Positions 1-64,000 of a stretch of 64,000 nt of DNA are shown here, in pieces. Each line of letters opens with the position of its first letter. The first letter of the stretch is position 1. The DNA lies in assembly GCF_032051675.1 (NCBI RefSeq), contig NZ_CP116968.1:2728001-2792000 (forward strand), written 5' to 3'. The stretch is from Candidatus Nitrospira neomarina. GTDB lineage: Bacteria; Nitrospirota; Nitrospiria; Nitrospirales; UBA8639. A program made the position numbers and the translations under genes. The notes under the pieces were generated by a model, which saw only the letters and a program-made list of their open reading frames with translations, was not told where the DNA came from and searched no databases.

Positions 1-656
1 TTGAGTCTGGTTTTGTCAATCTTTTCCTGAAGGGAATCGCTGCGTAACCTCCTTCCCTTACTTATTAACTGTTTCCAAATAGCCTGAACCACATTTTGTT
101 TGACCAATTCAAAACCTTTCCGAACGGTCTCCTCCTCCACAAAATAACTCAGTGATCCAATCGTTCCCCCCATCACCCATCCGACGCTGGTCCCCCCTAT
201 AACCCCTCCCCCGCATAAAAGAGCGAAGGGCAAGGCACCCTCACACGACCCCCTGCACTGTCCTACAATCACCATAGGCAAACAAAACACCTTTCCAATC
301 GTAAAGCCAAGATGCCCCCCTAAACGCCCCCCGCGTTTCATCCCCTTCCACCCCAATTCAGCCCATTCCTGAGATTTCAGAAGAGGGCTTTCCCAAAAAA
401 TAATTTTTGGGTCATTCTCCAGTTCCTCTTTTGCTGGCACGATGACGATAATAGGTTCATTTTCCCTTGAGTCATCGTCCAGCAACCCGATATTCGTTGG
501 AAATGTTGCAAGTTTTTCCTCCTGAACGTTCAAGTGGGCATCTGTTGGTCCACCCGGAAAAATCAACGATCCACATCCAGAGATATTCAAAAAAAGAAAA
601 CTTCCAAAAGTATAAAAGCAAAAAGATATCGGCAGCCGAAGGATGGATCGTTCCAT
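1..656 (-). CDS. Putative lipoprotein, 3' part outside window
   Basis: An open frame on the minus strand runs without a stop from an ATG at 656 through the left edge, giving at least 218 residues. The N-terminus has a basic start, a hydrophobic stretch and a lipobox-like LNISGC around residues 24-29, so it is probably a lipid-anchored envelope protein. After an acidic linker there is a Gly-rich, hydrophobic middle section (GGGVIGGTSVGWVMGG, about residues 143-158), then a basic, Lys/Arg-rich part that continues off the window. An in-frame stop lies just upstream of the chosen ATG, and a purine-rich GGAAGGA is about 16 nt before it. I do not recognise the family. The Gly-rich hydrophobic segment may be membrane-associated. 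Confidence 0.6.
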   Translation of the reverse strand, partial: MERSILRLPISFCFYTFGSFLFLNISGCGSLIFPGGPTDAHLNVQEEKLATFPTNIGLLDDDSRENEPIIVIVPAKEELENDPKIIFWESPLLKSQEWAELGWKGMKRGGRLGGHLGFTIGKVFCLPMVIVGQCRGSCEGALPFALLCGGGVIGGTSVGWVMGGTIGSLSYFVEEETVRKGFELVKQNVVQAIWKQLISKGRRLRSDSLQEKIDKTRL

Positions 657-1104
657 ATTTAATCTCAATTTTTCCTTCCATCAAACCATAGGCAACCAAG
701 ACCGATTTTAGGACTAACCTGGATCCGTAGCAGAAAACCCGGCAGTAGACGCAAAACTAGTAAAAACACCCTCGTTCATCTCCACACCAGCCAGAAACCG
801 TTTTACTTTTTACTGCGGGGTCACCATTTTTTTGGCACCGTATCCTCTACAGGCCCCATGCAAAACTCAAATTTTCCCGAATAATGGGCCAGGTTTTAAG
901 TGGAGAAAGGTTGAGTGACAGAATGTCCATAAAAGCGAAAGGAGTCAAAAATCGAGCCCTGGCACTTTCCATTTAGTATCGGTTAATCCGAATCGCGGAT
1001 GGAGAAGACTTGGCATTTCTGCCTGAATTGTGAAGAAGAACAGTAAAATATGAGAGCAGGCACATGGGAAAAACGCCCTCTGTCTACTGAACACATCACA
1101 AAGA
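657..1104. other. Intergenic, nothing recognised
   Basis: About 450 bases between the left lipoprotein and the first antitoxin hold no coding frame with recognisable features. It presumably contains the promoter of the leftward lipoprotein gene. Confidence 0.4.
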
Positions 1105-1159
1105 GTTCAACTAATTAGCCAGAGTTGAATTAGTTCATGTTATAGTTCAATTTTAAACT
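1105..1159. promoter_or_regulatory. Possible antitoxin operator (inverted repeats)
   Basis: Just before the Phd-like antitoxin, GTTCAACTAATTAG (1105-1118) and GTTGAATTAGTTCA (1124-1137) share a partly palindromic core, and a third AGTTCAATTTTAAACT (1144-1159) is itself an imperfect palindrome touching the start codon. Phd/YefM antitoxins autoregulate by binding such sites, so an operator is a reasonable inference, but no binding motif is proven. Confidence 0.35.
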
Positions 1160-1402
1160 ATGCTTAAACTCAACATTCACGAAGCCAAAATTCACCTTTC
1201 TCGCTATCTGGACAAACTCAAAAATGGCGAAACAATTCTTCTGTGTAAGCACAAACCAGTGGCCGAAATCAGAGGGTTACCAACGCCTCTCTCACCCAAA
1301 CGACCCATTGGCCTAGCCAACGGTCAATTCACCATTCCCGATAGCTTTTTCGAACCCCTACCCGACGAACTGCTCAAAGCCCGTTCCGGACAATCCGAGT
1401 GA
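1160..1402 (+). CDS. Phd/YefM-family antitoxin
   Basis: This 80-residue protein has the Phd/YefM layout: an N-terminal fold beginning MLKLNIHEAKIHLSRYLDKL, which in this family dimerises and binds DNA, and a C-terminal toxin-binding tail (GQFTIPDSFFEPLPDELL) typical of antitoxins paired with PIN-domain VapC toxins. The family neutralises its toxin and represses its own operon. Its stop overlaps the GTG of the downstream toxin by four bases (GTGA), which indicates translational coupling. The toxin is frameshifted, so the antitoxin may now be an orphan. Confidence 0.85.
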   Translation: MLKLNIHEAKIHLSRYLDKLKNGETILLCKHKPVAEIRGLPTPLSPKRPIGLANGQFTIPDSFFEPLPDELLKARSGQSE

Positions 1403-1789
1403 AGGTTCTGCTGGATACACCTGCACATTTTCTGTGGATCATTTCAGACGACAGGGCGCTTTGGCTGGTGAGTCGGGAGATATTTTCCGACCCTTCGCAT
1501 GAAATTTTGCTTGAGTGCCATTTCCGTTTGGGAAATTCTGGTGAAATACTCTCTCGGTAGGATTCCCCTTCCCACACCAGTGGATCAATTCATCTCTCAA
1601 CAGCGGGAGCGTCATGGTATTGGCACACTCGCGTTGGAAGAAGCCGCAACCGGACACCTGCCCAAACTCCCTACACTTCATAAAGACCCTTTTGACCGCA
1701 TGCTCATTTGCCAGGCTATCCAACATGAACTGACCATCCTGACTCCTGATCCACTCATTACCCAATATGCCGTCCGAACCGCTTGGTAG
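1399..1789 (+). pseudogene. Frameshifted PIN-domain (VapC-type) toxin
   Basis: VapC toxins are PIN-domain RNases. From GTG 1399 the frame reads KVLLDTPAHFLWIISDD and SREIFSDPSHEILL, matching a VapC N-terminus, then goes off-family and stops at TAG 1558-1560. The expected continuation (SAISVWEILVKYSLGRIPLP, then KLPTLHKDPFDRMLICQA and the terminal VRTAW) is in another frame ending at 1789. The two halves join if one extra base near 1515-1518 is removed. The first acidic residue (LLDT) and the HKDPFDRML block are in different frames, so no intact PIN active site is encoded without frameshifting. Sequencing error or programmed frameshifting are alternatives. Confidence 0.8.
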
Positions 1790-1892
1790 GGGTTTTTCCC
1801 AAAATATTAGGTTCCTTTTACCAAGTCAGGACTGACAAAAAATCAGGCGGCTCAGGTCTGAGCCCGAGCCGCTTGCCAGCTAAAACACCAAT

Positions 1893-4370
1893 TTAGGCCG
1901 CTGCACGTTGCAACGAGATATACCGCACCACGGGCAATTTCGAAAAGCCTTCCAATTTTTCAACGGACAGCCGCCCGATCACGAGCGTGCCCGTCTTGGG
2001 CTGGGCCACCACTTCAAAGCCCAATACTTTCAACTTTTCCAAGGTCTCAGGATTGGTATCCGTCAACCAGACTTGAAGCAATACCTTCCCATCGGTCACA
2101 TGTTGCGCCATGTCCTGGGATAACGTGGACTTCTTCTCCACATGTTCCACCAACGATCGGAGTGTGGAATCCATTTTGCCGGAGGAAGCCCCCAGACGAG
2201 CATCATTCCTTTCGGGTTCAACGCGATCAACTATGGCCGGCGGGCTGGAGGCCACGGATTCCCGGGCAACCTTTCCTCCCAGAAAAGATCGACTCATTTT
2301 CGCAATCGGCTGCATCATTCGATGCCCAAAACTCCCTGCGTTCTCGTCCCTGCTGCCAAATATGCCTTCGTAACTTACCCCTTCCGGCAGTTCCACCGGC
2401 ACTTCTATACGACGAGGCTGTCCACCTTCCGTGATGGTCAACTCTTCCACCGCGACAAATGAGGTGAACTGGGTCATCAGTCGATAATCCAACCCTAATT
2501 GCGTGATGGCTTCCCGGACATCCTTCCGGGGGTTTCCTTGCTGAATACCTTCGAGATCCTTAGCCATCAGCTCCACAATTTTTGTCCGCGCCCACAAAGA
2601 AGTCAGTACATCATGCTCCGGAGCAAAACCGGGGAGATCGACGGGAATATTCCGCACCACTGAACGCCCTGCCACTTTGCCACGCAACCGTATCGTGCCC
2701 TTGCCCGGAGTCGTATACCGTCCAGTCAGCACCAACGGTTTCGCGCTAAACAAATCTGGAAGTCGCTTTGGATAGACCTCCGACACATCCAGCCCATCCC
2801 AGTCCACGGACAAATCCGTGAGCAAAGGATGTTGGACCCGCTCATGGAAACGCCGGGCCGCAGCCGAGCCATCGTCATACAAGCCCACATACTCCACTTC
2901 ACCACGACCCTCCTCGGCCATCCTATCCAATAAAAACCGATTGACGCTGCTGCCAATCCCAAAAGAAAAGATTCGGGCTTTTGGATATTTCTGCACTTCG
3001 CCCAGAATGGCCATATCGTTGCCGATATACCCATCCGTCATGAAACACACGATGCGAACATGTTCTTGCGAATCGGAGGGTTCCAACGCCGCCCGAATGG
3101 CCTTCATCATTTCCGTTCCACCCCCGCCGGACCGTGAGGCCAGAAACGCCTGGGCCTTCCGGACATTCGCCGAAGTCGCCGGAACAGGTTCGGGAAACAG
3201 AATATGGGTATCCCCCGCAAACGTGATGAGATTAAACGTATCGCGCGGGTTCAACCCGGCAATGGCCAGGCGCATGGTTTCCTTGGCCTTTTCGATCGGA
3301 AAACCGGACATCGACCCGGAGGTATCCAACACAAAGATCAATTCCTTAGGTGTGACTTCATCAGTTTTCACCCGATCAGGCGGCTGGAGAAGCAAGGTAA
3401 AAAACCCATCTTCTCCGATTCGATGCGTCAGGACCGCATCGTGAATATCATTCCCTGCTACAGCATAGGTCAGGATAAAATCTTTATTGGGAATAGTCGC
3501 TTCCTGTTTCAGGTGAACTTCTGCTTGGGAGGCCTTTGAATTGTTCAAATCAATATCATGCGTCGCAGAATGGACCTGTTTAATCGAGACTCCGGCATCT
3601 ATCTTGACGGACAACGACAGGTCATGGCCTGACCGGGTGTCCGGCTTCAACACAGGCGGAGTGATATGGGAGGCATCCGGGACCTGATCGGTGTCATAGG
3701 CCCACCCCTCGCCGAGCGATGGTACCTGGGCTGTGGGTTGCCCTGGAATGTAACGGGGACCAACCACCATCGGAAACACCACCGAATAGATTCCATCGTC
3801 ATAAGACAGTGTCTCCACATAACTGATCGTCACCGTAATCTTCTCCCCCGGAAGAATATTCGCGACCGACTGTGTGAAAATATTTGGCCGTTCCTGATCC
3901 AAAAGCCCCGCCACATTGCCCCGACGTTTGGCCGCTTCATAAATGGCTCTAGCCTCTTCTCGCTTTTTAATCGTACCTTTCACCACCCGGTCTCCCACCG
4001 TAAGCGTCATGGAATCCACCGCTGCATCCTGTGGAAGTGGAAAGGTATAGACGGCTTCAATTTTATCGGGATAGGGATTTTCGAATTCCTGAGTGACCTG
4101 AGCCCGGGCAAGCGGCCCGCTGACCTGGATGGACACATCCGTATGCTTGAGGGGAAAGGCTTGGGTGAATTTTCCTTCAGGATCCCGCCCTACCAGGCTT
4201 CCGGATTGATCTCCCACCCACCCTTCATTGGGATGGGTACCGGCATGGGCAGTGGGGACAGGATGTGTTCCCGCACCGAAAAATCCCGCTCCCACAAGAG
4301 CCAACAACCCGGCCAGCCCTCCACTAATCACCAAGCTCCAAAATCGTTTTCTGCCATGTGCGACGTTCAT
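1893..4370 (-). CDS. VIT and von Willebrand A domain protein
   Basis: This 825-residue protein has an N-terminal signal-anchor segment (about residues 10-43), a VIT (inter-alpha-trypsin inhibitor N-terminal) domain at roughly 55-210, and a VWA domain starting near residue 335 with the MIDAS motif DTSGSMSG. The middle matches the marine proteobacterial sortase-target/VIT-VWA group, but I see no C-terminal LPXTG motif or membrane anchor; it ends SLQRAAA after a predicted beta-rich tail. VWA MIDAS domains bind divalent metal and mediate protein contacts, so an envelope adhesion or scaffold role is an inference. It is divergent from the ParD-like gene 182 bases away. Confidence 0.85.
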   Translation of the reverse strand: MNVAHGRKRFWSLVISGGLAGLLALVGAGFFGAGTHPVPTAHAGTHPNEGWVGDQSGSLVGRDPEGKFTQAFPLKHTDVSIQVSGPLARAQVTQEFENPYPDKIEAVYTFPLPQDAAVDSMTLTVGDRVVKGTIKKREEARAIYEAAKRRGNVAGLLDQERPNIFTQSVANILPGEKITVTISYVETLSYDDGIYSVVFPMVVGPRYIPGQPTAQVPSLGEGWAYDTDQVPDASHITPPVLKPDTRSGHDLSLSVKIDAGVSIKQVHSATHDIDLNNSKASQAEVHLKQEATIPNKDFILTYAVAGNDIHDAVLTHRIGEDGFFTLLLQPPDRVKTDEVTPKELIFVLDTSGSMSGFPIEKAKETMRLAIAGLNPRDTFNLITFAGDTHILFPEPVPATSANVRKAQAFLASRSGGGGTEMMKAIRAALEPSDSQEHVRIVCFMTDGYIGNDMAILGEVQKYPKARIFSFGIGSSVNRFLLDRMAEEGRGEVEYVGLYDDGSAAARRFHERVQHPLLTDLSVDWDGLDVSEVYPKRLPDLFSAKPLVLTGRYTTPGKGTIRLRGKVAGRSVVRNIPVDLPGFAPEHDVLTSLWARTKIVELMAKDLEGIQQGNPRKDVREAITQLGLDYRLMTQFTSFVAVEELTITEGGQPRRIEVPVELPEGVSYEGIFGSRDENAGSFGHRMMQPIAKMSRSFLGGKVARESVASSPPAIVDRVEPERNDARLGASSGKMDSTLRSLVEHVEKKSTLSQDMAQHVTDGKVLLQVWLTDTNPETLEKLKVLGFEVVAQPKTGTLVIGRLSVEKLEGFSKLPVVRYISLQRAAA

Positions 4371-4552
4371 GTTCTACCTCCTTATGTGCAACGGCCCCAT
4401 GCCGCCTCACAGGAGGGTATGGCAGGACTTTTAAAATCCTTTCAGGGAAAAAGAGGAGTCTATGTAAATTGTATTGCAATATTGCTTTACAGAGTTGACA
4501 ATTAATCGTGTGACTAAGAAAAGTCCCCTGCCCAGGAAAGGAGAATAAAATT

Positions 4553-4819
4553 ATGGGATCAGAAAATGTGAACGTCAGAGTGACAGGAGATCTTCGCGCT
4601 CATCTCCAACAACAGATTGGTCAATATGGGCTGTATGAGAATGCCGGCGAATATATCCGTGATCTCATCCGACGGGACCTGAAAGACCATAAAACTGCTT
4701 GGGAGTGGCTACGCAAGGAGTTAGAACCAGGACTCAGGACCGATGAAAATCAATTTATTCGAGTAACTTCCGCCGATGTGATTAGACGAAATACCAATCC
4801 CAAGAGGGCTAAGCCCTAA
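4553..4819 (+). CDS. ParD-like ribbon-helix-helix antitoxin
   Basis: An 88-residue protein with an N-terminal ribbon-helix-helix signature (VNVRVTGDLRAHLQQQIGQ, then YENAGEYIRDLIRRDL), typical of CopG/ParD antitoxins that bind operator DNA as dimers and mask a ParE toxin with the C-terminal tail. A purine-rich GGAAAGGAG lies before the ATG. Its TAA overlaps the toxin ATG by one base (TAATG), as in many parDE operons. The partner toxin carries an in-frame stop. Confidence 0.85.
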   Translation: MGSENVNVRVTGDLRAHLQQQIGQYGLYENAGEYIRDLIRRDLKDHKTAWEWLRKELEPGLRTDENQFIRVTSADVIRRNTNPKRAKP

Positions 4820-5172
4820 TGGCTGACTATCGATTTTCACCGGCGGCGGATAAACGGCAAGATGAAATTTGGGAATATACCACCGAAAAATGGGGCGAGA
4901 ACCAGGCTAAGAAATATCTTCAAGGTTTGCACGATCACCTTCAAAGGCTTGCAGACAAAGAAATCCCATGACCACTGCTTCCCCTACACCTGCTCGTACC
5001 AACGGATTTGAACCTCTCGGTCTTTTTTAGCCGTTACGAAAAGCATTACATATTTTTCCGGAAACTCTCTGGCAACGACATTGGCGTGATCAGCATTCTC
5101 CATGGAGCGGTGCAGGTCCCTGTTCGCTTGAATGAGGATTTGGAGAGAATTTTGGAAAAAGAAAAGGAATAG
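4819..5172 (+). pseudogene. ParE/RelE-type toxin with in-frame TGA
   Basis: The frame starting at ATG 4819 reads ADYRFSPAADKRQDEIWEYT and is clearly ParE-like, but codon 51 is TGA (4969-4971), directly after KEIP. The same frame then stays open to TAG 5170-5172 and resumes ParE-like sequence (FFSRYEKHYIFFRKLSG, GVISILHG, VRLNEDLERIL), giving 117 codons overall, the normal size. TGG to TGA at a position where relatives usually have Trp is the simplest explanation. Family members poison gyrase or cleave mRNA; this copy would be truncated before its core is complete. There is no sign of UGA recoding elsewhere in the window. Confidence 0.85.
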
Positions 5173-5285
5173 AATCTTGTTTGGCAGATCTAAGAACTAC
5201 GAGGATTTTGTAGATCGAAAGTGATAGGGCGGTATTATGGAAAAACATCAGATACCCAAGTACCAAAGCTCCATTCTCATCAGTG

Positions 5286-6659
5286 CTATTTCATTAAGGA
5301 AACCACCACATGAAGTGGATTCTCTTTTACTAGGGTAGGTTGAACCACAAACACCGCACCTTCTATCCGCTCAACTTGAAATTCCGACATATCAACTTTA
5401 CTTTCCAGCCATTGCCCCAGGTCATTTAGCGGCATAAGTGAAAGCAAAACGGTTAGAGAAGGAGCAACGGATTTGTTTGAGTTATCCGTTAATTGACTAA
5501 GTGAGAATTCCACGCGGTGGAATGCTTTCACTTTGATCCCCGCTTCAGTTTGCGCCGTCTTGTCGGATTCAATGGGCACCAGGTTTTGCCACTTGCCATT
5601 TCCTAATGGCGCCAGCACATAGAGATATCCTGACACGTTCGATTCCACGGCCAATCGAATTTCTGACCAATTTCCGGTGACCTGCCGGATTTCCATCTCC
5701 TCATCTTTGCCCTCTTTTGTTTGCTGAACAAAGCTGTATCGGAGCCCTCTGGCAGTTGGCATAGCTGCCCCACCTGCAAAATCTCGCTCCATGGGCTTTA
5801 AAGTTTTGGATAGTGCCCCTCGTGGGGCCTGGTCTTCCCTATCGACATCGTTTTTCTCGCCAACCACTTCATCGACTAGCGAGCCACTTGCGGCATAAAA
5901 CAGTTCCTGTGCACTTGGTGGTAGTTGAGTTGCCTCATCCATAGCTTGATCGGCCATTCTGCCAGGGACAGGGGCTTGTGGGACCCCATCCGTCATCGGC
6001 ACGTCAGGCGACGCAGGGACCGAAAGAGGCTGAACGGAGCGCCCGTCCTTAGGCTGGATCAATGCTGAAGGTGCTGGTGGGGATTGAGTCACTTGTTCAT
6101 GTGTTCTTTGGTGCCTCATGGCTAGACCGCTTTCTCTCGCGTCGTTTTCCGTTTTGGCTCTACCTTGACGTTCCCTCTCAATTGCCTCCTCCTGAGCCGG
6201 TTTGGTCTCCAAGGCCTCCTTCTGTAACGATGATGTACCTTCATCCGAAGGTTTCTGTGTCCGAAATGGGAGTTCCTCTCTTGATGAGGATTTCGCGGCT
6301 TCCTGCTCCTGACTGACCACCGGCCCCCATTCTTTTTCCATTTGCCAGCCAAAGATGAGAGCCAGACCAACGGCAGCCATGCTCCCCGCCCAGGCAAGTG
6401 ACGTGTGCTCCTTTAACCATCTCACCCATTTCACTTTCTCATCCGGAACACCACCGGAACGCTCTGTTGCTTCCAAACTGGCCAGAATACGCCGGCGGGC
6501 CTCAGGATCGGCGAGCATGACTTTCAAGGCTTCTTCATCGGCCAAGGCATTAAAGAGGGCTTGATCGTTGAGGGCTGCTTCATATAATTGGCGCTTTTCC
6601 TCGTCGGTCAGCGTATTTGTGGCATAGCCGCCAAGCAGATGTTCCCAGGATACGGCCAT
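5286..6659 (-). CDS. Membrane-anchored anti-sigma-like protein with DUF4384
   Basis: This 457-residue protein has an N-terminal alpha-helical region (LLGGYATNTLTDEEKRQLYE) like those of anti-sigma-type regulators, one probable transmembrane helix at about 88-106 (LAWAGSMAAVGLALIFGW), a long Gln/Glu/Pro-rich linker to about 300, and a C-terminal beta-rich DUF4384-like domain (SGYLYVLAPLGNGKWQNLVP, about 345-450). Its start overlaps the stop of the upstream sigma factor by one base (TAATG on the minus strand), so the two are made together. Known sigma/anti-sigma pairs suggest it may sense an envelope signal and control that sigma factor; this is inferred. No zinc-finger Cys pair is visible. Confidence 0.7.
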   Translation of the reverse strand: MAVSWEHLLGGYATNTLTDEEKRQLYEAALNDQALFNALADEEALKVMLADPEARRRILASLEATERSGGVPDEKVKWVRWLKEHTSLAWAGSMAAVGLALIFGWQMEKEWGPVVSQEQEAAKSSSREELPFRTQKPSDEGTSSLQKEALETKPAQEEAIERERQGRAKTENDARESGLAMRHQRTHEQVTQSPPAPSALIQPKDGRSVQPLSVPASPDVPMTDGVPQAPVPGRMADQAMDEATQLPPSAQELFYAASGSLVDEVVGEKNDVDREDQAPRGALSKTLKPMERDFAGGAAMPTARGLRYSFVQQTKEGKDEEMEIRQVTGNWSEIRLAVESNVSGYLYVLAPLGNGKWQNLVPIESDKTAQTEAGIKVKAFHRVEFSLSQLTDNSNKSVAPSLTVLLSLMPLNDLGQWLESKVDMSEFQVERIEGAVFVVQPTLVKENPLHVVVSLMK

Positions 6660-7210
6660 TATAGATCCTTCTCCACGGTTTTCTTTTTGTCTTCACCAGC
6701 CCGTGGGGTAGTGGTCCGCCAACGCCCTCCCATGAGAGCCAAAAGTTGTTTCCGACAACGGGAGTCCCAGGTATAAATGGTGTTGATGGATCGCTCACCG
6801 AATATCTGTTGAATCTCAGGAAAGGTGTGGCCTTGAAGTTTCAACCGGAATAATTCCCTGCAACGCTCACCCAATTGCTGAAGCGCCTCAATCAATTGCC
6901 CCACCCGCTCTTTCTGCTCGGCTTGCATGGCGGGATCATCTCCAGGATCTGCAAACGGCTGATCGTCAATGGATTCCTGATGATATTCGCCCCGTCGGAG
7001 GCTTTTTCGATGGAGATCCAGCATTTTATACCTGAGAATTTGAAAGGTCAGAGGAACCAGCTCGGTCAATGCCGTGACTTGAGGATATTTTTCGTGCAAG
7101 ACCAGAAGAACCTCCTGAGCCAAATCTTCAGCCACATCCCTTGATCCACGAGATGTCGCAAATGCCACAATCCTTTCACGGAGTTGGCCAATAATTTGAT
7201 CCCGGGCCAT
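6659..7210 (-). CDS. ECF-type RNA polymerase sigma factor
   Basis: A 183-residue sigma-70-family protein. Region 2 includes DVAEDLAQEVLLVLHEKYPQ and PLTFQILRYKMLDLHRK, the core-binding and -10-recognition helices; region 4 is the C-terminal helix-turn-helix from about residue 110 (LGERCRELFRLKLQGHTFPE, then INTIYTWDSRCRKQL). It is first of a two-gene unit with the anti-sigma-like protein downstream, the usual arrangement for an ECF factor and its regulator. Its target promoters cannot be read from this window. Confidence 0.85.
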   Translation of the reverse strand: MARDQIIGQLRERIVAFATSRGSRDVAEDLAQEVLLVLHEKYPQVTALTELVPLTFQILRYKMLDLHRKSLRRGEYHQESIDDQPFADPGDDPAMQAEQKERVGQLIEALQQLGERCRELFRLKLQGHTFPEIQQIFGERSINTIYTWDSRCRKQLLALMGGRWRTTTPRAGEDKKKTVEKDL

Positions 7211-7462
7211 AGCCGGTTATGGCCTTTTCACGATATCACCAACCATTCAACCTCCGAACTTATTTTGCACGAGATTTTTCTGGCACAGGGTAACTTTCCG
7301 GAAAGCATACGGTTGATTATGGAAGGTGGCGCCCTCATGATTTCTGAAGCTTGTGGGCATTGTATCACTGGCTGGGGATAAATCAGCGAACCTGCATGAG
7401 AGCACACGCGAGCCTTAAGACAACCCCCGGAAAACTCGGAAGATGATAAGATGCAGAAGGCT

Positions 7463-8299
7463 CTACACTTTTTGCACTTCAAAATACAGAAGCGCGTGAT
7501 CGGAATATTTCCTGGTCCACGCATCTCGTTTCTCAGGAGTCGTTTCTTGCGGCCACCCGCGAATATCGATATGGGCTGGTCCAAAGGCCTTAAACCGCAT
7601 ATGGTCCGCCGCTACCACATGATCAAGGTTGCCCGGTGAGTAAGAGGACTTCGAACCCGGCCAGTAGGTCTCCGGATAGGACTTGTCGAGTACCTGCATC
7701 TTCCGGTTTTTCACCCGTTTCTGCAGACGTTGGACTTCCTCGTCTGCACTGACATCCTTCGTGCTAAACGTCAGATTCATCCCCATCGTGTTGAGATCCC
7801 CCAGAAAAATATAATTCGCCTGGCCATCACTACACGAGGCCTTATCCAGGACTTTTCGCAATTTGAGCGCCCGTTCGGTCTGATCGTCCCGCAAGCCAAA
7901 CCCTCGAGGTTCCGTCAGACTTTTTAAATGCAAAAACAAAAGGGGATAGGCATTCCCGTCCACTTGGATCGTCAGCAAGGAACCTGGCCGCAGCACGGAT
8001 ACTCCTGATTTAAATTCAAGCCGTTGAGTATAAAAACTTGAGAAGGTTCGCTTCACACCTATTAGAATTTCCTGTGCTTGAGGCCCCTCCGTAATATGAA
8101 ACTGGTAATCCGGCATCACCGTCACGATGGTGTCATATACCGTCGAGCCCACAACTTCGTACACCGCGACCACATCGGCATGTTGTTGGGCCAGAAATTC
8201 GATAATGGGGCCGACCGGTTTTTTCGGCTTCCCCTTGTTTTTGTGCATCGCCCCAAAATGCTCCACATTCCAGGACGCAACGGAGAATGCTTTGGCCAT
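7463..8299 (-). CDS. Endonuclease/exonuclease/phosphatase family protein
   Basis: About 278 residues with the metal-dependent EEP fold. Visible signatures are SVASWNVEHFG (metal-binding Asn), ADVVAVYEVVG (Glu of the first metal site), FLHLKS, FLGDLNTMG (the GDxN motif) and KYSDHALLYFEV (catalytic Asp-His near the C-terminus). The family includes nucleases, phosphoesterases and sphingomyelinases, so the substrate is open. There is no signal peptide, suggesting a cytoplasmic enzyme. Two consecutive ATGs occur; the second (8299) is better spaced from AAGGAGG and is used here, the first being at 8302. Confidence 0.8.
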   Translation of the reverse strand: MAKAFSVASWNVEHFGAMHKNKGKPKKPVGPIIEFLAQQHADVVAVYEVVGSTVYDTIVTVMPDYQFHITEGPQAQEILIGVKRTFSSFYTQRLEFKSGVSVLRPGSLLTIQVDGNAYPLLFLHLKSLTEPRGFGLRDDQTERALKLRKVLDKASCSDGQANYIFLGDLNTMGMNLTFSTKDVSADEEVQRLQKRVKNRKMQVLDKSYPETYWPGSKSSYSPGNLDHVVAADHMRFKAFGPAHIDIRGWPQETTPEKRDAWTRKYSDHALLYFEVQKV

Positions 8300-8496
8300 C
8301 ATGTCCTCCTTGGTGACGTGTGAGAGGTTATGAAATCTTCACCGTTTGCAAGGTTGTACCATAGGCATGGAAAACTTGGAAGAAAAGAACGCTGCATTCA
8401 GCAGGCCTCAAATCCGCTCGCGATTCCTTGAGGATACCTTTCAGCCATGAGACTCATTGGCAGAAAACGGAAGTATCAGAGGAAACGTGGCGCGCG

Positions 8497-8976
8497 TCAA
8501 ATAGACGTCAAATAAGCCGCAATGAACAAGACGGCCAGACTCAGACTTAAGATGGCTCGTTGGACCCACACCACTTTGCCGGAAAACAGGAGTGGCTCCG
8601 TCTCATTCTTTTTGCTTTTTGCGGAGACACCATAGGGATCAAGAATAAGATCGTGGACGAAAATTAATCCTCCGACAATCGCAAATACAAAAAGCTTGAG
8701 CATCATGATCAAGCCCCAACTGGTTTCAATGCGTGCTGAGCCGCTTTCATCCAATAACTGAGACGCTCCGGTAAAGATCAGCGCCATGAGACTTACCCAC
8801 CCCACCATTTTAAACCGTTGGCCAACTTTTTTGACCATCTCAAGAGCTTCCAACGACGGTAGCTTGGCCTTGCCTTCGGTCAAACTTGGCCGGACGACGA
8901 GCTGAACAAACATCCATCCGCCAATGAAGGTGATGGCGGCCAATAAATGAATCCACGTGACAACATAGGCGGGCAT
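8497..8976 (-). CDS. Four-helix integral membrane protein, CopD-like
   Basis: About 159 residues with four hydrophobic segments: HLLAAITFIGGWMFVQLVV, GWVSLMALIFTGASQLL, MMLKLFVFAIVGGLIFVHDL and AILSLSLAVLFIAAYL. Conserved-looking His residues (WIHLLAA, FVHDLILDP) resemble the CopD/DUF2269 group of putative copper or small membrane proteins. I chose the internal ATG (MPAYVV) because GTAGGAG lies 8 bases upstream; an upstream start at 9051 would add 25 hydrophilic residues that look unrelated. Function is not established. Confidence 0.65.
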   Translation of the reverse strand: MPAYVVTWIHLLAAITFIGGWMFVQLVVRPSLTEGKAKLPSLEALEMVKKVGQRFKMVGWVSLMALIFTGASQLLDESGSARIETSWGLIMMLKLFVFAIVGGLIFVHDLILDPYGVSAKSKKNETEPLLFSGKVVWVQRAILSLSLAVLFIAAYLTSI

Positions 8977-9121
8977 ATGTTTTCTCCTACAATTTCCTTT
9001 CATCTCCCAAACGGTGCCATAATACCCACTGAAACGGGGAAAGACCACCAAGAAACGTGCTGAATTCTTTCGTCCCCTGACTGGAATCGGCTAGGGTTCT
9101 CTGAACAGCTGTGGAGGCCAA

Positions 9122-9808
9122 ATGATGAAAATTCGCGTTCAGCTAATCCCAAATCTTTCCAAAATATTTGTCCTGGGGCTCCTGGGTCCGTTCGCCCTTG
9201 CTGGATTCATGGCCATTGACTCCTCGTGGGGAGCCGAAGCAGACAAGGAGCGATGGAATAAGAAATATGAAACCGAGAACTATCTATTCGGACGTGACCC
9301 CATTCCGTTCTTAACGGACCATGTCGATCTTCTACCCAAAGGGGCTGCCCTTGACCTGGCCATGGGTGAAGGACGCAACGGGGTCTTTTTAGCCACGAAA
9401 GGCTTTCAGGTCACCGGGGTCGATATTTCAGAGGCGGGTTTCAAAAAAGCCCGAGCCCTCGCTGCCGAGAAAGGCGTGCAACTGACCACGGTCGTCGCCG
9501 ACCTGGAACAATACACCATTCCCCCCAATTCCTACGATGTGATTATCTGCACCTATTTCCTGCAGCGCGATCTCTTCCCAAAAATTACTGCTGCCCTCAA
9601 GCCCGGCGGTGTGGTGCTGATCGAAACCTATACAGTTGATCATTTGCAATACCGCCCACAATTTAACAGGACCTTCCTCTTGGAGCGGAACGAATTATTG
9701 ACGCTACTCCCTGGCTTGCAGGTATTGCGTTACCAGGAAGTCAATACTGGAGATGCAGCCTTTGCCAGTATCCTGGCACAAAAACCCCTACAGCCCACGC
9801 GGCAATAA
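9122..9808 (+). CDS. Class I SAM methyltransferase with N-terminal anchor
   Basis: A 228-residue protein with a Rossmann-type methyltransferase domain: motif I ALDLAMGEGRNGVFLA, the acidic residue after strand 2 (GVDIS), VVADLEQY, and the post-motif CTYFLQRDLFPKITAALKPGG. It resembles TehB/type-11 methyltransferases. Unusually, residues about 14-40 form a signal-like hydrophobic segment ending SSWGAEA, so the enzyme may be membrane-tethered or exported, although SAM is cytoplasmic. GGAGG lies four bases before the first of two ATGs. The substrate is unknown. Confidence 0.75.
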   Translation: MMKIRVQLIPNLSKIFVLGLLGPFALAGFMAIDSSWGAEADKERWNKKYETENYLFGRDPIPFLTDHVDLLPKGAALDLAMGEGRNGVFLATKGFQVTGVDISEAGFKKARALAAEKGVQLTTVVADLEQYTIPPNSYDVIICTYFLQRDLFPKITAALKPGGVVLIETYTVDHLQYRPQFNRTFLLERNELLTLLPGLQVLRYQEVNTGDAAFASILAQKPLQPTRQ

Positions 9809-9938
9809 ATGCCAGGACTTTGATTTCTCTCCCTGCTGGAATGGAAGAAATGGTTGCGGCCTTTTGGATCGATGGGGTACCCTGGCAGCTTCCTTTTTGT
9901 CCGTGCATGCTGATGACTAGAATCGGAACCCAACCCTC

Positions 9939-11456
9939 ATGACCCAAACCCACGCCTCTCAACCCACTGCCGATACCTGGGCAGGAGTCACCCCTCAGGT
10001 CTTGGAGGGGGACATACTCAATCAACGGGCATGGCGCATGCCCGATATTGTGATTTATCAGCATGCGCCGGATGAATGGTGGGTGGCCCCGCTTGATGAA
10101 GAGTTACCCCTGGTTCGGCTCAATCGCCTGGGCGCAGCCCTGCTCGGCGCGATGGATGGTCGTATGACCATTGGCGCCCTACTCAATCAGTATGGGAAAT
10201 GGGTTTGCAGCCCGACCCAACAGAATGGTCGCTGGCATTTAGAACGGTGGGCCCAACCGCGGTTTTCGTTAGCCTATTTTGGAACCGAACCCCCCAGCGG
10301 ACACAGCGCAGAGGCGAAATGGGATTTGTTGCTGCAAAAGGTGCGGGAAGGTTGGCATCAAAATGTTCAAGCTGAAACCGAAGATCATCTGTCCAAATTT
10401 CACGTTCAGGGCATTCAAGGGCCTCACGGCCATTTTGAAATCATCGAAACGACGGTCTCTCATTTATTTCGCGAACCCTGCGAAGCCATGAATGGGCTGA
10501 CCTATGGGCGACTGCTCGGCAAAACCCTGCGCCAAATGGGCTGGCTCTCCCCCAAGCCCAAACGCATTGTGGAAGTGGGCGCCGGCCTCGGGTATGTCTC
10601 AAAGGAACTGGCAGGAGAACTCTCAGCGGATGAGCGGAAAGACATCCAATACACCTTTCTCGATCTGACCGGCCCGTTTCTGGGATCCCAAACGTCGCTG
10701 GCGCGCCAAGCAGGGTGGACGGCAACGGCCATTCAAGCCAATGCCGAACGAATGCCCTTGGCGGACCGTGCCGTTGATTTGTTAATCGACAATGAAAATC
10801 TCGCCGACATGACGCCAATCCAATTTACCGGGGACGAACTCCTTACCTTTAAAGGGGAGAATCCCCTGCATGAGGAAGCTCTGGACCTTATCCGGCGCAT
10901 GCGCCTGCCACTCATGCCACCCTTCCCCGACGAAGTGATTTTCAATTACGGCGCCATTCAATTTCTACAGGAAGTCTGGCGCGTGCTGAAGCCGGGCGGA
11001 CGGGCCATCCTGGTTGAATTCGGGATCGAAGATGATTGGCCTTCTCCCGTCAGATTGCCCGGGCACACCGAATATGAAGTGCAATTCAGTCATCTGCGTC
11101 ATGCCGCCAAATGGCTGGGCTTCCGCGAGCAGTATTGCACCCTGCCACAATTGCTCGGCATGAAACGGGACATTAATGTCTTATGTACCGGGGCGGCCTA
11201 TACCCTACGGCGATTTTGTCGTGAATTGGAAAAGCCCTTCTCCGTCCGCGCTTACACAGAAAAAGAATTGGGCACCGCGCTGGGTGCTCTTCTACCCAAA
11301 CTCACCGGCCTACACTACCATAACGTCTTAGATCCGGCATGGTTTGGTCTGTGGGATTTCAAAGTCTTGTTGGTTGAAAAGCCCGGCGGCATGAGCATCG
11401 GGCAACAACCGGCCTTCAAAGAATCCGGCGGCTTCCGCTGGTACACTCAGCGATAG
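9939..11456 (+). CDS. Methyltransferase with N-terminal PqqD-like domain
   Basis: 505 residues. The N-terminal part (about 40-95) reads WWVAPLDEELPLVRLNRLGA, LLGAMDGRMTIGALLNQYG, which resembles PqqD/RRE winged-helix domains that bind peptides for modifying enzymes. From about residue 200 there is a SAM-dependent methyltransferase domain (IVEVGAGLGYVSKELAG, then FLDLTG, then EVWRVLKPGGRAILVEFGI). A C-terminal region of about 110 residues is not recognised. No radical-SAM or precursor peptide gene is adjacent, so a RiPP role is only a possibility. The gene converges on the Ppx/GppA gene 18 bases away. Confidence 0.7.
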   Translation: MTQTHASQPTADTWAGVTPQVLEGDILNQRAWRMPDIVIYQHAPDEWWVAPLDEELPLVRLNRLGAALLGAMDGRMTIGALLNQYGKWVCSPTQQNGRWHLERWAQPRFSLAYFGTEPPSGHSAEAKWDLLLQKVREGWHQNVQAETEDHLSKFHVQGIQGPHGHFEIIETTVSHLFREPCEAMNGLTYGRLLGKTLRQMGWLSPKPKRIVEVGAGLGYVSKELAGELSADERKDIQYTFLDLTGPFLGSQTSLARQAGWTATAIQANAERMPLADRAVDLLIDNENLADMTPIQFTGDELLTFKGENPLHEEALDLIRRMRLPLMPPFPDEVIFNYGAIQFLQEVWRVLKPGGRAILVEFGIEDDWPSPVRLPGHTEYEVQFSHLRHAAKWLGFREQYCTLPQLLGMKRDINVLCTGAAYTLRRFCRELEKPFSVRAYTEKELGTALGALLPKLTGLHYHNVLDPAWFGLWDFKVLLVEKPGGMSIGQQPAFKESGGFRWYTQR

Positions 11457-11474
11457 AACCCATTCCTACCCTTC

Positions 11475-12410
11475 TTATTCCACGTTTTTCAATTTGCTGG
11501 CTTTATCCACCAGGATTCCTTCCCGAAGGCCGAAGTCGCTGACCAGGCATTTGTCAAAGCCGAAGGTCTCCATGATCCTTCGTAGAATCACCGTACCTGC
11601 CACAATGACAAATTCCCGCCCGGGCTCAAGACCTGGCATGGCCAGGCGCTGCGGTCCTGTTTTGGTGATGAGATCCTGCTCCAGCCCTTTGATGGTCGAC
11701 AATGTTAACTCATAATTGTGGACACGTGCCGACTCATATCTTGGCAATCCTTGAGACATCGCGGCGAGTGTGGTGACGGACCCTGCTGTCCCGACCAGGG
11801 GTATGCCTGAAAAGGTGCCGAAGGCTTTTGACACCTTGGCCAATTCCTCATCAATACAGGCTTCGGCCTGGGAAATCTCCTGGAATGTGGGTGGATCCAG
11901 ACGAAGCACCCGCTCCAACAAGCGCACCACTCCCAGATCCAAGGAAATGACGGCAGGAGCCATTCCAGAATGAGCCAGGATGCATTCGGTACTGCCGCCG
12001 CCAATATCCAATCCCAAAAAATTCGCAATGGCTGGTGGAAGACCAAAACGAATACCCAACAAGGTTCGCCGGGCTTCTTCTTCTCCCGTTAAGACTTCCA
12101 CTTCCCATCCGGTTTCTTGAGTGACAAGGGCGAGAAAGTCTTTGCGGTTTTCCGATTCACGCACGGCGCTGGTCGCCACGACTGCCACCCCGTTGAGCGG
12201 ATACTTCGCGGTCTGTTTTTTCCAATCTTTAAGGGTGGACACCACGCGATCCATTGCGGCCTGGGATAACCGTCGGTTTTGGTCAACCCCTTCCCCGAGC
12301 CGTAGGATCCGCCGATCCCCATCAACCACGGTCATTTCTCCTGGGGGATTCACTTCTGCCACCAACAAGCGGCAGGTTAAGGTGCCAATATCAATTCCTG
12401 CGAGTAACAT
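11475..12410 (-). CDS. Ppx/GppA-family phosphatase
   Basis: About 311 residues of the actin-like ATPase fold used by exopolyphosphatase and guanosine pentaphosphatase: LLAGIDIGTLTCRLLVAEV (phosphate 1), the VATSAVRESENR segment, NFLGLDIGGGSTECIL (phosphate 2) and GTAGSVTTLAAM. These enzymes hydrolyse polyphosphate or pppGpp; which one cannot be told from sequence alone. It lacks the C-terminal HD-like extension of long Ppx proteins, so it is the short form. The ATG at 12410 begins right at the conserved core; a GTG at 12458 would add 16 unrelated residues. Confidence 0.85.
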   Translation of the reverse strand: MLLAGIDIGTLTCRLLVAEVNPPGEMTVVDGDRRILRLGEGVDQNRRLSQAAMDRVVSTLKDWKKQTAKYPLNGVAVVATSAVRESENRKDFLALVTQETGWEVEVLTGEEEARRTLLGIRFGLPPAIANFLGLDIGGGSTECILAHSGMAPAVISLDLGVVRLLERVLRLDPPTFQEISQAEACIDEELAKVSKAFGTFSGIPLVGTAGSVTTLAAMSQGLPRYESARVHNYELTLSTIKGLEQDLITKTGPQRLAMPGLEPGREFVIVAGTVILRRIMETFGFDKCLVSDFGLREGILVDKASKLKNVE

Positions 12411-12654
12411 GCTGTCGCTTCTCCGATCTTGAGATAGGCCCCACAAATTCTCCCTCACGGTCTTTCAAATTCCAAATTGAAAGAGACCGAAAGGTGAGGT
12501 CGACATCCATACCTGAAAAACACTCAAAAGACCAGGACATTGAAATCCGTCCTGACTTCTTTTCCCACCCAAGTTTTCTGTGTTAGGATTTTGAATTGTT
12601 CTGCATATTAATACGCATAAACTTTGGGCTTGTCACTTACAAAAGGAGAACAGG

Positions 12655-12927
12655 ATGGCGCAAATTCATTGCCGAAAATGCGATAAAGACGCGGACCCGA
12701 TCACGGACAATCTTTTTATGGGAAAACTGGAAGAAGAAATCAAACAGAAAGTCTGTCAAACCTGCTGGAATGAATGGGCTGGCCCGGGCGGAACGAAGAC
12801 CATGGTTATTAACGAGTACCAGTTGAATTTAGGGGATGAAAATGCCCGTCAAACCCTGAAGACACAGATGCGGACGTTTTTGAAATTGGATGACGCGACA
12901 GGCGAATTTAAAGATTACCGACATTAA
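12655..12927 (+). CDS. YggX-like Fe(II)-trafficking protein
   Basis: A 90-residue protein beginning AQIHCRKCDKDADPITDNLF, with CxxC and a later CQTCWNEW, GTKTMVINEYQLNL and RTFLKLD, matching the oxidative-damage-protection/YggX family in size and motif order. E. coli YggX helps protect Fe-S clusters and handle labile iron. Relatives usually have a single conserved N-terminal Cys; this protein has four Cys in two CxxC pairs, suggesting a zinc- or iron-binding variant. GGAGAACAGG precedes the ATG. Confidence 0.75.
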   Translation: MAQIHCRKCDKDADPITDNLFMGKLEEEIKQKVCQTCWNEWAGPGGTKTMVINEYQLNLGDENARQTLKTQMRTFLKLDDATGEFKDYRH

Positions 12928-13152
12928 TCTATCAAAATTTCCTAACAAATTTCCGAAGGGTTCGGATTGCGGCTCCTTGCTTACGAAGGACTTCTCCAGC
13001 TTTGTGAGGCAGAGCAGGAGGGGTCATCGTGCAGCCTTGTTGACGAGAGTTGGGAGTGGGCCAGCATTCCGATGGTACCCTTGCAACCATGTATGATTTT
13101 CTCCCGGGAAATGCCTCTTGATGGATTCCCCGTGGCACGTTAGGATGAGTGT

Positions 13153-13713
13153 ATGGACACACCATTAGGCAAGGGGGTTTTCCTCATTGCCACTCCGGCA
13201 TTGCGCGATCCCAATTTTCGTCAAACGGTCGTGCTGCTCTGCGAGCATGGACCGGAAGGCGCCCTAGGCGTGGTCGTGAATCGTCCGACCGAGATGAATA
13301 TTGCCGAGGTCCTGCCGCAAGTTCCAGTGCTCGAAGGGCAGGAACATCGAGTCTATTCCGGGGGGCCGGTTCAGAAAAACAGCTTGCTCGTCTTGTACCG
13401 TCTAAATGAGGAAGTTGAAGATACCCATGCGGTGCTTGACGGCGTGTATCTCGGCGGGAATATGGAGACGCTGGAGCGCATTCTTGAAGTTCCCGGTGAG
13501 CACGAATCGTTTCGGGCATATATGGGCTATTCAGGCTGGGGACCCGGACAATTGGAGACGGAAATGGAAAGTGGGTCATGGCTCACCATGCCTGCCCAAC
13601 CTCACCTCGTCTTCGATGAGGATTCTCAGGACTTATGGGGCGAGGTCATCCAATCCTTCGGAGATCAATATACCATGTATGCACACATGCCCGTAGATCC
13701 AAATTTAAACTAA
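13153..13713 (+). CDS. YqgE/AlgH family protein
   Basis: A 186-residue UPF0301 (YqgE/AlgH) protein: GVFLIATPALRDPNFRQTV, GALGVVVNRPTEM, YSGGPVQKNSLLVLYRL and YMGYSGWGPGQLETEM are the family's hallmark blocks in order. The family folds into two domains and has been linked to alginate regulation in Pseudomonas, but its biochemical role is not established. Cytoplasmic, no signal peptide. ATG 13153 is used. Confidence 0.9.
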   Translation: MDTPLGKGVFLIATPALRDPNFRQTVVLLCEHGPEGALGVVVNRPTEMNIAEVLPQVPVLEGQEHRVYSGGPVQKNSLLVLYRLNEEVEDTHAVLDGVYLGGNMETLERILEVPGEHESFRAYMGYSGWGPGQLETEMESGSWLTMPAQPHLVFDEDSQDLWGEVIQSFGDQYTMYAHMPVDPNLN

Positions 13714-13802
13714 CCGCCTCCCTGGCTCGGCTGCATCCTCATCCCCAAGACACCTTCGGCTTCAACAAGACCTAAGCCTATTTCTTTGATAAGGTCTGGT
13801 GT

Positions 13803-15077
13803 ATGACCACGCAGACCGAGCCAGGTCATTGGCTTAAAAATTTCTGTCTTCTTCTTGTCAGTCCCAAAATGCTGGTCATGCTGTTGACCGGCTTTTCTTC
13901 CGGCCTTCCTCTCCTGCTCATTGGCTCGACCCTCAAATTCTGGATGCGGGAAGAAGGGCTCGATTTAACCACCATTGGTTTTTTCGGATTAGTCGGCCTC
14001 CCCTACACGCTCAAATTTCTCTGGGCTCCAGTGATGGACCGTCTCGTGTCTTCTGCTCTGGGAAGACGACGAGGGTGGATGCTGGGCACTCAGATAGCGT
14101 TGATGCTCACCATCGCCTCGCTCGCCTTGACTCAACCGGCCATTCATTTATCAACCCTCGCGGTCTTGTGTGTCCTTGTGGCGTTTTTTAGTGCCAGCCA
14201 GGATATCGTCCTGGATGCCTATCGCCGTGAATGCCTCTCTGACGAGGAACTCGGCATTGGATCTTCCATGTTTATTTATGGCTATCGCTTGGGAATGTTG
14301 ACCGCTGGAGCGTTGGCTTTATTTCTGGCCGATCAGGAGAGCCTTTCCTGGAATGCGGTCTATTTCATCATGGGCGCCATGATGAGTATTGGCATTCTCA
14401 CGACATGGTTTGCACCGGAACCCACCATTCCCACACCACCACCAGCATCATGGCAGGAAGCCATCACAGGTCCGTTTCTGGAGTTTTTTTCCCGTCCTGG
14501 CGCTCTCATGATGCTGTTGTTCATCCTGCTGTATAAAGTCGGCGATAGTATGGCGTCAGAAATGCTCTCTCCATTTATGGTGGACCTCGGCGTCTCGAAA
14601 ACCGACTATGCGATGATCGTCAAGGTTTTCGGCATGATTGCCTTGATGGCGGGAGGATTGATTGGGGGTCTCGTCGTCTATCGCATGGGGATTGTGCCTT
14701 CTCTGTTTATTTTGGGTTTTCTCCAAATGATTTCAACGGCAGGGTTTGTCATTCTCGCATATACCGGCAATCACCTCCCGACTCTTACTGCCGTCATTGC
14801 CTTTGAGACCATTTCCAGTGGGCTGGGACAAACCGCGTTCGTGGCCTTCATGGCCAGTCTCACCAACAAGCGGTTTACCGCCACACAATATGCCCTGTTG
14901 ACCAGCTTCATGGGCATTCCGCGGGTCTTTGCCGGCTCCACCACCGGATTTCTGGCCACCTGGTTAGGATGGGAAGGGTTTTTTCTTCTGTGTACCTTAA
15001 TTGCCCTGCCCGGCTTATTCCTCATTCCCTATCTCCGGCGCTTGGAAGAAAACCACCCATCCCTCACCAAACAATAG
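13803..15077 (+). CDS. AmpG-like MFS permease
   Basis: 424 residues with about twelve hydrophobic segments and the AmpG-type MFS signatures: FSSGLPLLLIGSTLKFWMRE in helix 1, FFGLVGLPYTLKFLWAPVMD, SASQDIVLDAYRRE and the C-terminal ETISSGLGQTAFVAFMASL. AmpG imports anhydromuropeptides released during wall turnover for recycling. The acidic DxxxDAYR motif in helix 5 is typical. It stands alone on the plus strand behind yqgE; substrate assignment is from family similarity. Confidence 0.85.
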   Translation: MTTQTEPGHWLKNFCLLLVSPKMLVMLLTGFSSGLPLLLIGSTLKFWMREEGLDLTTIGFFGLVGLPYTLKFLWAPVMDRLVSSALGRRRGWMLGTQIALMLTIASLALTQPAIHLSTLAVLCVLVAFFSASQDIVLDAYRRECLSDEELGIGSSMFIYGYRLGMLTAGALALFLADQESLSWNAVYFIMGAMMSIGILTTWFAPEPTIPTPPPASWQEAITGPFLEFFSRPGALMMLLFILLYKVGDSMASEMLSPFMVDLGVSKTDYAMIVKVFGMIALMAGGLIGGLVVYRMGIVPSLFILGFLQMISTAGFVILAYTGNHLPTLTAVIAFETISSGLGQTAFVAFMASLTNKRFTATQYALLTSFMGIPRVFAGSTTGFLATWLGWEGFFLLCTLIALPGLFLIPYLRRLEENHPSLTKQ

Positions 15078-15187
15078 GCCTTGTTGCGCCGGCAAAGATG
15101 GAGTCGAGACAAGCAAGGACGACCACATCCCCTATTTCCAAATGAAGTTGGAACATTTCCTAATAGTTACCATGCACCATAAGGCAG

Positions 15188-15607
15188 TCAAAACGGCCAA
15201 AACCAGAAATGGGGGGTATCGGGCGGGGGCTGAATGACTGAATGATCAAAGGTTAAATCCGGTCGCAACGCCACATGTAAAATATAGGTGACCCCTTCAC
15301 CTCTTCCCAGATTCATGGATGGAGAGACGGGCAACAAGACACGAAGAATCCATCCGAAATTTACCCGCATCGTCTTGCTATCTCCATATCGATAACGAAA
15401 GACCATTCCGCCGGCCCCTTCTTCAATCTCATCAGGAGCGCCTAATTTCCCGGCCACATCCTGCATCGTGCTTTTCCCTGGTACCAACTCTTTGAGAGAG
15501 TCGGCAACTACTGGATCATTGACCACCACACGACGAAAGTCACAGCCGGCCAGGGAAAGAACCAACAGGACGCCAAGGATTCCGGTTTTTCCAAAGACCA
15601 GGACCAT
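15188..15607 (-). CDS. Small lipoprotein, SmpA/BamE-like
   Basis: 139 residues with a lipoprotein signal (VLLVLSLAGC, Cys about 22) followed by a SmpA/OmlA-type core: SLKELVPGKSTMQDVAGKLG, APDEIEEGAGGMVFRYRYGD. BamE-family proteins stabilise the outer-membrane beta-barrel assembly machine, but many relatives have other envelope roles. It ends in the aromatic FWFWPF. The neighbour at 15614-16030 has the same layout and a similar terminal WPF, suggesting a local duplication. Confidence 0.65.
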   Translation of the reverse strand: MVLVFGKTGILGVLLVLSLAGCDFRRVVVNDPVVADSLKELVPGKSTMQDVAGKLGAPDEIEEGAGGMVFRYRYGDSKTMRVNFGWILRVLLPVSPSMNLGRGEGVTYILHVALRPDLTFDHSVIQPPPDTPHFWFWPF

Positions 15608-15613
15608 CTTGTC

Positions 15614-16030
15614 CTACTCCCCAAACGGCCAGATTTGGAATTCCACATTCCTGGTCCGATTGCCAAACACCACGTCATCCACTAACCCTTGGGAATTAAA
15701 AAATACCCAGAGATGATCACTGCCGATATTCAGACGGGACAGAAACAGCAACCATCCCAACTTGCTGTCAAATCGGCGGTAGTGAAAGATCTCATAGCCG
15801 TTTGCCTGGACAATCTCATCGGGAGCCCCAAATTGTTGGGCCACTTCCTGGCGATTTGTTTTGCCTTTCTCAATCGTCTCAATCCGATCCTCCGGAAAAG
15901 GCTCACCCACTTCTCCCCGGACAAATGCACAACCAGTCACCATGCTCAACAACACCAGAAGGCCGGCTAAAAGTAAGAGTCCTTTTGGATTTCTCCAATG
16001 GTGGCTGAGGCAGGCTTGAGATTTCCGCAT
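15614..16030 (-). CDS. Small lipoprotein, SmpA/BamE-like (paralogue)
   Basis: 138 residues with a lipoprotein signal (LLVLLSMVTGC, Cys about 34) and the same core as the downstream gene: IETIEKGKTNRQEVAQQFG, APDEIVQANGYEIFHYRR. It ends QIWPFGE. Six bases separate the two genes, so they are probably one operon. The APDEI and GK-T-x-Q/R-V patterns align the two proteins along most of their length. Role in outer-membrane assembly is inferred only from family resemblance. Confidence 0.65.
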   Translation of the reverse strand: MRKSQACLSHHWRNPKGLLLLAGLLVLLSMVTGCAFVRGEVGEPFPEDRIETIEKGKTNRQEVAQQFGAPDEIVQANGYEIFHYRRFDSKLGWLLFLSRLNIGSDHLWVFFNSQGLVDDVVFGNRTRNVEFQIWPFGE

Positions 16031-16047
16031 AGTTCTCCTCCTCTTTA

Positions 16048-16857
16048 TCAGCTGTTCCGTCGAGGCAGCCAGGGAAACAATTTATTGGTGGTGCGTTGAT
16101 AATTGCGATAGGCTTCCCCTCGGCTGTGTATAGCCTGAGCCTCGGCTAGGGGCACTCCCGTCACCCAGACAAGCGACAACATCATGAGCAAAGGCCACAC
16201 GATCGCCATCCATGCCCCCGGCAATCCCACTGCCAAGGGAATATAGGCACACCACTGTAGGATTTCAAAAAAATAATTAGGATGACGGGAAAATCGCCAC
16301 AAGCCCGTCTGTAAGACCTTACCCTGATTAGTCGGATCGGATCGGAACCGTTCAAGTTGAATATCCGCAAGAGTCTCTCCAAAGAAGGCTAGCAAAAAGA
16401 TCCCGAGGCCCAGAAGATCCCAGCCTCTTACTGCCGATTCAGAATGACCCATAACCCAGCACAGAAGAAAAGCAAAGAACAGACAAGCAGGAACTTGCAG
16501 CATGAAGTACCCGAAGATTCCGACCGATTCCCATTTGCCTAGCACGGCCCGAAGGGTTTTATACCGGGGGTCTTCCGTTTTTCCCCAAACGCGATTCTTC
16601 CACAGGTGCCAGCCCAACCGGCAGGCATACGCACTCCCCATGCTCACAACGAGAGCCCGTCGCCAAGGGCTGCCCTCGCCCTCTATTCCACAAACAATAC
16701 CGACAAGGCCCAATCCCAAACAAAACCCTACATCGGCCAGGGAGGCATTGCCCACTCGCACATGTGCAAGCCACAAGACAATGAAGAGCACCAGGAGGAG
16801 ACCTATCATCTGAGACACATGCGGAAGAGTGAGCATATGCCAGGAAAACGGATTCAC
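16048..16857 (-). CDS. DUF1295 membrane protein (steroid-reductase-like)
   Basis: 269 residues, about six to seven hydrophobic segments. The C-terminal half has the DUF1295/isoprenylcysteine-methyltransferase-like signature: GETLADIQLERFRSD, LWRFSRHPNYFFEILQWCAY, and GVPLAEAQAIHSRGEAYRNY. The RHPNY motif and the final YRNYQRTTN are typical of this family, which includes 5-alpha-reductase-like enzymes that act on lipids or alcohols in membranes. The substrate is unknown. The gene is leftmost-reading after the DUF748 gene and may share its transcript. Confidence 0.8.
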   Translation of the reverse strand: MNPFSWHMLTLPHVSQMIGLLLVLFIVLWLAHVRVGNASLADVGFCLGLGLVGIVCGIEGEGSPWRRALVVSMGSAYACRLGWHLWKNRVWGKTEDPRYKTLRAVLGKWESVGIFGYFMLQVPACLFFAFLLCWVMGHSESAVRGWDLLGLGIFLLAFFGETLADIQLERFRSDPTNQGKVLQTGLWRFSRHPNYFFEILQWCAYIPLAVGLPGAWMAIVWPLLMMLSLVWVTGVPLAEAQAIHSRGEAYRNYQRTTNKLFPWLPRRNS

Positions 16858-16914
16858 CTTAAATCAGAAAACACACGATCAACACCACGACCATGAAGAT
16901 CTTAAGAAAGGGAC

Positions 16915-19878
16915 TCAATTCGCGGCTAAAGCCAAAGGATTCCGAACAGTTTGTTCTTCCGTAACGGGACTGAGGTTGGGTTCGAGGAGGAACACTCGAT
17001 CACCGGCTACCTTCCCCTCCTGAATGAGAAATTCACGAATGCCTTGAGCCCGTTGCTGAGCCAGGAGGCGAAGCTGCTCGTCCTCCACCTTGATCGATTC
17101 AAGCAATTTGGATTTCATCTGCTCCGGTGAAGGAATGTTCGGACCCTTCCCTTCGGGAGAAGAAGCCTGGGTATCGGGTTGCACTCCAAATTGCTCGGCA
17201 TACACCTCTGCGAGCAAGCGACCTTCCTCCTCTGGACTGAGTTCAATCTGATCTAAAGACATCCCCTCCCTCGCGGAAGAGGAGCCCTGGACGAATTTTC
17301 GCTGTTGCAGTTGTTTCCGCAATTCCCCGGCAGCCAAACCCTGGCGATCGACCTGGGGATCGGCAGCCCCGGCAATATCCAGTCGCAAGGCAGGACGATC
17401 GCCCAGCGCTTGACCAAGCGTATGCAGTTTTTCCTGTTCAGCAGGAGACAACTGGGCATTACCCGAAGGAAAGGCCACATATTGCAGATCATCACCGCTG
17501 CCACCCACCAACCTTCCGACCATGGCAAAAGGAGATGTCGCAACTTTCGTCAGAAGATTTCTCAGGGTATTCCAGATCACTCCTCCATAACTAAAATCCG
17601 GATCGTCCAAATTCCCGCGAACCGGCAAATCAATATCGATCTGTCCTTTGCGGTCTTTCAATAAGGCCACGGCAAGAGGAATTGGCAACGACGTCGCATC
17701 CGGACTTTCGATTTTCTCACCCATGTTCAACTGGTCAATCAACACCTTATTTTCACCAACGAGAGTCTTTTCAGAAACTTTATACTCAAGATCCAACGAC
17801 AGCTTCCCCTTCGTGATGGGATATCCGACATAATGGGCCGAATAAGGAGAGACGGTGGGGAGATCAAGATTGTTAAACGTGACAGTCAAATCCGTATAGG
17901 CCTCTTCACTCAAAGGATTAATCTGCCCGGCAATCTTGAATGGGGCGTATTTATCTACCGTCCCTTGTAACGCGACATCGGCTTTGGCTAGTTGGTCCGA
18001 AGAAAGGCCCTTAATCGTACCGCTCAAACCATCAATTTTTGTCACGACATTCGGAGTAACCGATTGATCGGTAAAATGAGCCAGAAGATTGGTAAGAGAC
18101 ACCGACTCAATTTTGACCGGAGTCGAGGACGATTCGGAAGATTCGGCCTCTACCGGGGTTTCATCTGATGTCGTTTCTTCTTGAGATACGGATCCTGGCG
18201 GTGAAAACAATCGTTGAAGATTCAACCTTCCTTCCTCATCAATCAACAAGGCAAGTGCGGGGTTGATCAGTTCGATTTTTTGAAGATTGACTATGGTCGG
18301 TTCAATCTGAAGGTCCAAAGCCTTCAGCTCAAACGCCTCCCATGTCAAAAAAGAGGATTCCTGGATGGGATCTCCAAGGGCCAAGTGGGATATCCCCATT
18401 CCTCCTTTAAAGGTCCCCATTGGTTGAGTCGTCGTTTCCGCCTGATAGTGTGTGCTTCCTTGCAGCGAGAGCGCGCCATCCTCGATATCAAATTGAACAA
18501 AGCGAGCTATGTACGGTTGAAACGGCTGAAGGGCAATGTTCTTTAATGACAGGTCAAGGTCAATGGACAGAGGATCTATCTTCAACACCCCCTGCAAATT
18601 AGCCTTGCCGGTTTGATTGAACTGAAACGAAAGATCCAGAGGAAGAGAGCGATCCAAATCCAATGACACGTCCGAGGTGTGAAAATGAATGGTGTCCAAT
18701 AGCAGTTTGACAGGATCTTCAGGCTGGCGGTCCTCGAAATCAATCGTGAGGTTATCCAAGGCAAGATCCTCAATGACCATCTTCCACCGATTGGCCGGGG
18801 AAGACTCCGGTTCAGGAACTGTCTGATTTTCTAATGCCACAGGTGAAAACAACGTTTGATAATTGACCACTCCATCCTTCCCGACCCACCCGGTAAAATG
18901 AACGTCACGAGACTTTAGTGAAGGAATTCGAACGTCCTGCTTGGCCACATCAACCGAGACGCCGTTGACTTCAAAAAGGGGAATCGTGATCACGGGGGAA
19001 AGAGTCCCTTTCTCCTGAATTTGTAAATCATGAATCGTCAGGGTCCCTTCATCGACCACGACAGCCACCCCCTGATCGGTCGTAGACAATCGATAATGTC
19101 CCTTTATCGTCGTCCGTCCTTGGGGAATCTCAAATCGAACCAAATCCTGAGCATAGGTCCATAGGTGGGGCAATTGGTAATCTTCAAAAACCAAGCGCCC
19201 TTCGGACTGAAAGGGTTCTAGAGTGACCGTCCCCTCCCAGGTAATTTTCTCTCCTGCACTGCGTTCAGCTGAGAGAGCATAGGAATTGGCCTGCCCTTTT
19301 TGGGTACTAAACTGTTGCAACGTGAGATTGATTGGCACGAAATGCGCCACAAATGGAGTCGGGCGGGAAGAATCCCGAAATTCCAACATTCCCTGTTGAA
19401 TGGAAAGGTGTTCGATGAGAATCGCCGGCAATTCTGCTGATTCTGGTGATGAGGATTCCTCAGATAGAGCCTCGGGAGGGACATCCTGAGATTCGGAGGA
19501 AGAGCCTAATGGGGCAAGATTCAAGGTCCCGTCGGGGCGAACCCATGCCAATCCATACGGCAGCTCCAACCGGATTTCCGCAAACGTGTAAGCCCGGTTC
19601 ACCAGCGAAGCGGCAGGATCGAAATTAATGAACAGGTCCTCAAACCCCAACATAGGTGAGCTATCCTGTTCCTGAACATCAAACCCGTTTATCTGTAGTG
19701 TAAACAGAAAGGGATTAAACCGGACTTCCTGAATGCCCACCGGCCGACCGAGTTGCTCCGAAAGCCTTGGAGGAACCTTCGTGGCAATCGCCCAAGGAAT
19801 CACTAGGTAACCCACAAACGTATAGAGTAGGATCAATCCAAGAAGAATACACAGAAGAATTTTGCCATTTTTTTTCAT
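16915..19878 (-). CDS. DUF748 AsmA-like large envelope protein
   Basis: A 987-residue protein with an N-terminal transmembrane helix (about 7-30, ILLCILLGLILLYTFVGYL) and a long periplasmic body of beta-rich DUF748/AsmA-type repeats. AsmA-like proteins are thought to bridge the inner and outer membranes and carry phospholipids; DUF748 proteins are their relatives. The late segment VALLKDRKGQIDIDLPVRGN, LDDPDFSYGGVIWNTLRNLL is the classic DUF748 hallmark near residue 740. The C-terminal 200 residues contain an OmpA-like SPAEQEKLHTLGQALGDRP / RAQGIREFL pattern, suggesting a peptidoglycan- or protein-contact module. Confidence 0.85.
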   Translation of the reverse strand: MKKNGKILLCILLGLILLYTFVGYLVIPWAIATKVPPRLSEQLGRPVGIQEVRFNPFLFTLQINGFDVQEQDSSPMLGFEDLFINFDPAASLVNRAYTFAEIRLELPYGLAWVRPDGTLNLAPLGSSSESQDVPPEALSEESSSPESAELPAILIEHLSIQQGMLEFRDSSRPTPFVAHFVPINLTLQQFSTQKGQANSYALSAERSAGEKITWEGTVTLEPFQSEGRLVFEDYQLPHLWTYAQDLVRFEIPQGRTTIKGHYRLSTTDQGVAVVVDEGTLTIHDLQIQEKGTLSPVITIPLFEVNGVSVDVAKQDVRIPSLKSRDVHFTGWVGKDGVVNYQTLFSPVALENQTVPEPESSPANRWKMVIEDLALDNLTIDFEDRQPEDPVKLLLDTIHFHTSDVSLDLDRSLPLDLSFQFNQTGKANLQGVLKIDPLSIDLDLSLKNIALQPFQPYIARFVQFDIEDGALSLQGSTHYQAETTTQPMGTFKGGMGISHLALGDPIQESSFLTWEAFELKALDLQIEPTIVNLQKIELINPALALLIDEEGRLNLQRLFSPPGSVSQEETTSDETPVEAESSESSSTPVKIESVSLTNLLAHFTDQSVTPNVVTKIDGLSGTIKGLSSDQLAKADVALQGTVDKYAPFKIAGQINPLSEEAYTDLTVTFNNLDLPTVSPYSAHYVGYPITKGKLSLDLEYKVSEKTLVGENKVLIDQLNMGEKIESPDATSLPIPLAVALLKDRKGQIDIDLPVRGNLDDPDFSYGGVIWNTLRNLLTKVATSPFAMVGRLVGGSGDDLQYVAFPSGNAQLSPAEQEKLHTLGQALGDRPALRLDIAGAADPQVDRQGLAAGELRKQLQQRKFVQGSSSAREGMSLDQIELSPEEEGRLLAEVYAEQFGVQPDTQASSPEGKGPNIPSPEQMKSKLLESIKVEDEQLRLLAQQRAQGIREFLIQEGKVAGDRVFLLEPNLSPVTEEQTVRNPLALAAN

Positions 19879-20201
19879 GATTGGATGTTTATACTCAGGA
19901 AAGAAAACGAAGTAGAGAAGATACGATCAATGAAACCCAATTGAAATTTGACGCGAGCCACTAAACTAATAGGAACAACTCAATTAACTGGACGTATCGG
20001 TTCATGATACCGGCCTGACCCTTTGAGAGCCAGCCTGATCCACCCCTCTCTTGTTACTCCTCCTCCATATCCTGCCTTCCCAAGTTGGTTTTGATATAGG
20101 TCCTGCTCGCCCATCACGGGGATTACACAAAGTTTATGAAAACAAAAGATTTCTGGTGGATACCCATCCCGGTTTTGCCCAACCAAAAGGTGGCACTCAA
20201 C
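19879..20201. other. Intergenic between DUF748 and ffh
   Basis: About 320 bases between two divergent genes. I looked for a 4.5S RNA close to ffh and saw no match to its conserved loop. Nothing else is recognisable here. Confidence 0.4.
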
Positions 20202-20231
20202 TTGACATGCCTGATGTTTGTTCACTATTGT
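20202..20231 (+). promoter_or_regulatory. Possible sigma-70 promoter of ffh operon
   Basis: TTGACA at 20202-20207 is followed after 18 bases by TATTGT at 20226-20231, about 45 bases before the ffh ATG. Spacing and -35 are good, the -10 is imperfect. Confidence 0.35.
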
Positions 20232-20276
20232 CTTGGGTTTGCTTAAAATGGTGTATTTTCCATTGGGTCCCTTTTC

Positions 20277-21665
20277 ATGTTTACCACGCTGACAGAGAAA
20301 ATCGAAAAAGTTTTCAAACAGTTACGCGGCCAGGCCGTTCTGACTGAAGAGAATATTACTGATGCCTTGAAAGAGGTGCGCCTGGCGCTGTTGGAAGCCG
20401 ACGTCAACTTCAAAATTGTTAAAGACTTTATTGAAAAGGTTCGTATAAAAGCCGTCGGGCAGGAAGTCCTGAAAAGTCTCACACCCGCCCATCAAGTGGT
20501 GAAAGTCGTCTGGGAGGAGCTGCGGGACCTTCTCGGCCATGAACAAAGTGCCCTTCATCTCTCTTCCCAGCCTCCTACCGTCATCATGATGGTCGGATTG
20601 CAAGGCTCAGGCAAGACCACCACCACCGGGAAACTCGCTCATTATTTTAAAACTGAAGGCAAGCGGGTCTTGTTGGTCGCGGCCGATCCCCGTCGCCCTG
20701 CCGCCGGAGATCAGCTGACCTCACTCGGAACTGACCTTGATATTACGGTCCATCGTGGGACGAACGAGGGGCAACCTGGCGCCCAGGCCGTTCAAACCTG
20801 TCGGGATGGAGTCACTCGCGGGCGTGATCACGGCTACGATGTGGTGCTCTTAGATACCGGCGGTCGACTGCAAATCGATGAAGAATTGATGCAGGAGTTA
20901 GTCGATATCCAAACAGGCGTTAAGCCACAGGAAATTTTGCTAATCGCCGACTCCATGACCGGTCAGGAAGCGGTTGCTGTCGCCGAACGTTTCAATCAGG
21001 CCCTCGGTCTCACTGGCGTCATTTTAACGAAGGTCGAGGGCGATGCCCGTGGCGGAGCGGTGCTCTCGATCCGTGCGGCGACAGGCAAACCCATTAAATT
21101 CCTAGGAATCGGGGAAAAGCTGGATGCGTTAGAGCCCTTTTACCCCGACCGGATGGCCTCCCGTATTCTCGGGATGGGTGATGTGCTGACCTTGATTGAG
21201 AAAGCCCAAGAGAACTTTTCGGAGGAACAAGCGGTCGCATTGCAAAAAAAGGTTTCGAGTAATACCCTGACGTTGGAAGATTTTCGTGATCAAATCAAAC
21301 AGGTGAATAAATTAGGATCGTTCGATCAGATTTTAGACATGCTCCCGGGCGGGCAAAAAATTAAAACAATGATGGGTTCCGGCGCCGCCGGGAATGCTCA
21401 GGTACCAGAAAAAGAAATGAAACGGGTGGTGGCGATTATCGATTCGATGACTCCGCGCGAAAGACGGGATCATACGATTTTAAATGGGAACCGAAAAAAG
21501 AGGGTGGCCAAAGGTAGCGGAACATCCGTGCCAGAGGTCAATCGGCTCATTAAGCAATTCTTGGATGCCCGACGCATGATGAAGTCCCTGGTCGGAGGGC
21601 AAATGGGGATGGGAAAAGGAAAAAAGCGCGGGAAGCTGATCCGCCGGGCAATTCATGCCAGGTAA
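20277..21665 (+). CDS. ffh: Signal recognition particle protein Ffh
   Basis: 462 residues, the usual length. The N domain occupies about 1-90, the GTPase G domain has GLQGSGKTTTTGKLAHY (P-loop), DPRRPAAGDQL, DTGGRLQIDEELMQEL and TKVEGDARGGAVLSI, and the Met-rich M domain runs from about 330 to the end (DMLPGG, MTPRERRDH, MGMGKGKKRGK). Ffh with 4.5S RNA binds signal sequences of nascent inner-membrane proteins and docks to FtsY. It heads the classic ffh-rpsP-rimM-trmD-rplS order. Confidence 0.97.
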   Translation: MFTTLTEKIEKVFKQLRGQAVLTEENITDALKEVRLALLEADVNFKIVKDFIEKVRIKAVGQEVLKSLTPAHQVVKVVWEELRDLLGHEQSALHLSSQPPTVIMMVGLQGSGKTTTTGKLAHYFKTEGKRVLLVAADPRRPAAGDQLTSLGTDLDITVHRGTNEGQPGAQAVQTCRDGVTRGRDHGYDVVLLDTGGRLQIDEELMQELVDIQTGVKPQEILLIADSMTGQEAVAVAERFNQALGLTGVILTKVEGDARGGAVLSIRAATGKPIKFLGIGEKLDALEPFYPDRMASRILGMGDVLTLIEKAQENFSEEQAVALQKKVSSNTLTLEDFRDQIKQVNKLGSFDQILDMLPGGQKIKTMMGSGAAGNAQVPEKEMKRVVAIIDSMTPRERRDHTILNGNRKKRVAKGSGTSVPEVNRLIKQFLDARRMMKSLVGGQMGMGKGKKRGKLIRRAIHAR

Positions 21666-21725
21666 AAAAATAAAGTCTTCTTGAGCTTTTTCATTCATTC
21701 ATATTCACGATAGAGGAGATTGCCA

Positions 21726-22004
21726 GTGGCAGTACATTTGCGACTTACACGTGTGGGCCGGCATAAACGACCATTTTATCGAGTAGTGGCAGCCGATGCC
21801 CGCATGCCGCGGGACGGTCGATTCCTTGAGGTCATTGGGACCTATGACCCCCTCAAGGCAAGCGATAAGGCGTCGTTTAAAGAAGATCGGGTGTTGAATT
21901 GGCTTCAAAATGGGGCTCAGCCCACTGATTCCGTCAGGGGGTTATTACGACAGACCGGCATCTTGAAGGCCTTTCGGGAATCCAAACAAGCCCCCGCCAA
22001 ATAA
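21726..22004 (+). CDS. rpsP: 30S ribosomal protein S16
   Basis: 92 residues starting AVHLRLTRVGRHKRPFYRVV, with DGRFLEVIGTYDPL, the family's N-terminal signature. The GTG at 21726 is chosen because the conserved N-terminus starts right after it and GAGGAG lies 9 bases upstream; a TTG at 21720 would add two residues. S16 is needed for 30S assembly. Confidence 0.97.
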   Translation: MAVHLRLTRVGRHKRPFYRVVAADARMPRDGRFLEVIGTYDPLKASDKASFKEDRVLNWLQNGAQPTDSVRGLLRQTGILKAFRESKQAPAK

Positions 22005-22014
22005 TCTCGGCATG

Positions 22015-22043
22015 TCAGGGTAATGGGAGAGGTGTTACCCTGA
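22015..22043 (+). promoter_or_regulatory. Hairpin between rpsP and rimM
   Basis: TCAGGGTAA (22015-22023) pairs perfectly with TTACCCTGA (22035-22043) around an 11-nt loop. No T-run follows, so it is not an ordinary terminator; it may adjust expression of the distal genes or protect RNA ends. Confidence 0.5.
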
Positions 22044-22086
22044 TGTATCCTGCATTTAAGGATGCCACCGTCATAATGGCTAAATT

Positions 22087-22629
22087 ATGGATGCTCCTGA
22101 GCTATCCCGGTCTCCCATGGTAACCATTGGCCGGATTCTCAAGCCGTTCGGCGTCCATGGGGAAGTCCGTATTGAATCCCTGTCGGATGTTCCCGGGCGA
22201 TTTGAGGGATTGGAGACGGTGACACTGGCCCTTCCAGATGGAAGGATTCTGGAAACCCTGGTGACCTCGGTTCGGCAGATCAACCAGGGGGTGATTTTGG
22301 GACTTTCAGCGTTTTCGACACCGGAAACCGCTGCGTTGTACCGAGGGGCCTGGATCAAGATTCCAGAGAACCAGAACCTTCCCAGGGACACTGATACGTT
22401 TTATCAGTTTGAATTAATCGGGCTCAAGGTTGAAGATGCCGAGGGACATCCCGTAGGAACATTAGAAGAAGTGCTGGAATATCCCCAACATCATGTGTTT
22501 GTGATTCGAAATGAGGATCGTGAAATTCTGGTCCCTGCCAGTCGGCGAACCATTGCCATGGTAGACCTCGCCCATAAGGTTTTGCGGTTAACCTCACGTG
22601 AATGGTGGGATACCACGTATGCGTTGTGA
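22087..22629 (+). CDS. rimM: Ribosome maturation factor RimM
   Basis: 180 residues: N-terminal RimM barrel with TIGRILKPFGVHGEVRIESL and a C-terminal PRC-barrel-like domain from about 100 (FYQFELIGLKVEDAEGHPVG, then HHVFVIRNEDREILVPA). RimM binds S19 and helps mature the 16S 3' domain. Its stop lies 11 bases inside trmD. Confidence 0.95.
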   Translation: MDAPELSRSPMVTIGRILKPFGVHGEVRIESLSDVPGRFEGLETVTLALPDGRILETLVTSVRQINQGVILGLSAFSTPETAALYRGAWIKIPENQNLPRDTDTFYQFELIGLKVEDAEGHPVGTLEEVLEYPQHHVFVIRNEDREILVPASRRTIAMVDLAHKVLRLTSREWWDTTYAL

Positions 22630-23383
22630 CATTTTGACGTTATTTCCTGAGTTGATTCATTCTGTGAGCTCACAGAGCATCATGAAACGCGCCCAGGATA
22701 AGGGCCTGCTCACACTCACTGTCCATAACATTCGAGACTATACCCATGATCCACATCGAACGGCAGATGATACACCGTACGGAGGTGGCGGCGGGATGGT
22801 CATGAAGGCCGAACCGATTTTTCAAGCCATTGATCGGATAGCACCGGACCTTAATGAAATACGCATCATCATCCCCTCTCCACAGGGCATCCCGTTTTCT
22901 CAAGAAATTGCGAATGACCTGAGCCAGGATACTCGCCCTTTGTTATTTATTTGTGGGCACTATGAGGGAATTGACGAACGGGTACGAACACATTTGCGGG
23001 TTGAAGAATTTTCCCTTGGGGATTATGTGCTGACAGGTGGTGAATTGGCGGCACTCGTGATGATCGATGCGGCCATGCGTCTCATACCCGGAGTATTAGG
23101 GGATCCACATTCTGCTCAACGAGAGTCCTTTGTGGAATCCCTATTAGACTATCCTCATTTCACGAAACCCGTTGAAATTCGAGGCATGTCGGTTCCCGAC
23201 ATTTTAATGTCCGGCAACCATGAAGCCATTCGCCGTTGGCGTCGAAAAGAATCCTTGCGCCAAACGCTGCTGAAACGGCCGGATTTGTTAAATCACCATA
23301 CTTGGAGTAGTGAAGATCGTGAGTTATTGGAAGAGATTGAACACAATTATACCTCGACGTCCGGTCGTACGACGAGACCTTGA
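22619..23383 (+). CDS. trmD: tRNA (guanine-N1)-methyltransferase TrmD
   Basis: About 254 residues from ATG 22619 (MRCDILTLFPELI), with TPYGGGGGMVMKAEPIF, LFICGHYEGIDERVRTH and FSLGDYVLTGGELAALVMID; these form the SAM-binding trefoil knot. TrmD makes m1G37 in tRNAs to prevent frameshifting. The start I chose overlaps rimM by 11 bases; a more upstream start would duplicate rimM sequence. The enzyme acts as a dimer. Confidence 0.97.
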   Translation: MRCDILTLFPELIHSVSSQSIMKRAQDKGLLTLTVHNIRDYTHDPHRTADDTPYGGGGGMVMKAEPIFQAIDRIAPDLNEIRIIIPSPQGIPFSQEIANDLSQDTRPLLFICGHYEGIDERVRTHLRVEEFSLGDYVLTGGELAALVMIDAAMRLIPGVLGDPHSAQRESFVESLLDYPHFTKPVEIRGMSVPDILMSGNHEAIRRWRRKESLRQTLLKRPDLLNHHTWSSEDRELLEEIEHNYTSTSGRTTRP

Positions 23384-23398
23384 AGGAGGGAGACTCTC

Positions 23399-23857
23399 AT
23401 GAATTTATTAGAGCGTTTAGAGCAATCGTTGGCACAGGGAACCGTGCCGTTTTTTGAAATAGGTGACACCGTCAGAGTTAAAGTGCGCGTGGTCGAAGAA
23501 CGACAATACGGGAAAAAGAAAGAAGAGGCCAAAGAACGCATTCAGGTGTTTGAAGGACTCGTGATCGCTCGAAAGGGCCGAAAGGTATGCGAGAATTTTA
23601 CCGTTCGAAAGATTTCATTTGGAGTCGGAGTCGAGCGAATTTTCCCCCTTCACTCTCCTAATCTGGCAGGCATCGAAGTCATCAGAAAAGGTCAAGTGCG
23701 GCGGGCGAAGTTGTATTACCTTCGAGACAAAAAAGGCAAAGCTGCTAAAATTTCAGAACGGGAGTTTTCGCGCACACCAAAAACGGTGAAAAACGCTGCG
23801 GCGGCAGTCGAGGTCCCTGAATCCGGTGAATCGGAACCCACGGAAGTAGCGGAATAA
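23399..23857 (+). CDS. rplS: 50S ribosomal protein L19
   Basis: 152 residues; the L19 core ([62 protein letters not shown]-like) ends near 117, and a C-terminal extension rich in Glu, Ala and Pro ([20 protein letters not shown]) adds about 30 residues. L19 lies at the 30S-50S interface. GGAGGGAG precedes the ATG. Confidence 0.96.
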
Positions 23858-23882
23858 CGCAGAAGAAAGGGCTCACCTTTCA

Positions 23883-24536
23883 TTGCACACCGACTCTCCC
23901 TCATGGATGGGTACGGGTCCGACAGATTTCTTTGAACAAGCGGCCCGAGCCCTTGGATACCGGCGCATTGCAGGCCTGGATGAGGCTGGGCGCGGTCCTT
24001 TGGCCGGGCCGGTGGTTGCCGCCATCGTGATTCTTCCACGTCGGTGGTCACCGGTCCTTCTCGACGACTCCAAACTCCTGACTGAACAGCAACGAAACGT
24101 ATTATATGAGGCCATCACCACCCGGGCCATTGCTTGGGCGATCGGCATGGCATCAGCACAGGAGATTGACGAACTTAACATCCTGGGGGCCACCCGATTG
24201 GCCGGTTGCCGGGCTCTGAGCTACCTGGCTACGCCACCCGATTATCTCCTTCTTGATGCTTTGCACCTCCCTAGGGTTTCTGTCCCTCAACGACCGGTTA
24301 TCAAAGGCGACCAACTTTCACGATCTATTGCCGCCGCATCTATTCTGGCGAAAGTTGCACGAGATCGCATGATGATCTCCTATCACGAACGGTTTCCTCA
24401 GTACCAATTTCATCTCCACAAAGGTTATTCCACACCGGAACATCTCAGACGGTTACAGCAGTTCGGCCCTTGTCCAGGGCATCGACGAAGCTTCGGGCCT
24501 GTCCAGGCCTGCCTGAATGTGCCCTCGCTCGCATGA
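23883..24536 (+). CDS. rnhB: Ribonuclease HII
   Basis: 217 residues from TTG 23883; the core begins RIAGLDEAGRGPLAGPVVAA, with the acidic DEAGRGPLAGPV metal site, LDDSKLLTEQQR, LLLDALHLP, KGDQLSRSIAAASILAKVAR and HKGYSTPEHL. RNase HII cuts RNA-DNA hybrids, including single ribonucleotides. An alternative in-frame ATG is at 23907. Its last codons overlap the yraN start by four bases (ATGA). Confidence 0.95.
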   Translation: MHTDSPSWMGTGPTDFFEQAARALGYRRIAGLDEAGRGPLAGPVVAAIVILPRRWSPVLLDDSKLLTEQQRNVLYEAITTRAIAWAIGMASAQEIDELNILGATRLAGCRALSYLATPPDYLLLDALHLPRVSVPQRPVIKGDQLSRSIAAASILAKVARDRMMISYHERFPQYQFHLHKGYSTPEHLRRLQQFGPCPGHRRSFGPVQACLNVPSLA

Positions 24537-24919
24537 GCACGCCTTCTCACCAGTTTGGGCGATCAGCGGAGGAGTTTGCAGAGGAATGGCTCCGGAAAAA
24601 GGGCTATCGGATTCTTGAGCGAAATTTACGGGTAGGAGGTGGAGAATTGGATCTCATTGCACAACAGGACGATACGCTGGTGTTTATTGAGGTCAAGGGA
24701 CGACGCACCGATCAATTCGGCGGCGCTCCCTATGCCATCGATGCGCGCAAAAAACGCCAAATCATTAAATTGGCGTCGTATTACCTTTCTCAAAAGGGCC
24801 TCAGCAACCAAGTTTGCCGGTTTGATGTGATCTTGATCGCAGGTACCCCTGAGGGTTCTCCGAAATTAACTCACCTGGAACAGGCTTTTGAGGTTTCCAG
24901 CTCCGACTGGCAATGGTAA
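24533..24919 (+). CDS. YraN/UPF0102 family protein
   Basis: 128 residues: FGRSAEEFAEEWLRKKGYRI, LERNLRVGGGELDLIAQQDD, LVFIEVKGRRTDQFGGAPYA, the endonuclease-like (restriction-endonuclease fold) signature of UPF0102 with the ELD...EVK metal pattern. It commonly follows rnhB. Its start overlaps rnhB (ATGA). Role in DNA metabolism is suggested by fold, not shown. Confidence 0.92.
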   Translation: MSTPSHQFGRSAEEFAEEWLRKKGYRILERNLRVGGGELDLIAQQDDTLVFIEVKGRRTDQFGGAPYAIDARKKRQIIKLASYYLSQKGLSNQVCRFDVILIAGTPEGSPKLTHLEQAFEVSSSDWQW

Positions 24920-25059
24920 ATTAAAGAGGTTGGCCTCTGCATGAGTCCAATGTCTGAAGGTGAACGGTCGGCAGCTCTTCCTGGGTACTCTCACCCAGGA
25001 ACCATGGTTCCGTTTTATCTAGACAATAAACCATTTCAAGGTCCAGGCCATAAGATAGC

Positions 25060-25728
25060 ATGATTCAATTATTTCACGTCACCAAATATTACGATGGCTG
25101 TCTTGCGCTTTCAGATATTTCCCTACGAATCGAAAAAGGCGAATGTGTGTTACTCACAGGACCCAGCGGAGCCGGCAAAACCACTCTACTCAAGCTTATT
25201 TTTGGAGCCGAACACCCTGATGAAGGTCAAATCCTCGTCCAAAATCGCAACATTGCCAGACTCGGTGGATCCGATGTCCCCTATCATCGGAGAACCATGG
25301 GGTATGTTCTTCAGGATTTCAAGTTGCTCCCGCAGCGGACGGTCTCCGAAAATGTGGCTCTCCCACTCATTATTCGTGGATTATCATCGTTCGAATCGCG
25401 ACGGAAGGTCCTGGAAGCCCTTCGCGCGGTTGGCATGGACCATAAACTCAGCACCATTGCCTCCGTGCTGTCCGCTGGAGAGCAGCAACGCGTGTGTATC
25501 GCCAGGGCAATTGTGAACAGTCCCATCATACTTTTAGCCGACGAACCAACGGGAAATTTAGACCCCCAACTAACCACCGAAATTGCGGCATTATTTAAAG
25601 CCATCAATACCCGGGGAACAACCGTCATGATGGCAACCCACAATCGACAAGTGGTGGAGCAATTGAATGGAAGAATCCTCAGGCTGGATTGCGGACATCT
25701 CGTGTCGGATCAAGGAGCCTATACGTGA
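25060..25728 (+). CDS. ftsE: Cell-division ABC ATPase FtsE
   Basis: 222 residues of an ABC ATPase: Walker A GPSGAGKTTLLKLI, Q-loop YVLQDFKLLP, signature LSAGEQQRV, Walker [14 protein letters not shown] and H-loop TVMMATHNRQ. In the signature, Ala replaces the more common Gly, as in a number of FtsE proteins. FtsEX turns ATP hydrolysis into activation of murein hydrolases at the division site. It overlaps ftsX by four bases (GTGA). Confidence 0.93.
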   Translation: MIQLFHVTKYYDGCLALSDISLRIEKGECVLLTGPSGAGKTTLLKLIFGAEHPDEGQILVQNRNIARLGGSDVPYHRRTMGYVLQDFKLLPQRTVSENVALPLIIRGLSSFESRRKVLEALRAVGMDHKLSTIASVLSAGEQQRVCIARAIVNSPIILLADEPTGNLDPQLTTEIAALFKAINTRGTTVMMATHNRQVVEQLNGRILRLDCGHLVSDQGAYT

Positions 25729-26624
25729 AACGGCTTTGGTATTTTATCCGTGAAGCCTACACCAGCCTTCGCACGCATCAGACCAGTACGCTGATTGGTA
25801 TTCTCATTACCGCGTTCACCCTGACCAGCTTTGGCATCTTTCTCCTTCTGTATCACAACGTGCATAATCTGTTGGGTCAGGTTCAACACACGATTCAAAT
25901 CATCGTCTATCCCAAGGATGGCATTGAATCCGGCAAACTTCGTGATTTGCAACAGGGCCTCAAGACGGATCCAGCGGTGGACTCCCTCACCTTTATTTCG
26001 AAGCAAGACGCCTTAACGGAATTCAAAGAACAATTTCCAGAGGAAGTCTATCTCCTGGAAGGGCTTGGCGAAAGCCCGTTTCCCGCATCATTGGTATTAA
26101 CCATGGCCGCGAAAACCCCAACCACCGATATGATTGCCAACCTGGTCAACCGGCTCAAACATCATCCCGATATCGATCGGGTTCGGTATAATCGAGATTG
26201 GATCGAACGCCTGACCCTCATCATCGCCTATATGGAGTTCGGCGCGTTAGTCGTTGGGAGCATCTTGGCCTTAGCCTCCGTCACCATCATTGCGATTACC
26301 GTGCAACTGGCATTTCATACCAGACAACAGGAAATTGAAATATTACGGTTGATCGGGGCGACGAGTCTCTTTATTAGCATTCCGTATCTCATTGAGGGAG
26401 CCATCCTAGGGGCTGCCGGGGGTGGTATCGCCTTAGGATTCTTACGTGGGGGATTTGAACTTTTCACGCACAAAACCCAAGGCATGAGCGTGTTCGGGGG
26501 ATTTTCTTCCGCATTAGAATTTTTTCCCCTTCCCCTATCACTCATTTTGATGGCAGGAGGCATCCTCTTGGGGTGCCTGGGAACACTGACGACCATTTAT
26601 GGCTCGTTGCGATTTCGGCTATGA
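25725..26624 (+). CDS. ftsX: Cell-division permease FtsX
   Basis: About 299 residues with an N-terminal cytoplasmic part, a first transmembrane helix (TSTLIGILITAFTLTSFGIF), a periplasmic domain of about 120 residues, and three C-terminal helices (IAYMEFGALVVGSILALASV, LIGATSLFISIPYLIEGA, PLPLSLILMAGGILLGCL). This is the FtsX topology. GTG 25725 overlaps ftsE. FtsX recruits EnvC-type activators through its periplasmic domain, and the next gene is EnvC-like. Confidence 0.93.
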   Translation: MKRLWYFIREAYTSLRTHQTSTLIGILITAFTLTSFGIFLLLYHNVHNLLGQVQHTIQIIVYPKDGIESGKLRDLQQGLKTDPAVDSLTFISKQDALTEFKEQFPEEVYLLEGLGESPFPASLVLTMAAKTPTTDMIANLVNRLKHHPDIDRVRYNRDWIERLTLIIAYMEFGALVVGSILALASVTIIAITVQLAFHTRQQEIEILRLIGATSLFISIPYLIEGAILGAAGGGIALGFLRGGFELFTHKTQGMSVFGGFSSALEFFPLPLSLILMAGGILLGCLGTLTTIYGSLRFRL

Positions 26625-27817
26625 CGCGAGTTAATCTATTTTTCCACACAGGAGTGCTCCCAATTGGACTGCTCCTAATCTTAGTCCAAGCCGGTTGGAG
26701 CGCTGATCCATCCACCATCAAAGATGAAATCAGTCAGGAACGCCTGCGGTTGGAAAAGCTCAATCAGGAAATTGCCGAAACCCAAAAAGAAACCAAACGG
26801 ATCGAGAAAAAGCATGGGTCGGTTTTGAAAACGATTGATAAATTGGATCGCCAGCTCTATGAGCAAAAGAAAGAACGCAATCGCATTAATGACCAGATCA
26901 AAGTAACAGACGAGGAATTGGCGAATCTGAGCACAAAGATTGGGGAAGTTGAGCGGGATGTTCAAACCCGGCAATCCTCCATTTCCGCCAGACTTCGGTT
27001 ATTATACATGGAGGGACGCACAGGCTATTTGAAAACTCTTTTCGCAGCTGAATCATTTACCGAGGCCGCACACCGGATGGATTATCTTTCATGGGTTGCC
27101 CAACGGGAACATCAGCTTGTCCGACAGTTTCAACAAGACCTGTCGAATCTCCAACAGCTCAAGGAAAAACAGACGGCAGCCCGCGAGGATCTCCTTCGCT
27201 TTCAGGGAGAAACCCAACAGACCATCAAAAAAGTCTCAGGGCTCAAACGTCAAAAACGCTCTGTCCTGGTCAATCTCTCCAAAGAAAAGGACGCACATCA
27301 ACGGATGGTTGAAGACCTTCAGAGATCAGCTGAACAGGTGGATAGCCTTCTCAAAGAATTGGACCAACGTTTCAAATTGGCTCAATCTCGGATGCGCCAA
27401 CCACCTGGAGCTGTCCCATCCCTTGGATCTCTCCTATGGCCCGTTGAAGGAAAAGTGGTTTCAAATTTTGGTCGGCAAAAACATCCCACTTTTGATACAT
27501 TTGTGACAAAAAAGGGCATAGAAATCAGCGCGAAGGAAGGGAGTCCGATTCGGGCAGTCTCATCGGGAAACGTCGTCTATGCCGACTGGCTTAAGGGATA
27601 CGGCCTGGTCGTCATCGTCGACCATACCAATGGCTTTTACTCTCTTTACGCCCATGCCTCAAAGCTCTTAGTGGCTGAAGGCCAATCGGTCAAAAACGGG
27701 CAAGTCATTGGTGAAACAGGCGAAACAGGCGTCACCCAAGAAGACACTCTTTATTTTGAATTACGTAAAGGCACCACCCCCATTGATCCCCTGAAATGGC
27801 TGGTAAAACAGCCTTAA
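26621..27817 (+). CDS. EnvC-like murein hydrolase activator
   Basis: 398 residues with a signal peptide (to about residue 27, LVQAGWSA), a long coiled coil (about 30-260: EISQERLRLEKLNQEIAETQ onward) and a C-terminal LytM/M23-like domain (KKGIEISAKEGSPIRAVSSG, KGYGLVVIVDHTNGFYSLYA, ELRKGTTPIDPLKWL). The M23 domain lacks the usual HxxxD/HxH zinc ligands (the first site reads KKGIEIS), so it is probably a degenerate activator of amidases, as in EnvC, not a hydrolase. Coupled to ftsX by ATGA. Confidence 0.88.
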   Translation: MTRVNLFFHTGVLPIGLLLILVQAGWSADPSTIKDEISQERLRLEKLNQEIAETQKETKRIEKKHGSVLKTIDKLDRQLYEQKKERNRINDQIKVTDEELANLSTKIGEVERDVQTRQSSISARLRLLYMEGRTGYLKTLFAAESFTEAAHRMDYLSWVAQREHQLVRQFQQDLSNLQQLKEKQTAAREDLLRFQGETQQTIKKVSGLKRQKRSVLVNLSKEKDAHQRMVEDLQRSAEQVDSLLKELDQRFKLAQSRMRQPPGAVPSLGSLLWPVEGKVVSNFGRQKHPTFDTFVTKKGIEISAKEGSPIRAVSSGNVVYADWLKGYGLVVIVDHTNGFYSLYAHASKLLVAEGQSVKNGQVIGETGETGVTQEDTLYFELRKGTTPIDPLKWLVKQP

Positions 27818-27844
27818 TTGAACAACTGGAAGAAGGAACACCTC

Positions 27845-29158
27845 ATGTCACATGAACGATTGTCGACGGTAGTGATTTCTGGTTTGACCTTAACCGCCAT
27901 CCTTTTGGTGGGGATTGTCATCGGAAAAGGAGGAGACCGGGCGGGGTATGCCAGCGAACCCTACGAGGAATTGCAAATCTTCGCTGAAGTGCTTTCGCAA
28001 GTCAAAAAGAATTATGTGGAGGAAACACAAACCAAAGATCTTGTCCAGGGTGCCCTACGAGGCATGCTGGCCGGACTCGATCCTCATTCTTCTTTTATGA
28101 CGCCCGATATGTTCAAAGAAATGCAAGTTGAAACGAAGGGAGAATTCGGAGGACTGGGCATTCAAATCGGCGTAAAAAACAATCGCCTGACCGTGATCTC
28201 TCCTATTGAGGATACGCCGGCCTTTGAAGCCGGCATCCAGCCCGGTGACACCATTATCAAAGTTGACGACAAACCAACAAAAGATCTCACCCTCATGGAA
28301 GCCGTTCAGCACATGCGCGGGGCACGAGGAACTTCTGTGGAATTGACCATAGAGCGTGAGGGACTGGAAAAACCACTGATCTTCACCCTCAAACGCGATA
28401 TCATTAAAATTCAAAGCGTTCGTTCCAAGCTTCTGGAGGGCAACCTTGGATACGTTCGTCTGAACCAATTTCAAGAGGCGACAGTCGACGATCTCTCAGG
28501 GGAATTGGAAAAATTAGCTTCCAAAAACATTCAAGGTTTAATTCTGGATCTTCGAAATAATCCCGGTGGGCTGTTGACGGCTGCCGTAGGAGTCTCCGAA
28601 CAATTCCTAGAATCCGGCCGACTCGTGGTCTCGATTCAAGGACGCAACGGCAAAAAGGATGAATATCGCGCACGGGCAAGTAGTAAGAACTATCAATATC
28701 CTATGATTGTGTTGGTCAACCACGGTTCTGCCAGCGCTTCAGAAATCGTGGCTGCAGCCATGCAGGATTGGGGGAAAGCCGTCGTTATTGGCACCACAAC
28801 CTTTGGAAAGGGGTCGGTGCAAACCATTCTCCCCCTTTCCGATGGGTCAGGGCTTCGTCTCACCACAGCGAAATACTTTACGCCAAACGGCAAGTCGATT
28901 CATTCTATCGGAGTGCAACCCGATATTGTCATTGATCCGAAACCCGTTCAGGTGGCGAAACAGGAATCTTCCGAAGGGAAAAAGGAGGAGAGCACTGTGG
29001 GTTCCCCTGTACCTGCTCCTGCCAAGCCTGCCGCCCCCACGGATCCCCAGGACAAGGACCAGCCCCAACCCATTCCCCCCGAGGACCTTCAGTTACTGAA
29101 GGCAGTAGAAATGTTAAAATCGTGGAAAGTCTTTAAACAGTTGAAACCGGCCGCATAA
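27845..29158 (+). CDS. C-terminal processing peptidase (S41)
   Basis: 437 residues: a signal-anchor (VVISGLTLTAILLVGIVIG), PDZ domain about 80-170 (GGLGIQIGVKNNRLTVISPI), and S41 protease core with the Ser in NHGSASASEIVAAAM and the Lys in TFGKGSVQT, about 290-320. The tail after about 385 is Pro/Lys-rich. CtpA/Prc peptidases degrade or trim envelope proteins, often hydrolases. ATG 27845 has AGAAGGAA upstream; the longer frame from 27818 lacks one. It follows ftsEX-envC closely, suggesting a shared wall-hydrolysis unit. Confidence 0.92.
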   Translation: MSHERLSTVVISGLTLTAILLVGIVIGKGGDRAGYASEPYEELQIFAEVLSQVKKNYVEETQTKDLVQGALRGMLAGLDPHSSFMTPDMFKEMQVETKGEFGGLGIQIGVKNNRLTVISPIEDTPAFEAGIQPGDTIIKVDDKPTKDLTLMEAVQHMRGARGTSVELTIEREGLEKPLIFTLKRDIIKIQSVRSKLLEGNLGYVRLNQFQEATVDDLSGELEKLASKNIQGLILDLRNNPGGLLTAAVGVSEQFLESGRLVVSIQGRNGKKDEYRARASSKNYQYPMIVLVNHGSASASEIVAAAMQDWGKAVVIGTTTFGKGSVQTILPLSDGSGLRLTTAKYFTPNGKSIHSIGVQPDIVIDPKPVQVAKQESSEGKKEESTVGSPVPAPAKPAAPTDPQDKDQPQPIPPEDLQLLKAVEMLKSWKVFKQLKPAA

Positions 29159-29167
29159 TGCGGCCGG
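29147..29167. terminator. Palindrome at ctpA stop codon
   Basis: CCGGCCGCAT (29147-29156) and ATGCGGCCGG (29158-29167) form a perfect inverted repeat that contains the ctpA stop. It lies between converging genes, so it may end transcription of both, but lacks a T-run. Confidence 0.5.
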
Positions 29168-29185
29168 CCTAAAACGCTGAAGAAT

Positions 29186-29422
29186 TTAAAAGTCGAGAAC
29201 AATTGCCGTATTCGTTTTAATGACCCCATCAATACCTCGAAGACGAACCATAATGAGGTCGTTCAGCTCCTCTAAAGTTTCGGCTTCCACATGGGCAATT
29301 AAATCAAACGGACCTGTCACGGGATAGACAGATTTCACACCTTGAATGCGTGTAAGAGTTTTATATGCACTCTTGGTGTGATTGCCTGTCGTGTCAATCA
29401 AAACAAATGCCGAAATTGCCAT
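29186..29422 (-). CDS. Stand-alone Lrp/AsnC ligand-binding domain
   Basis: 78 residues: AISAFVLIDTTGNHTKSAYK, GVKSVYPVTGPFDLIAHVEA, ETLEELNDLIMVRLRGIDGV. This is the RAM (AsnC_trans_reg) effector domain without the DNA-binding helix-turn-helix. Such short proteins bind amino acids and form octamers; their regulatory target is not known. It converges with ctpA. Confidence 0.85.
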   Translation of the reverse strand: MAISAFVLIDTTGNHTKSAYKTLTRIQGVKSVYPVTGPFDLIAHVEAETLEELNDLIMVRLRGIDGVIKTNTAIVLDF

Positions 29423-29546
29423 TACCTAACCATCCTGCTGAGGTGATTGCCTGGTATGTTTCCATACCTTTTTCCTGTTCGATGGCGATGGGGATTGCGT
29501 CCGTCCGAAACCATGGGAGAAGCGTCTCCCACTTACCTCCCCTCAT

Positions 29547-30023
29547 TTATGACTCCTGACAAGCTGCTCGCTTTGCTTGAATCGCCGTTAAGATTTCCTC
29601 ACCCCGATTCCCTAGACCTGGAAGAGTTTGCAGTAAATGCGATTGGGCCAAGGCTTCCAGATCTTCCCAAGTTGTGATGCCCAATCGAAAAACCAGATCG
29701 TGGACAATCGGTTCTGAAAATCCTGGCAGCTCCACCCATTCCAGGACTGAATCAGGAAGAGGAGTTTTTAATTCGTCATACGCACGGATACGACCCGTAG
29801 AGAGAAATTCCCGAATTTTTAGGGATAATTCCTTGCCGATGCCGGGAATCGTTTGAAGTTCGCCACGATTTGCCAACTCTGTCACATCTTCCTGGAGACT
29901 TTTCAGTGAATCAGCAGCCCGGCGATAGGCTTTCACCTTGTAGGGATTTTCACCTCTGGATGCCAACAAACCTGCCATCGACACGAACAAAGCCATGAGA
30001 TCCTGGTTGATGTTTTTCTCCAT
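29547..30023 (-). CDS. Helix-hairpin-helix protein (DNA polymerase X N-terminal-like)
   Basis: 158 residues starting LMALFVSMAGLLASRGENPYKVKAYRRA-like, i.e. the 8-kDa region of X-family polymerases, with HhH-type LQTIPGIGKELSLKIREFL and a second TLPGLGNRGEEILTAI hairpin. There is no polymerase domain, so it is a stand-alone DNA-binding module of the PolX/PHP family type. Possible role in DNA repair is inferred from the family. Confidence 0.8.
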   Translation of the reverse strand: MEKNINQDLMALFVSMAGLLASRGENPYKVKAYRRAADSLKSLQEDVTELANRGELQTIPGIGKELSLKIREFLSTGRIRAYDELKTPLPDSVLEWVELPGFSEPIVHDLVFRLGITTWEDLEALAQSHLLQTLPGLGNRGEEILTAIQAKRAACQES

Positions 30024-30268
30024 GACGATCGCCTCGGTGGGACAAGCTTGTATCCTGACACCTTAAAGATCCACTGTGTGACTTAATCATTTTATGTCAG
30101 ATGTGATCGATAAAACCAGGTCATAACAATGAGCCTTCGTTGGCTCAACAGAACCATTATTATCCTTTCTCACTCCAAGGCATTTCATTGACAAGAATTT
30201 CTCAAGTCCCGTAGGATGAAATCTTGCATGGCCGGAATACACTGGCCATTGCGTTCTTATCTATACGC

Positions 30269-30478
30269 ATGAAAATCGTCGTGAATGGAGAGCACCGCGA
30301 GGCCGAGGAACCTTTGACGGTCGCACAGCTTCTAGAAACGCTTCACCTCCGTTCCGAACAAGTCGCAGTAGAAATCAACCTTAAAATTTTGGACCGCGGA
30401 GAATTCCTCAACTGGAATCTCCAGGATGGGGACAAGGTTGAAATTTTAAGCTTTATTGGAGGCGGCTCTCCCACATGA
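30269..30478 (+). CDS. thiS: Sulfur carrier protein ThiS
   Basis: 69 residues from ATG 30269 ([20 protein letters not shown]), with [20 protein letters not shown] and [13 protein letters not shown], a ubiquitin-like fold. ThiS normally ends in Gly-Gly, the site of thiocarboxylation used by ThiG. Here the last residues are IGGGSPT, so three residues follow the glycines. An ATG 45 bases earlier would add an unrelated segment. The stop is 20 bases before thiG. Confidence 0.88.
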
Positions 30479-30497
30479 GGAAATTGAAGAGGAAGAG

Positions 30498-31271
30498 ATG
30501 AATCAGGATCCGTTAATCATTGCCGGTCGAACTTTCCACTCTCGACTCTGGGTTGGAACAGGAAAATATCAAAACTTTGAGGAAACCCGAAAAGCGATTG
30601 AGGCTTCAGGGGCTGATGTGGTGACGGTTGCAGTTCGCCGCGTCAATATTACCGATAACAAATCAGAAAATTTACTGGACTACCTCGATCCGAAGAAATA
30701 CACCATTTTACCCAACACGGCCGGATGTTATACCGTCGAAGATGCCGTTCGTTATTCTCGACTGGCCCGCGCTGCGGGAGTGTCAGATTTGGTGAAATTG
30801 GAAGTCATTGGAGATGAACGCACACTATTTCCCGATACAGCAGGACTTATTGAAGCCGCAAAAATTTTGATTGCCGAAGGTTTTGTCGTATTGCCATATA
30901 CGAATGACGACCCCATTGTCGCCAAAAAGTTAGTCGATATTGGCTGTCCTGCCGTCATGCCACTCGCCGCACCGATCGGTTCCGGGCTTGGGATCCGCAA
31001 TCCGTATAACCTCAAAATCATCATGGAAACGGTCAATGTCCCGGTCATCGTAGACGCCGGAGTTGGAACCGCTTCTGACGCAGCCCTGGCCATGGAATAC
31101 GGAGCTGATGCCGTATTAATGAACACGGCCATTGCCGGAGCCAAGGATCCGTTGATGATGGCCACGGCCATGCGGTATGCCGTTGACGCCGGACGCTTGG
31201 CTTACAAGGCTGGGAGAATTCCCAGGAAGTTATATGCGACTGCCAGTAGTCCTATCGAGGGAATGTTGTAA
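30498..31271 (+). CDS. thiG: Thiazole synthase ThiG
   Basis: 257 residues: the TIM-barrel signature [27 protein letters not shown] (followed by N), [33 protein letters not shown] and [20 protein letters not shown], with the lysine in VKLEVIGDE as the Schiff-base residue. ThiG joins 1-deoxyxylulose-5-phosphate, a dehydroglycine unit and ThiS thiocarboxylate into the thiamine thiazole. Only thiS, thiG and thiE are present here. Confidence 0.96.
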
Positions 31272-31283
31272 CCCCTCTTCGGA

Positions 31284-31910
31284 ATGTCCTCGCGCATCCT
31301 TCCCAGACTCTACCTTCTGACCGACCGCCATCAAACCCTTCACCGTCCCCTCTCTTCCGTGATAACCGAAGCGGTAGACGCAGGAGTCCGGATGGTACAA
31401 ATCCGGGAAAAGGATCTTACGACTCGAGAATTGACTTCCCTCTATCAGGAGCTCGGCCCACTCATCAAGCACCACCAGGGAACCATTTTATTGAATGATC
31501 GTATCGACTTGGTCCTTGCCCTGGGAGCCGACGGCGTACATCTTCGGACAGATAGTCTTCCCGTTTCCGTGGCCCGTCGCCTGTTAGGGACGGGACACCT
31601 TATCGGCGTCTCAACGCATTCCGTTGAAGAAGCCCGAGTGGCGGAAGGGGAAGGCGCCGACTTCATCGTGCTGGGTCCCATTTTTGATACGCCTTCAAAG
31701 CGAGCGTATGGACCACCTTTAGGAATACAGATTCTTCAAGAGACCAGCCGATTCCTCCACTTGCCCATCTATGCCATCGGGGGAATCATTCCTATTAAAA
31801 TTCCTGACGTCTTATCAGCAGGGGCTTACGGTGTGGCCGTCATTTCCTCTATTCTTCAATCGCCGTCCATTCCAGACACCACCCGTGAACTGTTGGCACG
31901 ATTGTCCTGA
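31284..31910 (+). CDS. thiE: Thiamine-phosphate synthase ThiE
   Basis: 208 residues of a TIM-barrel enzyme: LYLLTDRHQ, AGVRMVQIREKDLTTRELTS, ILLNDRIDLVLALGADGVHL, IGVSTHSVEEARVAEGEGAD, FIVLGPIFDTPSKRAYGPPLG and IYAIGGI. ThiE joins the pyrimidine and thiazole moieties. It starts 12 bases after thiG. Confidence 0.95.
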   Translation: MSSRILPRLYLLTDRHQTLHRPLSSVITEAVDAGVRMVQIREKDLTTRELTSLYQELGPLIKHHQGTILLNDRIDLVLALGADGVHLRTDSLPVSVARRLLGTGHLIGVSTHSVEEARVAEGEGADFIVLGPIFDTPSKRAYGPPLGIQILQETSRFLHLPIYAIGGIIPIKIPDVLSAGAYGVAVISSILQSPSIPDTTRELLARLS

Positions 31911-32106
31911 ATTGTCAACTTATTTTAGCCGTCACAATGCGGGTGTTTGGTTGACCCTAATTTTTTTTGGGTGGTAAGATCTTTTCAGAGAAAGAACGTG
32001 CGGATTTCCCTTTTACCACTTAATAGACTGACAGGTAGGGAGATTTTTTGAGAGCGAGATGTGCCCTTCGGTTTCGTTGAAACCTTGAATCAGGTAGGAT
32101 CTAACT

Positions 32107-33789
32107 ATGGGTATACGAAAAACAGACGATCATATCCGTGAGATTGAAAAGTTACGAACCGAGCTTGAGTCCATGGAGCTCGAAATGCGGCAGCTGCATG
32201 AATCTCGACAGAAGCTGCACCTTTCTCAGCAGAAAAACGAGCAGTTAGTTTCTACGTTACAGGAAGCCAAAGTACAAATCGAAGCGCTTCGAAAAGAAGT
32301 CGACAAACTCACTGCGCCTCCATCAACTTTTGCCGTCTTCTACAACACCAACACAGACGGGACCGTGAATGTCTCACTTGGCGGCAGAAAGCTACGGGTC
32401 AACCTTCATCCGTCTATTCCGGCAGAATCTCTTAAAAAAGGCCAAGAGGTTATTTTGAACGAAGGCCTGAACGTGATTGAATCGCGAGGGTATGATCCGC
32501 AGGGGGAAATCGCCCATCTCAAACACCTTCTGGACGATGGGCGAGCCGTGGTCAGTCTGCGCCTGGACGACGAGCGAGTGGTTGAAATCTCGGATTCGCT
32601 GAAGCACCAGACCTTGAGTGTCGGCGACCACCTCCTCTTTGAACCACGATCCGGATACCTCATCGAAAAACTTCCCAAAAGTGAAATGGAGGAACTCGTC
32701 ATCGAGGAAGTTCCGGATATTCAGTATGACCAAATCGGCGGGTTAACCAAAGAACTGGAGCAGGTCAAGGACGCCGTTGAATTGCCTTTTCTCTACCCTG
32801 AGCTATTCGCTGAACACCGCTTATCACCCCCAAAAGGTCTTTTGTTGTATGGACCTCCGGGATGCGGGAAAACCTTGATTGCCAAAGCTGTCGCAAACTC
32901 CATTGCGAAAAAACTCGGTCACCTCAAAGGCAAGGACGTTCGTAGTTACTTCCTCCACATCAAGGGACCCGAGTTATTGAACAAATATGTGGGTGAATCC
33001 GAACGCCAAATTCGAGAAGTGTTTGCGAAAGCGAAAGAAAAGGCGTCACACGGCAATCCGGTCATCGTCTTTTTTGATGAAATGGATGCGTTATTCCGAA
33101 CAAGAGGGACAGGAATTTCCTCGGACATGGAATCGACCATCGTACCCCAATTTTTATCTGAGATTGATGGAGTAGAAAGTCTTCGAGACGTTATCGTCAT
33201 CGGTGCCAGTAACCGTCAAGACCTCATTGACCCTGCGGTTTTGAGGCCGGGACGCTTGGATATCAAAATTAAGATTCCCAGACCTGATAAACAGAGTGCC
33301 AAGGATATCCTTGGGAAATATCTCCACTTGGACTTACCCCTTGCGGAATCTGAATTGACCCAACATGGCTCAGATCGATCAAGGTGCATCAATCATCTTA
33401 TCGACACCACGGTCGAGGCCATGTATGCATTGACGGAGGAAAATCAATTTCTAGAAGTCACCTACGCCAATGGTGAAAAAGAAACCGTGTACTTCAAAGA
33501 TTTTGCCAGTGGCGCATTAATCGAAAGTGTGGTCTCCCGCGCGAAAAAATTGGCTATTAAACGTGCAATCTCCGGCGACGTCAAAGGTCTCAAATCCGAG
33601 GACTTTCTGCGGGGCATTCGAGAAGAATTCAAGGAACAGGAAGACTTACCAAATACCACGCACCCCGATGATTGGGCAAAAATAGCAGGGAAAAAGGGCG
33701 AAAAAATCGTTCATGTGCGCACCTTAACCACCGATGAGGATTCAGAGCCACGAGAAATAGAAACCATCAGCGTTGGTCATTATTTTTAA
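32107..33789 (+). CDS. Proteasome-associated AAA ATPase (Mpa/ARC type)
   Basis: 560 residues: an N-terminal coiled coil (about 10-75), two OB-type domains (about 80-205), and an AAA+ domain with Walker A GPPGCGKTL (249-257) and Walker B VIVFFDEMDAL (319-329). The C-terminus is VGHYF: like Mpa's terminal tyrosine motif, the penultimate Tyr can open the proteasome gate. Mpa/ARC unfolds tagged proteins, with the coiled coil recognising Pup. It is first in the proteasome unit, about 31 bases before dop. Confidence 0.94.
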   Translation: MGIRKTDDHIREIEKLRTELESMELEMRQLHESRQKLHLSQQKNEQLVSTLQEAKVQIEALRKEVDKLTAPPSTFAVFYNTNTDGTVNVSLGGRKLRVNLHPSIPAESLKKGQEVILNEGLNVIESRGYDPQGEIAHLKHLLDDGRAVVSLRLDDERVVEISDSLKHQTLSVGDHLLFEPRSGYLIEKLPKSEMEELVIEEVPDIQYDQIGGLTKELEQVKDAVELPFLYPELFAEHRLSPPKGLLLYGPPGCGKTLIAKAVANSIAKKLGHLKGKDVRSYFLHIKGPELLNKYVGESERQIREVFAKAKEKASHGNPVIVFFDEMDALFRTRGTGISSDMESTIVPQFLSEIDGVESLRDVIVIGASNRQDLIDPAVLRPGRLDIKIKIPRPDKQSAKDILGKYLHLDLPLAESELTQHGSDRSRCINHLIDTTVEAMYALTEENQFLEVTYANGEKETVYFKDFASGALIESVVSRAKKLAIKRAISGDVKGLKSEDFLRGIREEFKEQEDLPNTTHPDDWAKIAGKKGEKIVHVRTLTTDEDSEPREIETISVGHYF

Positions 33790-33819
33790 TCATATCTAGC
33801 TGCTTTTCATGAGGCCTCC

Positions 33820-35298
33820 TTGCTGCGAATTCTTGGAACGGAAACTGAATTCGGGATTATTTCTCGCTCCCCGGATCATCCTGATCCCGTAGCGAATTCC
33901 CTTCGATTAATCAGTCACTGTCCCCATCTCCCCGCTCCCACGGCTCTATGGGATTACGAAAATGAAAATCCCTTTTGGGATGCGCGTGGGTTTCCGGTCG
34001 AAGGCGAACCCGAACGACCAAGCGCCACCTATAATCGTCAACTCAATAAAGTATTGCCGAATGCCGGTCGCCTCTACGTCGATGGAGCTCACCCGGAATA
34101 TTCCACTCCCGAATGCAGCAACCCCCGGGAAGTGGTGGCCTATGAACGTGCCGGGGACTATATTGTGGCTGAGTGCTTGGCCCGACTGAATCACAGTATG
34201 GGAGAAGAGAATTTTCTGGTTTACCGCAACAACTCAGACGGAAAAGGAAACAGCTTCGGATACCACGAAAATTACATTTTGTCCCGCCGGATTCCATTCG
34301 AGCAGGTAGCCAACGTTCTACTCCCTTTCTTTGTTTCACGCCCCATCTTTTGTGGCGCAGGGAAAGTCGGAGCCGAGAACGGCACAGATCCTATTCACTA
34401 TCAAATCTCACAGCGGGCAGATTTTTTTGAATGTCTGCTTGATCTCAATACCATGGTGAATCGTCCCATTATCAATACCCGGGATGAACCCCATGCCCAT
34501 CAAGCCGACTACCGACGTCTTCACGTCATCGTGGGTGACGCCAATATGTCCGAGGTATCAACCTTCTTAAAAGTCGGCACGACGGCCATTATCATGGAAA
34601 TGTTGGAGCAGCAAGGATCTCTCCCATGTATTGAATTGACCGATCCGGTCAGGGCCATCAAGGCGGTATCACGAGATCTGACTGTGAAAAGTTCGCTTCC
34701 GCTTAATAATGGCCAACACACCACCGCTATCGCTATTCAGCGGGCCTTCCTGCAATCAGCCCATGACTTTTATCGAACCAGAGAGGTCTCCCCTATCACC
34801 AAGGAGGTGCTTGTCCGCTGGGAATCCACCTTGGATACCTTGGAGCGTGATCCTTTTGAGCTTCGGCGAGAAGTCGATTGGGTCGCCAAGCATGCATTGA
34901 TTCAATCCTATATGGATCGCAAACACTGTTCCTGGAATGATCCCAGGGTGGCCATGATGGATTTACAGTATCACGACGTGCGACCAGACAAAGGGCTGTA
35001 CTATACCCTGGAGCGGACGGGACAAATTGAACGTTTGACTCTCGAGCTGGAAGTCGAACGTGCCCGCCAGACTGCACCGGCTTTCACACGGGCATTTTTC
35101 AGAGGTCAATGTTTACAACACCTGCCAAGCCAGGTATACGGCATGAGTTGGACTTCCGTCCTTCTTCATACCGGAAATTCTACCATTAAGCGTATCCCAT
35201 TGATGGATCCTTATCGAGGCACCCAACAGCTCACCCAAGAATTGTTTAGGGACATTACCTCCGTGGATCAGTTATTATCCCGACTCGTGAAGTCCTAA
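33820..35298 (+). CDS. dop: Deamidase/depupylase Dop
   Basis: 492 residues of the glutamine-synthetase-like Dop/PafA fold. LRILGTETEFG is the N-terminal metal motif, the insertion LWDYENENPFWDARGF is the Dop-specific loop that PafA lacks, YVDGAHPEYSTPEC carries the nucleophilic Asp (D88), and NTRDEPHA, VIVGDANMSE are family hallmarks. In pupylation, Dop deamidates Pup ending in Gln or removes it. The chosen start is TTG with GAGG five bases upstream; no ATG in frame exists nearby. Confidence 0.92.
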   Translation: MLRILGTETEFGIISRSPDHPDPVANSLRLISHCPHLPAPTALWDYENENPFWDARGFPVEGEPERPSATYNRQLNKVLPNAGRLYVDGAHPEYSTPECSNPREVVAYERAGDYIVAECLARLNHSMGEENFLVYRNNSDGKGNSFGYHENYILSRRIPFEQVANVLLPFFVSRPIFCGAGKVGAENGTDPIHYQISQRADFFECLLDLNTMVNRPIINTRDEPHAHQADYRRLHVIVGDANMSEVSTFLKVGTTAIIMEMLEQQGSLPCIELTDPVRAIKAVSRDLTVKSSLPLNNGQHTTAIAIQRAFLQSAHDFYRTREVSPITKEVLVRWESTLDTLERDPFELRREVDWVAKHALIQSYMDRKHCSWNDPRVAMMDLQYHDVRPDKGLYYTLERTGQIERLTLELEVERARQTAPAFTRAFFRGQCLQHLPSQVYGMSWTSVLLHTGNSTIKRIPLMDPYRGTQQLTQELFRDITSVDQLLSRLVKS

Positions 35299-35340
35299 AT
35301 GAAACAGGGAACCCAGTCGGTCAGGAAACATTGAGGTCGC

Positions 35341-36183
35341 ATGAATTCTGAAAACGTCTCCCTTCCAAACTTCTCAGCTGATCCGTATTCCAGTTTCTAC
35401 CAATATCTCACCTCCCAACGACCCGACTTACTCCCAATGGCGCGGTGGGAAAACTCACTCTCCCAGCAAAGCCAAACAGACCCTTCGTTGATGTCTACCA
35501 GGCATCTTCCCTGGCCACACGGCACCACGGTTCTCGCCTTTACCTATGATAACGGCGTCCTCATCGCCGGAGACCGTCGCGCCACCGAAGGATTTCAAAT
35601 CGCCGCGAATCGCATGGAAAAGGTCTTTCAAACCGATGGCTTTTCCGCCATGGCTATTGCAGGAGCTGCAGGACCCTGCGTGGAAATGGCAAAACTTTTC
35701 CGCATCGAACTGGAACATTATGAAAAACTTGACGGACAACCCTTAACCTGCGAAGGGAAAGCCAATAGGCTTGGGCATATGGTAAAGGCCAATTTTCCCA
35801 TGGTCTTACATGGACTCGTGGTCATTCCCCTGTTTGTCGGCTATGATCACAAACGGGAGATTGGTCGACTCTTCAAATATGACATTACGGGAGGACGCTA
35901 CGAGGACAGGGAATTTCACGCCGTCGGCTCAGGCGGAAAAGATGCGCGATCGACCCTCAAAGAATATTTCCGGAAAAACTTATCAGAGGACGCGGCGGTC
36001 AAAGTGGCCCTTCGCGCCCTCCTCAATGCCGCAGATGAAGATGTCGGGACCGGTGGACCGGACCTGATCCGACGAATCTTCCCGACCGTCAAATTAGTTG
36101 ATTCCAGAGGGGTTCGGGATGTGGATGACACCCAATTGGCTACTATGTGCGAGGCATTGGTGAACGAGAAACAGGAGACATAA
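35341..36183 (+). CDS. prcB: Proteasome beta subunit PrcB
   Basis: 280 residues. A propeptide of about 61 residues ends PHG, and the mature chain begins TTVLAFTYDNGVLIAGDRRA, so T62 is the catalytic N-terminal Thr after autoprocessing. Later: FSAMAIAGAAGPCVEMAKLF and AVGSGGKDARSTLKEYF. It forms the inner peptidase rings of the 20S core. Only 42 bases separate it from dop, a spot where actinobacteria carry pup. Confidence 0.94.
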   Translation: MNSENVSLPNFSADPYSSFYQYLTSQRPDLLPMARWENSLSQQSQTDPSLMSTRHLPWPHGTTVLAFTYDNGVLIAGDRRATEGFQIAANRMEKVFQTDGFSAMAIAGAAGPCVEMAKLFRIELEHYEKLDGQPLTCEGKANRLGHMVKANFPMVLHGLVVIPLFVGYDHKREIGRLFKYDITGGRYEDREFHAVGSGGKDARSTLKEYFRKNLSEDAAVKVALRALLNAADEDVGTGGPDLIRRIFPTVKLVDSRGVRDVDDTQLATMCEALVNEKQET

Positions 36184-36186
36184 ACC

Positions 36187-36870
36187 GTGGCCTTGCCCTA
36201 TTACGTTTCACCCGAACAAATGATGCAGGACAGGGCGGAATATGCCAAAAAAGGCATCGCCAAAGGCCGGTCGATCATCGCCATGGAATATGCAGATGGC
36301 GTCTTGTTTGTCGCCGAAAACCCCAGCGCCTCCCTGTTTAAAATTTCTGAGATCTATGACAGCATCGCATTTTCCGGGGCGGGGAGATACAGTGAATTTG
36401 AGAATCTTCGGAAAGCCGGCATTCAACATGCGGACGTTAAAGGCATGATGTATAGCCGAGAAGATGTGACCGCACGATCACTGGCAAATGGCTATTCACA
36501 AATTCTCGGCACACTCTTTAGCCAGGAAATGAAACCTTACGAAGTGGAACTACTGTTGGCTCAGGTCGGTGAGACACCGGAGCGCAATGAGTTATACCGC
36601 ATCTCTTTTGATGGGAGTATTGTGGATGAACGAAAATTCACCGCCATTGGAGGACGATCTGAAACCATCTTAACTCTCCTCAGAAAAGAAATTCCTCATA
36701 CTTGCCCATCCCTTAAAGAAGCCTTAACGCTCTGCCAGCATGCCTTTGAACAGGGCACGGATCCTCGATCAAACCTGGAAGGTTTGGAAGTCGCGGTTTT
36801 GGACCGAACTCGAATAGGTAGAAGATTTCGGCGAGTCCCGATCCTCGAAGCAACTCAAATTCTCGCATAA
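36187..36870 (+). CDS. prcA: Proteasome alpha subunit PrcA
   Basis: 227 residues from GTG 36187: YYVSPEQMMQDRAEYAKKGI, then AKGRSIIAMEYADGVLFVAE and FSGAGRYSEFENLRKAGIQH. The N-terminal helix and YVSPEQ segment form the outer gate of the alpha ring; the catalytic Thr is absent, as expected. It follows prcB by three bases and is probably co-translated. Confidence 0.94.
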   Translation: MALPYYVSPEQMMQDRAEYAKKGIAKGRSIIAMEYADGVLFVAENPSASLFKISEIYDSIAFSGAGRYSEFENLRKAGIQHADVKGMMYSREDVTARSLANGYSQILGTLFSQEMKPYEVELLLAQVGETPERNELYRISFDGSIVDERKFTAIGGRSETILTLLRKEIPHTCPSLKEALTLCQHAFEQGTDPRSNLEGLEVAVLDRTRIGRRFRRVPILEATQILA

Positions 36871-37151
36871 CCCCTCATACGTTCCTCCTTCGTATCAGTT
36901 GATCATTACCTGATCTGGGTGTATTCTGAGTATAAGATTGATCGAAATAATGCCATATTTTCGAGCATGATCCATTTCCAAAACCCGGAAAGTGTAGATC
37001 GAAACACGCAAGAAGGCCTGTTTACGAAAACCGAAACACTCGAGGAGAAATATTGTCGATTGGCGGTCAGATCCTTCAAACGAGAAGGAGTCCTGTAGCG
37101 GAGATGGGATAATATGCCCTTATTAAGCCGCAGGAGAGAGAGGGGCCGGAT

Positions 37152-38528
37152 ATGATGAAACGCATTGTTGGCCTTGAGAGTGAATACGGCCTGACATTTT
37201 CGCCGAATGGACGGGTCTATCTTCCCATTGAAAAAATACTCGGGTACATTTTTGAGGGACTCATCCCCAATAGCTGGCCGTCCAATGCCTTCCTCACCAA
37301 TGGGGCGCGGTTCTACCAGGACACGGGCTGCCACCCAGAATACTCTACGCCCGAATGCGACGATCTGCTTGATTTGATCATCCACGACAAAGCCGGTGAG
37401 CGGATCCTGGAAAGTTGTCTGCCCATTGCCGAAGAGCGCTTGCGCGAAGAAGGACTGTCCGGCGAGATCTTCATTTTCAAGAACAACACGGATTCCCTCG
37501 GCAACACGTATGGCTGCCATGAAAATTTCCTCATGCGTCGGGATGTGGATTTTTGGAAAGTCAGCGAACAACTCATCCCCTTTTTCGTCACGCGTCAAAT
37601 TTTTTCTGGAGCCGGGAAAATACTGAAAGTATCCGGGAAGTCTCAATATTTTATCTCCCAACGAGCGCAACATATTCATGAAAAAACGTCTTCCTCTACG
37701 ACGTCGTCCCGAAGCATTATCAACACACGCGATGAACCTCATGCTGATGCCGAAAAATACCGTCGGCTTCATATCATTCTCGGCGATTCCAATATGTCGG
37801 AGTTTTCCACCTACTTAAAGGTAGGGACAGCCATGATCGTCCTCTCCATGATCGAGGACGGATTCACCATTCCACATATTGAACTTGAAGAACCTGTCAA
37901 AGCGATTCGAGACATCTCCCGGGATCCCACTCTGAAAAAAACCGTCAAGCTTGAAGATGGGAGCAACCTGACCGCATTGGAAATTCAACAGACATTCTGG
38001 GAACGGGCGGGTGAATATTTGGCGTTGCAGCCTCCCAACAAAGTCATGGCAGAGGTGCATTATGAATGGGGTCGCGTGTTGAAGATGCTGGATACCTCCC
38101 CCATGGCACTCGTCCGCGAAATCGACTGGATCACCAAGCAATGGATCCTCGAAAATTACATGGCCAAAAAATCTTGTGGATGGGATGATCCCCGATTAGG
38201 CATGATGGATTTGCAATATCATGACATTAACCGACAACGAAGCCTGTTTCATCTCCTGGCAGAACGTAATCACATTCGAAAAATGATTGATGAGGACGCA
38301 ATTGAACAGGCCAAAACGGTTCCTCCTCAAACCACACGAGCAAAAGTGCGAGGAGACTTCATCAGATTTGCCCGTGCAAAAAATCGGTCATATACTGTGG
38401 ATTGGACCTATCTCAAACTGAACGGGTACTGGGAAGAAACCATTTTGTGCATGGACCCCTTTTGTCCTTTTAATCGACGCGTAGAAGAATTGCTCAGCCA
38501 GGTTCCTCATAATCGGCTCTTCCCATGA
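37152..38528 (+). CDS. pafA: Pup ligase PafA
   Basis: 458 residues: MKRIVGLESEYG metal motif, GARFYQDTGCHPEYSTPEC with the catalytic Asp D57, NNTDSLGNTYGCHENFLM, NTRDEPHADAEKYRRLHIIL and GDSNMSEFSTYLKVGTAM. It lacks the Dop loop, so it is PafA. PafA activates the C-terminal Glu of Pup with ATP and joins it to substrate lysines. An AG-rich stretch precedes the ATG pair at 37152 and 37155. Confidence 0.94.
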   Translation: MMKRIVGLESEYGLTFSPNGRVYLPIEKILGYIFEGLIPNSWPSNAFLTNGARFYQDTGCHPEYSTPECDDLLDLIIHDKAGERILESCLPIAEERLREEGLSGEIFIFKNNTDSLGNTYGCHENFLMRRDVDFWKVSEQLIPFFVTRQIFSGAGKILKVSGKSQYFISQRAQHIHEKTSSSTTSSRSIINTRDEPHADAEKYRRLHIILGDSNMSEFSTYLKVGTAMIVLSMIEDGFTIPHIELEEPVKAIRDISRDPTLKKTVKLEDGSNLTALEIQQTFWERAGEYLALQPPNKVMAEVHYEWGRVLKMLDTSPMALVREIDWITKQWILENYMAKKSCGWDDPRLGMMDLQYHDINRQRSLFHLLAERNHIRKMIDEDAIEQAKTVPPQTTRAKVRGDFIRFARAKNRSYTVDWTYLKLNGYWEETILCMDPFCPFNRRVEELLSQVPHNRLFP

Positions 38529-39436
38529 TCAGCTCATTGTCCCCACGCCCTCCTTCAGCTTCATGGAAGGTCTTGTTTGTCGTTTCCCTGCTGCTCGCCA
38601 GCATTTTCCCTATTCAGATCGTTCCGAGTGCGGAACGGAACCGACCGGGTGCCAATGGCCATCTCAGCGGAAAACAGGGCCAAGTTCTCTGGATTGACGT
38701 GCCGATATCTCAACCTAAGGCCAAAGTAAGTGGCCTATTTCTCAAGAGGAAGATCCCCTTCTTCCCACATGGTGATACCCACTTTGCAGGCATGGTGGGA
38801 ATCGACATGGAAGATCCACCGGGAATGCAGGAGTTGAGTATCACGGTCCATTCCGACTCCGGATCAGACCATCTTAGCTACTCCGTCCAAATCATCAAAG
38901 AAGACTATTCCGTCCAACACCTGACGCTCCCGAAGAATACAGTGGACCTTGACGCCAAAACTTTACAGCGCGTTCAAAAAGAAAAAAAAGAATTAGCAGA
39001 GGCCTTTCACCACATTGGCACACGTCCTTTATGGGACGGTCCGTTTCTTGAGCCTGTGAATGGGAAAGTCACTGGAGTTTTTGGCAGTCGTCGGGTGATT
39101 AATGGTCAAACCAGAAAACCCCACTCAGGAGAAGATATCGCGGCGCCAAAGGGTACTCCGGTTCAAGCCATTAACAAGGGTATCGTCGCGAAAACAGTCG
39201 ATCACTTCTTCTCCGGAAAGGGTGTGGTCCTGGATCATGGGGTAGGCCTATTTTCCATGTACTTTCATCTCTCAGAGGTCGATGTCACTTCTGGCCAAAC
39301 AATTCAGAAAGGAGAAGCCTTAGGCAAAGTCGGAGCCACAGGAAGAGCCACTGGCCCGCATCTCCATTGGGGCATACACTTAAATGGCTCCCGAATCAAT
39401 CCATACGCATTGACCGCCCTCCCCATAGCCAATTAA
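38525..39436 (+). CDS. M23 (LytM) family peptidase
   Basis: 303 residues. The N-terminus has a signal-like segment (VLFVVSLLLASIFPIQIVPS), a beta-rich region, then an M23 domain from about 180: SRRVINGQTRKPHSGEDIAA with the HxxxD zinc site, GKGVVLDHGVGLFSMYFHLS and GPHLHWGIHLNG with the final HxH. All zinc ligands are present, so unlike the EnvC-like gene this is a plausible active endopeptidase. Its ATG overlaps the pafA stop (ATGA). Confidence 0.9.
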   Translation: MISSLSPRPPSASWKVLFVVSLLLASIFPIQIVPSAERNRPGANGHLSGKQGQVLWIDVPISQPKAKVSGLFLKRKIPFFPHGDTHFAGMVGIDMEDPPGMQELSITVHSDSGSDHLSYSVQIIKEDYSVQHLTLPKNTVDLDAKTLQRVQKEKKELAEAFHHIGTRPLWDGPFLEPVNGKVTGVFGSRRVINGQTRKPHSGEDIAAPKGTPVQAINKGIVAKTVDHFFSGKGVVLDHGVGLFSMYFHLSEVDVTSGQTIQKGEALGKVGATGRATGPHLHWGIHLNGSRINPYALTALPIAN

Positions 39437-39553
39437 TTTAAGGACTCCGGCATTTTGGGTATTCCTCCGCTTCTCCTGACTCAACCTAAACCGCTTTTTT
39501 TTCTCGCAGACACCAGATTCATATCGATTACCAGAAAGTAAACAACTCATCCC

Positions 39554-40111
39554 ATGCGAAATATTTGTGTTTTCTGCGGCTCTAGTCTGGGGAACGACCC
39601 AGGATATACCAACATGGCACAGCGGTTGGGACATGCGCTTGTCCAACAAGGAATGGGTTTAGTCTATGGTGGGGGGAATATTGGACTGATGGGGGTGCTG
39701 GCATCAACGGTACTGCAGGAAGGCGGGACCGTCATCGGAGTTATTCCCAAGCATCTGGCAGAAAAGGAACTCCTACATCAGGAACTCACAGCTACGCATA
39801 TTGTGAACTCCATGCATGAACGAAAAACTCTTATGGCAGATCTATCAGCCGGATTCATCACGTTACCCGGTGGATTTGGAACGTTGGAAGAATGCTGTGA
39901 AATGGTAACCTGGGCACAGTTAAAACTTCATCACAAGCCCTGTGGCCTGCTGAATTGCTTTGGGTTTTTTGATGGGCTGTTGAAATTTTTCGACCATCAA
40001 GTCCAACAAGGGTTCCTCACCCGAACCAACCGGGCGTTACTCCTTGAAGCCACCACTCCTGAAAATCTTCTGCCCCTCATCCTAGACCGACTTGAGCCCG
40101 ACGTTCGCTAA
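39554..40111 (+). CDS. LOG-family cytokinin-riboside phosphohydrolase-like protein
   Basis: 185 residues: NICVFCGSSLGNDPGYT, GLVYGGGNIGLMGVLAS, GGTVIGVIPKHL, and GFITLPGGFGTLEECCEMVT, the PGGxGTxxE motif of the LOG/TIGR00730 family. These enzymes remove ribose-5-phosphate from nucleotides. The bacterial substrate is uncertain. It is on the plus strand and converges with the next gene. Confidence 0.9.
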   Translation: MRNICVFCGSSLGNDPGYTNMAQRLGHALVQQGMGLVYGGGNIGLMGVLASTVLQEGGTVIGVIPKHLAEKELLHQELTATHIVNSMHERKTLMADLSAGFITLPGGFGTLEECCEMVTWAQLKLHHKPCGLLNCFGFFDGLLKFFDHQVQQGFLTRTNRALLLEATTPENLLPLILDRLEPDVR

Positions 40112-40122
40112 CAGCCTCCGGC

Positions 40123-40965
40123 TTAATAAGCCGACGGTCTGGAGAGGGGGCGATTGGTCATCAATTCCATCGCACGAAGATTATCAAACGAAAACCCGCC
40201 ATCTCCCATTACAACCAATCCCAATTTGCCCTTTTTAAATGATTGATCGTAGACATCAAGGGCCAGGTGGTTATCAAAAGAGATTTCGGTATATTCCTTA
40301 CTGATAATGGTATTTCGTTGGATCCGGAGAGAGTGCCAATCAGCAGATCGAATGATTAAGGACTCCCTTCCTAATTCGGTTGGTTGCCCATCCTTAACGA
40401 CATAAGCCACAACCTCGTTTGTTCTGGGTTCAACAACAGTGGCAAAGAAATTTTTATCATCTTGGATCCCATATGCCAACCCGGCTTTCCCGGTCGGTGT
40501 TCCCAAATTAAGCTTTAAGCGGACTGAAAGATCCACATATTCAACCACCGCGTCTTCTGCGATCAAAAGCTGGTAGCACCAATCCTCACCACACTGTAAT
40601 CGTTGCTCTACCAAATAGGGCGGACTGGGAGCGGTGCTATCTTCTTTGACTGACCATTCCCCTTTTCCTGAAGATCCACCAAAAGCCTGCGTAAAGCCCT
40701 TTGGCAAGCCACTAAGTGACGGTTGATCAAAATTCCATTCCTGAAAAAGAGGGGGAGTCGTTTTATGAAATGGCTTGGGAAGCTCCTGAGGTGGCTCTTC
40801 CGAAAATCCCATGGAAGCCCCCATCACAAGAAAACTCAAGGCCGTCCCCAGCACCAGTCCTCCACAACTAAATAACCTTTGTGTGCCCATAACCCTTTGC
40901 CAAGACATCCGGCTAGACAGAAAACGCTTCTCAAGCAAACTCAACTCCTCGTGTTTCATAATCAT
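40123..40965 (-). CDS. Secreted DUF1080-like beta-sandwich protein
   Basis: 280 residues with an N-terminal hydrophobic segment (GGLVLGTALSFLVMGAS) and a C-terminal region in the style of concanavalin-like sugar-binding folds (DUF1080): EWNFDQPSLSGLPKGFTQAF, VDLSVRLKLNLG, GLAYGIQDDKNFFATVV and SLRIQRNTIIS. It may bind or hydrolyse a glycan. Two ATGs, 40965 and 40959, are possible; GGGGTAGGG precedes the first. Confidence 0.6.
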   Translation of the reverse strand: MIMKHEELSLLEKRFLSSRMSWQRVMGTQRLFSCGGLVLGTALSFLVMGASMGFSEEPPQELPKPFHKTTPPLFQEWNFDQPSLSGLPKGFTQAFGGSSGKGEWSVKEDSTAPSPPYLVEQRLQCGEDWCYQLLIAEDAVVEYVDLSVRLKLNLGTPTGKAGLAYGIQDDKNFFATVVEPRTNEVVAYVVKDGQPTELGRESLIIRSADWHSLRIQRNTIISKEYTEISFDNHLALDVYDQSFKKGKLGLVVMGDGGFSFDNLRAMELMTNRPLSRPSAY

Positions 40966-41300
40966 CCCTACCCCAAAAAGACATGAATATTAAGTAGACG
41001 GAAAACCCATAGCGCTTAGGATGATACGCATTCTCACCGGAAGTCCACAACCCCTTTTTGGCAGTCAAGACAGGGCACCATCACCCGCCCGCCAACCTCC
41101 TCATGCACTCAAGTTCTGACAGGAAAAATTCATGAGCCCCTTCCCTCTCCTCACAGGACCGCGGATAAGGTCCAGGTGACCCACGAAACACAAATGTCAT
41201 GAATTCTGTCTAATCATTTTTCAGAAAAAATTGCAGAAAAAATCAAGCTTTGATAGGTTGAAACTAGCGTTGGTCTCCTGGAAATCTGAAATAAACAGAT
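40966..41300. other. Intergenic, no gene found
   Basis: About 335 bases between divergently transcribed genes. No coding frame or RNA pattern was recognised; it probably holds both promoters. Confidence 0.4.
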
Positions 41301-42896
41301 ATGCGCTGGACCACGATATACCAAGCTCTGACTGGACTGGCTTTTTTGGCCGGGATTTTCCTCAGCGAACTCGTATGGCCACCGATTAGTGAGAGCCGAT
41401 CCGCCAGACCCGTTGAGACGGAAGAATGGTCCTTTCAGGAACTCCTGCCATCTGAATCCGTCATCACGCTGACGTTGCAGGAAGCCGTTATGGAAGCATT
41501 AGAACATAATTTGGACATTCAAGTGAGCCGACACACGAGAGATCTTCGACTCACCGACATTGTCTTTCAACAGGCACAATTTGACCCCACGGTTGAGCTC
41601 GGCGGACGGTACGACCGGACAGTCGTCCCACTCAATAGGCCCATATTCGGCCTTGGAGGCATCACGGTAGGATCGATTCCAGACACCTTTGATCAAAATG
41701 AAACAAATTTCAGCCTGGGATTGAATCAAAAGTTGCTGACCGGCGGATCGTACGATCTGACCTTTGACACAAGACGGAATTCCGTAGCCGGATCAACCAG
41801 CTTTCTTTTCAACCCGGCCTATTCAAGTAATGTCCTCTTTAATCTGACGCAACCACTTCTTCGCAACTTCGGACCTTCGATCAACAATATACAAATCACG
41901 CTCGCACAAAACGCAGCTGATGTGGAACAACTGACACTCCTTAACCAGATCCTGTCGGTGATCGCCCAAGTCGAGCAAGCGTATTGGGAACTCGTCTTTG
42001 CCCGGGAGAACCTAAAAGTCGCTCGGGCGACCTTACAGGCCGCAGAAGAATTACTCGCCAGCAACCGCGCAAAGGTTAAAGCCGGGGTGATGGCCGATGT
42101 AGAGGCCCTTCAGGCTCAGGCAGGGGTAGCCAACCAGATCGAACAAATTTTGCTGGCCCAAAAAACCGTCCTGGATCAGGAAGATCAACTTCGACTCCTC
42201 CTTAGTAAATCGGAATTCAACCTGACCCAAACCACACCCCTTGTCCCACTCGACCCACCTATTCAACATCTTCAGGAAACCCCGCTCAAAGAAAACCTAG
42301 AGGTAGCATTCGAGCAACGTCCGGACATTCTTCAAGCCAAAAAGAACATTGAAACGTCCAACGTCAATACCCGCTTTGCCAAAAATCAGCTTCTACCCGA
42401 CCTCTCGTTTCAAGGAAGTTTGGGGCTTAGCGGACTGGGGAAAACCCCCCGGGATGACTGGGATCGTTTAGGCAGCACGGATTTTTATAACATGGGAGGA
42501 GGACTCGTCCTCAGTTACCCCATAGGAAACCGTTCGGCGCAGAGTCAATATCAACGCCGGATCCTGGAAACTCAACAAAGCCAGGTCTCTCTCCTACGCG
42601 TTCGCCAACAAATTATCCTGGACGTCAAAGAAGCCATCCGTCAGGTACAGACGAGCTTCAAGCGCACCAGAACGAATCAGACGGCTCGCCAATTGTCCGA
42701 AAGGCAACTCAATGCGGAGCAGGAACGCCTCAATCTCGGGCTCAGCACCACTCGATTAGTTTTAGAATTTCAAAGAGATCTTCGAATAGCTCGAGGTAGG
42801 GAATTACGAGCCATCCTGGACTACAACCAATCATTATCACGCCTTCGCCTCGTCACCGCCTCTACACTCGATCATTACAACATTAAAATTCAGTGA
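41301..42896 (+). CDS. TolC-family outer-membrane efflux protein
   Basis: 531 residues: a signal segment (to about 25), then two TolC repeats with long helical hairpins (ITLTLQEAVMEALEHNLDIQ, VSRHT; LVFARENLKVARATLQAAEEL; second copy EAIRQVQTSFKRTRTNQTAR). Such proteins trimerise into an outer-membrane barrel plus periplasmic tunnel. The next three genes are an adaptor, an ABC ATPase and a permease, so it is likely the outer channel of that exporter. Confidence 0.88.
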   Translation: MRWTTIYQALTGLAFLAGIFLSELVWPPISESRSARPVETEEWSFQELLPSESVITLTLQEAVMEALEHNLDIQVSRHTRDLRLTDIVFQQAQFDPTVELGGRYDRTVVPLNRPIFGLGGITVGSIPDTFDQNETNFSLGLNQKLLTGGSYDLTFDTRRNSVAGSTSFLFNPAYSSNVLFNLTQPLLRNFGPSINNIQITLAQNAADVEQLTLLNQILSVIAQVEQAYWELVFARENLKVARATLQAAEELLASNRAKVKAGVMADVEALQAQAGVANQIEQILLAQKTVLDQEDQLRLLLSKSEFNLTQTTPLVPLDPPIQHLQETPLKENLEVAFEQRPDILQAKKNIETSNVNTRFAKNQLLPDLSFQGSLGLSGLGKTPRDDWDRLGSTDFYNMGGGLVLSYPIGNRSAQSQYQRRILETQQSQVSLLRVRQQIILDVKEAIRQVQTSFKRTRTNQTARQLSERQLNAEQERLNLGLSTTRLVLEFQRDLRIARGRELRAILDYNQSLSRLRLVTASTLDHYNIKIQ

Positions 42897-43207
42897 AGAA
42901 AAAAACGAAAATTCCCGTAAAGATTTTCTTCCCGTCCCTAGAATATACCCATGCTCAGGTAAAGACCACACCATTCTTATTTTGTGAGGCCTTGTCAAAT
43001 TGACCATGCCGGCCTTTCTTCCCAAAGCGGAATAAGCTTCCACCAAAGGGATCCTTGTTACGTTCCTCTCCTTTTCACGGCGGTTTGTCTAAATAAAATC
43101 ATACCTCTATGCGCAAAGGGGACAACCCTCTCATCCCGCAATTTATCCCTTTTCTGTCTTTCTATTTCCCAGGCGTTTGCCGGACTTGTTACCATACAAG
43201 TAAAGAT
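42897..43207. other. Intergenic between tolC-like and adaptor genes
   Basis: About 310 bases. A longer in-frame extension of the adaptor would begin at 43109 but looks unlike a signal segment. Nothing else is recognised. Confidence 0.35.
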
Positions 43208-44347
43208 ATGAATAAAACATCTTGGATTTTGACCATCATCATACTTGCGGGAGCGGTGGGTGGTTGGGTGTATTATTCCCGGTCGACTGGTCAACCTTCT
43301 CCTGAGACCGCACGTCACAACGTGGTCGAAGTTGTCCGAACCTCACTTCAGACGAAGGTGTCGGAGACCGGGACGATCATGCCTTCTCAAACCATCGAAA
43401 TTAAATCTCAATTTTCCGGCGAAGTCGCTCAATTGTTTGTGACTGCGGGGCAAGAGGTTCAAAAAGATCAGGTCTTAGGAATTATTCGACAGGAATCCAG
43501 CCAGGCCCGCCAGGTGGCCCAACTCAGGGCAGGTATTTCGGAAGAACGTTTAAACGTGGACACCGCTCATCGGGAATGGATCCGTGCCGAATCCCTCTTC
43601 AAAAAAGGGTTTATCCCTCAAAAAGAGTTGGAACTTTCGCATCGGGACTATCAGCAATCCCTGGTTCGTCTGGAGTTGGCCGAGCGACAACTGTTATTGG
43701 CCTTAGGCGGCAACAAGGAATTGTATGAACGATACCGTGATGGCGCTGCCTCAAAAACCCGCCCTGAAGAATTTCAGGTCCGGTCACCCTCCCAAGGTAC
43801 CGTCCTGGAAGTTCTTGTCCATACCGGAGAAATCATTACGTCCGGAACCGCCACATTCGGCGGCGGAACAATTCTCATGCGCATTGCCGATCTGTCCCAC
43901 ATGGTGGTCAAAGCAAAAATCAATGAAGTCAATATTCCAAGAGTGTCGGTTGGCCAGTCGGTGGAGATTCGCCTGGACGCCTTGCCGGAAAAAATTTTTA
44001 AGGGCCGGGTGATGGCCATTGCCGCCCAGGGGGTCAAAGAAAACAATCTGGTAACCTATGAAGTCTCTATTGATATAAAAAATACCCACGTGGATTTAAA
44101 ACCGATGCTGACGGCCAACATCGATATTGAGACAAAACGGCTGGAGAATGTCCTCACCGTGCCGCTTGAAGTCTTACGTGTCAATAAGGGGGACGATGTG
44201 GTGGATGTACTCGTGGATGGACAACCCCAGACCCGAAAGGTCCGTGTCGCCTTCCGGACTGATACGCAGGCCATCATCACTCAAGGACTTCAGGAACACG
44301 ACCAGGTCGTCGTCCCCTCCTTTAAAGCCGAAGAGGCTCGCCGATAA
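43208..44347 (+). CDS. HlyD/MacA-type periplasmic adaptor
   Basis: About 379 residues from ATG 43208: an N-terminal anchor (SWILTIIILAGAVGGWVYY), a lipoyl-like half (IEIKSQFSGEVAQLFVTAGQ, EVQKDQVLG), a coiled coil, and beta-barrel parts (VRSPSQGTVLEVLVHTGEII, ADLSHMVVKAKINEVNIPRV, GQSVEIRLDALPEKIFKGRV). It connects the MacB-type transporter to TolC. The start has only a weak Shine-Dalgarno. Confidence 0.87.
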   Translation: MNKTSWILTIIILAGAVGGWVYYSRSTGQPSPETARHNVVEVVRTSLQTKVSETGTIMPSQTIEIKSQFSGEVAQLFVTAGQEVQKDQVLGIIRQESSQARQVAQLRAGISEERLNVDTAHREWIRAESLFKKGFIPQKELELSHRDYQQSLVRLELAERQLLLALGGNKELYERYRDGAASKTRPEEFQVRSPSQGTVLEVLVHTGEIITSGTATFGGGTILMRIADLSHMVVKAKINEVNIPRVSVGQSVEIRLDALPEKIFKGRVMAIAAQGVKENNLVTYEVSIDIKNTHVDLKPMLTANIDIETKRLENVLTVPLEVLRVNKGDDVVDVLVDGQPQTRKVRVAFRTDTQAIITQGLQEHDQVVVPSFKAEEARR

Positions 44348-44367
44348 CGCCGGAAGTAGGTTTGGCC

Positions 44368-45069
44368 ATGTTGATTGGACTCAACCACATCTTCAAAATT
44401 TACCAAGCCGGGCACGTCGAGGTCCCGGCCTTAATCGATATCACTCTCCAGGTCAATAAGGGAGAGTTTGTGGCCATTATCGGACAGTCTGGAAGCGGCA
44501 AAACCACCCTTCTGGATATTATTGGCTGTTTAAGTCGCCCGACAAATGGGGAGTATTGGCTGGATGGGGATTTGGTCAACACCCTTCCCGATTCCCGCTT
44601 AACCGGCATCCGTAACAAAAAAATCGGGTTTATCTTTCAAACCTTTCATTTACTTCCGCGGAAGACCGCCTTGGAAAATGTCCAACTCCCTCTGATGTAT
44701 GCGGGCGCCTCACGAACAGTCCAACACGACACTGCACAGACATTATTAACCAAGGTCGGCCTGCAGGACCGCCTTCGCCATTACAGCAATCAGTTATCGG
44801 GAGGCCAACAGCAACGCGTGGCGATCGCGCGTGCGTTAGCCAACAGTCCAGCGCTCCTCCTGGCGGACGAACCCACGGGAAACCTGGATAGTCAATCAGG
44901 CAAAGACATTCTTGCGCTCTTTGAACAACTGCATCGTCATGGACAAACCATCGTGATGATTACTCATGATCCGCTCATCGCACAGCAGGCGGAACGTCGC
45001 ATCACCCTGGCAGATGGCAGAGTCCTGACTGATGAATACACCCATCAACCCCTCACGGTGCCGGGATAA
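44368..45069 (+). CDS. MacB-like ABC transporter ATPase
   Basis: About 233 residues: Walker [16 protein letters not shown]-loop [17 protein letters not shown], signature [15 protein letters not shown], Walker [15 protein letters not shown]-loop MITHDP. This is the LolD/MacB-type ATPase of type VII ABC exporters. ATG 44368 is preferred over TTG 44362. Confidence 0.92.
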
Positions 45070-45073
45070 GATT

Positions 45074-46294
45074 ATGTTACGTTCAATTTTCCTGGACGCG
45101 CTCAAAAATCTTTCAGGGAACGCGCTTCGTTCGGGGCTTACCATGTTGGGAGTCATTATTGGCGTCGCCGCGGTCATTACCATGATTGCCATTGTTGAGG
45201 GCGGACAAGTCTGGCTGGTGAATTCTCTTGAGCGCATGGGTACCAATTTGCTGTTTGTCTGGAAAAAGCGGTTGACCGTTGAAGAACGGCAGCTCTTTGC
45301 GGGGAGAAATACCGAACTCCGTTATGACGACGCTCTGGCCATTCAAACACGTTTTCCGGATCTGGTTGTTGCTCCCATTATTGAGCTGGATGGTCAATTA
45401 AAAGCGGGGGATCGTGACTACAGCGGCCGAATCACCGGCACTTCTCCCGAATATAGCCAGATCCGGAACTTTCGCCCCGAATCTGGACGATTTGTCTCAT
45501 CCATCGACATCAAGGAATGGAACCGTTCCGTCGTATTAGGTCATACCATTGCCGAAGTGTTGTTCGGATCCCAACCCGCCATCGGAGAGGGCGTAAAAAT
45601 CGGCGATCAACGATTTACGGTAAAGGGCATCATGGAGCCCAAGGGGGAGATTTACGGGCACGATTACGACGAAATGGTGATCATTCCTATCAGCACGGGC
45701 CTGCGCTTTTTCCAGGGATCCGACAAAATCCGATCTATGATCATTCATGTGCCTGACCGGCAGCGCATGGATGAAATCTCCCAGGCACTGCATCAATTTC
45801 TGGTTCAACGTCACGAAGGGGTAGACGACATTCATATCCGGAATCAGGGAGAATTTCTGAGTGCGGTGGACCAAACGCTGTTAACCTTCCGGCTTGTTCT
45901 GGGAGGCATTGCGGTGATTTCCCTCCTTGTTGGCGGCATTGGCATCATGAACATCATGCTCGTTACCGTCACCGAGCGAACCAGGGAGATTGGGCTACGA
46001 AAAGCCATAGGGGCCAGGCGGCAGGATATTCTGTTGCAATTCCTCATTGAGTCCACGACCATTAGCGTGATTGGCGGATCCATTGGCATTCTTGTGGGCA
46101 TTCTCGCAGCCTATGGCATTGGGGATGTCGTCGCTCGGGCCATGCCGGGTGGAGGAGACTGGGGAGCAGTGGTTCAGCCGACCGCCATTGCCATTGCGTT
46201 TGCCTTTGCGGTCGTCGTCGGAGTGGGATTCGGTCTCTTTCCCGCCATGAAAGCTTCGAAACTGGAGCCCGCCGAGGCCTTGCGTTATCAATAA
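45074..46294 (+). CDS. MacB-like ABC transporter permease
   Basis: About 406 residues: LRSGLTMLGVIIGVAAVITM in the first membrane helix, a periplasmic MacB-type domain of about 200 residues (NTELRYDDALAIQTRFPDLV), and three C-terminal helices with LLVGGIGIMNIMLVTVTERT, REIGLRKAIGARRQDI, and the final FGLFPAMKASKLEPAEALRY. These are the type VII permease hallmarks. With its partners it probably exports a peptide, lipid or drug; the cargo cannot be read. ATG 45074 is used. Confidence 0.92.
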   Translation: MLRSIFLDALKNLSGNALRSGLTMLGVIIGVAAVITMIAIVEGGQVWLVNSLERMGTNLLFVWKKRLTVEERQLFAGRNTELRYDDALAIQTRFPDLVVAPIIELDGQLKAGDRDYSGRITGTSPEYSQIRNFRPESGRFVSSIDIKEWNRSVVLGHTIAEVLFGSQPAIGEGVKIGDQRFTVKGIMEPKGEIYGHDYDEMVIIPISTGLRFFQGSDKIRSMIIHVPDRQRMDEISQALHQFLVQRHEGVDDIHIRNQGEFLSAVDQTLLTFRLVLGGIAVISLLVGGIGIMNIMLVTVTERTREIGLRKAIGARRQDILLQFLIESTTISVIGGSIGILVGILAAYGIGDVVARAMPGGGDWGAVVQPTAIAIAFAFAVVVGVGFGLFPAMKASKLEPAEALRYQ

Positions 46295-46299
46295 GTTTC

Positions 46300-46318
46300 A
46301 GGAGTGCGCTCCTTTTTT
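46300..46318 (+). terminator. Terminator after the exporter operon
   Basis: AGGAG (46300-46304) pairs with CTCCT (46309-46313) around TGCG and is followed by a T-run. A short but plausible intrinsic terminator, just after the permease stop. Confidence 0.6.
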
Positions 46319-46358
46319 ATCTGGAATCCGCCACACCGTCCATGACCATTGCCCAGCT

Positions 46359-47054
46359 GTGATACCTCAGAAAGAACGAGCCGCAGGATTAGCCTTCCTC
46401 CCGATCTTCACCACTATCGGATTTTACCTCTTACCCCCAAACTGGCAACTCCACCCGGTCGTCCAGTTTGTTCCACAACTGATGGCTTATGCCGCCTTGT
46501 GCGTCTGGGCTTATAAAAATGAGGATCTCCGGCACAAACTTGGGCTAGGATTCAACCACATCCAGTCAGGGGTTACCCGAGGGACTGCGGTTGGCCTCAT
46601 GCTGGGTCTATTCAATACCGGGATCATCTTGTACGTCATGCCTGCTTTGGGAGTGGACATCAATTTTCTCTCTCAGACCCCTCATGCCCAGGTTCCGTTT
46701 TGGATCATGATGCCTTGGTTCATCATCCTGATTGCTATGACCGTGGAATTGAATTTCCGGGGATTTCTCCTGGGCCGATTACTGGTATGGTTTCAACATG
46801 TGCGTCAACCCGTTCACCCCTCGACCACCAGGATTCGCCTACAGGCCTTCCTCCCCTTATCCCTATCAGCCCTGACGTTTTCATTTGATCCCTTCATGGT
46901 GTCGACATTCCGTGATTTACATTGGATTGCCGTATGGGATGGCCTGGTGTGGGGATGGCTATGGATGCGCATGCACAATCTTTATACGGTCATAGCCGCT
47001 CATGCCGTGGAAGTGATTCTTCTCTATCTCATCATACGGGGAATATTGACATGA
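46359..47054 (+). CDS. CPBP-like membrane protease relative
   Basis: 231 residues, six to seven hydrophobic segments, with TVELNFRGFLLGRLLVWF matching the CPBP family motif 1 (usually EExxxRG); here the first Glu is Val (VELNFRG). A second motif reads FSFDPF where the family has FxxxH, and the third could be NLYTVIAAHAVEVILL. CPBP proteins are intramembrane proteases or immunity-type proteins; with the missing glutamate this copy may not be active. GTG start. Its TGA overlaps the next ATG by four bases. Confidence 0.65.
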   Translation: MIPQKERAAGLAFLPIFTTIGFYLLPPNWQLHPVVQFVPQLMAYAALCVWAYKNEDLRHKLGLGFNHIQSGVTRGTAVGLMLGLFNTGIILYVMPALGVDINFLSQTPHAQVPFWIMMPWFIILIAMTVELNFRGFLLGRLLVWFQHVRQPVHPSTTRIRLQAFLPLSLSALTFSFDPFMVSTFRDLHWIAVWDGLVWGWLWMRMHNLYTVIAAHAVEVILLYLIIRGILT

Positions 47055-48058
47055 CACCCTCGTTCTCTCCTCACCTGGTAAATCATCCCTTTGGAGACCC
47101 CGGCCTCTATGTCGATATACGGTGGAGCCGGCGTGCTCTTCTCTTTGACCTAGGGGATAATATGCCCTTGAGCCCAACCCAGCTTTTACGGGCGCAGGAT
47201 ATTTTCATCTCTCATACGCATATGGATCACTTTATCGGGTTTGATCGGCTCATTCGTGTAGCCCTGGGTCGTGGCAAACATCTTCGATTGCATGGTCCAC
47301 CGGGCCTTATTGAAAATATTCAAGGCAAACTTCGTGGGTATACCTGGAATCTGGTTGATGGATATCCGCTCACCATCGAGGCCAGGGAATATCACCCTAC
47401 CCATATTCAACCCGCGCATTTTCATGCGAAGAACGCCTTCGCCTGTAAACGGGAATCCATAATCCCAGGCGATCATTCTCACGTTTTTCCGGTTCTTCAA
47501 GAGCCGGCTCTTCTCGTAAAAGCCGTCGCACTCAACCATCGGATCCCTTCCCTGGCCTTTTCCCTGGAAGAACCCTTTCACATCAATATTAAGAAAGCCC
47601 GACTTCATGAGGCAGGGCTTCCGGTTGGCTCCTGGCTTAAGGAAGTTAAACAATTAATCGTAGATGGCGCCCCGGATTCCCACATCTTTTCCGCCACAAT
47701 TTATGTTGAGCACCGAAAAGAAGAACGCGTATTTGATGTAGGCACCATGAAGCGAGAATTTACGACCATCACCAAGGGGCAAAAAATCGCTTATGTCGTT
47801 GATTGCCGATATGATACCGACAATGAGCAGCGGATCATTCAATTATGCCAAGGGGCCACAACACTATTTTGCGAGGCACCCTTTTTAGAAGTCGACCGGG
47901 ACAAGGCTGCCAATCGCTACCACCTCACCGCTCGTCAAGCCGGAATCCTTGGACGAAAGGCCGGGGTACAACAATTGATCGTCTTTCATTTTTCTCCCAG
48001 ATATACCGGGCAGGGAGACAAACTTCACCGGGAGGCCATGGAAGCCTTCCATGAGTAG
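47051..48058 (+). CDS. Metallo-beta-lactamase-fold (RNase Z-like) hydrolase
   Basis: 335 residues from ATG 47051: ALLFDLGDNMPLS, FISHTHMDHFIGFDRL with the HxHxDH zinc motif, VKAVALNHRIPSLAFSLEEP, AYVVDCRYDTDN (metal Asp) and QQLIVFHFSPRYTG near the end. This resembles RNase Z/tRNase Z. It has no N-terminal signal. Coupled to the CPBP-like gene. The substrate is not established, since related phosphodiesterases exist. Confidence 0.82.
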   Translation: MTPSFSPHLVNHPFGDPGLYVDIRWSRRALLFDLGDNMPLSPTQLLRAQDIFISHTHMDHFIGFDRLIRVALGRGKHLRLHGPPGLIENIQGKLRGYTWNLVDGYPLTIEAREYHPTHIQPAHFHAKNAFACKRESIIPGDHSHVFPVLQEPALLVKAVALNHRIPSLAFSLEEPFHINIKKARLHEAGLPVGSWLKEVKQLIVDGAPDSHIFSATIYVEHRKEERVFDVGTMKREFTTITKGQKIAYVVDCRYDTDNEQRIIQLCQGATTLFCEAPFLEVDRDKAANRYHLTARQAGILGRKAGVQQLIVFHFSPRYTGQGDKLHREAMEAFHE

Positions 48059-48085
48059 TAATCACACATGACACGAGGAGGGACG

Positions 48086-48427
48086 ATGTCGGAATGGGTC
48101 AGATATGGGTTGTACTTTGTCCTGGGTGGAACATTAGTGAGTGTCTCAACCTATCTGGGAAGTCATGGGAGAGGGTTCCTGGCTGCCTTGGCCAGCACTC
48201 TGCCGGTCATCAGTGGAGTGACCTTTATCCTCATCTTCATCAATGCCGGATCGGCTCCAACCATTTCATTTGCCAAACACATGATTTGGCTTTCTCCCCC
48301 ATGGTTTATGTATGTGGGAACGATGATTGCGTTTGTCCCCAAGTTAGGATTTTGGCCGGCATATGGGTTGGCCATCGGGATATACTTGGCGGGAGTAGGG
48401 TTGACCCGACTATTACTTACCTCATAG
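48086..48427 (+). CDS. Small membrane protein, DUF3147/GlpM-like
   Basis: 113 residues with about four hydrophobic helices (YGLYFVLGGTLVSVSTYLG, FLAALASTLPVISGVTFILI, MIWLSPPWFMYVGTMIAFV, AYGLAIGIYLAGVGLTRLLL). This resembles the DUF3147/GlpM family of unknown function. ATG 48086 has GAGGAGGG just before it, better than the upstream ATG at 48068. Confidence 0.6.
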   Translation: MSEWVRYGLYFVLGGTLVSVSTYLGSHGRGFLAALASTLPVISGVTFILIFINAGSAPTISFAKHMIWLSPPWFMYVGTMIAFVPKLGFWPAYGLAIGIYLAGVGLTRLLLTS

Positions 48428-48502
48428 AGACACCTGGAATTGGGCAATCAGGATAGAAGAGCCTTTAGATAATTATGTGGGCAGGTATAGAAGACGAATA
48501 AT

Positions 48503-48922
48503 ATGGGAGAATTCATCAAACCGATCATCCACGCATTTTTAGTGTGTGACACCATTATCATTGATAGTCTGACAGGGAAAAAAAGCATCATCGGGGCCTT
48601 TACCCATCTCTGGGCCAAGACATTTCCATGCCAGCACCCACAAGTCGGCGTGTATTTTTCGCTCACCGATGCGGAAGGCCGGTACGCATTCGAAATCCAA
48701 CTGGTGTACCTTGATCAAGATCAGATTGTCGGCAAGGGTTCCCTCCCGCCAATTGACATTTCCAACCGGTTAACGACCCAGGACTTCGGCGTGAATATCC
48801 CGTATCTCGTGTTTCCAGGGCCTGGACGGTATGAGTTTCGTCTGTATGCCGATGGTCATTTCATTACCCAAAAGGACTTTCAGGTAATTCAACAAGAAAC
48901 TTCTCCGAAACCCCCGTCATAA
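48503..48922 (+). CDS. DUF6941-like hypothetical protein
   Basis: 139 residues with an N-terminal KPIIHAFLVCDTIIIDSLTG and later SIIGAFTHLWAKTFPCQHPQ, YLVFPGPGRYEFRLYADG. The overall pattern, a beta-sandwich-like small protein, is like DUF6941; function is unknown. It has no signal peptide. Confidence 0.55.
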   Translation: MGEFIKPIIHAFLVCDTIIIDSLTGKKSIIGAFTHLWAKTFPCQHPQVGVYFSLTDAEGRYAFEIQLVYLDQDQIVGKGSLPPIDISNRLTTQDFGVNIPYLVFPGPGRYEFRLYADGHFITQKDFQVIQQETSPKPPS

Positions 48923-49405
48923 GAGAGCCATCCTCTCAGTTAGGAAAAATCAGACCTCTCTTCAGTTTGTGGCAAATTATCGACGTTGAGGAAAAAGTGG
49001 GTGTCCTTCTGCCAGTTCGTTGACTGCGCCCATGTCGGCACCAGCTGGTACGTGTAAGCATTCCGCCATGATGAACGGAGGGGGCGTGGGTGCAGGCTCC
49101 TCTTGTGTAAGAGAGAACCTTAGGACTCATCTTGTCTTGGAATAGACTTCTACTGGACAATTTTTCTAAAAAGACTACAATTGCTGCATCCACTATGATC
49201 TATCCTCTTCATCAATTATGCCATGGGGGGTTTCTGAACAGAAGCGATAGAAAGTCGTTTACACGCAAGATGGCAATGGTGTTATAAGTGGAACGGTTTA
49301 AGCTTACCTGTGGATATGGAATGGCCAACAGTGGGTGAAAGGGCAAAATCGCTGAGTCCCTAACAGGTGGGTAAGGTCAGCAACACAGAGATCAAAGGGC
49401 ATTGA
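48923..49405. other. Left edge of the accessory island
   Basis: About 480 bases without a recognised gene. No attachment-site repeat matching the right edge was seen by eye. Confidence 0.35.
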
Positions 49406-50479
49406 ATGAAAAACCTGGTCAACATATCAGGAGGCGATAACCCTGAGCGCTGTGCCGATGTGGTCTTCGTCCATGGTCTTGATGGGGATGCTCGAACGAC
49501 GTGGCACCCGAAGGAGAGCCCCGACAAGTTTTGGCCAGCCTGGCTAGGTGAGGATTTTCCTGCCATTGGGATCTGGTCGCTGTGGTATGCCGTCAGTTCA
49601 TCCGCATGGAAGGGCACCACCATGCCGCTGATCGACCGGGCGACCAACACTCTAGACCTGTTCGAACTGGATGACATCGGCCATCGGCCGGTGGCGTTCA
49701 TATGCCATAGCCTTGGCGGCCTGTTGGTCAAACAGGCCCTGAGACTGGCTGCCGAATCGAGAAACCCCGCGTGGCGAGCCATTGCCGAGCACGTCGGGCT
49801 CATCGTATTTCTGTCGACCCCGCATTCGGGGGCGGACATGGCAAGCTGGATACAATACCTCGGGAAACTTTTGCGCACCACGGTCACCGTCGAAGAGCTT
49901 GAAGCCCATCATCCCCGTCTGCGCGAGCTTAATGATTGGTATCGGGACAACGTTGAGAGTCTGGGGATTGAGACCTTCGTGTACTGTGAAAAGTTACCCA
50001 CGGCAGGGATACTGGTGGTCAATGAAACCACTGCCAATCCGGGCATCGCTGGGGTCAGGCCAATCCCGGTGGATGAGGATCATGTGTCGATCTGTAAGCC
50101 GTCTTCTAGAGAGGCCCAAATTTACCGAAGGGTCAAACGCCTGATCGAAACGAACCTTCTCAATCGAGGTGTGTCAGAATCTGCAACCACGCAGACCACG
50201 CACGACAACAGGCACAGGAATCGTTCACCCGAACAAGGCCTACCATTCTCCGGGAAAGCAAAAATCGAATTTGGGCGGCGGATGACATCAGATTGGCCTG
50301 AGTTAGCCGACTACTTCGAGATTCCCACAGCCGATCGGGCACGCTTCAAACGGGGGCGCGAACCTCACGGGGTGTGGGAATGGCTGGAAGCCCGATCCCG
50401 ACTGCGGAACTTGCCTGAGGCTCTGCGCGACATCGGGCGCGATGACCTCTTGGAGGAATTCTTCGACCACCCTCAGTAG
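49406..50479 (+). CDS. Alpha/beta-hydrolase with C-terminal EAD-like domain
   Basis: 357 residues. The N-terminal half is an alpha/beta-hydrolase of the PGAP1/DUF676 type: VVFVHGLDGDARTTW (oxyanion region), FICHSLGGLLVKQAL with the nucleophile Ser102, and DEDHVSICKPSSR carrying the catalytic His. Residues 281-357 (FSGKAKIEFGRRMTSDWPEL on) form a helical domain shared with the TIR protein and the nSTAND protein of this island. Such effector-associated domains are known adaptors in bacterial conflict systems. The hydrolase would be the effector, perhaps a lipase or esterase, but its substrate is unknown. Confidence 0.8.
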   Translation: MKNLVNISGGDNPERCADVVFVHGLDGDARTTWHPKESPDKFWPAWLGEDFPAIGIWSLWYAVSSSAWKGTTMPLIDRATNTLDLFELDDIGHRPVAFICHSLGGLLVKQALRLAAESRNPAWRAIAEHVGLIVFLSTPHSGADMASWIQYLGKLLRTTVTVEELEAHHPRLRELNDWYRDNVESLGIETFVYCEKLPTAGILVVNETTANPGIAGVRPIPVDEDHVSICKPSSREAQIYRRVKRLIETNLLNRGVSESATTQTTHDNRHRNRSPEQGLPFSGKAKIEFGRRMTSDWPELADYFEIPTADRARFKRGREPHGVWEWLEARSRLRNLPEALRDIGRDDLLEEFFDHPQ

Positions 50480-50515
50480 GCCCGTCGCGTCCTGGTGCGC
50501 CGGACGCGACGGGCC
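50479..50515. promoter_or_regulatory. 14-bp perfect hairpin at hydrolase stop codon
   Basis: GGCCCGTCGCGTCC (50479-50492) and GGACGCGACGGGCC (50502-50515) form a perfect stem with a 9-nt loop, starting at the last base of the stop codon. No T-run follows, so if it ends transcription it does so imperfectly; it could instead tune the NACHT gene downstream. Confidence 0.6.
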
Positions 50516-50628
50516 CCATCACAACGGCGCAGGGGCGGGAACGACCCTGGCAACACTATTACAAGAAATGCCTCAGGCGCTGGTCGGACCTACGGTATGC
50601 GCTGGACACACGATTCGTTCAGTTAACC

Positions 50629-53145
50629 TTGCTGGTGGATCAAGGAGAGGACACCCAAGGTCCGAGATGGCAAGCGTCAAGTGAGACATTCCAAGGTCTT
50701 CGGGAGGTGCTGGATCGGGTGCCGGAGCAAGCCATCGTGCTCTTGGGACCGCCGGGGTCAGGAAAAAGCACGCTGCTGCGGCATTTCGAGCTGGACGGCG
50801 CTCGTGCTGTGCTTGACGGGACCGCTGAGCATTTCATCACCTCAGCACCACTGACATTCTTCATCCAACTCAATGACTATAAGGCCGACAGCCCCCATGA
50901 TCCCATGCCCGATCCCAAAGACTGGCTGGCCGACCGGTGGGCCGCCCAGTGGCCGAAGTTGCCTCCTTTGGACACCCTCTTGCGGGAACAACGCCTGACC
51001 CTGCTCCTGGATGCCCTCAATGAAATGCCCTATCCCGGCCCGGAACCTGTGCAGCGTTGGAAAGACTATTTGCGCCATCTCGCCCAAGAGCATTCTGAGA
51101 CTCGCGTGGTCTTCTCCTGTCGCAGTCTTGATTACAGTGCCTCACTGTCATCCAACGAGTTTCCAGTCCCCCAGGTACGGATCGAATCCCTGTCCGATGA
51201 ACAGGTCCAAAGTTTTCTGGAGGTCTATTGTCCGGCTCATCACCAAACCCTGTGGGATAACCTTCGGAATTCGCCTCAGCTCGATCTCTTGCGATTGCCG
51301 TACTATCTCAAACTGCTCATCGACCAAACAGCCACCGGAGAGATCCCGGCGGGGCGGGCCGCCCTCTTTACGGGCTTTGTCCGGCAAGCGCTGAAGCGGG
51401 AAGTAGATGGGGACAACCCACTGTTTCAGCCGGGCCGACTATTGGATCACCGGGATCTTCGCCAACTCACACTGGCGAGTGCTGGCAAACAACCATTTGC
51501 CCTGCCTGAACGTGGACCCTTGGTGCCCCAATTGAGCCAACTGGCCTTCTCGATGCAGCACCGCCAACCCGTTCAACAGGAAGTCCCCCATCAGCAGGCG
51601 GGAAGGGAAAGCGGACAAGTGCGGGTGTCATACGATGAGGCGGTGGCTGCCATCGACCATCCCGCTGCGGAAGACATCCTCAATGCCGGTGGGGCGCTCG
51701 GCATGTTGGAAGAAGATTTGGGGCGCCTAGGACAGAATGAGATTCTTTTTATCCATCAATTGGTACAGGAATATTTCGCCGCGCGAAAGTTGGCGCACGA
51801 GCCGAATCCGGAATTGGTGGCCCAGGAATGGCGACAGGACCGGGTGATGCCGAACTTGGCCGACACGATAACCCGGCTGGCCGGTTCCGACCCCCTCCCG
51901 CTGTTACCGACCAGTGGGTGGGAGGAAACGACCATCCTGGCATCCGCCATGGCGGAGCAGCCTGACCGGTTCCTGACCGACATGATGGCCCATCATCTCC
52001 CGCTGGCCGGGCGCTGTGCTGCGCAAGGGGAGGGAACCGTTTCAGACCAGCTCAAGACCACACTCCGTCTGGCCTTGGTGGAAAGAATCCAGGATCCGGA
52101 AGCCGATCTGCGAGCACGTATCGAGGCCGGTCTGACGTTGGGTGAACTGGGCGTTCCCCGGTTTGAGTGGGAGGAAGGACCTGAAGGTCCCTACTGGCTC
52201 CCACCGTTGATCGAAATTCCCGGGGGAAGGTATACCATCGGCAGTGATGAGGGAAAAGAAGAAGACGAGAAACCAGCCCATGAGATCGAGCTGGAACCCT
52301 TTCTGATGGGGCAATTCCCTGTGACGAACGCCGAATGGGCCCTGTTTGTGAAAGCCGGCGGGTATGACGATGAACGCTGGTGGGAGACAGATCAGGCCAA
52401 AGCCTGGCGTCGAGGTGAAACCACCGCCGAGGGGCCGAAGGAGGATTGGCGCTCCTGGCGCAAACGGTTTCATACCAACCCCGAGAAAATTCGTGAGCGG
52501 ATGAACCAAGGACGAATGACGTCAAAAATGGCTGAACAATGGGAAAAATTTGTCCGAATGAACGACAAGCAATTTGAAGCGGCTCTCGAGGAATGTTGGC
52601 CAGCTGGCCGCCAAACCAAACCAGCTTACTGGACTGATGCGAACTTCAATAATTCCCAACAACCCGTCGTCGGCATATGTTGGCATGAAGCCCGGGCCTA
52701 TTGTGCCTGGCTCAGTGCGCAGATAAACGTAGGCTATCGATTGCCCACTGAAGCCGAGTGGGAAGCGGCAGCCAGAGGTTTCCCAAGACGTCGCTTTGCA
52801 TACGGAGATGAGTTCGATGCGGTCCGGTGCAATTCGTTTGAAACGCACATTCGACGGACCACACCCATTGGTGTGTTCCCAGGAGGCCGAACCCCGGAGG
52901 GCCTCATGGACATGACCGGAAACGTCTGGGAATGGACCAGCAGCCTGTATCAACCCTATCCTTACCAATATCCCGATGGACGTGAAGTTCCCGTCACCGG
53001 GGCAGGCCGTCGAGTCCTGCGGGGCGGGTCATGGTACGATAACCAGAACCTCATGCACGCTACGTATCGCGGCAAGAGTCGTCCCGATGGCCGTTACAAC
53101 CTCATCGGGTTTCGGGTGGTGCGGTCGTCCCCCATCTTTTCCTGA
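50629..53145 (+). CDS. NACHT NTPase with C-terminal FGS domain
   Basis: 838 residues from TTG 50629. The NACHT NTPase has Walker A GPPGSGKST (40-48) and Walker B LTLLLDALNE (123-132), followed by helical regions (about 200-520) and, from about 527, a formylglycine-generating-enzyme/sulfatase-modifying-factor domain: GRYTIGSDEG, MGQFPVTNAEWALF, YRLPTEAEWEAAARG, MDMTGNVWEWT and RRVLRGGSWYDNQN. NACHT proteins are STAND-type sensors that oligomerise on ligand binding. The FGS end is a C-type-lectin-like binding surface and carries the DGR variable region. The frame is open back to 50446 and encodes conserved-looking residues before the TTG, but with no ATG, GTG or TTG. Confidence 0.85.
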   Translation: MLVDQGEDTQGPRWQASSETFQGLREVLDRVPEQAIVLLGPPGSGKSTLLRHFELDGARAVLDGTAEHFITSAPLTFFIQLNDYKADSPHDPMPDPKDWLADRWAAQWPKLPPLDTLLREQRLTLLLDALNEMPYPGPEPVQRWKDYLRHLAQEHSETRVVFSCRSLDYSASLSSNEFPVPQVRIESLSDEQVQSFLEVYCPAHHQTLWDNLRNSPQLDLLRLPYYLKLLIDQTATGEIPAGRAALFTGFVRQALKREVDGDNPLFQPGRLLDHRDLRQLTLASAGKQPFALPERGPLVPQLSQLAFSMQHRQPVQQEVPHQQAGRESGQVRVSYDEAVAAIDHPAAEDILNAGGALGMLEEDLGRLGQNEILFIHQLVQEYFAARKLAHEPNPELVAQEWRQDRVMPNLADTITRLAGSDPLPLLPTSGWEETTILASAMAEQPDRFLTDMMAHHLPLAGRCAAQGEGTVSDQLKTTLRLALVERIQDPEADLRARIEAGLTLGELGVPRFEWEEGPEGPYWLPPLIEIPGGRYTIGSDEGKEEDEKPAHEIELEPFLMGQFPVTNAEWALFVKAGGYDDERWWETDQAKAWRRGETTAEGPKEDWRSWRKRFHTNPEKIRERMNQGRMTSKMAEQWEKFVRMNDKQFEAALEECWPAGRQTKPAYWTDANFNNSQQPVVGICWHEARAYCAWLSAQINVGYRLPTEAEWEAAARGFPRRRFAYGDEFDAVRCNSFETHIRRTTPIGVFPGGRTPEGLMDMTGNVWEWTSSLYQPYPYQYPDGREVPVTGAGRRVLRGGSWYDNQNLMHATYRGKSRPDGRYNLIGFRVVRSSPIFS
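53010..53137 (+). other. DGR variable region VR1 with IMH-like 3' block
   Basis: The last codons of the NACHT-FGS gene (53035-53106) differ from the nSTAND-FGS gene by 27 substitutions over 24 codons, 23 of them in codon positions 1 or 2, a pattern typical of adenine-targeted mutagenesis of AAY-rich template codons. The 33-nt block 53105-53137 is identical to 54840-54872 (other strand), as expected for an initiation-of-mutagenic-homing region. Confidence 0.8.
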
Positions 53146-53160
53146 TCTTCTGGTTTCTGA

Positions 53161-53178
53161 TTGCCGCGTGAGCGGCAA
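53161..53178. other. Hairpin downstream of VR1
   Basis: TTGCCGC (53161-53167), GTGA, GCGGCAA (53172-53178). In known DGRs, a short GC-rich hairpin just after the variable region is needed for target recognition. The same motif follows VR2. Confidence 0.7.
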
Positions 53179-53265
53179 AATGCGGTTTTTGGATAGTTTG
53201 GATTTCATTGTGCCAGTGTAAAATACTCGTGATGCTGGTTTCGGCCAGCGGGGCTCCCTGTGACA

Positions 53266-53447
53266 GGTAGGGTGGCCACGGACCTCCGAAAAAGGAAGCG
53301 GTGGGCGTTGGCCCACCCTACAAATTTGAAATGTTCTGGGTGTGAAACGGAGAGCAACGGCGGTCCCCGGATTGAAAGCCTGACCTTGTCCGTCAATATC
53401 GCAAATGGAGACAATGTCCAGAAATGGTAGGGTGGGCATCGCCCACC
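53266..53447. repeat. REP-like palindromes upstream of RAYT
   Basis: GGTAGGGTGGC (53266-53276), then GGTGGGCGTTGGCCCACC (53300-53317) and GGTGGGCATCGCCCACC (53431-53447), each a GGTGGGC/GCCCACC palindrome with TAGG or CCTA at one edge. Their position flanking a RAYT gene fits REP elements mobilised by RAYT transposases. A degenerate related palindrome follows the gene near 54024-54057. Confidence 0.65.
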
Positions 53448-53457
53448 AATTAGATCG

Positions 53458-54057
53458 ATGCCCCAATATCGACGAGCGAGGATACCCGGTGGAACATATT
53501 TTTTTACGGTCGTAACCTATCATCGTCAGTCACTTCTGGAAAATCCTTTATGTCAGGACATTCTCTGGACGGTTATCCAAGAAGTCAAAACGGAACTTCC
53601 CTTTACGCAGGACGCATGGGTGTATCTGCCTGATCATCTGCACTGCCTATGGACGTTGCCTGAAGGAGACTCCGATTACTCCAAGCGCTGGGGATTGATA
53701 AAAGCGCGATTTTCGAAACAGGCCAAAGGGCTTATGAAGGAAAACCGTGGGCTAGGAGTTTCTCCCGGTAAGAAGCGCGAAGCGGCAATTTGGCAGCAAC
53801 GGTTTTGGGAGCATACCATTCGCGACGAACATGATCTTCGGAGGCATCTGGACTATATTCATTACAATCCTTTGAAACATAGATTGGTCGAACGAGTGGA
53901 GGACTGGCCACATTCGTCATTTCATCCGTTAGGAAAGGAATGTATCCTATGGATTGGGGAGGTAGAGTCGTTTTACCAGATGTTGAAGATTTCGGAGAAT
54001 GAAAAAATGTTTTGGGGATCAGATAGGGCAGGCATTGTCCACCAATTTGGCCGGTGA
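53458..54057 (+). CDS. REP-associated tyrosine transposase (RAYT)
   Basis: 199 residues of the IS200-like Y1 HUH superfamily: YRRARIPGGTYFFTVVTYHR, the HxH motif in WVYLPDHLHCLWTLPEGD, and the catalytic-Tyr motif LDYIHYNPLKHRLVERVEDW, all in usual RAYT order. RAYTs bind REP palindromes and are domesticated or mobile single-copy transposases. REP-like palindromes lie on both sides. The insertion lies between VR1 and the reverse-transcriptase remnant. Confidence 0.88.
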   Translation: MPQYRRARIPGGTYFFTVVTYHRQSLLENPLCQDILWTVIQEVKTELPFTQDAWVYLPDHLHCLWTLPEGDSDYSKRWGLIKARFSKQAKGLMKENRGLGVSPGKKREAAIWQQRFWEHTIRDEHDLRRHLDYIHYNPLKHRLVERVEDWPHSSFHPLGKECILWIGEVESFYQMLKISENEKMFWGSDRAGIVHQFGR

Positions 54058-54150
54058 GTATTACCCACCATTTCATACAGTCCGAGGGAAGCCAAGTGCA
54101 CTGCAGACTGCTTCCACCGGTTCTTTTGTGACGCACTTCCTTTTTCATGA

Positions 54151-54612
54151 GTTGGCTGTGGAAAAAGCCGGTGGGGTACCGGGTATCTACGATATGTCGA
54201 CGATCTGGCGCTGTTCAGCGACCACGCACGTGACTTGTGGGAGTGGAAACAGGCAATCAGCGAACGCCTGGCCATGCTCAGGCTGACTCTGCATCCCCTC
54301 GCCCAAGTCAGCCCGACCAGGCACGGCATCCCCTGGCTCGGGTTTATCGTGTATCCAAACCACCGTCGAGTGAAAGCCCGCAATTTGCGAAACTTTCAGC
54401 ATCAACTACGGGACCGCTGGCAGGAGTATTGCGAAGGCCACATCACCTTTGCTGAATTTAACTCTAACGTTCAGGGTTGGATCAACCATGTCCGTTATGC
54501 CAACACCTGGGACTTACGCCGACATGTGTTGGCACAGCCCTTGTTGAAGCCAACTGCTACGAAACATGCACGCAATGCGGGGTACCCGCGCTTGAATGAG
54601 ACAATTGAATAA
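54151..54612 (+). pseudogene. C-terminal fragment of DGR-type reverse transcriptase
   Basis: 153 codons from just after a stop (TGA 54148-54150) to 54612. The frame encodes [14 protein letters not shown] with the YVDD active-site motif (54193-54204), [38 protein letters not shown] and [20 protein letters not shown], the hallmark C-terminal part of DGR reverse transcriptases. About the N-terminal half of the polymerase is missing. No start codon or ribosome-binding site precedes the motif properly; the first ATG in frame is after the catalytic site. The RAYT/REP unit may have removed the 5' part. Confidence 0.82.
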
Positions 54613-54671
54613 TTCGAAATTCTTTCAATGCCGGTTGGCTTTGGCATATTCCAAGAATTCTCAATAGCAAG

Positions 54672-54795
54672 AGGGAATGTTCAAAATGGCCGGTCCAGCA
54701 AGACCGCAGGGCTTTTGGCGCGCGGAGCGTACAGAAAGTACGTGAGCACGACAAAAGATCGAGAACGCCGCTGGCGGCATTTTTCAACATTCCCT
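54672..54795. repeat. Inverted-repeat intergenic element
   Basis: AGGGAATGTT (54672-54681) and AACATTCCCT (54786-54795) bracket a 124-bp element with internal hairpins such as CGTAC-AGAAA-GTACG. Miniature GC-rich inverted-repeat elements of this style recur in genomes of this type, but I see only this copy in the window. Confidence 0.55.
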
Positions 54796-54799
54796 GAAT

Positions 54800-54815
54800 T
54801 GCCGCTTACGCGGCA
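54800..54815. other. Hairpin downstream of VR2
   Basis: TGCCGC (54800-54805), TTAC, GCGGCA (54810-54815); read on the minus strand it is TGCCGC-GTAA-GCGGCA, like the hairpin after VR1. It lies 16 bases past the nSTAND-FGS stop codon, matching the 15 bases of VR1. Confidence 0.7.
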
Positions 54816-54831
54816 CCCCGTGAGCAGGAAG

Positions 54832-57210
54832 TCAGGAAGAGATGGGGGACGACCGCACCACCCGAAACCCGAGGCGGTTATTACGGTAATCGGGACGGGC
54901 GCAGAAGCGAGACGTGGCGAGCGCGTCGAGCTGGTGATTGAGCCAGGACCCCCCACGCAGGACACGCGAATTCTCGGTCGCACTATTCATCTCCTTTTTG
55001 GGGTTCTCGGATTCGTTGAGGCACCATTCCCAGACATTCCCGCTCATATCCAGAGCCCCCATGGATGATTGGCCCTGAGGATACAGTCCCACGGCTGTGG
55101 TGCGGGATAGGCCGCTTTCAAAGGTATTGGCGAACTCAGGATACCAATCTTTTCCCCAGGGATAATGATTGGCTGACTGACCTCCAGTGGCCGCCTGCTG
55201 CCATTCCCACTCCGTCGGGAGCCGAATCTCATACCCTACTCTGTGGCTCAACCACCGGCAAAACACCATCGCATCGTACCAGGACACATTTTCTGCCGGA
55301 TGGTTGTCTCGCGTTCGATATTGGTTCCCTGGTTCTTGTTCTCTCCCGGCTAACCCTTTCCACCACTTTTTCCAGCGATAGCCATCCTGGGCTTCCAGAA
55401 AACTCCGGTACTGCACCCAGGTGATCGGATAGCGGCTGATAGCGAACTCCTTAACCGTGAAGGTCCCCCCGTTGTCTTCCAGCGTGATCTTTCCCGGAGG
55501 GACCTCACACCATTTGAGGACCGGGAGGCCATCGGCGTTGAGGCCAACCCCCTCTCTGTGGTCCCCAATGTCAGCCAGGCGATCGCCGATGATGGCACGT
55601 TGTTGGGGTGTGGTGGCCGGATTGTCAATGTTCTCCAGCAGTCGATCGGCTTCGGAGCGGATGAATGCCTTCTCGGGGTCTGTCAATTCCGGCTGCAACC
55701 GTTCACGCATGTGATGGACAGGCTTTAACCGCTCATGACGCCACAAATTCGCGTCGGGGCGTCCCTGCCGTTCCCACTCCGCCGCGTCCAGCCTGACCTG
55801 CCGCAACAGGCGAAAATCATCGAAGCGCGCCTCGATCCACTCATGGAGACGCGGCCAGTTGGTCAATAACGCTTCATGGGCCACTTCCACAACTTCTTCT
55901 CCGCCAGGAGCATCGCTTCCGACAAACAGACGGGCTTGGGTAAATGTGTTGACCAACGCGTTCGCAGCCGGGGAGTCTATGAAACGACGAGAGGGTGCTC
56001 GTTTTCTGGTGGGGACACCGCACTCTGGATCAACCTCCACTAATTCCTTGAACACGTTACCAAACGCGGTGCGGGTATCCTGATCCAGCTCCCCATAGGC
56101 CGTGTCGGCACGTTTGGCAATGGCTCCTCGTACTCCTCCAAAGCTGTCATAGGCGGAGTCGGTCATAATAGTGGAGGGTTGGCAGGCGCGATACAATTCC
56201 GCCAGGGCAAACGCCATAAGCGCCAAGGCTCCCGGCTCATCTCCGGTATCTTCTAGGATGCGCCAGGGAAGTCCCTCATCAAAGGATACGCCCGCTAAAG
56301 AGGCCGGCCCGGTAATCATCACATAGAGAGCCCGTTTGTCCGGTGCCGCCAACGAAAACATCCCGTCATTCAGCAATGTTTCTAGTGACCGGTGTTTCAG
56401 ACAATGCGGGTAGAAATCGGCCCGCAGGGTGATCACGGTGCAAAGCTGCGGTATCTTTGTTGCTTTCTCCAGCATGGCCAGAAACTGATGGTGATGTTCG
56501 GGCTTCGTTCGAGTAAACAGTTCTTCGAATTGGTCAATGAAGAGGAACAGTTTTCCTTCCGGGCGACCTTTCAGGATCCGGTCGGCGTACTCGGTGAGAT
56601 CCCCTCTGGCGCGTAATTTCACCGCGATGTCCTTGTCTCGTTGGCCATGCTCCACCAGTCTTTGGTCGAGCCTGGATGCCAGTGCCATAAAGGGATCCTC
56701 GAAAATCCCAGGGGTGAACCGCACGCACTCCCACTGAAACCCACCGGCAATTTCTTCAAGACGTGGGATCACCCCCGCGGCAATCAGGGAGGACTTGCCG
56801 GAACCGGAGGCTCCCACGATGGCCAGAAAAGGGTTCTTGGACAGTTTGTCCAGTAGGGCCCTTGTCTCCCGTGCACGACCAAAGAAAATGGGAGCCTGGG
56901 CTTCGGTAAAGTGGCAGAGCCCTGGATAGGGTGATCCCTTCCAGGTCACCTGCTGCGGGGTCTTGGGAGGGGCAGGGGGTTCGAAAACCTGAAGCACGAT
57001 ATCTTCACGGTCAATGTGACGCAAGGCATCCGGGAGTTGATGGAGTTGATTGCGGACTTCTGCCCATTCCCAGATACGTCGTGGTTCATTCCCCTGTGGA
57101 AATGTTCGTTGTGTATCAGATGGAATATCGAGATAGGCTGCAACCTTCCACCAGTCATCCCCCAGACACTCACAAAATTTCAATTTTTGTTTGCCGGAAT
57201 ACTGTGCCAC
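54832..57210 (-). CDS. EAD-nSTAND NTPase with C-terminal FGS domain
   Basis: 792 residues from GTG 57210. Residues about 1-80 are the EAD-like domain (YSGKQKLKFCECLGDDWWKV, AAYLDI), 133-141 Walker A GASGSGKSS, 221-230 Walker B LFLFIDQFEE typical of nSTAND1, followed by a helical region and, from about 560, the FGS domain (TVKEFAISRYPITWVQYRSF, RLPTEWEWQQAATGG, LDMSGNVWEWCLNESENP, RVLRGGSWLNHQ). The GTG at 57210 is chosen because the upstream open frame overlaps the TIR gene. It would be the sensor, with the EAD recruiting EAD-bearing effectors (TIR or hydrolase). Confidence 0.82.
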   Translation of the reverse strand: MAQYSGKQKLKFCECLGDDWWKVAAYLDIPSDTQRTFPQGNEPRRIWEWAEVRNQLHQLPDALRHIDREDIVLQVFEPPAPPKTPQQVTWKGSPYPGLCHFTEAQAPIFFGRARETRALLDKLSKNPFLAIVGASGSGKSSLIAAGVIPRLEEIAGGFQWECVRFTPGIFEDPFMALASRLDQRLVEHGQRDKDIAVKLRARGDLTEYADRILKGRPEGKLFLFIDQFEELFTRTKPEHHHQFLAMLEKATKIPQLCTVITLRADFYPHCLKHRSLETLLNDGMFSLAAPDKRALYVMITGPASLAGVSFDEGLPWRILEDTGDEPGALALMAFALAELYRACQPSTIMTDSAYDSFGGVRGAIAKRADTAYGELDQDTRTAFGNVFKELVEVDPECGVPTRKRAPSRRFIDSPAANALVNTFTQARLFVGSDAPGGEEVVEVAHEALLTNWPRLHEWIEARFDDFRLLRQVRLDAAEWERQGRPDANLWRHERLKPVHHMRERLQPELTDPEKAFIRSEADRLLENIDNPATTPQQRAIIGDRLADIGDHREGVGLNADGLPVLKWCEVPPGKITLEDNGGTFTVKEFAISRYPITWVQYRSFLEAQDGYRWKKWWKGLAGREQEPGNQYRTRDNHPAENVSWYDAMVFCRWLSHRVGYEIRLPTEWEWQQAATGGQSANHYPWGKDWYPEFANTFESGLSRTTAVGLYPQGQSSMGALDMSGNVWEWCLNESENPKKEMNSATENSRVLRGGSWLNHQLDALATSRFCARPDYRNNRLGFRVVRSSPISS
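54840..54962 (-). other. DGR variable region VR2 with IMH-like 3' block
   Basis: The end of the nSTAND-FGS gene mirrors VR1: the identical 33-nt block at 54840-54872 (minus strand) preceded by 24 codons with the same AAY-type variation. Upstream of them the GTCCTGCG..GG..GGGTC-TGG stretch is also nearly identical to VR1, differing only at third codon positions. Confidence 0.8.
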
Positions 57211-57227
57211 GAGTGGGTGGTCCCTTC

Positions 57228-57986
57228 TTACTTTGCTCCGAGTCGGTCGGCTAAATCTGCCCTTTCGATGGCCGCCAGGGCAGGCAGCAGTTCCGGTAGC
57301 CGCTGGCGGTTCTCTAACCACACCCAAATTCCGCGACCTTCGTCTCCTCGCTCGAACCGCGCCTGGTCTGCTGGACGGATGTGAAGGTAGTCGGCCAAGC
57401 GCTTCCAGTCGTCTCCCAGACCGTCACAAAAGGCAATCTTGGCTTTGCCGGAAAATCTGTTTCCTGGGGACTGGATTTGAGCCACGCCTTGGACACTTTT
57501 GGTCTGGGGACTGGTGGGGTTTGGTACATTTTGACGAATTTTGGTGACGAGTTGCCGCATGTGTTCCCGAATCTCCAAAAACAGTCTTTTGCGGCGGCCG
57601 GGATCTTGAAAATGTTCCTCGACGGTCTGGTCGCCGGCAGGCAGAAATTGACGACTCGCCAACCAGGCATGCCGACGCCATTCGCAGGCAGAGAGGATAA
57701 CGGGAATCAGATGGGTTGTTCTCTGCAGGAAGCCTTGGATCTCGACATCCTGGCAGTATGGCGAATCCAGAAAGCTCTGGCTGACCAGCACCAGTGCCAT
57801 ATCCGATTGTTGGATATTGGTCTTCACCACCTCATCCCACAATTCACCGAGAAGAATCTGGCGATCAGTACAAAAGACGACCTGGTCCCGCTCCAGTCCC
57901 TTAAGAAAGCCAAACAGAGAGTTGTCCTCAAGATAGCCGGCATCCTTGTGACTGTAGCTTACAAAAATTTTTATGGTCCGGACCAC
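57228..57986 (-). CDS. TIR domain protein with C-terminal EAD-like domain
   Basis: 252 residues from GTG 57986, with AAAGGAG upstream. The TIR domain spans about 1-135: IKIFVSYSHKDAGYLEDNSL, FCTDRQILLGELWDEVV, VLVSQSFLDSPYCQDVEIQG, with E82 in the position of the catalytic Glu of NADase TIRs. Residues 178-252 (FSGKAKIAFCDGLGDDWKRL, ADYLHI) are the same EAD-like domain as in the hydrolase and the nSTAND protein. A bacterial TIR of this kind is expected to consume NAD or make a signal nucleotide when clustered. It ends 18 bases before the chosen start of the EAD-nSTAND gene. Confidence 0.85.
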   Translation of the reverse strand: MVRTIKIFVSYSHKDAGYLEDNSLFGFLKGLERDQVVFCTDRQILLGELWDEVVKTNIQQSDMALVLVSQSFLDSPYCQDVEIQGFLQRTTHLIPVILSACEWRRHAWLASRQFLPAGDQTVEEHFQDPGRRKRLFLEIREHMRQLVTKIRQNVPNPTSPQTKSVQGVAQIQSPGNRFSGKAKIAFCDGLGDDWKRLADYLHIRPADQARFERGDEGRGIWVWLENRQRLPELLPALAAIERADLADRLGAK

Positions 57987-58521
57987 ACTTGTCTCCTTTG
58001 GATAGCTATTCCAATTTGAGGTGACGCCACGAATTGTATCGAAATTTTTTAATGATGGGAATGGAGTTCGGGACTATCCTCTGAATGCTCCATGTCCCCT
58101 GGGCTTTGCGACCCCCTCTTCTCTTTGAGAGAAGTCAGTCGGGTCGACTAGACAGTGATACACGGGAGAGAAAAATCAAAAATTGTTTGCCCTGGGCCCG
58201 GACAAGCCCATGACACGAATTCCGGCCGTCCCCTCAACCGAACCGTTGGGCTGTAGGTATGAGTTAAATGCACGATCTGTGAATTGGAAAATATCCGAGA
58301 TGAAAAGACGGTCATCTATGACGAACATTCCATAAACATGAACAACCAGTTGCACCGGTCTTATATAATCTTTTCTCCTCTGGTGATTGATATTTCTTCC
58401 TCACACACCGATGAACTAACCGGGTTAGTTGGTGCAGTCCTTGAACAACGGTATGGGATAGCCGGCAACCCGACATACGGAATTTTCCATGACAAAATTG
58501 AAACTTGCCTTAGGAAGGGAC
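57987..58521. other. Intergenic at right edge of the island
   Basis: About 530 bases with no well-supported gene. A TTG-started frame at 58284-58538 has no family resemblance and is not annotated. Confidence 0.35.
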
Positions 58522-59463
58522 ATGGGCATGGACATTGATCATCTACCATACTGGAAACAACATCTACGTTTTTTTATCTTACCGATTCTCTTGTTGATCG
58601 TGCCTGGCATGGTCCAAGGCCAGGTGGTCGGGGATGGATACAACAACAGCCTGATTTACAAAATCCAATCTGAGACGAATACCGTCTATATTTTGGGATC
58701 GATCCATGTGTTGGCCGAAGAATACTATCCTCTCACCAGGTCCTTCTCCTATGCCTATTACAATTCCCAAAAAGTCGTCTTTGAAATTGATCCGGAAATA
58801 TTATTTTCTCCCGATTCATTTTCTCAACACGAAAAACAGTACACCCTCCCAAAGGGTAAAACACTGGAAACGGTGCTCTCCCCAAAAACTTATGGGCTGG
58901 TCAAACAGAAGATTCAAGCCTTGGGAGGGAACATTCAGGATTTCCAACAATACAAACCCTGGGTGCTCTATCTCACGTTAAGCGGACGATTGGATTCTTC
59001 CATAGATTTCCGGCCTGAATTAGGAATTGAAAATCATTTCTATCGCATGGCCAAGGATGCCGGAAAACCGACGGGCGGGCTGGAAACCATTCAAGACCAA
59101 TTGAATGTGTTCGATACTCTTCCGTTCAGCATTCAAGATGCGCTTCTTCAGGAATCACTCGCTGCCGCCGGTTCAAAGGAACGAGAACAAGCGTTTTTAC
59201 ATATGGTGAAAGACTGGCACCAGGGAAATCTCAACGGGTTGGAACAATTGGTGGAGTCATTCAAAACCTACCCGCTGTTCTATAAAAAACTTCTCGTCCA
59301 ACGAAACCAGAACTGGATTCCCCAAATCGAATTGTTCCTACAAGAGGAGAAAAACGTTTTAATTATTGTGGGTGCGGCTCACCTCGCGGGACAAGACGGA
59401 TTGCTCGCGCTGCTGAGAGAAAAAGGCCACCAGGTTGAACGCGTGTCGTATGCCATGCCTTAG
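58522..59463 (+). CDS. TraB/GumN-family protein
   Basis: 313 residues from ATG 58522, with AGGAAGGG just upstream. After a hydrophobic segment (FFILPILLLIVPGMVQG), the GumN/TraB core shows VYILGSIHVLAEEYYPLTRS, VVFEIDPEILF, RPELGIENHFYRMAKDAGKP and VLIIVGAAHLAGQDGLLALL, the latter with the conserved GAAH/H metal motif. TraB/GumN proteins are putative metalloproteases related to the Tiki family. Probably envelope-located. Confidence 0.82.
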   Translation: MGMDIDHLPYWKQHLRFFILPILLLIVPGMVQGQVVGDGYNNSLIYKIQSETNTVYILGSIHVLAEEYYPLTRSFSYAYYNSQKVVFEIDPEILFSPDSFSQHEKQYTLPKGKTLETVLSPKTYGLVKQKIQALGGNIQDFQQYKPWVLYLTLSGRLDSSIDFRPELGIENHFYRMAKDAGKPTGGLETIQDQLNVFDTLPFSIQDALLQESLAAAGSKEREQAFLHMVKDWHQGNLNGLEQLVESFKTYPLFYKKLLVQRNQNWIPQIELFLQEEKNVLIIVGAAHLAGQDGLLALLREKGHQVERVSYAMP

Positions 59464-59485
59464 AACAGTACAAGAGTGTCCCGCG

Positions 59486-60298
59486 TTAGGGCCGATCAGC
59501 ATCCACCATGCCCTTTCGGGCTATCCAATCAATGATCTGCGGGCTCATCAATTTCATCCACCGGCCCCACTGGCCTCTCAAGGACGTAAACACCAGTCGT
59601 TCCCGCCGGGTCATCCCCTTTATAATCATGTCCGCACATTTCCTCGCGGTTAAAAATCTGGCATGTCCTTCGAGAACTCGCCCGAACGGTTGACCATGAG
59701 GCCCGATACTTCGTTCATGAATTTCGGATTGCACAAAATCGGGGACCACAATGGTGACGGTGACTCCCGTCCCTGCCAGCTCAATGCGAAGCGACTCAAA
59801 AAATCCGTTCATCGCATGCTTACTGGCACAATAGGCTGAATGAGCAGGCACTCCCGTCAAACTTGCGACGCTGGAGATTGCCACAATCCGGCCTTGCGCG
59901 GCCTTTAAGAACGGCAACGCCAATTTGGTACAGTACACCCCTCCGAAAAAATTCACTGCCATTACGCGTTGATACAGCTTCACGTCATGAGCATCCTCCA
60001 CCGTCGACCACATGGATATCCCGGCATTATTTACCAACACATCAATTCGGGAATACCGAGTCACGACCTGTTGGATCATCGCGGAACAGGCATGGGGATC
60101 CGTCACGTCCGTCGGAATGACCAGTGCCGAGGCTCCCAGGTTTTCACAGGCGAGCGCCACCTCCTGCAAACGTGCCCGATCTCTCGCGACAAGCACCAGC
60201 TGGGGAGCCTGTGGCGCCAACGAACAGGCGAGCGCTTTTCCTATACCCGAAGACGCTCCGGTGATGAGAATCACCTGGTTTGTAAATTCACTCATCAT
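59486..60298 (-). CDS. Short-chain dehydrogenase/reductase
   Basis: 270 residues: N-terminal ITGASSGIGKAL (NADPH site), NNAGISMWSTV, VAISSVASLTGVPAHSAYCA with catalytic Ser and SxYxxxK (AHSAYCASKHA) near 145-165. It ends with a membrane-interacting basic segment (RLVFTSLRGQWGRWMKLMSP). The substrate is unknown. It is convergent with TraB and stands alone. Confidence 0.88.
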   Translation of the reverse strand: MMSEFTNQVILITGASSGIGKALACSLAPQAPQLVLVARDRARLQEVALACENLGASALVIPTDVTDPHACSAMIQQVVTRYSRIDVLVNNAGISMWSTVEDAHDVKLYQRVMAVNFFGGVYCTKLALPFLKAAQGRIVAISSVASLTGVPAHSAYCASKHAMNGFFESLRIELAGTGVTVTIVVPDFVQSEIHERSIGPHGQPFGRVLEGHARFLTARKCADMIIKGMTRRERLVFTSLRGQWGRWMKLMSPQIIDWIARKGMVDADRP

Positions 60299-60405
60299 CC
60301 TTCCCTCAAAATTTCGAAAGGGGATGGACCCTATTGACAGATTTTTTTAACGAGCGTAGCATTACATCTGAGCTCATGAAAAACGATTATGAAAGGAAGG
60401 AGAGA

Positions 60406-60519
60406 ATGAGCGTACATCTCCTTTCAAACCGTAAAGAGGAAAGGGGGTCTCATATGGACGACCTTACTCCACCGGATCATGTAGGCCCATCGGCGGCGAA
60501 ACCCGCCTCAGTCTCCTGA
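60406..60519 (+). CDS. Small open reading frame, uncertain
   Basis: 37 codons from ATG 60406 with AAGGAAGGAG upstream; the product begins SVHLLSNRKEERGSH and is not recognised. An alternative ATG with GAGGAAAGGGGG before it lies at 60454. Both are too short to judge by composition. Confidence 0.25.
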   Translation: MSVHLLSNRKEERGSHMDDLTPPDHVGPSAAKPASVS

Positions 60520-60743
60520 CGGGCCTTCTCGTTTTCGCCGAATCATATCCCTACTCAAACACAAGCACGCCTAAGGGCATCTGCCAGCGGGAAATGCACT
60601 GAGCTTGATGATAATGAGTCACAAGAGGGATCCTCAACCTTCACATCTGGAAGATTCGGCCAACCCTTAACGAGGAACGCGTCATTAGCCTACTGATGGG
60701 CCACGTTGAACATGAGGTTCACATTTTGTGGTGTATGCCACAT
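60520..60743. other. Gene-free segment ending in a terminator
   Basis: About 220 bases with no coding frame, followed by a strong plus-strand terminator; it might encode a small RNA. Confidence 0.3.
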
Positions 60744-60790
60744 AATCCGAGGGGCTCCCTTTCAAGGGACAAGCCCCTCGGATTGTTTTT
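60744..60790 (+). terminator. Strong intrinsic terminator
   Basis: AATCCGAGGGGCT (60744-60756) and AGCCCCTCGGATT (60772-60784) form a 13-bp perfect stem, with an inner CCCTTTCAAGGG palindrome, then GTTTTT. The U-run is on the plus strand. Confidence 0.85.
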
Positions 60791-60858
60791 GATGCCGGCG
60801 CCACAATCGGATAACCATTCTTCACACCTTCTTCCACTCAAACCCGTGACTTTCTAAT

Positions 60859-61455
60859 ATGAGCATCCCTTCTATCCGCTTTCACCCATATCGTCTTGAG
60901 TTACCAGCCTGGGTCGCCGATTACCTTGTCCAACAACCGGAGACCTACCCGACTCAGGATTCCCGTATGGACCTGGTCATTAAGCTTGCGCAACTCAACA
61001 TTCAATATGGAACCGGGGGACCATTTGGAGCAGGGGTGTTCCGCTTGGACACTCAAGAACTGGTCGCGCCTGGAGTGAATCTCGTCCTTTCGTCAAAAAG
61101 TTCAATGGCCCATGCTGAAGTTGTTGCGATACTGATGGCACAGCAACTGGTGGGCTCTCATAATTTAGGAGCAACCGGATTTCCCACCCACGAGTTGGTC
61201 ACCAGTTGCGAGCCCTGCTGTATGTGCCTGGGCGCGATTTCCTGGTCCGGCGTTCGGCAAATTGTCTGTGGCGCCAGAGGGGGCGACGCCGAAGCGGTTG
61301 GTTTTGACGAGGGCCCCAAACCTGCCAATTGGATTGTGGAACTTGGGCTGAGAGGGATTGCCGTGACCACGGATATTGCGCGAGGCAAGGCCGCGTCTGT
61401 CCTCCAGCAATATGTTCAAAACGGCGGAGTGGTGTATAACGGCGGGAAAGGGTAG
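60859..61455 (+). CDS. CMP/dCMP-type nucleoside deaminase
   Basis: 198 residues with the zinc deaminase signature: SSMAHAEVVAIL (HAE; metal ligand plus proton donor) and TSCEPCCMCLGAISWSGVRQ (PCxxC). It resembles guanine deaminase/tRNA-adenosine-type deaminases in the core, but the N-terminal 50 residues are extra. The substrate is not determined. Confidence 0.85.
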   Translation: MSIPSIRFHPYRLELPAWVADYLVQQPETYPTQDSRMDLVIKLAQLNIQYGTGGPFGAGVFRLDTQELVAPGVNLVLSSKSSMAHAEVVAILMAQQLVGSHNLGATGFPTHELVTSCEPCCMCLGAISWSGVRQIVCGARGGDAEAVGFDEGPKPANWIVELGLRGIAVTTDIARGKAASVLQQYVQNGGVVYNGGKG

Positions 61456-61499
61456 ATGAGAGCCCTCATTCACTTTCCCTATTTTAAGGAGAAACGTTG

Positions 61500-62333
61500 A
61501 TGACTCCTGCACAGAACACATCCAATGCTTCACACGCATCAACTATTACTCTCGCAATTGATATTGGCGGGTCCGGCATTAAGGGCCTCCTCCTCAATCA
61601 GTCCGGCCAACCTCTGTCTGAACGGGTACGAATGGTCACACCAAAACCCGCTACGCCAAAGGCCATCGTCCGGCTTATTTCAGATATCGCCAAAACTCTG
61701 GGCCGGTTTGATCGCATATCAGTGGGCTTTCCGGGCGTCATTCACCAAGGGCGGGTGAAAACAGCCCCCAACCTGGACGCATCCTGGCCTGGAACCGATC
61801 TCGTTGGAGAACTGGAACAATACCTCCATAAACCGGTTCGGGCAGCAAATGATGCGGATGTGCAGGGCTATGGAGCGATCAAAGGCCAAGGGGTCGAAAT
61901 GGTCATTACTCTGGGAACCGGATTTGGAACCGCCTTATTTATTAATGGGCACCTCGTGCCAAATTTGGAAATTGCTCACCACCCCTTTCGGAAACAAGAG
62001 ACATACGAAGTGCAATTGGGTGCCAGCGCATTGAAAAATGTGGGGAAAAAGAGATGGAATCTCCGTCTGGCCAAAGCGATTGACATATTAGATCGAGTGA
62101 TGAATTTCGACCATCTCTATATAGGGGGGGGCAACGGCAAAAAGGTCACCATTCCCTTGCCACCTCATGCCACAATCGTCTCAAATACCGCCGGGCTCCT
62201 TGGGGGAATCGCGCTCTGGGCCGATCCCAATGTGGTCATTCCATCTAAGCCTAAGGTCCCTGGTGAAGGAAACGCACGAAAACAGGCTCCGCGAAAAAAG
62301 TCATCGAAAACTCTCCGGAAGAAAAAGAATTGA
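61500..62333 (+). CDS. ROK-family sugar kinase
   Basis: 277 residues: TLAIDIGGSGIKGLLLNQSG (phosphate-1), GFPGVIHQGRVKTAPNLDAS, KPVRAANDADVQGYGAIKGQ, ITLGTGFGTALFINGHLV, and GGIALWAD. The pattern matches ROK kinases such as polyphosphate or ATP glucokinase. The zinc Cys cluster seen in some ROK members is absent. A basic C-terminal tail (KQAPRKKSSKTLRKKKN) is added. ATG 61500 with AAGGAGAAACG before it. Confidence 0.85.
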   Translation: MTPAQNTSNASHASTITLAIDIGGSGIKGLLLNQSGQPLSERVRMVTPKPATPKAIVRLISDIAKTLGRFDRISVGFPGVIHQGRVKTAPNLDASWPGTDLVGELEQYLHKPVRAANDADVQGYGAIKGQGVEMVITLGTGFGTALFINGHLVPNLEIAHHPFRKQETYEVQLGASALKNVGKKRWNLRLAKAIDILDRVMNFDHLYIGGGNGKKVTIPLPPHATIVSNTAGLLGGIALWADPNVVIPSKPKVPGEGNARKQAPRKKSSKTLRKKKN

Positions 62334-62428
62334 CTCCCATAAACCCTTCACCATCCCTCAGCTCGTTCCATGCCAAGTTGCACCTTCCCTTCATCTTGAG
62401 GGAAATTGCCTAACCGGCACACACCACC

Positions 62429-62818
62429 ATGATTCCTTACGGATTACCTCAACTTTTCTGGGTTGGTTTGGGCGGGTTTTTAGGGTCGGTAGGCCGATTT
62501 GTGATCTCCGGCTTCTTTAACCGCCTGAGTCCGACTCTTGCCTTCCCGATTGGCACTCTGGCCGTTAATATTCTCGGCTGTTTCCTGATCGGATTGCTCC
62601 ATGGGTTGGCCGAGTCCAGGAATATGCTAGGAACCGACACCAGAATCTTTCTGTTTATCGGCGTTCTGGGTGGATTCACGACCTACTCCACATTCGGGTT
62701 CGAATCCCTGGCACTTCTGAAAGACGGGGCCATGCTCAAAGCCTCCGCCAATATCCTCATCCATGTCTTCGTAGGTCTAGCCGCTGTCTGGCTGGGCGAT
62801 ACATTAGGACGGCTGTAA
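62429..62818 (+). CDS. crcB: Fluoride exporter CrcB
   Basis: 129 residues with four helices: VGLGGFLGSVGRFVIS, FPIGTLAVNILGCFLIGLLH, FLFIGVLGGFTTYSTFGFES and ILIHVFVGLAAVWLGDTL. GGFTTYSTF is the fluoride-channel hallmark. Fluc proteins work as dual-topology dimers. No fluoride riboswitch was seen upstream. Confidence 0.92.
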   Translation: MIPYGLPQLFWVGLGGFLGSVGRFVISGFFNRLSPTLAFPIGTLAVNILGCFLIGLLHGLAESRNMLGTDTRIFLFIGVLGGFTTYSTFGFESLALLKDGAMLKASANILIHVFVGLAAVWLGDTLGRL

Positions 62819-62966
62819 GCTCAGGTCCCTACTTCCTCCTTGTCAATTTACAAAATAGATTTTGGGAGTGGATTACTTCTCTTGAAGCCACTTGGCGAGA
62901 AGGGGGTGAACACGGTACAACCATTATTCGTCGTGTTCACTATCCGAATGGTTAGCATCCCTGAAT

Positions 62967-64000
62967 ATGTCCTCAAAGAAACAGTTATTATCTTCCAGTT
63001 CCCCCCATGCCGACCTGATCATTGAAGGCGCACGGCAAAATAACCTTAAGAATATTTCTCTCCGTATCCCGCACAACGCTGTCACCGTCATCACGGGGGT
63101 GTCAGGATCCGGAAAATCCTCTTTGGCCTTCGATACCTTGTTTGCGGAAGGCCAGTGGCGTTATGTGGAATCGCTCTCATCCTATACGCGCATGTTCCTG
63201 GACCGTGTAAAACGCCCTGATGTGGACCGACTCACCAATATCCGCCCCTCAATTGCCTTGGAACAAAAAAATCCGATTCGGACTTCGCGCTCCACCGTCG
63301 GCACTACCAGCGAAATTTCAGATTATCTCCGGTTGCTGTTCTCCAAAATCGGACGATTGACCTGTCCCGACTGCAAGGTGGAGGCCATCGCCCACCACCC
63401 CACCACGGTCGCGCAAGATTTACTGAATCGTTTTCCCAAGGAACGTGCCCTCGTCTGTTTTCCCAAACCCGCCCCCCATCCTGACGCACTGGATTTCATG
63501 AAAACGGCACTCCTCAAGCAAGGCTTCATTCGCGTCGTCATCAACCACCAACTGATCAACCTCAACACCGACCCCCTCCCCTCACCGCTGCCATCGGAGT
63601 TGTCAATCGTCGTTGATCGCCTGACTCTGGATACGGAATCGCGGAGTCGGTTGGTCGAAGCCTTGGAATCAGCGTTTCGCGAAAGTGAAGGACGCGCGAG
63701 TGTCATGATCGGGGATAACCACCCCCTAGCCTATAGTGCACACCTCTCATGCCCGGGCTGCGGCAGGACGTTCCCGACGCCACGACCCGTATCCTTTTCC
63801 TTCAATCATCCACTTGGAGCCTGTCCCGAATGTAAAGGGTTCGGCAACATCCTGCGCTACGACGAACGGTTACTGATTCCCGACCCCGACAAATCCTTAC
63901 AGGACGGGGCGATCGAACCATGGACAAAACCGTCCAATGTGTGGTGGCAGAAAGAAATGCTCAAAGCCTTCAAGAAGAAAAATCTCGACCCGACCACACC
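62967..64000 (+). CDS. uvrA: UvrA, excinuclease subunit A (5' part)
   Basis: The frame is open from ATG 62967 to the right edge, about 344 codons of the usual 900-plus. The product has ITGVSGSGKSSLAFDTLFAE (Walker A), WRYVESLSSYTRMFL, IRPSIALEQKNPIRTSRSTV, a zinc region CPDC near residue 134, and LSCPGCGRTFPTPRPVSFSF, HPLGACPECKGFG. UvrA dimers detect bulky DNA lesions and load UvrB in nucleotide-excision repair. Confidence 0.92.
   Translation, partial: MSSKKQLLSSSSPHADLIIEGARQNNLKNISLRIPHNAVTVITGVSGSGKSSLAFDTLFAEGQWRYVESLSSYTRMFLDRVKRPDVDRLTNIRPSIALEQKNPIRTSRSTVGTTSEISDYLRLLFSKIGRLTCPDCKVEAIAHHPTTVAQDLLNRFPKERALVCFPKPAPHPDALDFMKTALLKQGFIRVVINHQLINLNTDPLPSPLPSELSIVVDRLTLDTESRSRLVEALESAFRESEGRASVMIGDNHPLAYSAHLSCPGCGRTFPTPRPVSFSFNHPLGACPECKGFGNILRYDERLLIPDPDKSLQDGAIEPWTKPSNVWWQKEMLKAFKKKNLDPTT

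Follow-up and report, generated by a model that had tools for sequence, protein, structure and literature searches.

A probable decayed diversity-generating retroelement beside a RAYT/REP unit in a bDLD3/STAND/TIR island of Candidatus Nitrospira neomarina

Loci of diversity-generating retroelements (DGRs) with missing or pseudogenized machinery have been described beside C-type-lectin targets in Thiohalocapsa PB-PSB1, where the lectin targets sit on STAND NTPases of the nSTAND1 or NACHT type and where transposons and MITE-like elements degrade the DGR components (Dore et al. 2024, PMC10907252). The same study cites earlier work in which DGR reverse transcriptase (RT) genes were truncated by transposons. 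In Thiohalocapsa PB-PSB1, one complete locus per class is found elsewhere in the genome, and activity in trans was inferred for some. Degenerate DGRs, DGRs acting on such sensors, transposon damage, and diversification in trans are already published (PMC10907252). Described cis elements of DGRs are the IMH motif and a hairpin located downstream, whose loop is usually GRNA (PMC4372165). Neighbourhoods in which bDLD3 is fused both to STAND-FGS and to TIR have also been described, as have alpha/beta-hydrolase-bDLD3 fusions (eLife 2021, PMC8195603).

Here, we analysed a 64-kb window (64,000 nucleotides) of the Candidatus Nitrospira neomarina chromosome that, like Thiohalocapsa PB-PSB1, carries degenerate DGR machinery beside lectin-type STAND targets. 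In contrast to that organism, the chromosome keeps no RT or template, and the element at the locus is a RAYT/REP unit (RAYT, REP-associated tyrosine transposase); the distinct point of this locus is that no complete DGR copy is left in the chromosome. Relative to the published bDLD3 systems (PMC8195603), the window adds a third bDLD3 protein, a hydrolase, and a NACHT-type FGE protein, arranged around what appears to be a broken DGR. The features are listed in Table 1.

Table 1. Features of the locus, with positions counted from the first base of the window.
Feature	Position	Strand	Basis or remark
Island, approximate extent	48907-58552		Flanks aligned to nine sister loci
Alpha/beta-hydrolase (DUF676/PGAP1-like) with C-terminal bDLD3	49406-50479	+	Pfam; open 357-aa frame
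Target gene 1, NACHT STAND NTPase with C-terminal FGE/C-type-lectin domain	50629-53145	+	Pfam; intact 838-aa frame
Variable repeat 1 (VR1) core	53032-53109	+	Codon-position pattern and L018 template adenines
VR1 constant 3' block, IMH-like	53110-53145	+	Ends at stop codon
Hairpin downstream of VR1	53161-53178	+	7-bp stem, GTGA loop: TTGCCGC-GTGA-GCGGCAA
REP palindrome 1	~53300-53317		GGTGGGC/GCCCACC
REP palindrome 2	~53428-53448		GTAGGGTGGGCATCGCCCACC
RAYT (REP-associated tyrosine transposase)	53458-54057	+	NCBIfam NF047646, E 7.8e-58
REP palindrome 3, imperfect	~54025-54045		Inside 3' end of RAYT frame
DGR RT C-terminal remnant	54181-54612	+	YLRYVDD to stop; motifs before YVDD absent
Hairpin downstream of VR2	54798-54816 (approximate ends)	-	TGCCGC-GTAA-GCGGCA
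Target gene 2, bDLD3-nSTAND1-FGE	54832-57327	-	Pfam; intact 831-aa frame
Variable repeat 2 (VR2) core	54868-54945	-	Comparison with VR1
TIR domain with C-terminal bDLD3	57228-57986	-	Pfam; PADLOC ThsB1, E 4.5e-14; open 252-aa frame

A first-pass annotation of this DNA had proposed that only the C-terminal part of the RT, with YVDD, remains. A DGR RT profile of length 365, built here from nine RTs of relatives, bore this out, matching the remnant at profile positions 227 to 355 (E ~1e-39) and starting exactly at YLRYVDD; this was the one significant match over the whole window. The remnant also matched the PHROG 1423 reverse transcriptase (E 1.5e-23). It represents roughly the C-terminal third of the protein, with ~60% of the RT gone. 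The first 226 profile positions found no match in any other frame of 52900-55200, so no upstream start codon, which would have argued for a complete enzyme, can restore the N-terminus. The span originally assigned to the truncated RT and RAYT, 53458-54612, does hold the RAYT (53458-54057), while the RT remnant proper occupies only 54181-54612. The frame that the program-made list of open reading frames begins at 54235 starts on a TTG inside the remnant. The possibility of a frameshifted RT 5' half in the unassigned stretch 54058-54180, between the RAYT and the remnant, was rejected since that stretch is without profile support. An RT without everything before YVDD lacks RT motifs and cannot be active, and because all of this is missing here the remnant itself cannot be active.

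The closest relatives of the RT fragment are from Accumulibacter (L017, 59% identity) and Halieaceae (L018, 47%); the contig scan for such relatives found two, and none were found in IMG/VR. In the Halieaceae MAG locus, a complete RT is accompanied by a template repeat, a small Avd-sized gene, and three variable repeats, whose mismatches number 15-20 at adenines versus 0-2 at other bases. Along this locus, the Avd-sized gene comes after a first target and is followed by the template, the RT, and a further target. This intact DGR resembles our locus in having STAND-type targets on both sides, a GFRVV 3' block, and an RT 47% identical over the fragment; it differs in its full RT, template, and Avd-sized gene and in having both targets on the same strand. 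An alternative origin of the fragment would be a retron, a group II intron, or a defence RT, with the similarity of the FGE tails owed to ordinary duplication, and it draws on weak PADLOC matches to UG RTs and on a weak NCBIfam match to a group II RT that falls far short of the cut-off (E 7.3e-6). The best relatives argue otherwise, as the RTs of L018, L014, and L016 adjoin DGR templates and variable repeats, and relatives on cyanobacterial plasmids (37-39% identity) lie in neighbourhoods where FGE targets, avd, and RT are all annotated.

Several of the related loci showed irregularities of their own. Within the same genus, the L015 (G002) RT is split over two frames (profile positions 1-140 and 133-353), as is that of L016 (G016; 77-329 and 112-199), which has kept its template and variable repeat; these RTs may be frameshifted or decayed, or they may reflect assembly errors. 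At the Accumulibacter locus (L017 1-641 and 2047-2595), the RT appears to be missing part of its central region ahead of GLPIGNLTSQ, and within 2 kb there is a RAYT that shares 47% identity with the one in the window. An Ideonella dechloratans plasmid (L044) carries two DGR-type RTs and two avd genes in tandem beside an integrase gene.

The two target genes are convergent and both point at the RT remnant. Comparison of their variable repeats over the 26-codon core disclosed 12, 11, and 4 differences at codon positions 1, 2, and 3, versus 0, 1, and 4 in the constant flanks and 91, 78, and 124 in the FGE domain upstream. The differences fall at 17 of the 26 adenines of the L018 template and at 10 of its 52 other bases (Fisher p = 8e-5), and they also match the adenines of two further independent templates (p = 1e-4 and 5e-4). 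This adenine patterning of the 3' variable repeats is what would be expected of a DGR remnant, and it weighs against ordinary duplication since the differences track template adenines and not third positions. Taking both lines of evidence together, an RT of another class with duplicated FGE tails is the most improbable of the explanations considered here.

Both repeats are followed by a constant 3' block and a GC-rich downstream hairpin, again as expected of a DGR remnant. The previously noted 33-nt block is real: the 42-nt 3' ends have two mismatches, and the last 36 nt differ by one base. Whereas typical DGR hairpins have GRNA loops (PMC4372165), the GTGA and GTAA loops of the window fit GNRA instead. 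Judged by these sequence patterns, both targets end in true DGR variable repeats.

To look for the remaining DGR parts, we searched the window and the genome, a single contig of 4,796,525 bases (4.80 Mb) with 98.22% completeness. The Avd profile had no match anywhere in the 64-kb window, and no template-like segment was present there; a template finder run on 48000-60000 was also empty, while the same finder did recover templates in L014, L016, and L018. The absence of an Avd-like gene and a template repeat from the window, as initially claimed, was thus confirmed. In the genome, RVT_1 gave no match, and the RT fragment found only itself, with no second relative at E up to 10, so that no full-length DGR-type RT was present in the window or elsewhere. 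A genome-wide DNA query with VR1 returned VR1 and VR2 only and no template. This query recovered VR2, which is 75% identical, at E 4e-26, so a template about as close to VR1 would also have been recovered. The VR1 search was a loose first look that a very divergent template could escape; a template that divergent could hardly serve these variable repeats.

These results bear on the proposal, also made in the first-pass annotation, that a second DGR acts in trans on the targets. As no RVT_1, RT relative, or template was found in the single-contig genome, a chromosomal DGR acting in trans lacks support, and the suggested genome search for an intact DGR RT and template came back empty. The targets could still be diversified from a replicon that the assembly lacks and that carries an RT and template: incomplete loci of Thiohalocapsa PB-PSB1 are reported to be diversified in trans (PMC10907252), and the variable repeats, 3' block, and hairpins look undamaged. 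Set against this are the empty searches of the 4.80-Mb contig and a search of 60 relatives, in which no RT-fragment match exceeded 37% identity. We consider such trans diversification quite improbable.

The RAYT scored 194.5 bits against NF047646 (cut-off 80), placing it in the Y1 family, and three cognate REP palindromes adjoin it. Its GC content (47.3%) is lower than that of the flanking target genes. As in other RAYT/REP units of this family, a single-domain RAYT lies beside GGTGGGC...GCCCACC palindromes; the genome differs in holding only this one RAYT, and the queried REP (palindrome 2) occurs at one place at up to two mismatches. The same 22-nt REP, near a RAYT 68% identical to this one, occurs at another site in a sister genome, G002 (L046, C33, 2062), and the idea that the RAYT is wholly foreign to the genus was rejected on these grounds. 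The claim that a RAYT with REP palindromes occupies the expected site holds, given the NF047646 match and the relatives that carry Avd, template, and the RT 5' half there. Repeats such as REPs can misassemble, and the gap could in principle be an artefact, with a misjoin at the RAYT/REP region concealing an intact RT. A misjoin of this kind, driven by repeats, is unlikely because the genome has just one copy of the RAYT and one place where the queried REP occurs, and no RT 5' half was found elsewhere in the genome, where RVT_1 had no match; we assign this explanation a very low probability.

Alignment with sister genomes placed the end of the left flank at 48896-48906 and the beginning of the right flank at 58553-58614, with boundaries that shift by tens of bases between sisters. 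In the seven sister loci aligned, the flanks are ~0.4 kb apart, separated by a mutually conserved spacer unrelated to the island. The GC content of the target genes (57-58%) exceeds that of the flanks (50-51.5%). Since the island is absent from the sisters, it looks acquired, probably by horizontal transfer as far as these alignments indicate. Accordingly, the idea that a sister species might hold an intact copy here was rejected, and the comparison proposed earlier, which sought an uninterrupted RT in sister strains, met an empty site lacking the entire island. No tRNA was found in 46000-61000, and tRNA-associated integration was rejected. A dispersed repeat at 54678-54800, between the RT remnant and target gene 2, shares 68-77% identity with repeats in L028 (4287-4451), L029 (1-94), and L037 (3337-3460), which in the sister genomes lie within or close to the empty-site region. 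From 49406 to 57986, three bDLD3 proteins (hydrolase, nSTAND1-FGE, and TIR) and the NACHT-FGE protein make up a bDLD3/STAND/TIR conflict island; Pfam places bDLD3 on both a STAND-FGE and a TIR protein in one neighbourhood, as in known conflict systems.

Taken together, the locus is very probably a decayed DGR in which one deletion or replacement would have taken Avd, the template, and ~60% of the RT, leaving both variable repeats frozen. The ancestral order would have been target 1, Avd, template repeat, and RT, followed by target 2 on the opposite strand. The loss of all three missing parts (Avd, template, and RT 5' half) is most simply read as a single event, because relatives carry them together at this position. 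The stretch between target 1 and YVDD now holds the RAYT, the REPs, and ~0.4 kb of unassigned sequence. The RAYT could be either the agent of this loss or a later arrival in an already broken locus. Without a template or an active RT there is no mutagenic homing, so both variable repeats would remain at their last state; the initial suggestion that decay froze the variable ends is supported by the joint absence of Avd, template, and RT 5' half. A completeness of 98.22% and a plasmid possibly missing from the assembly could count against a decayed DGR.

If the DGR has decayed, both sensor tips are probably fixed now, and the target and effector genes, whose frames remain open, probably continue to function as a STAND/TIR conflict system of fixed specificity. 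It is also conceivable, though unlikely, that the loss was selected, with the RAYT/REP replacement locking two antigen sensors at useful specificities. In that case, the lineage would be keeping the frozen STAND/TIR system as an immune receptor of fixed specificity, much like one fixed in a germline. Viewed as a broken DGR, the locus is one more well-defined example of an ordinary decay already documented in the literature. It would represent a DGR-tuned conflict system that kept its targets and effector genes after losing all of its diversifying machinery. Its anatomy is clear, the corresponding site in sisters is empty, and it would offer a way to test whether such sensors remain functional at fixed specificity.
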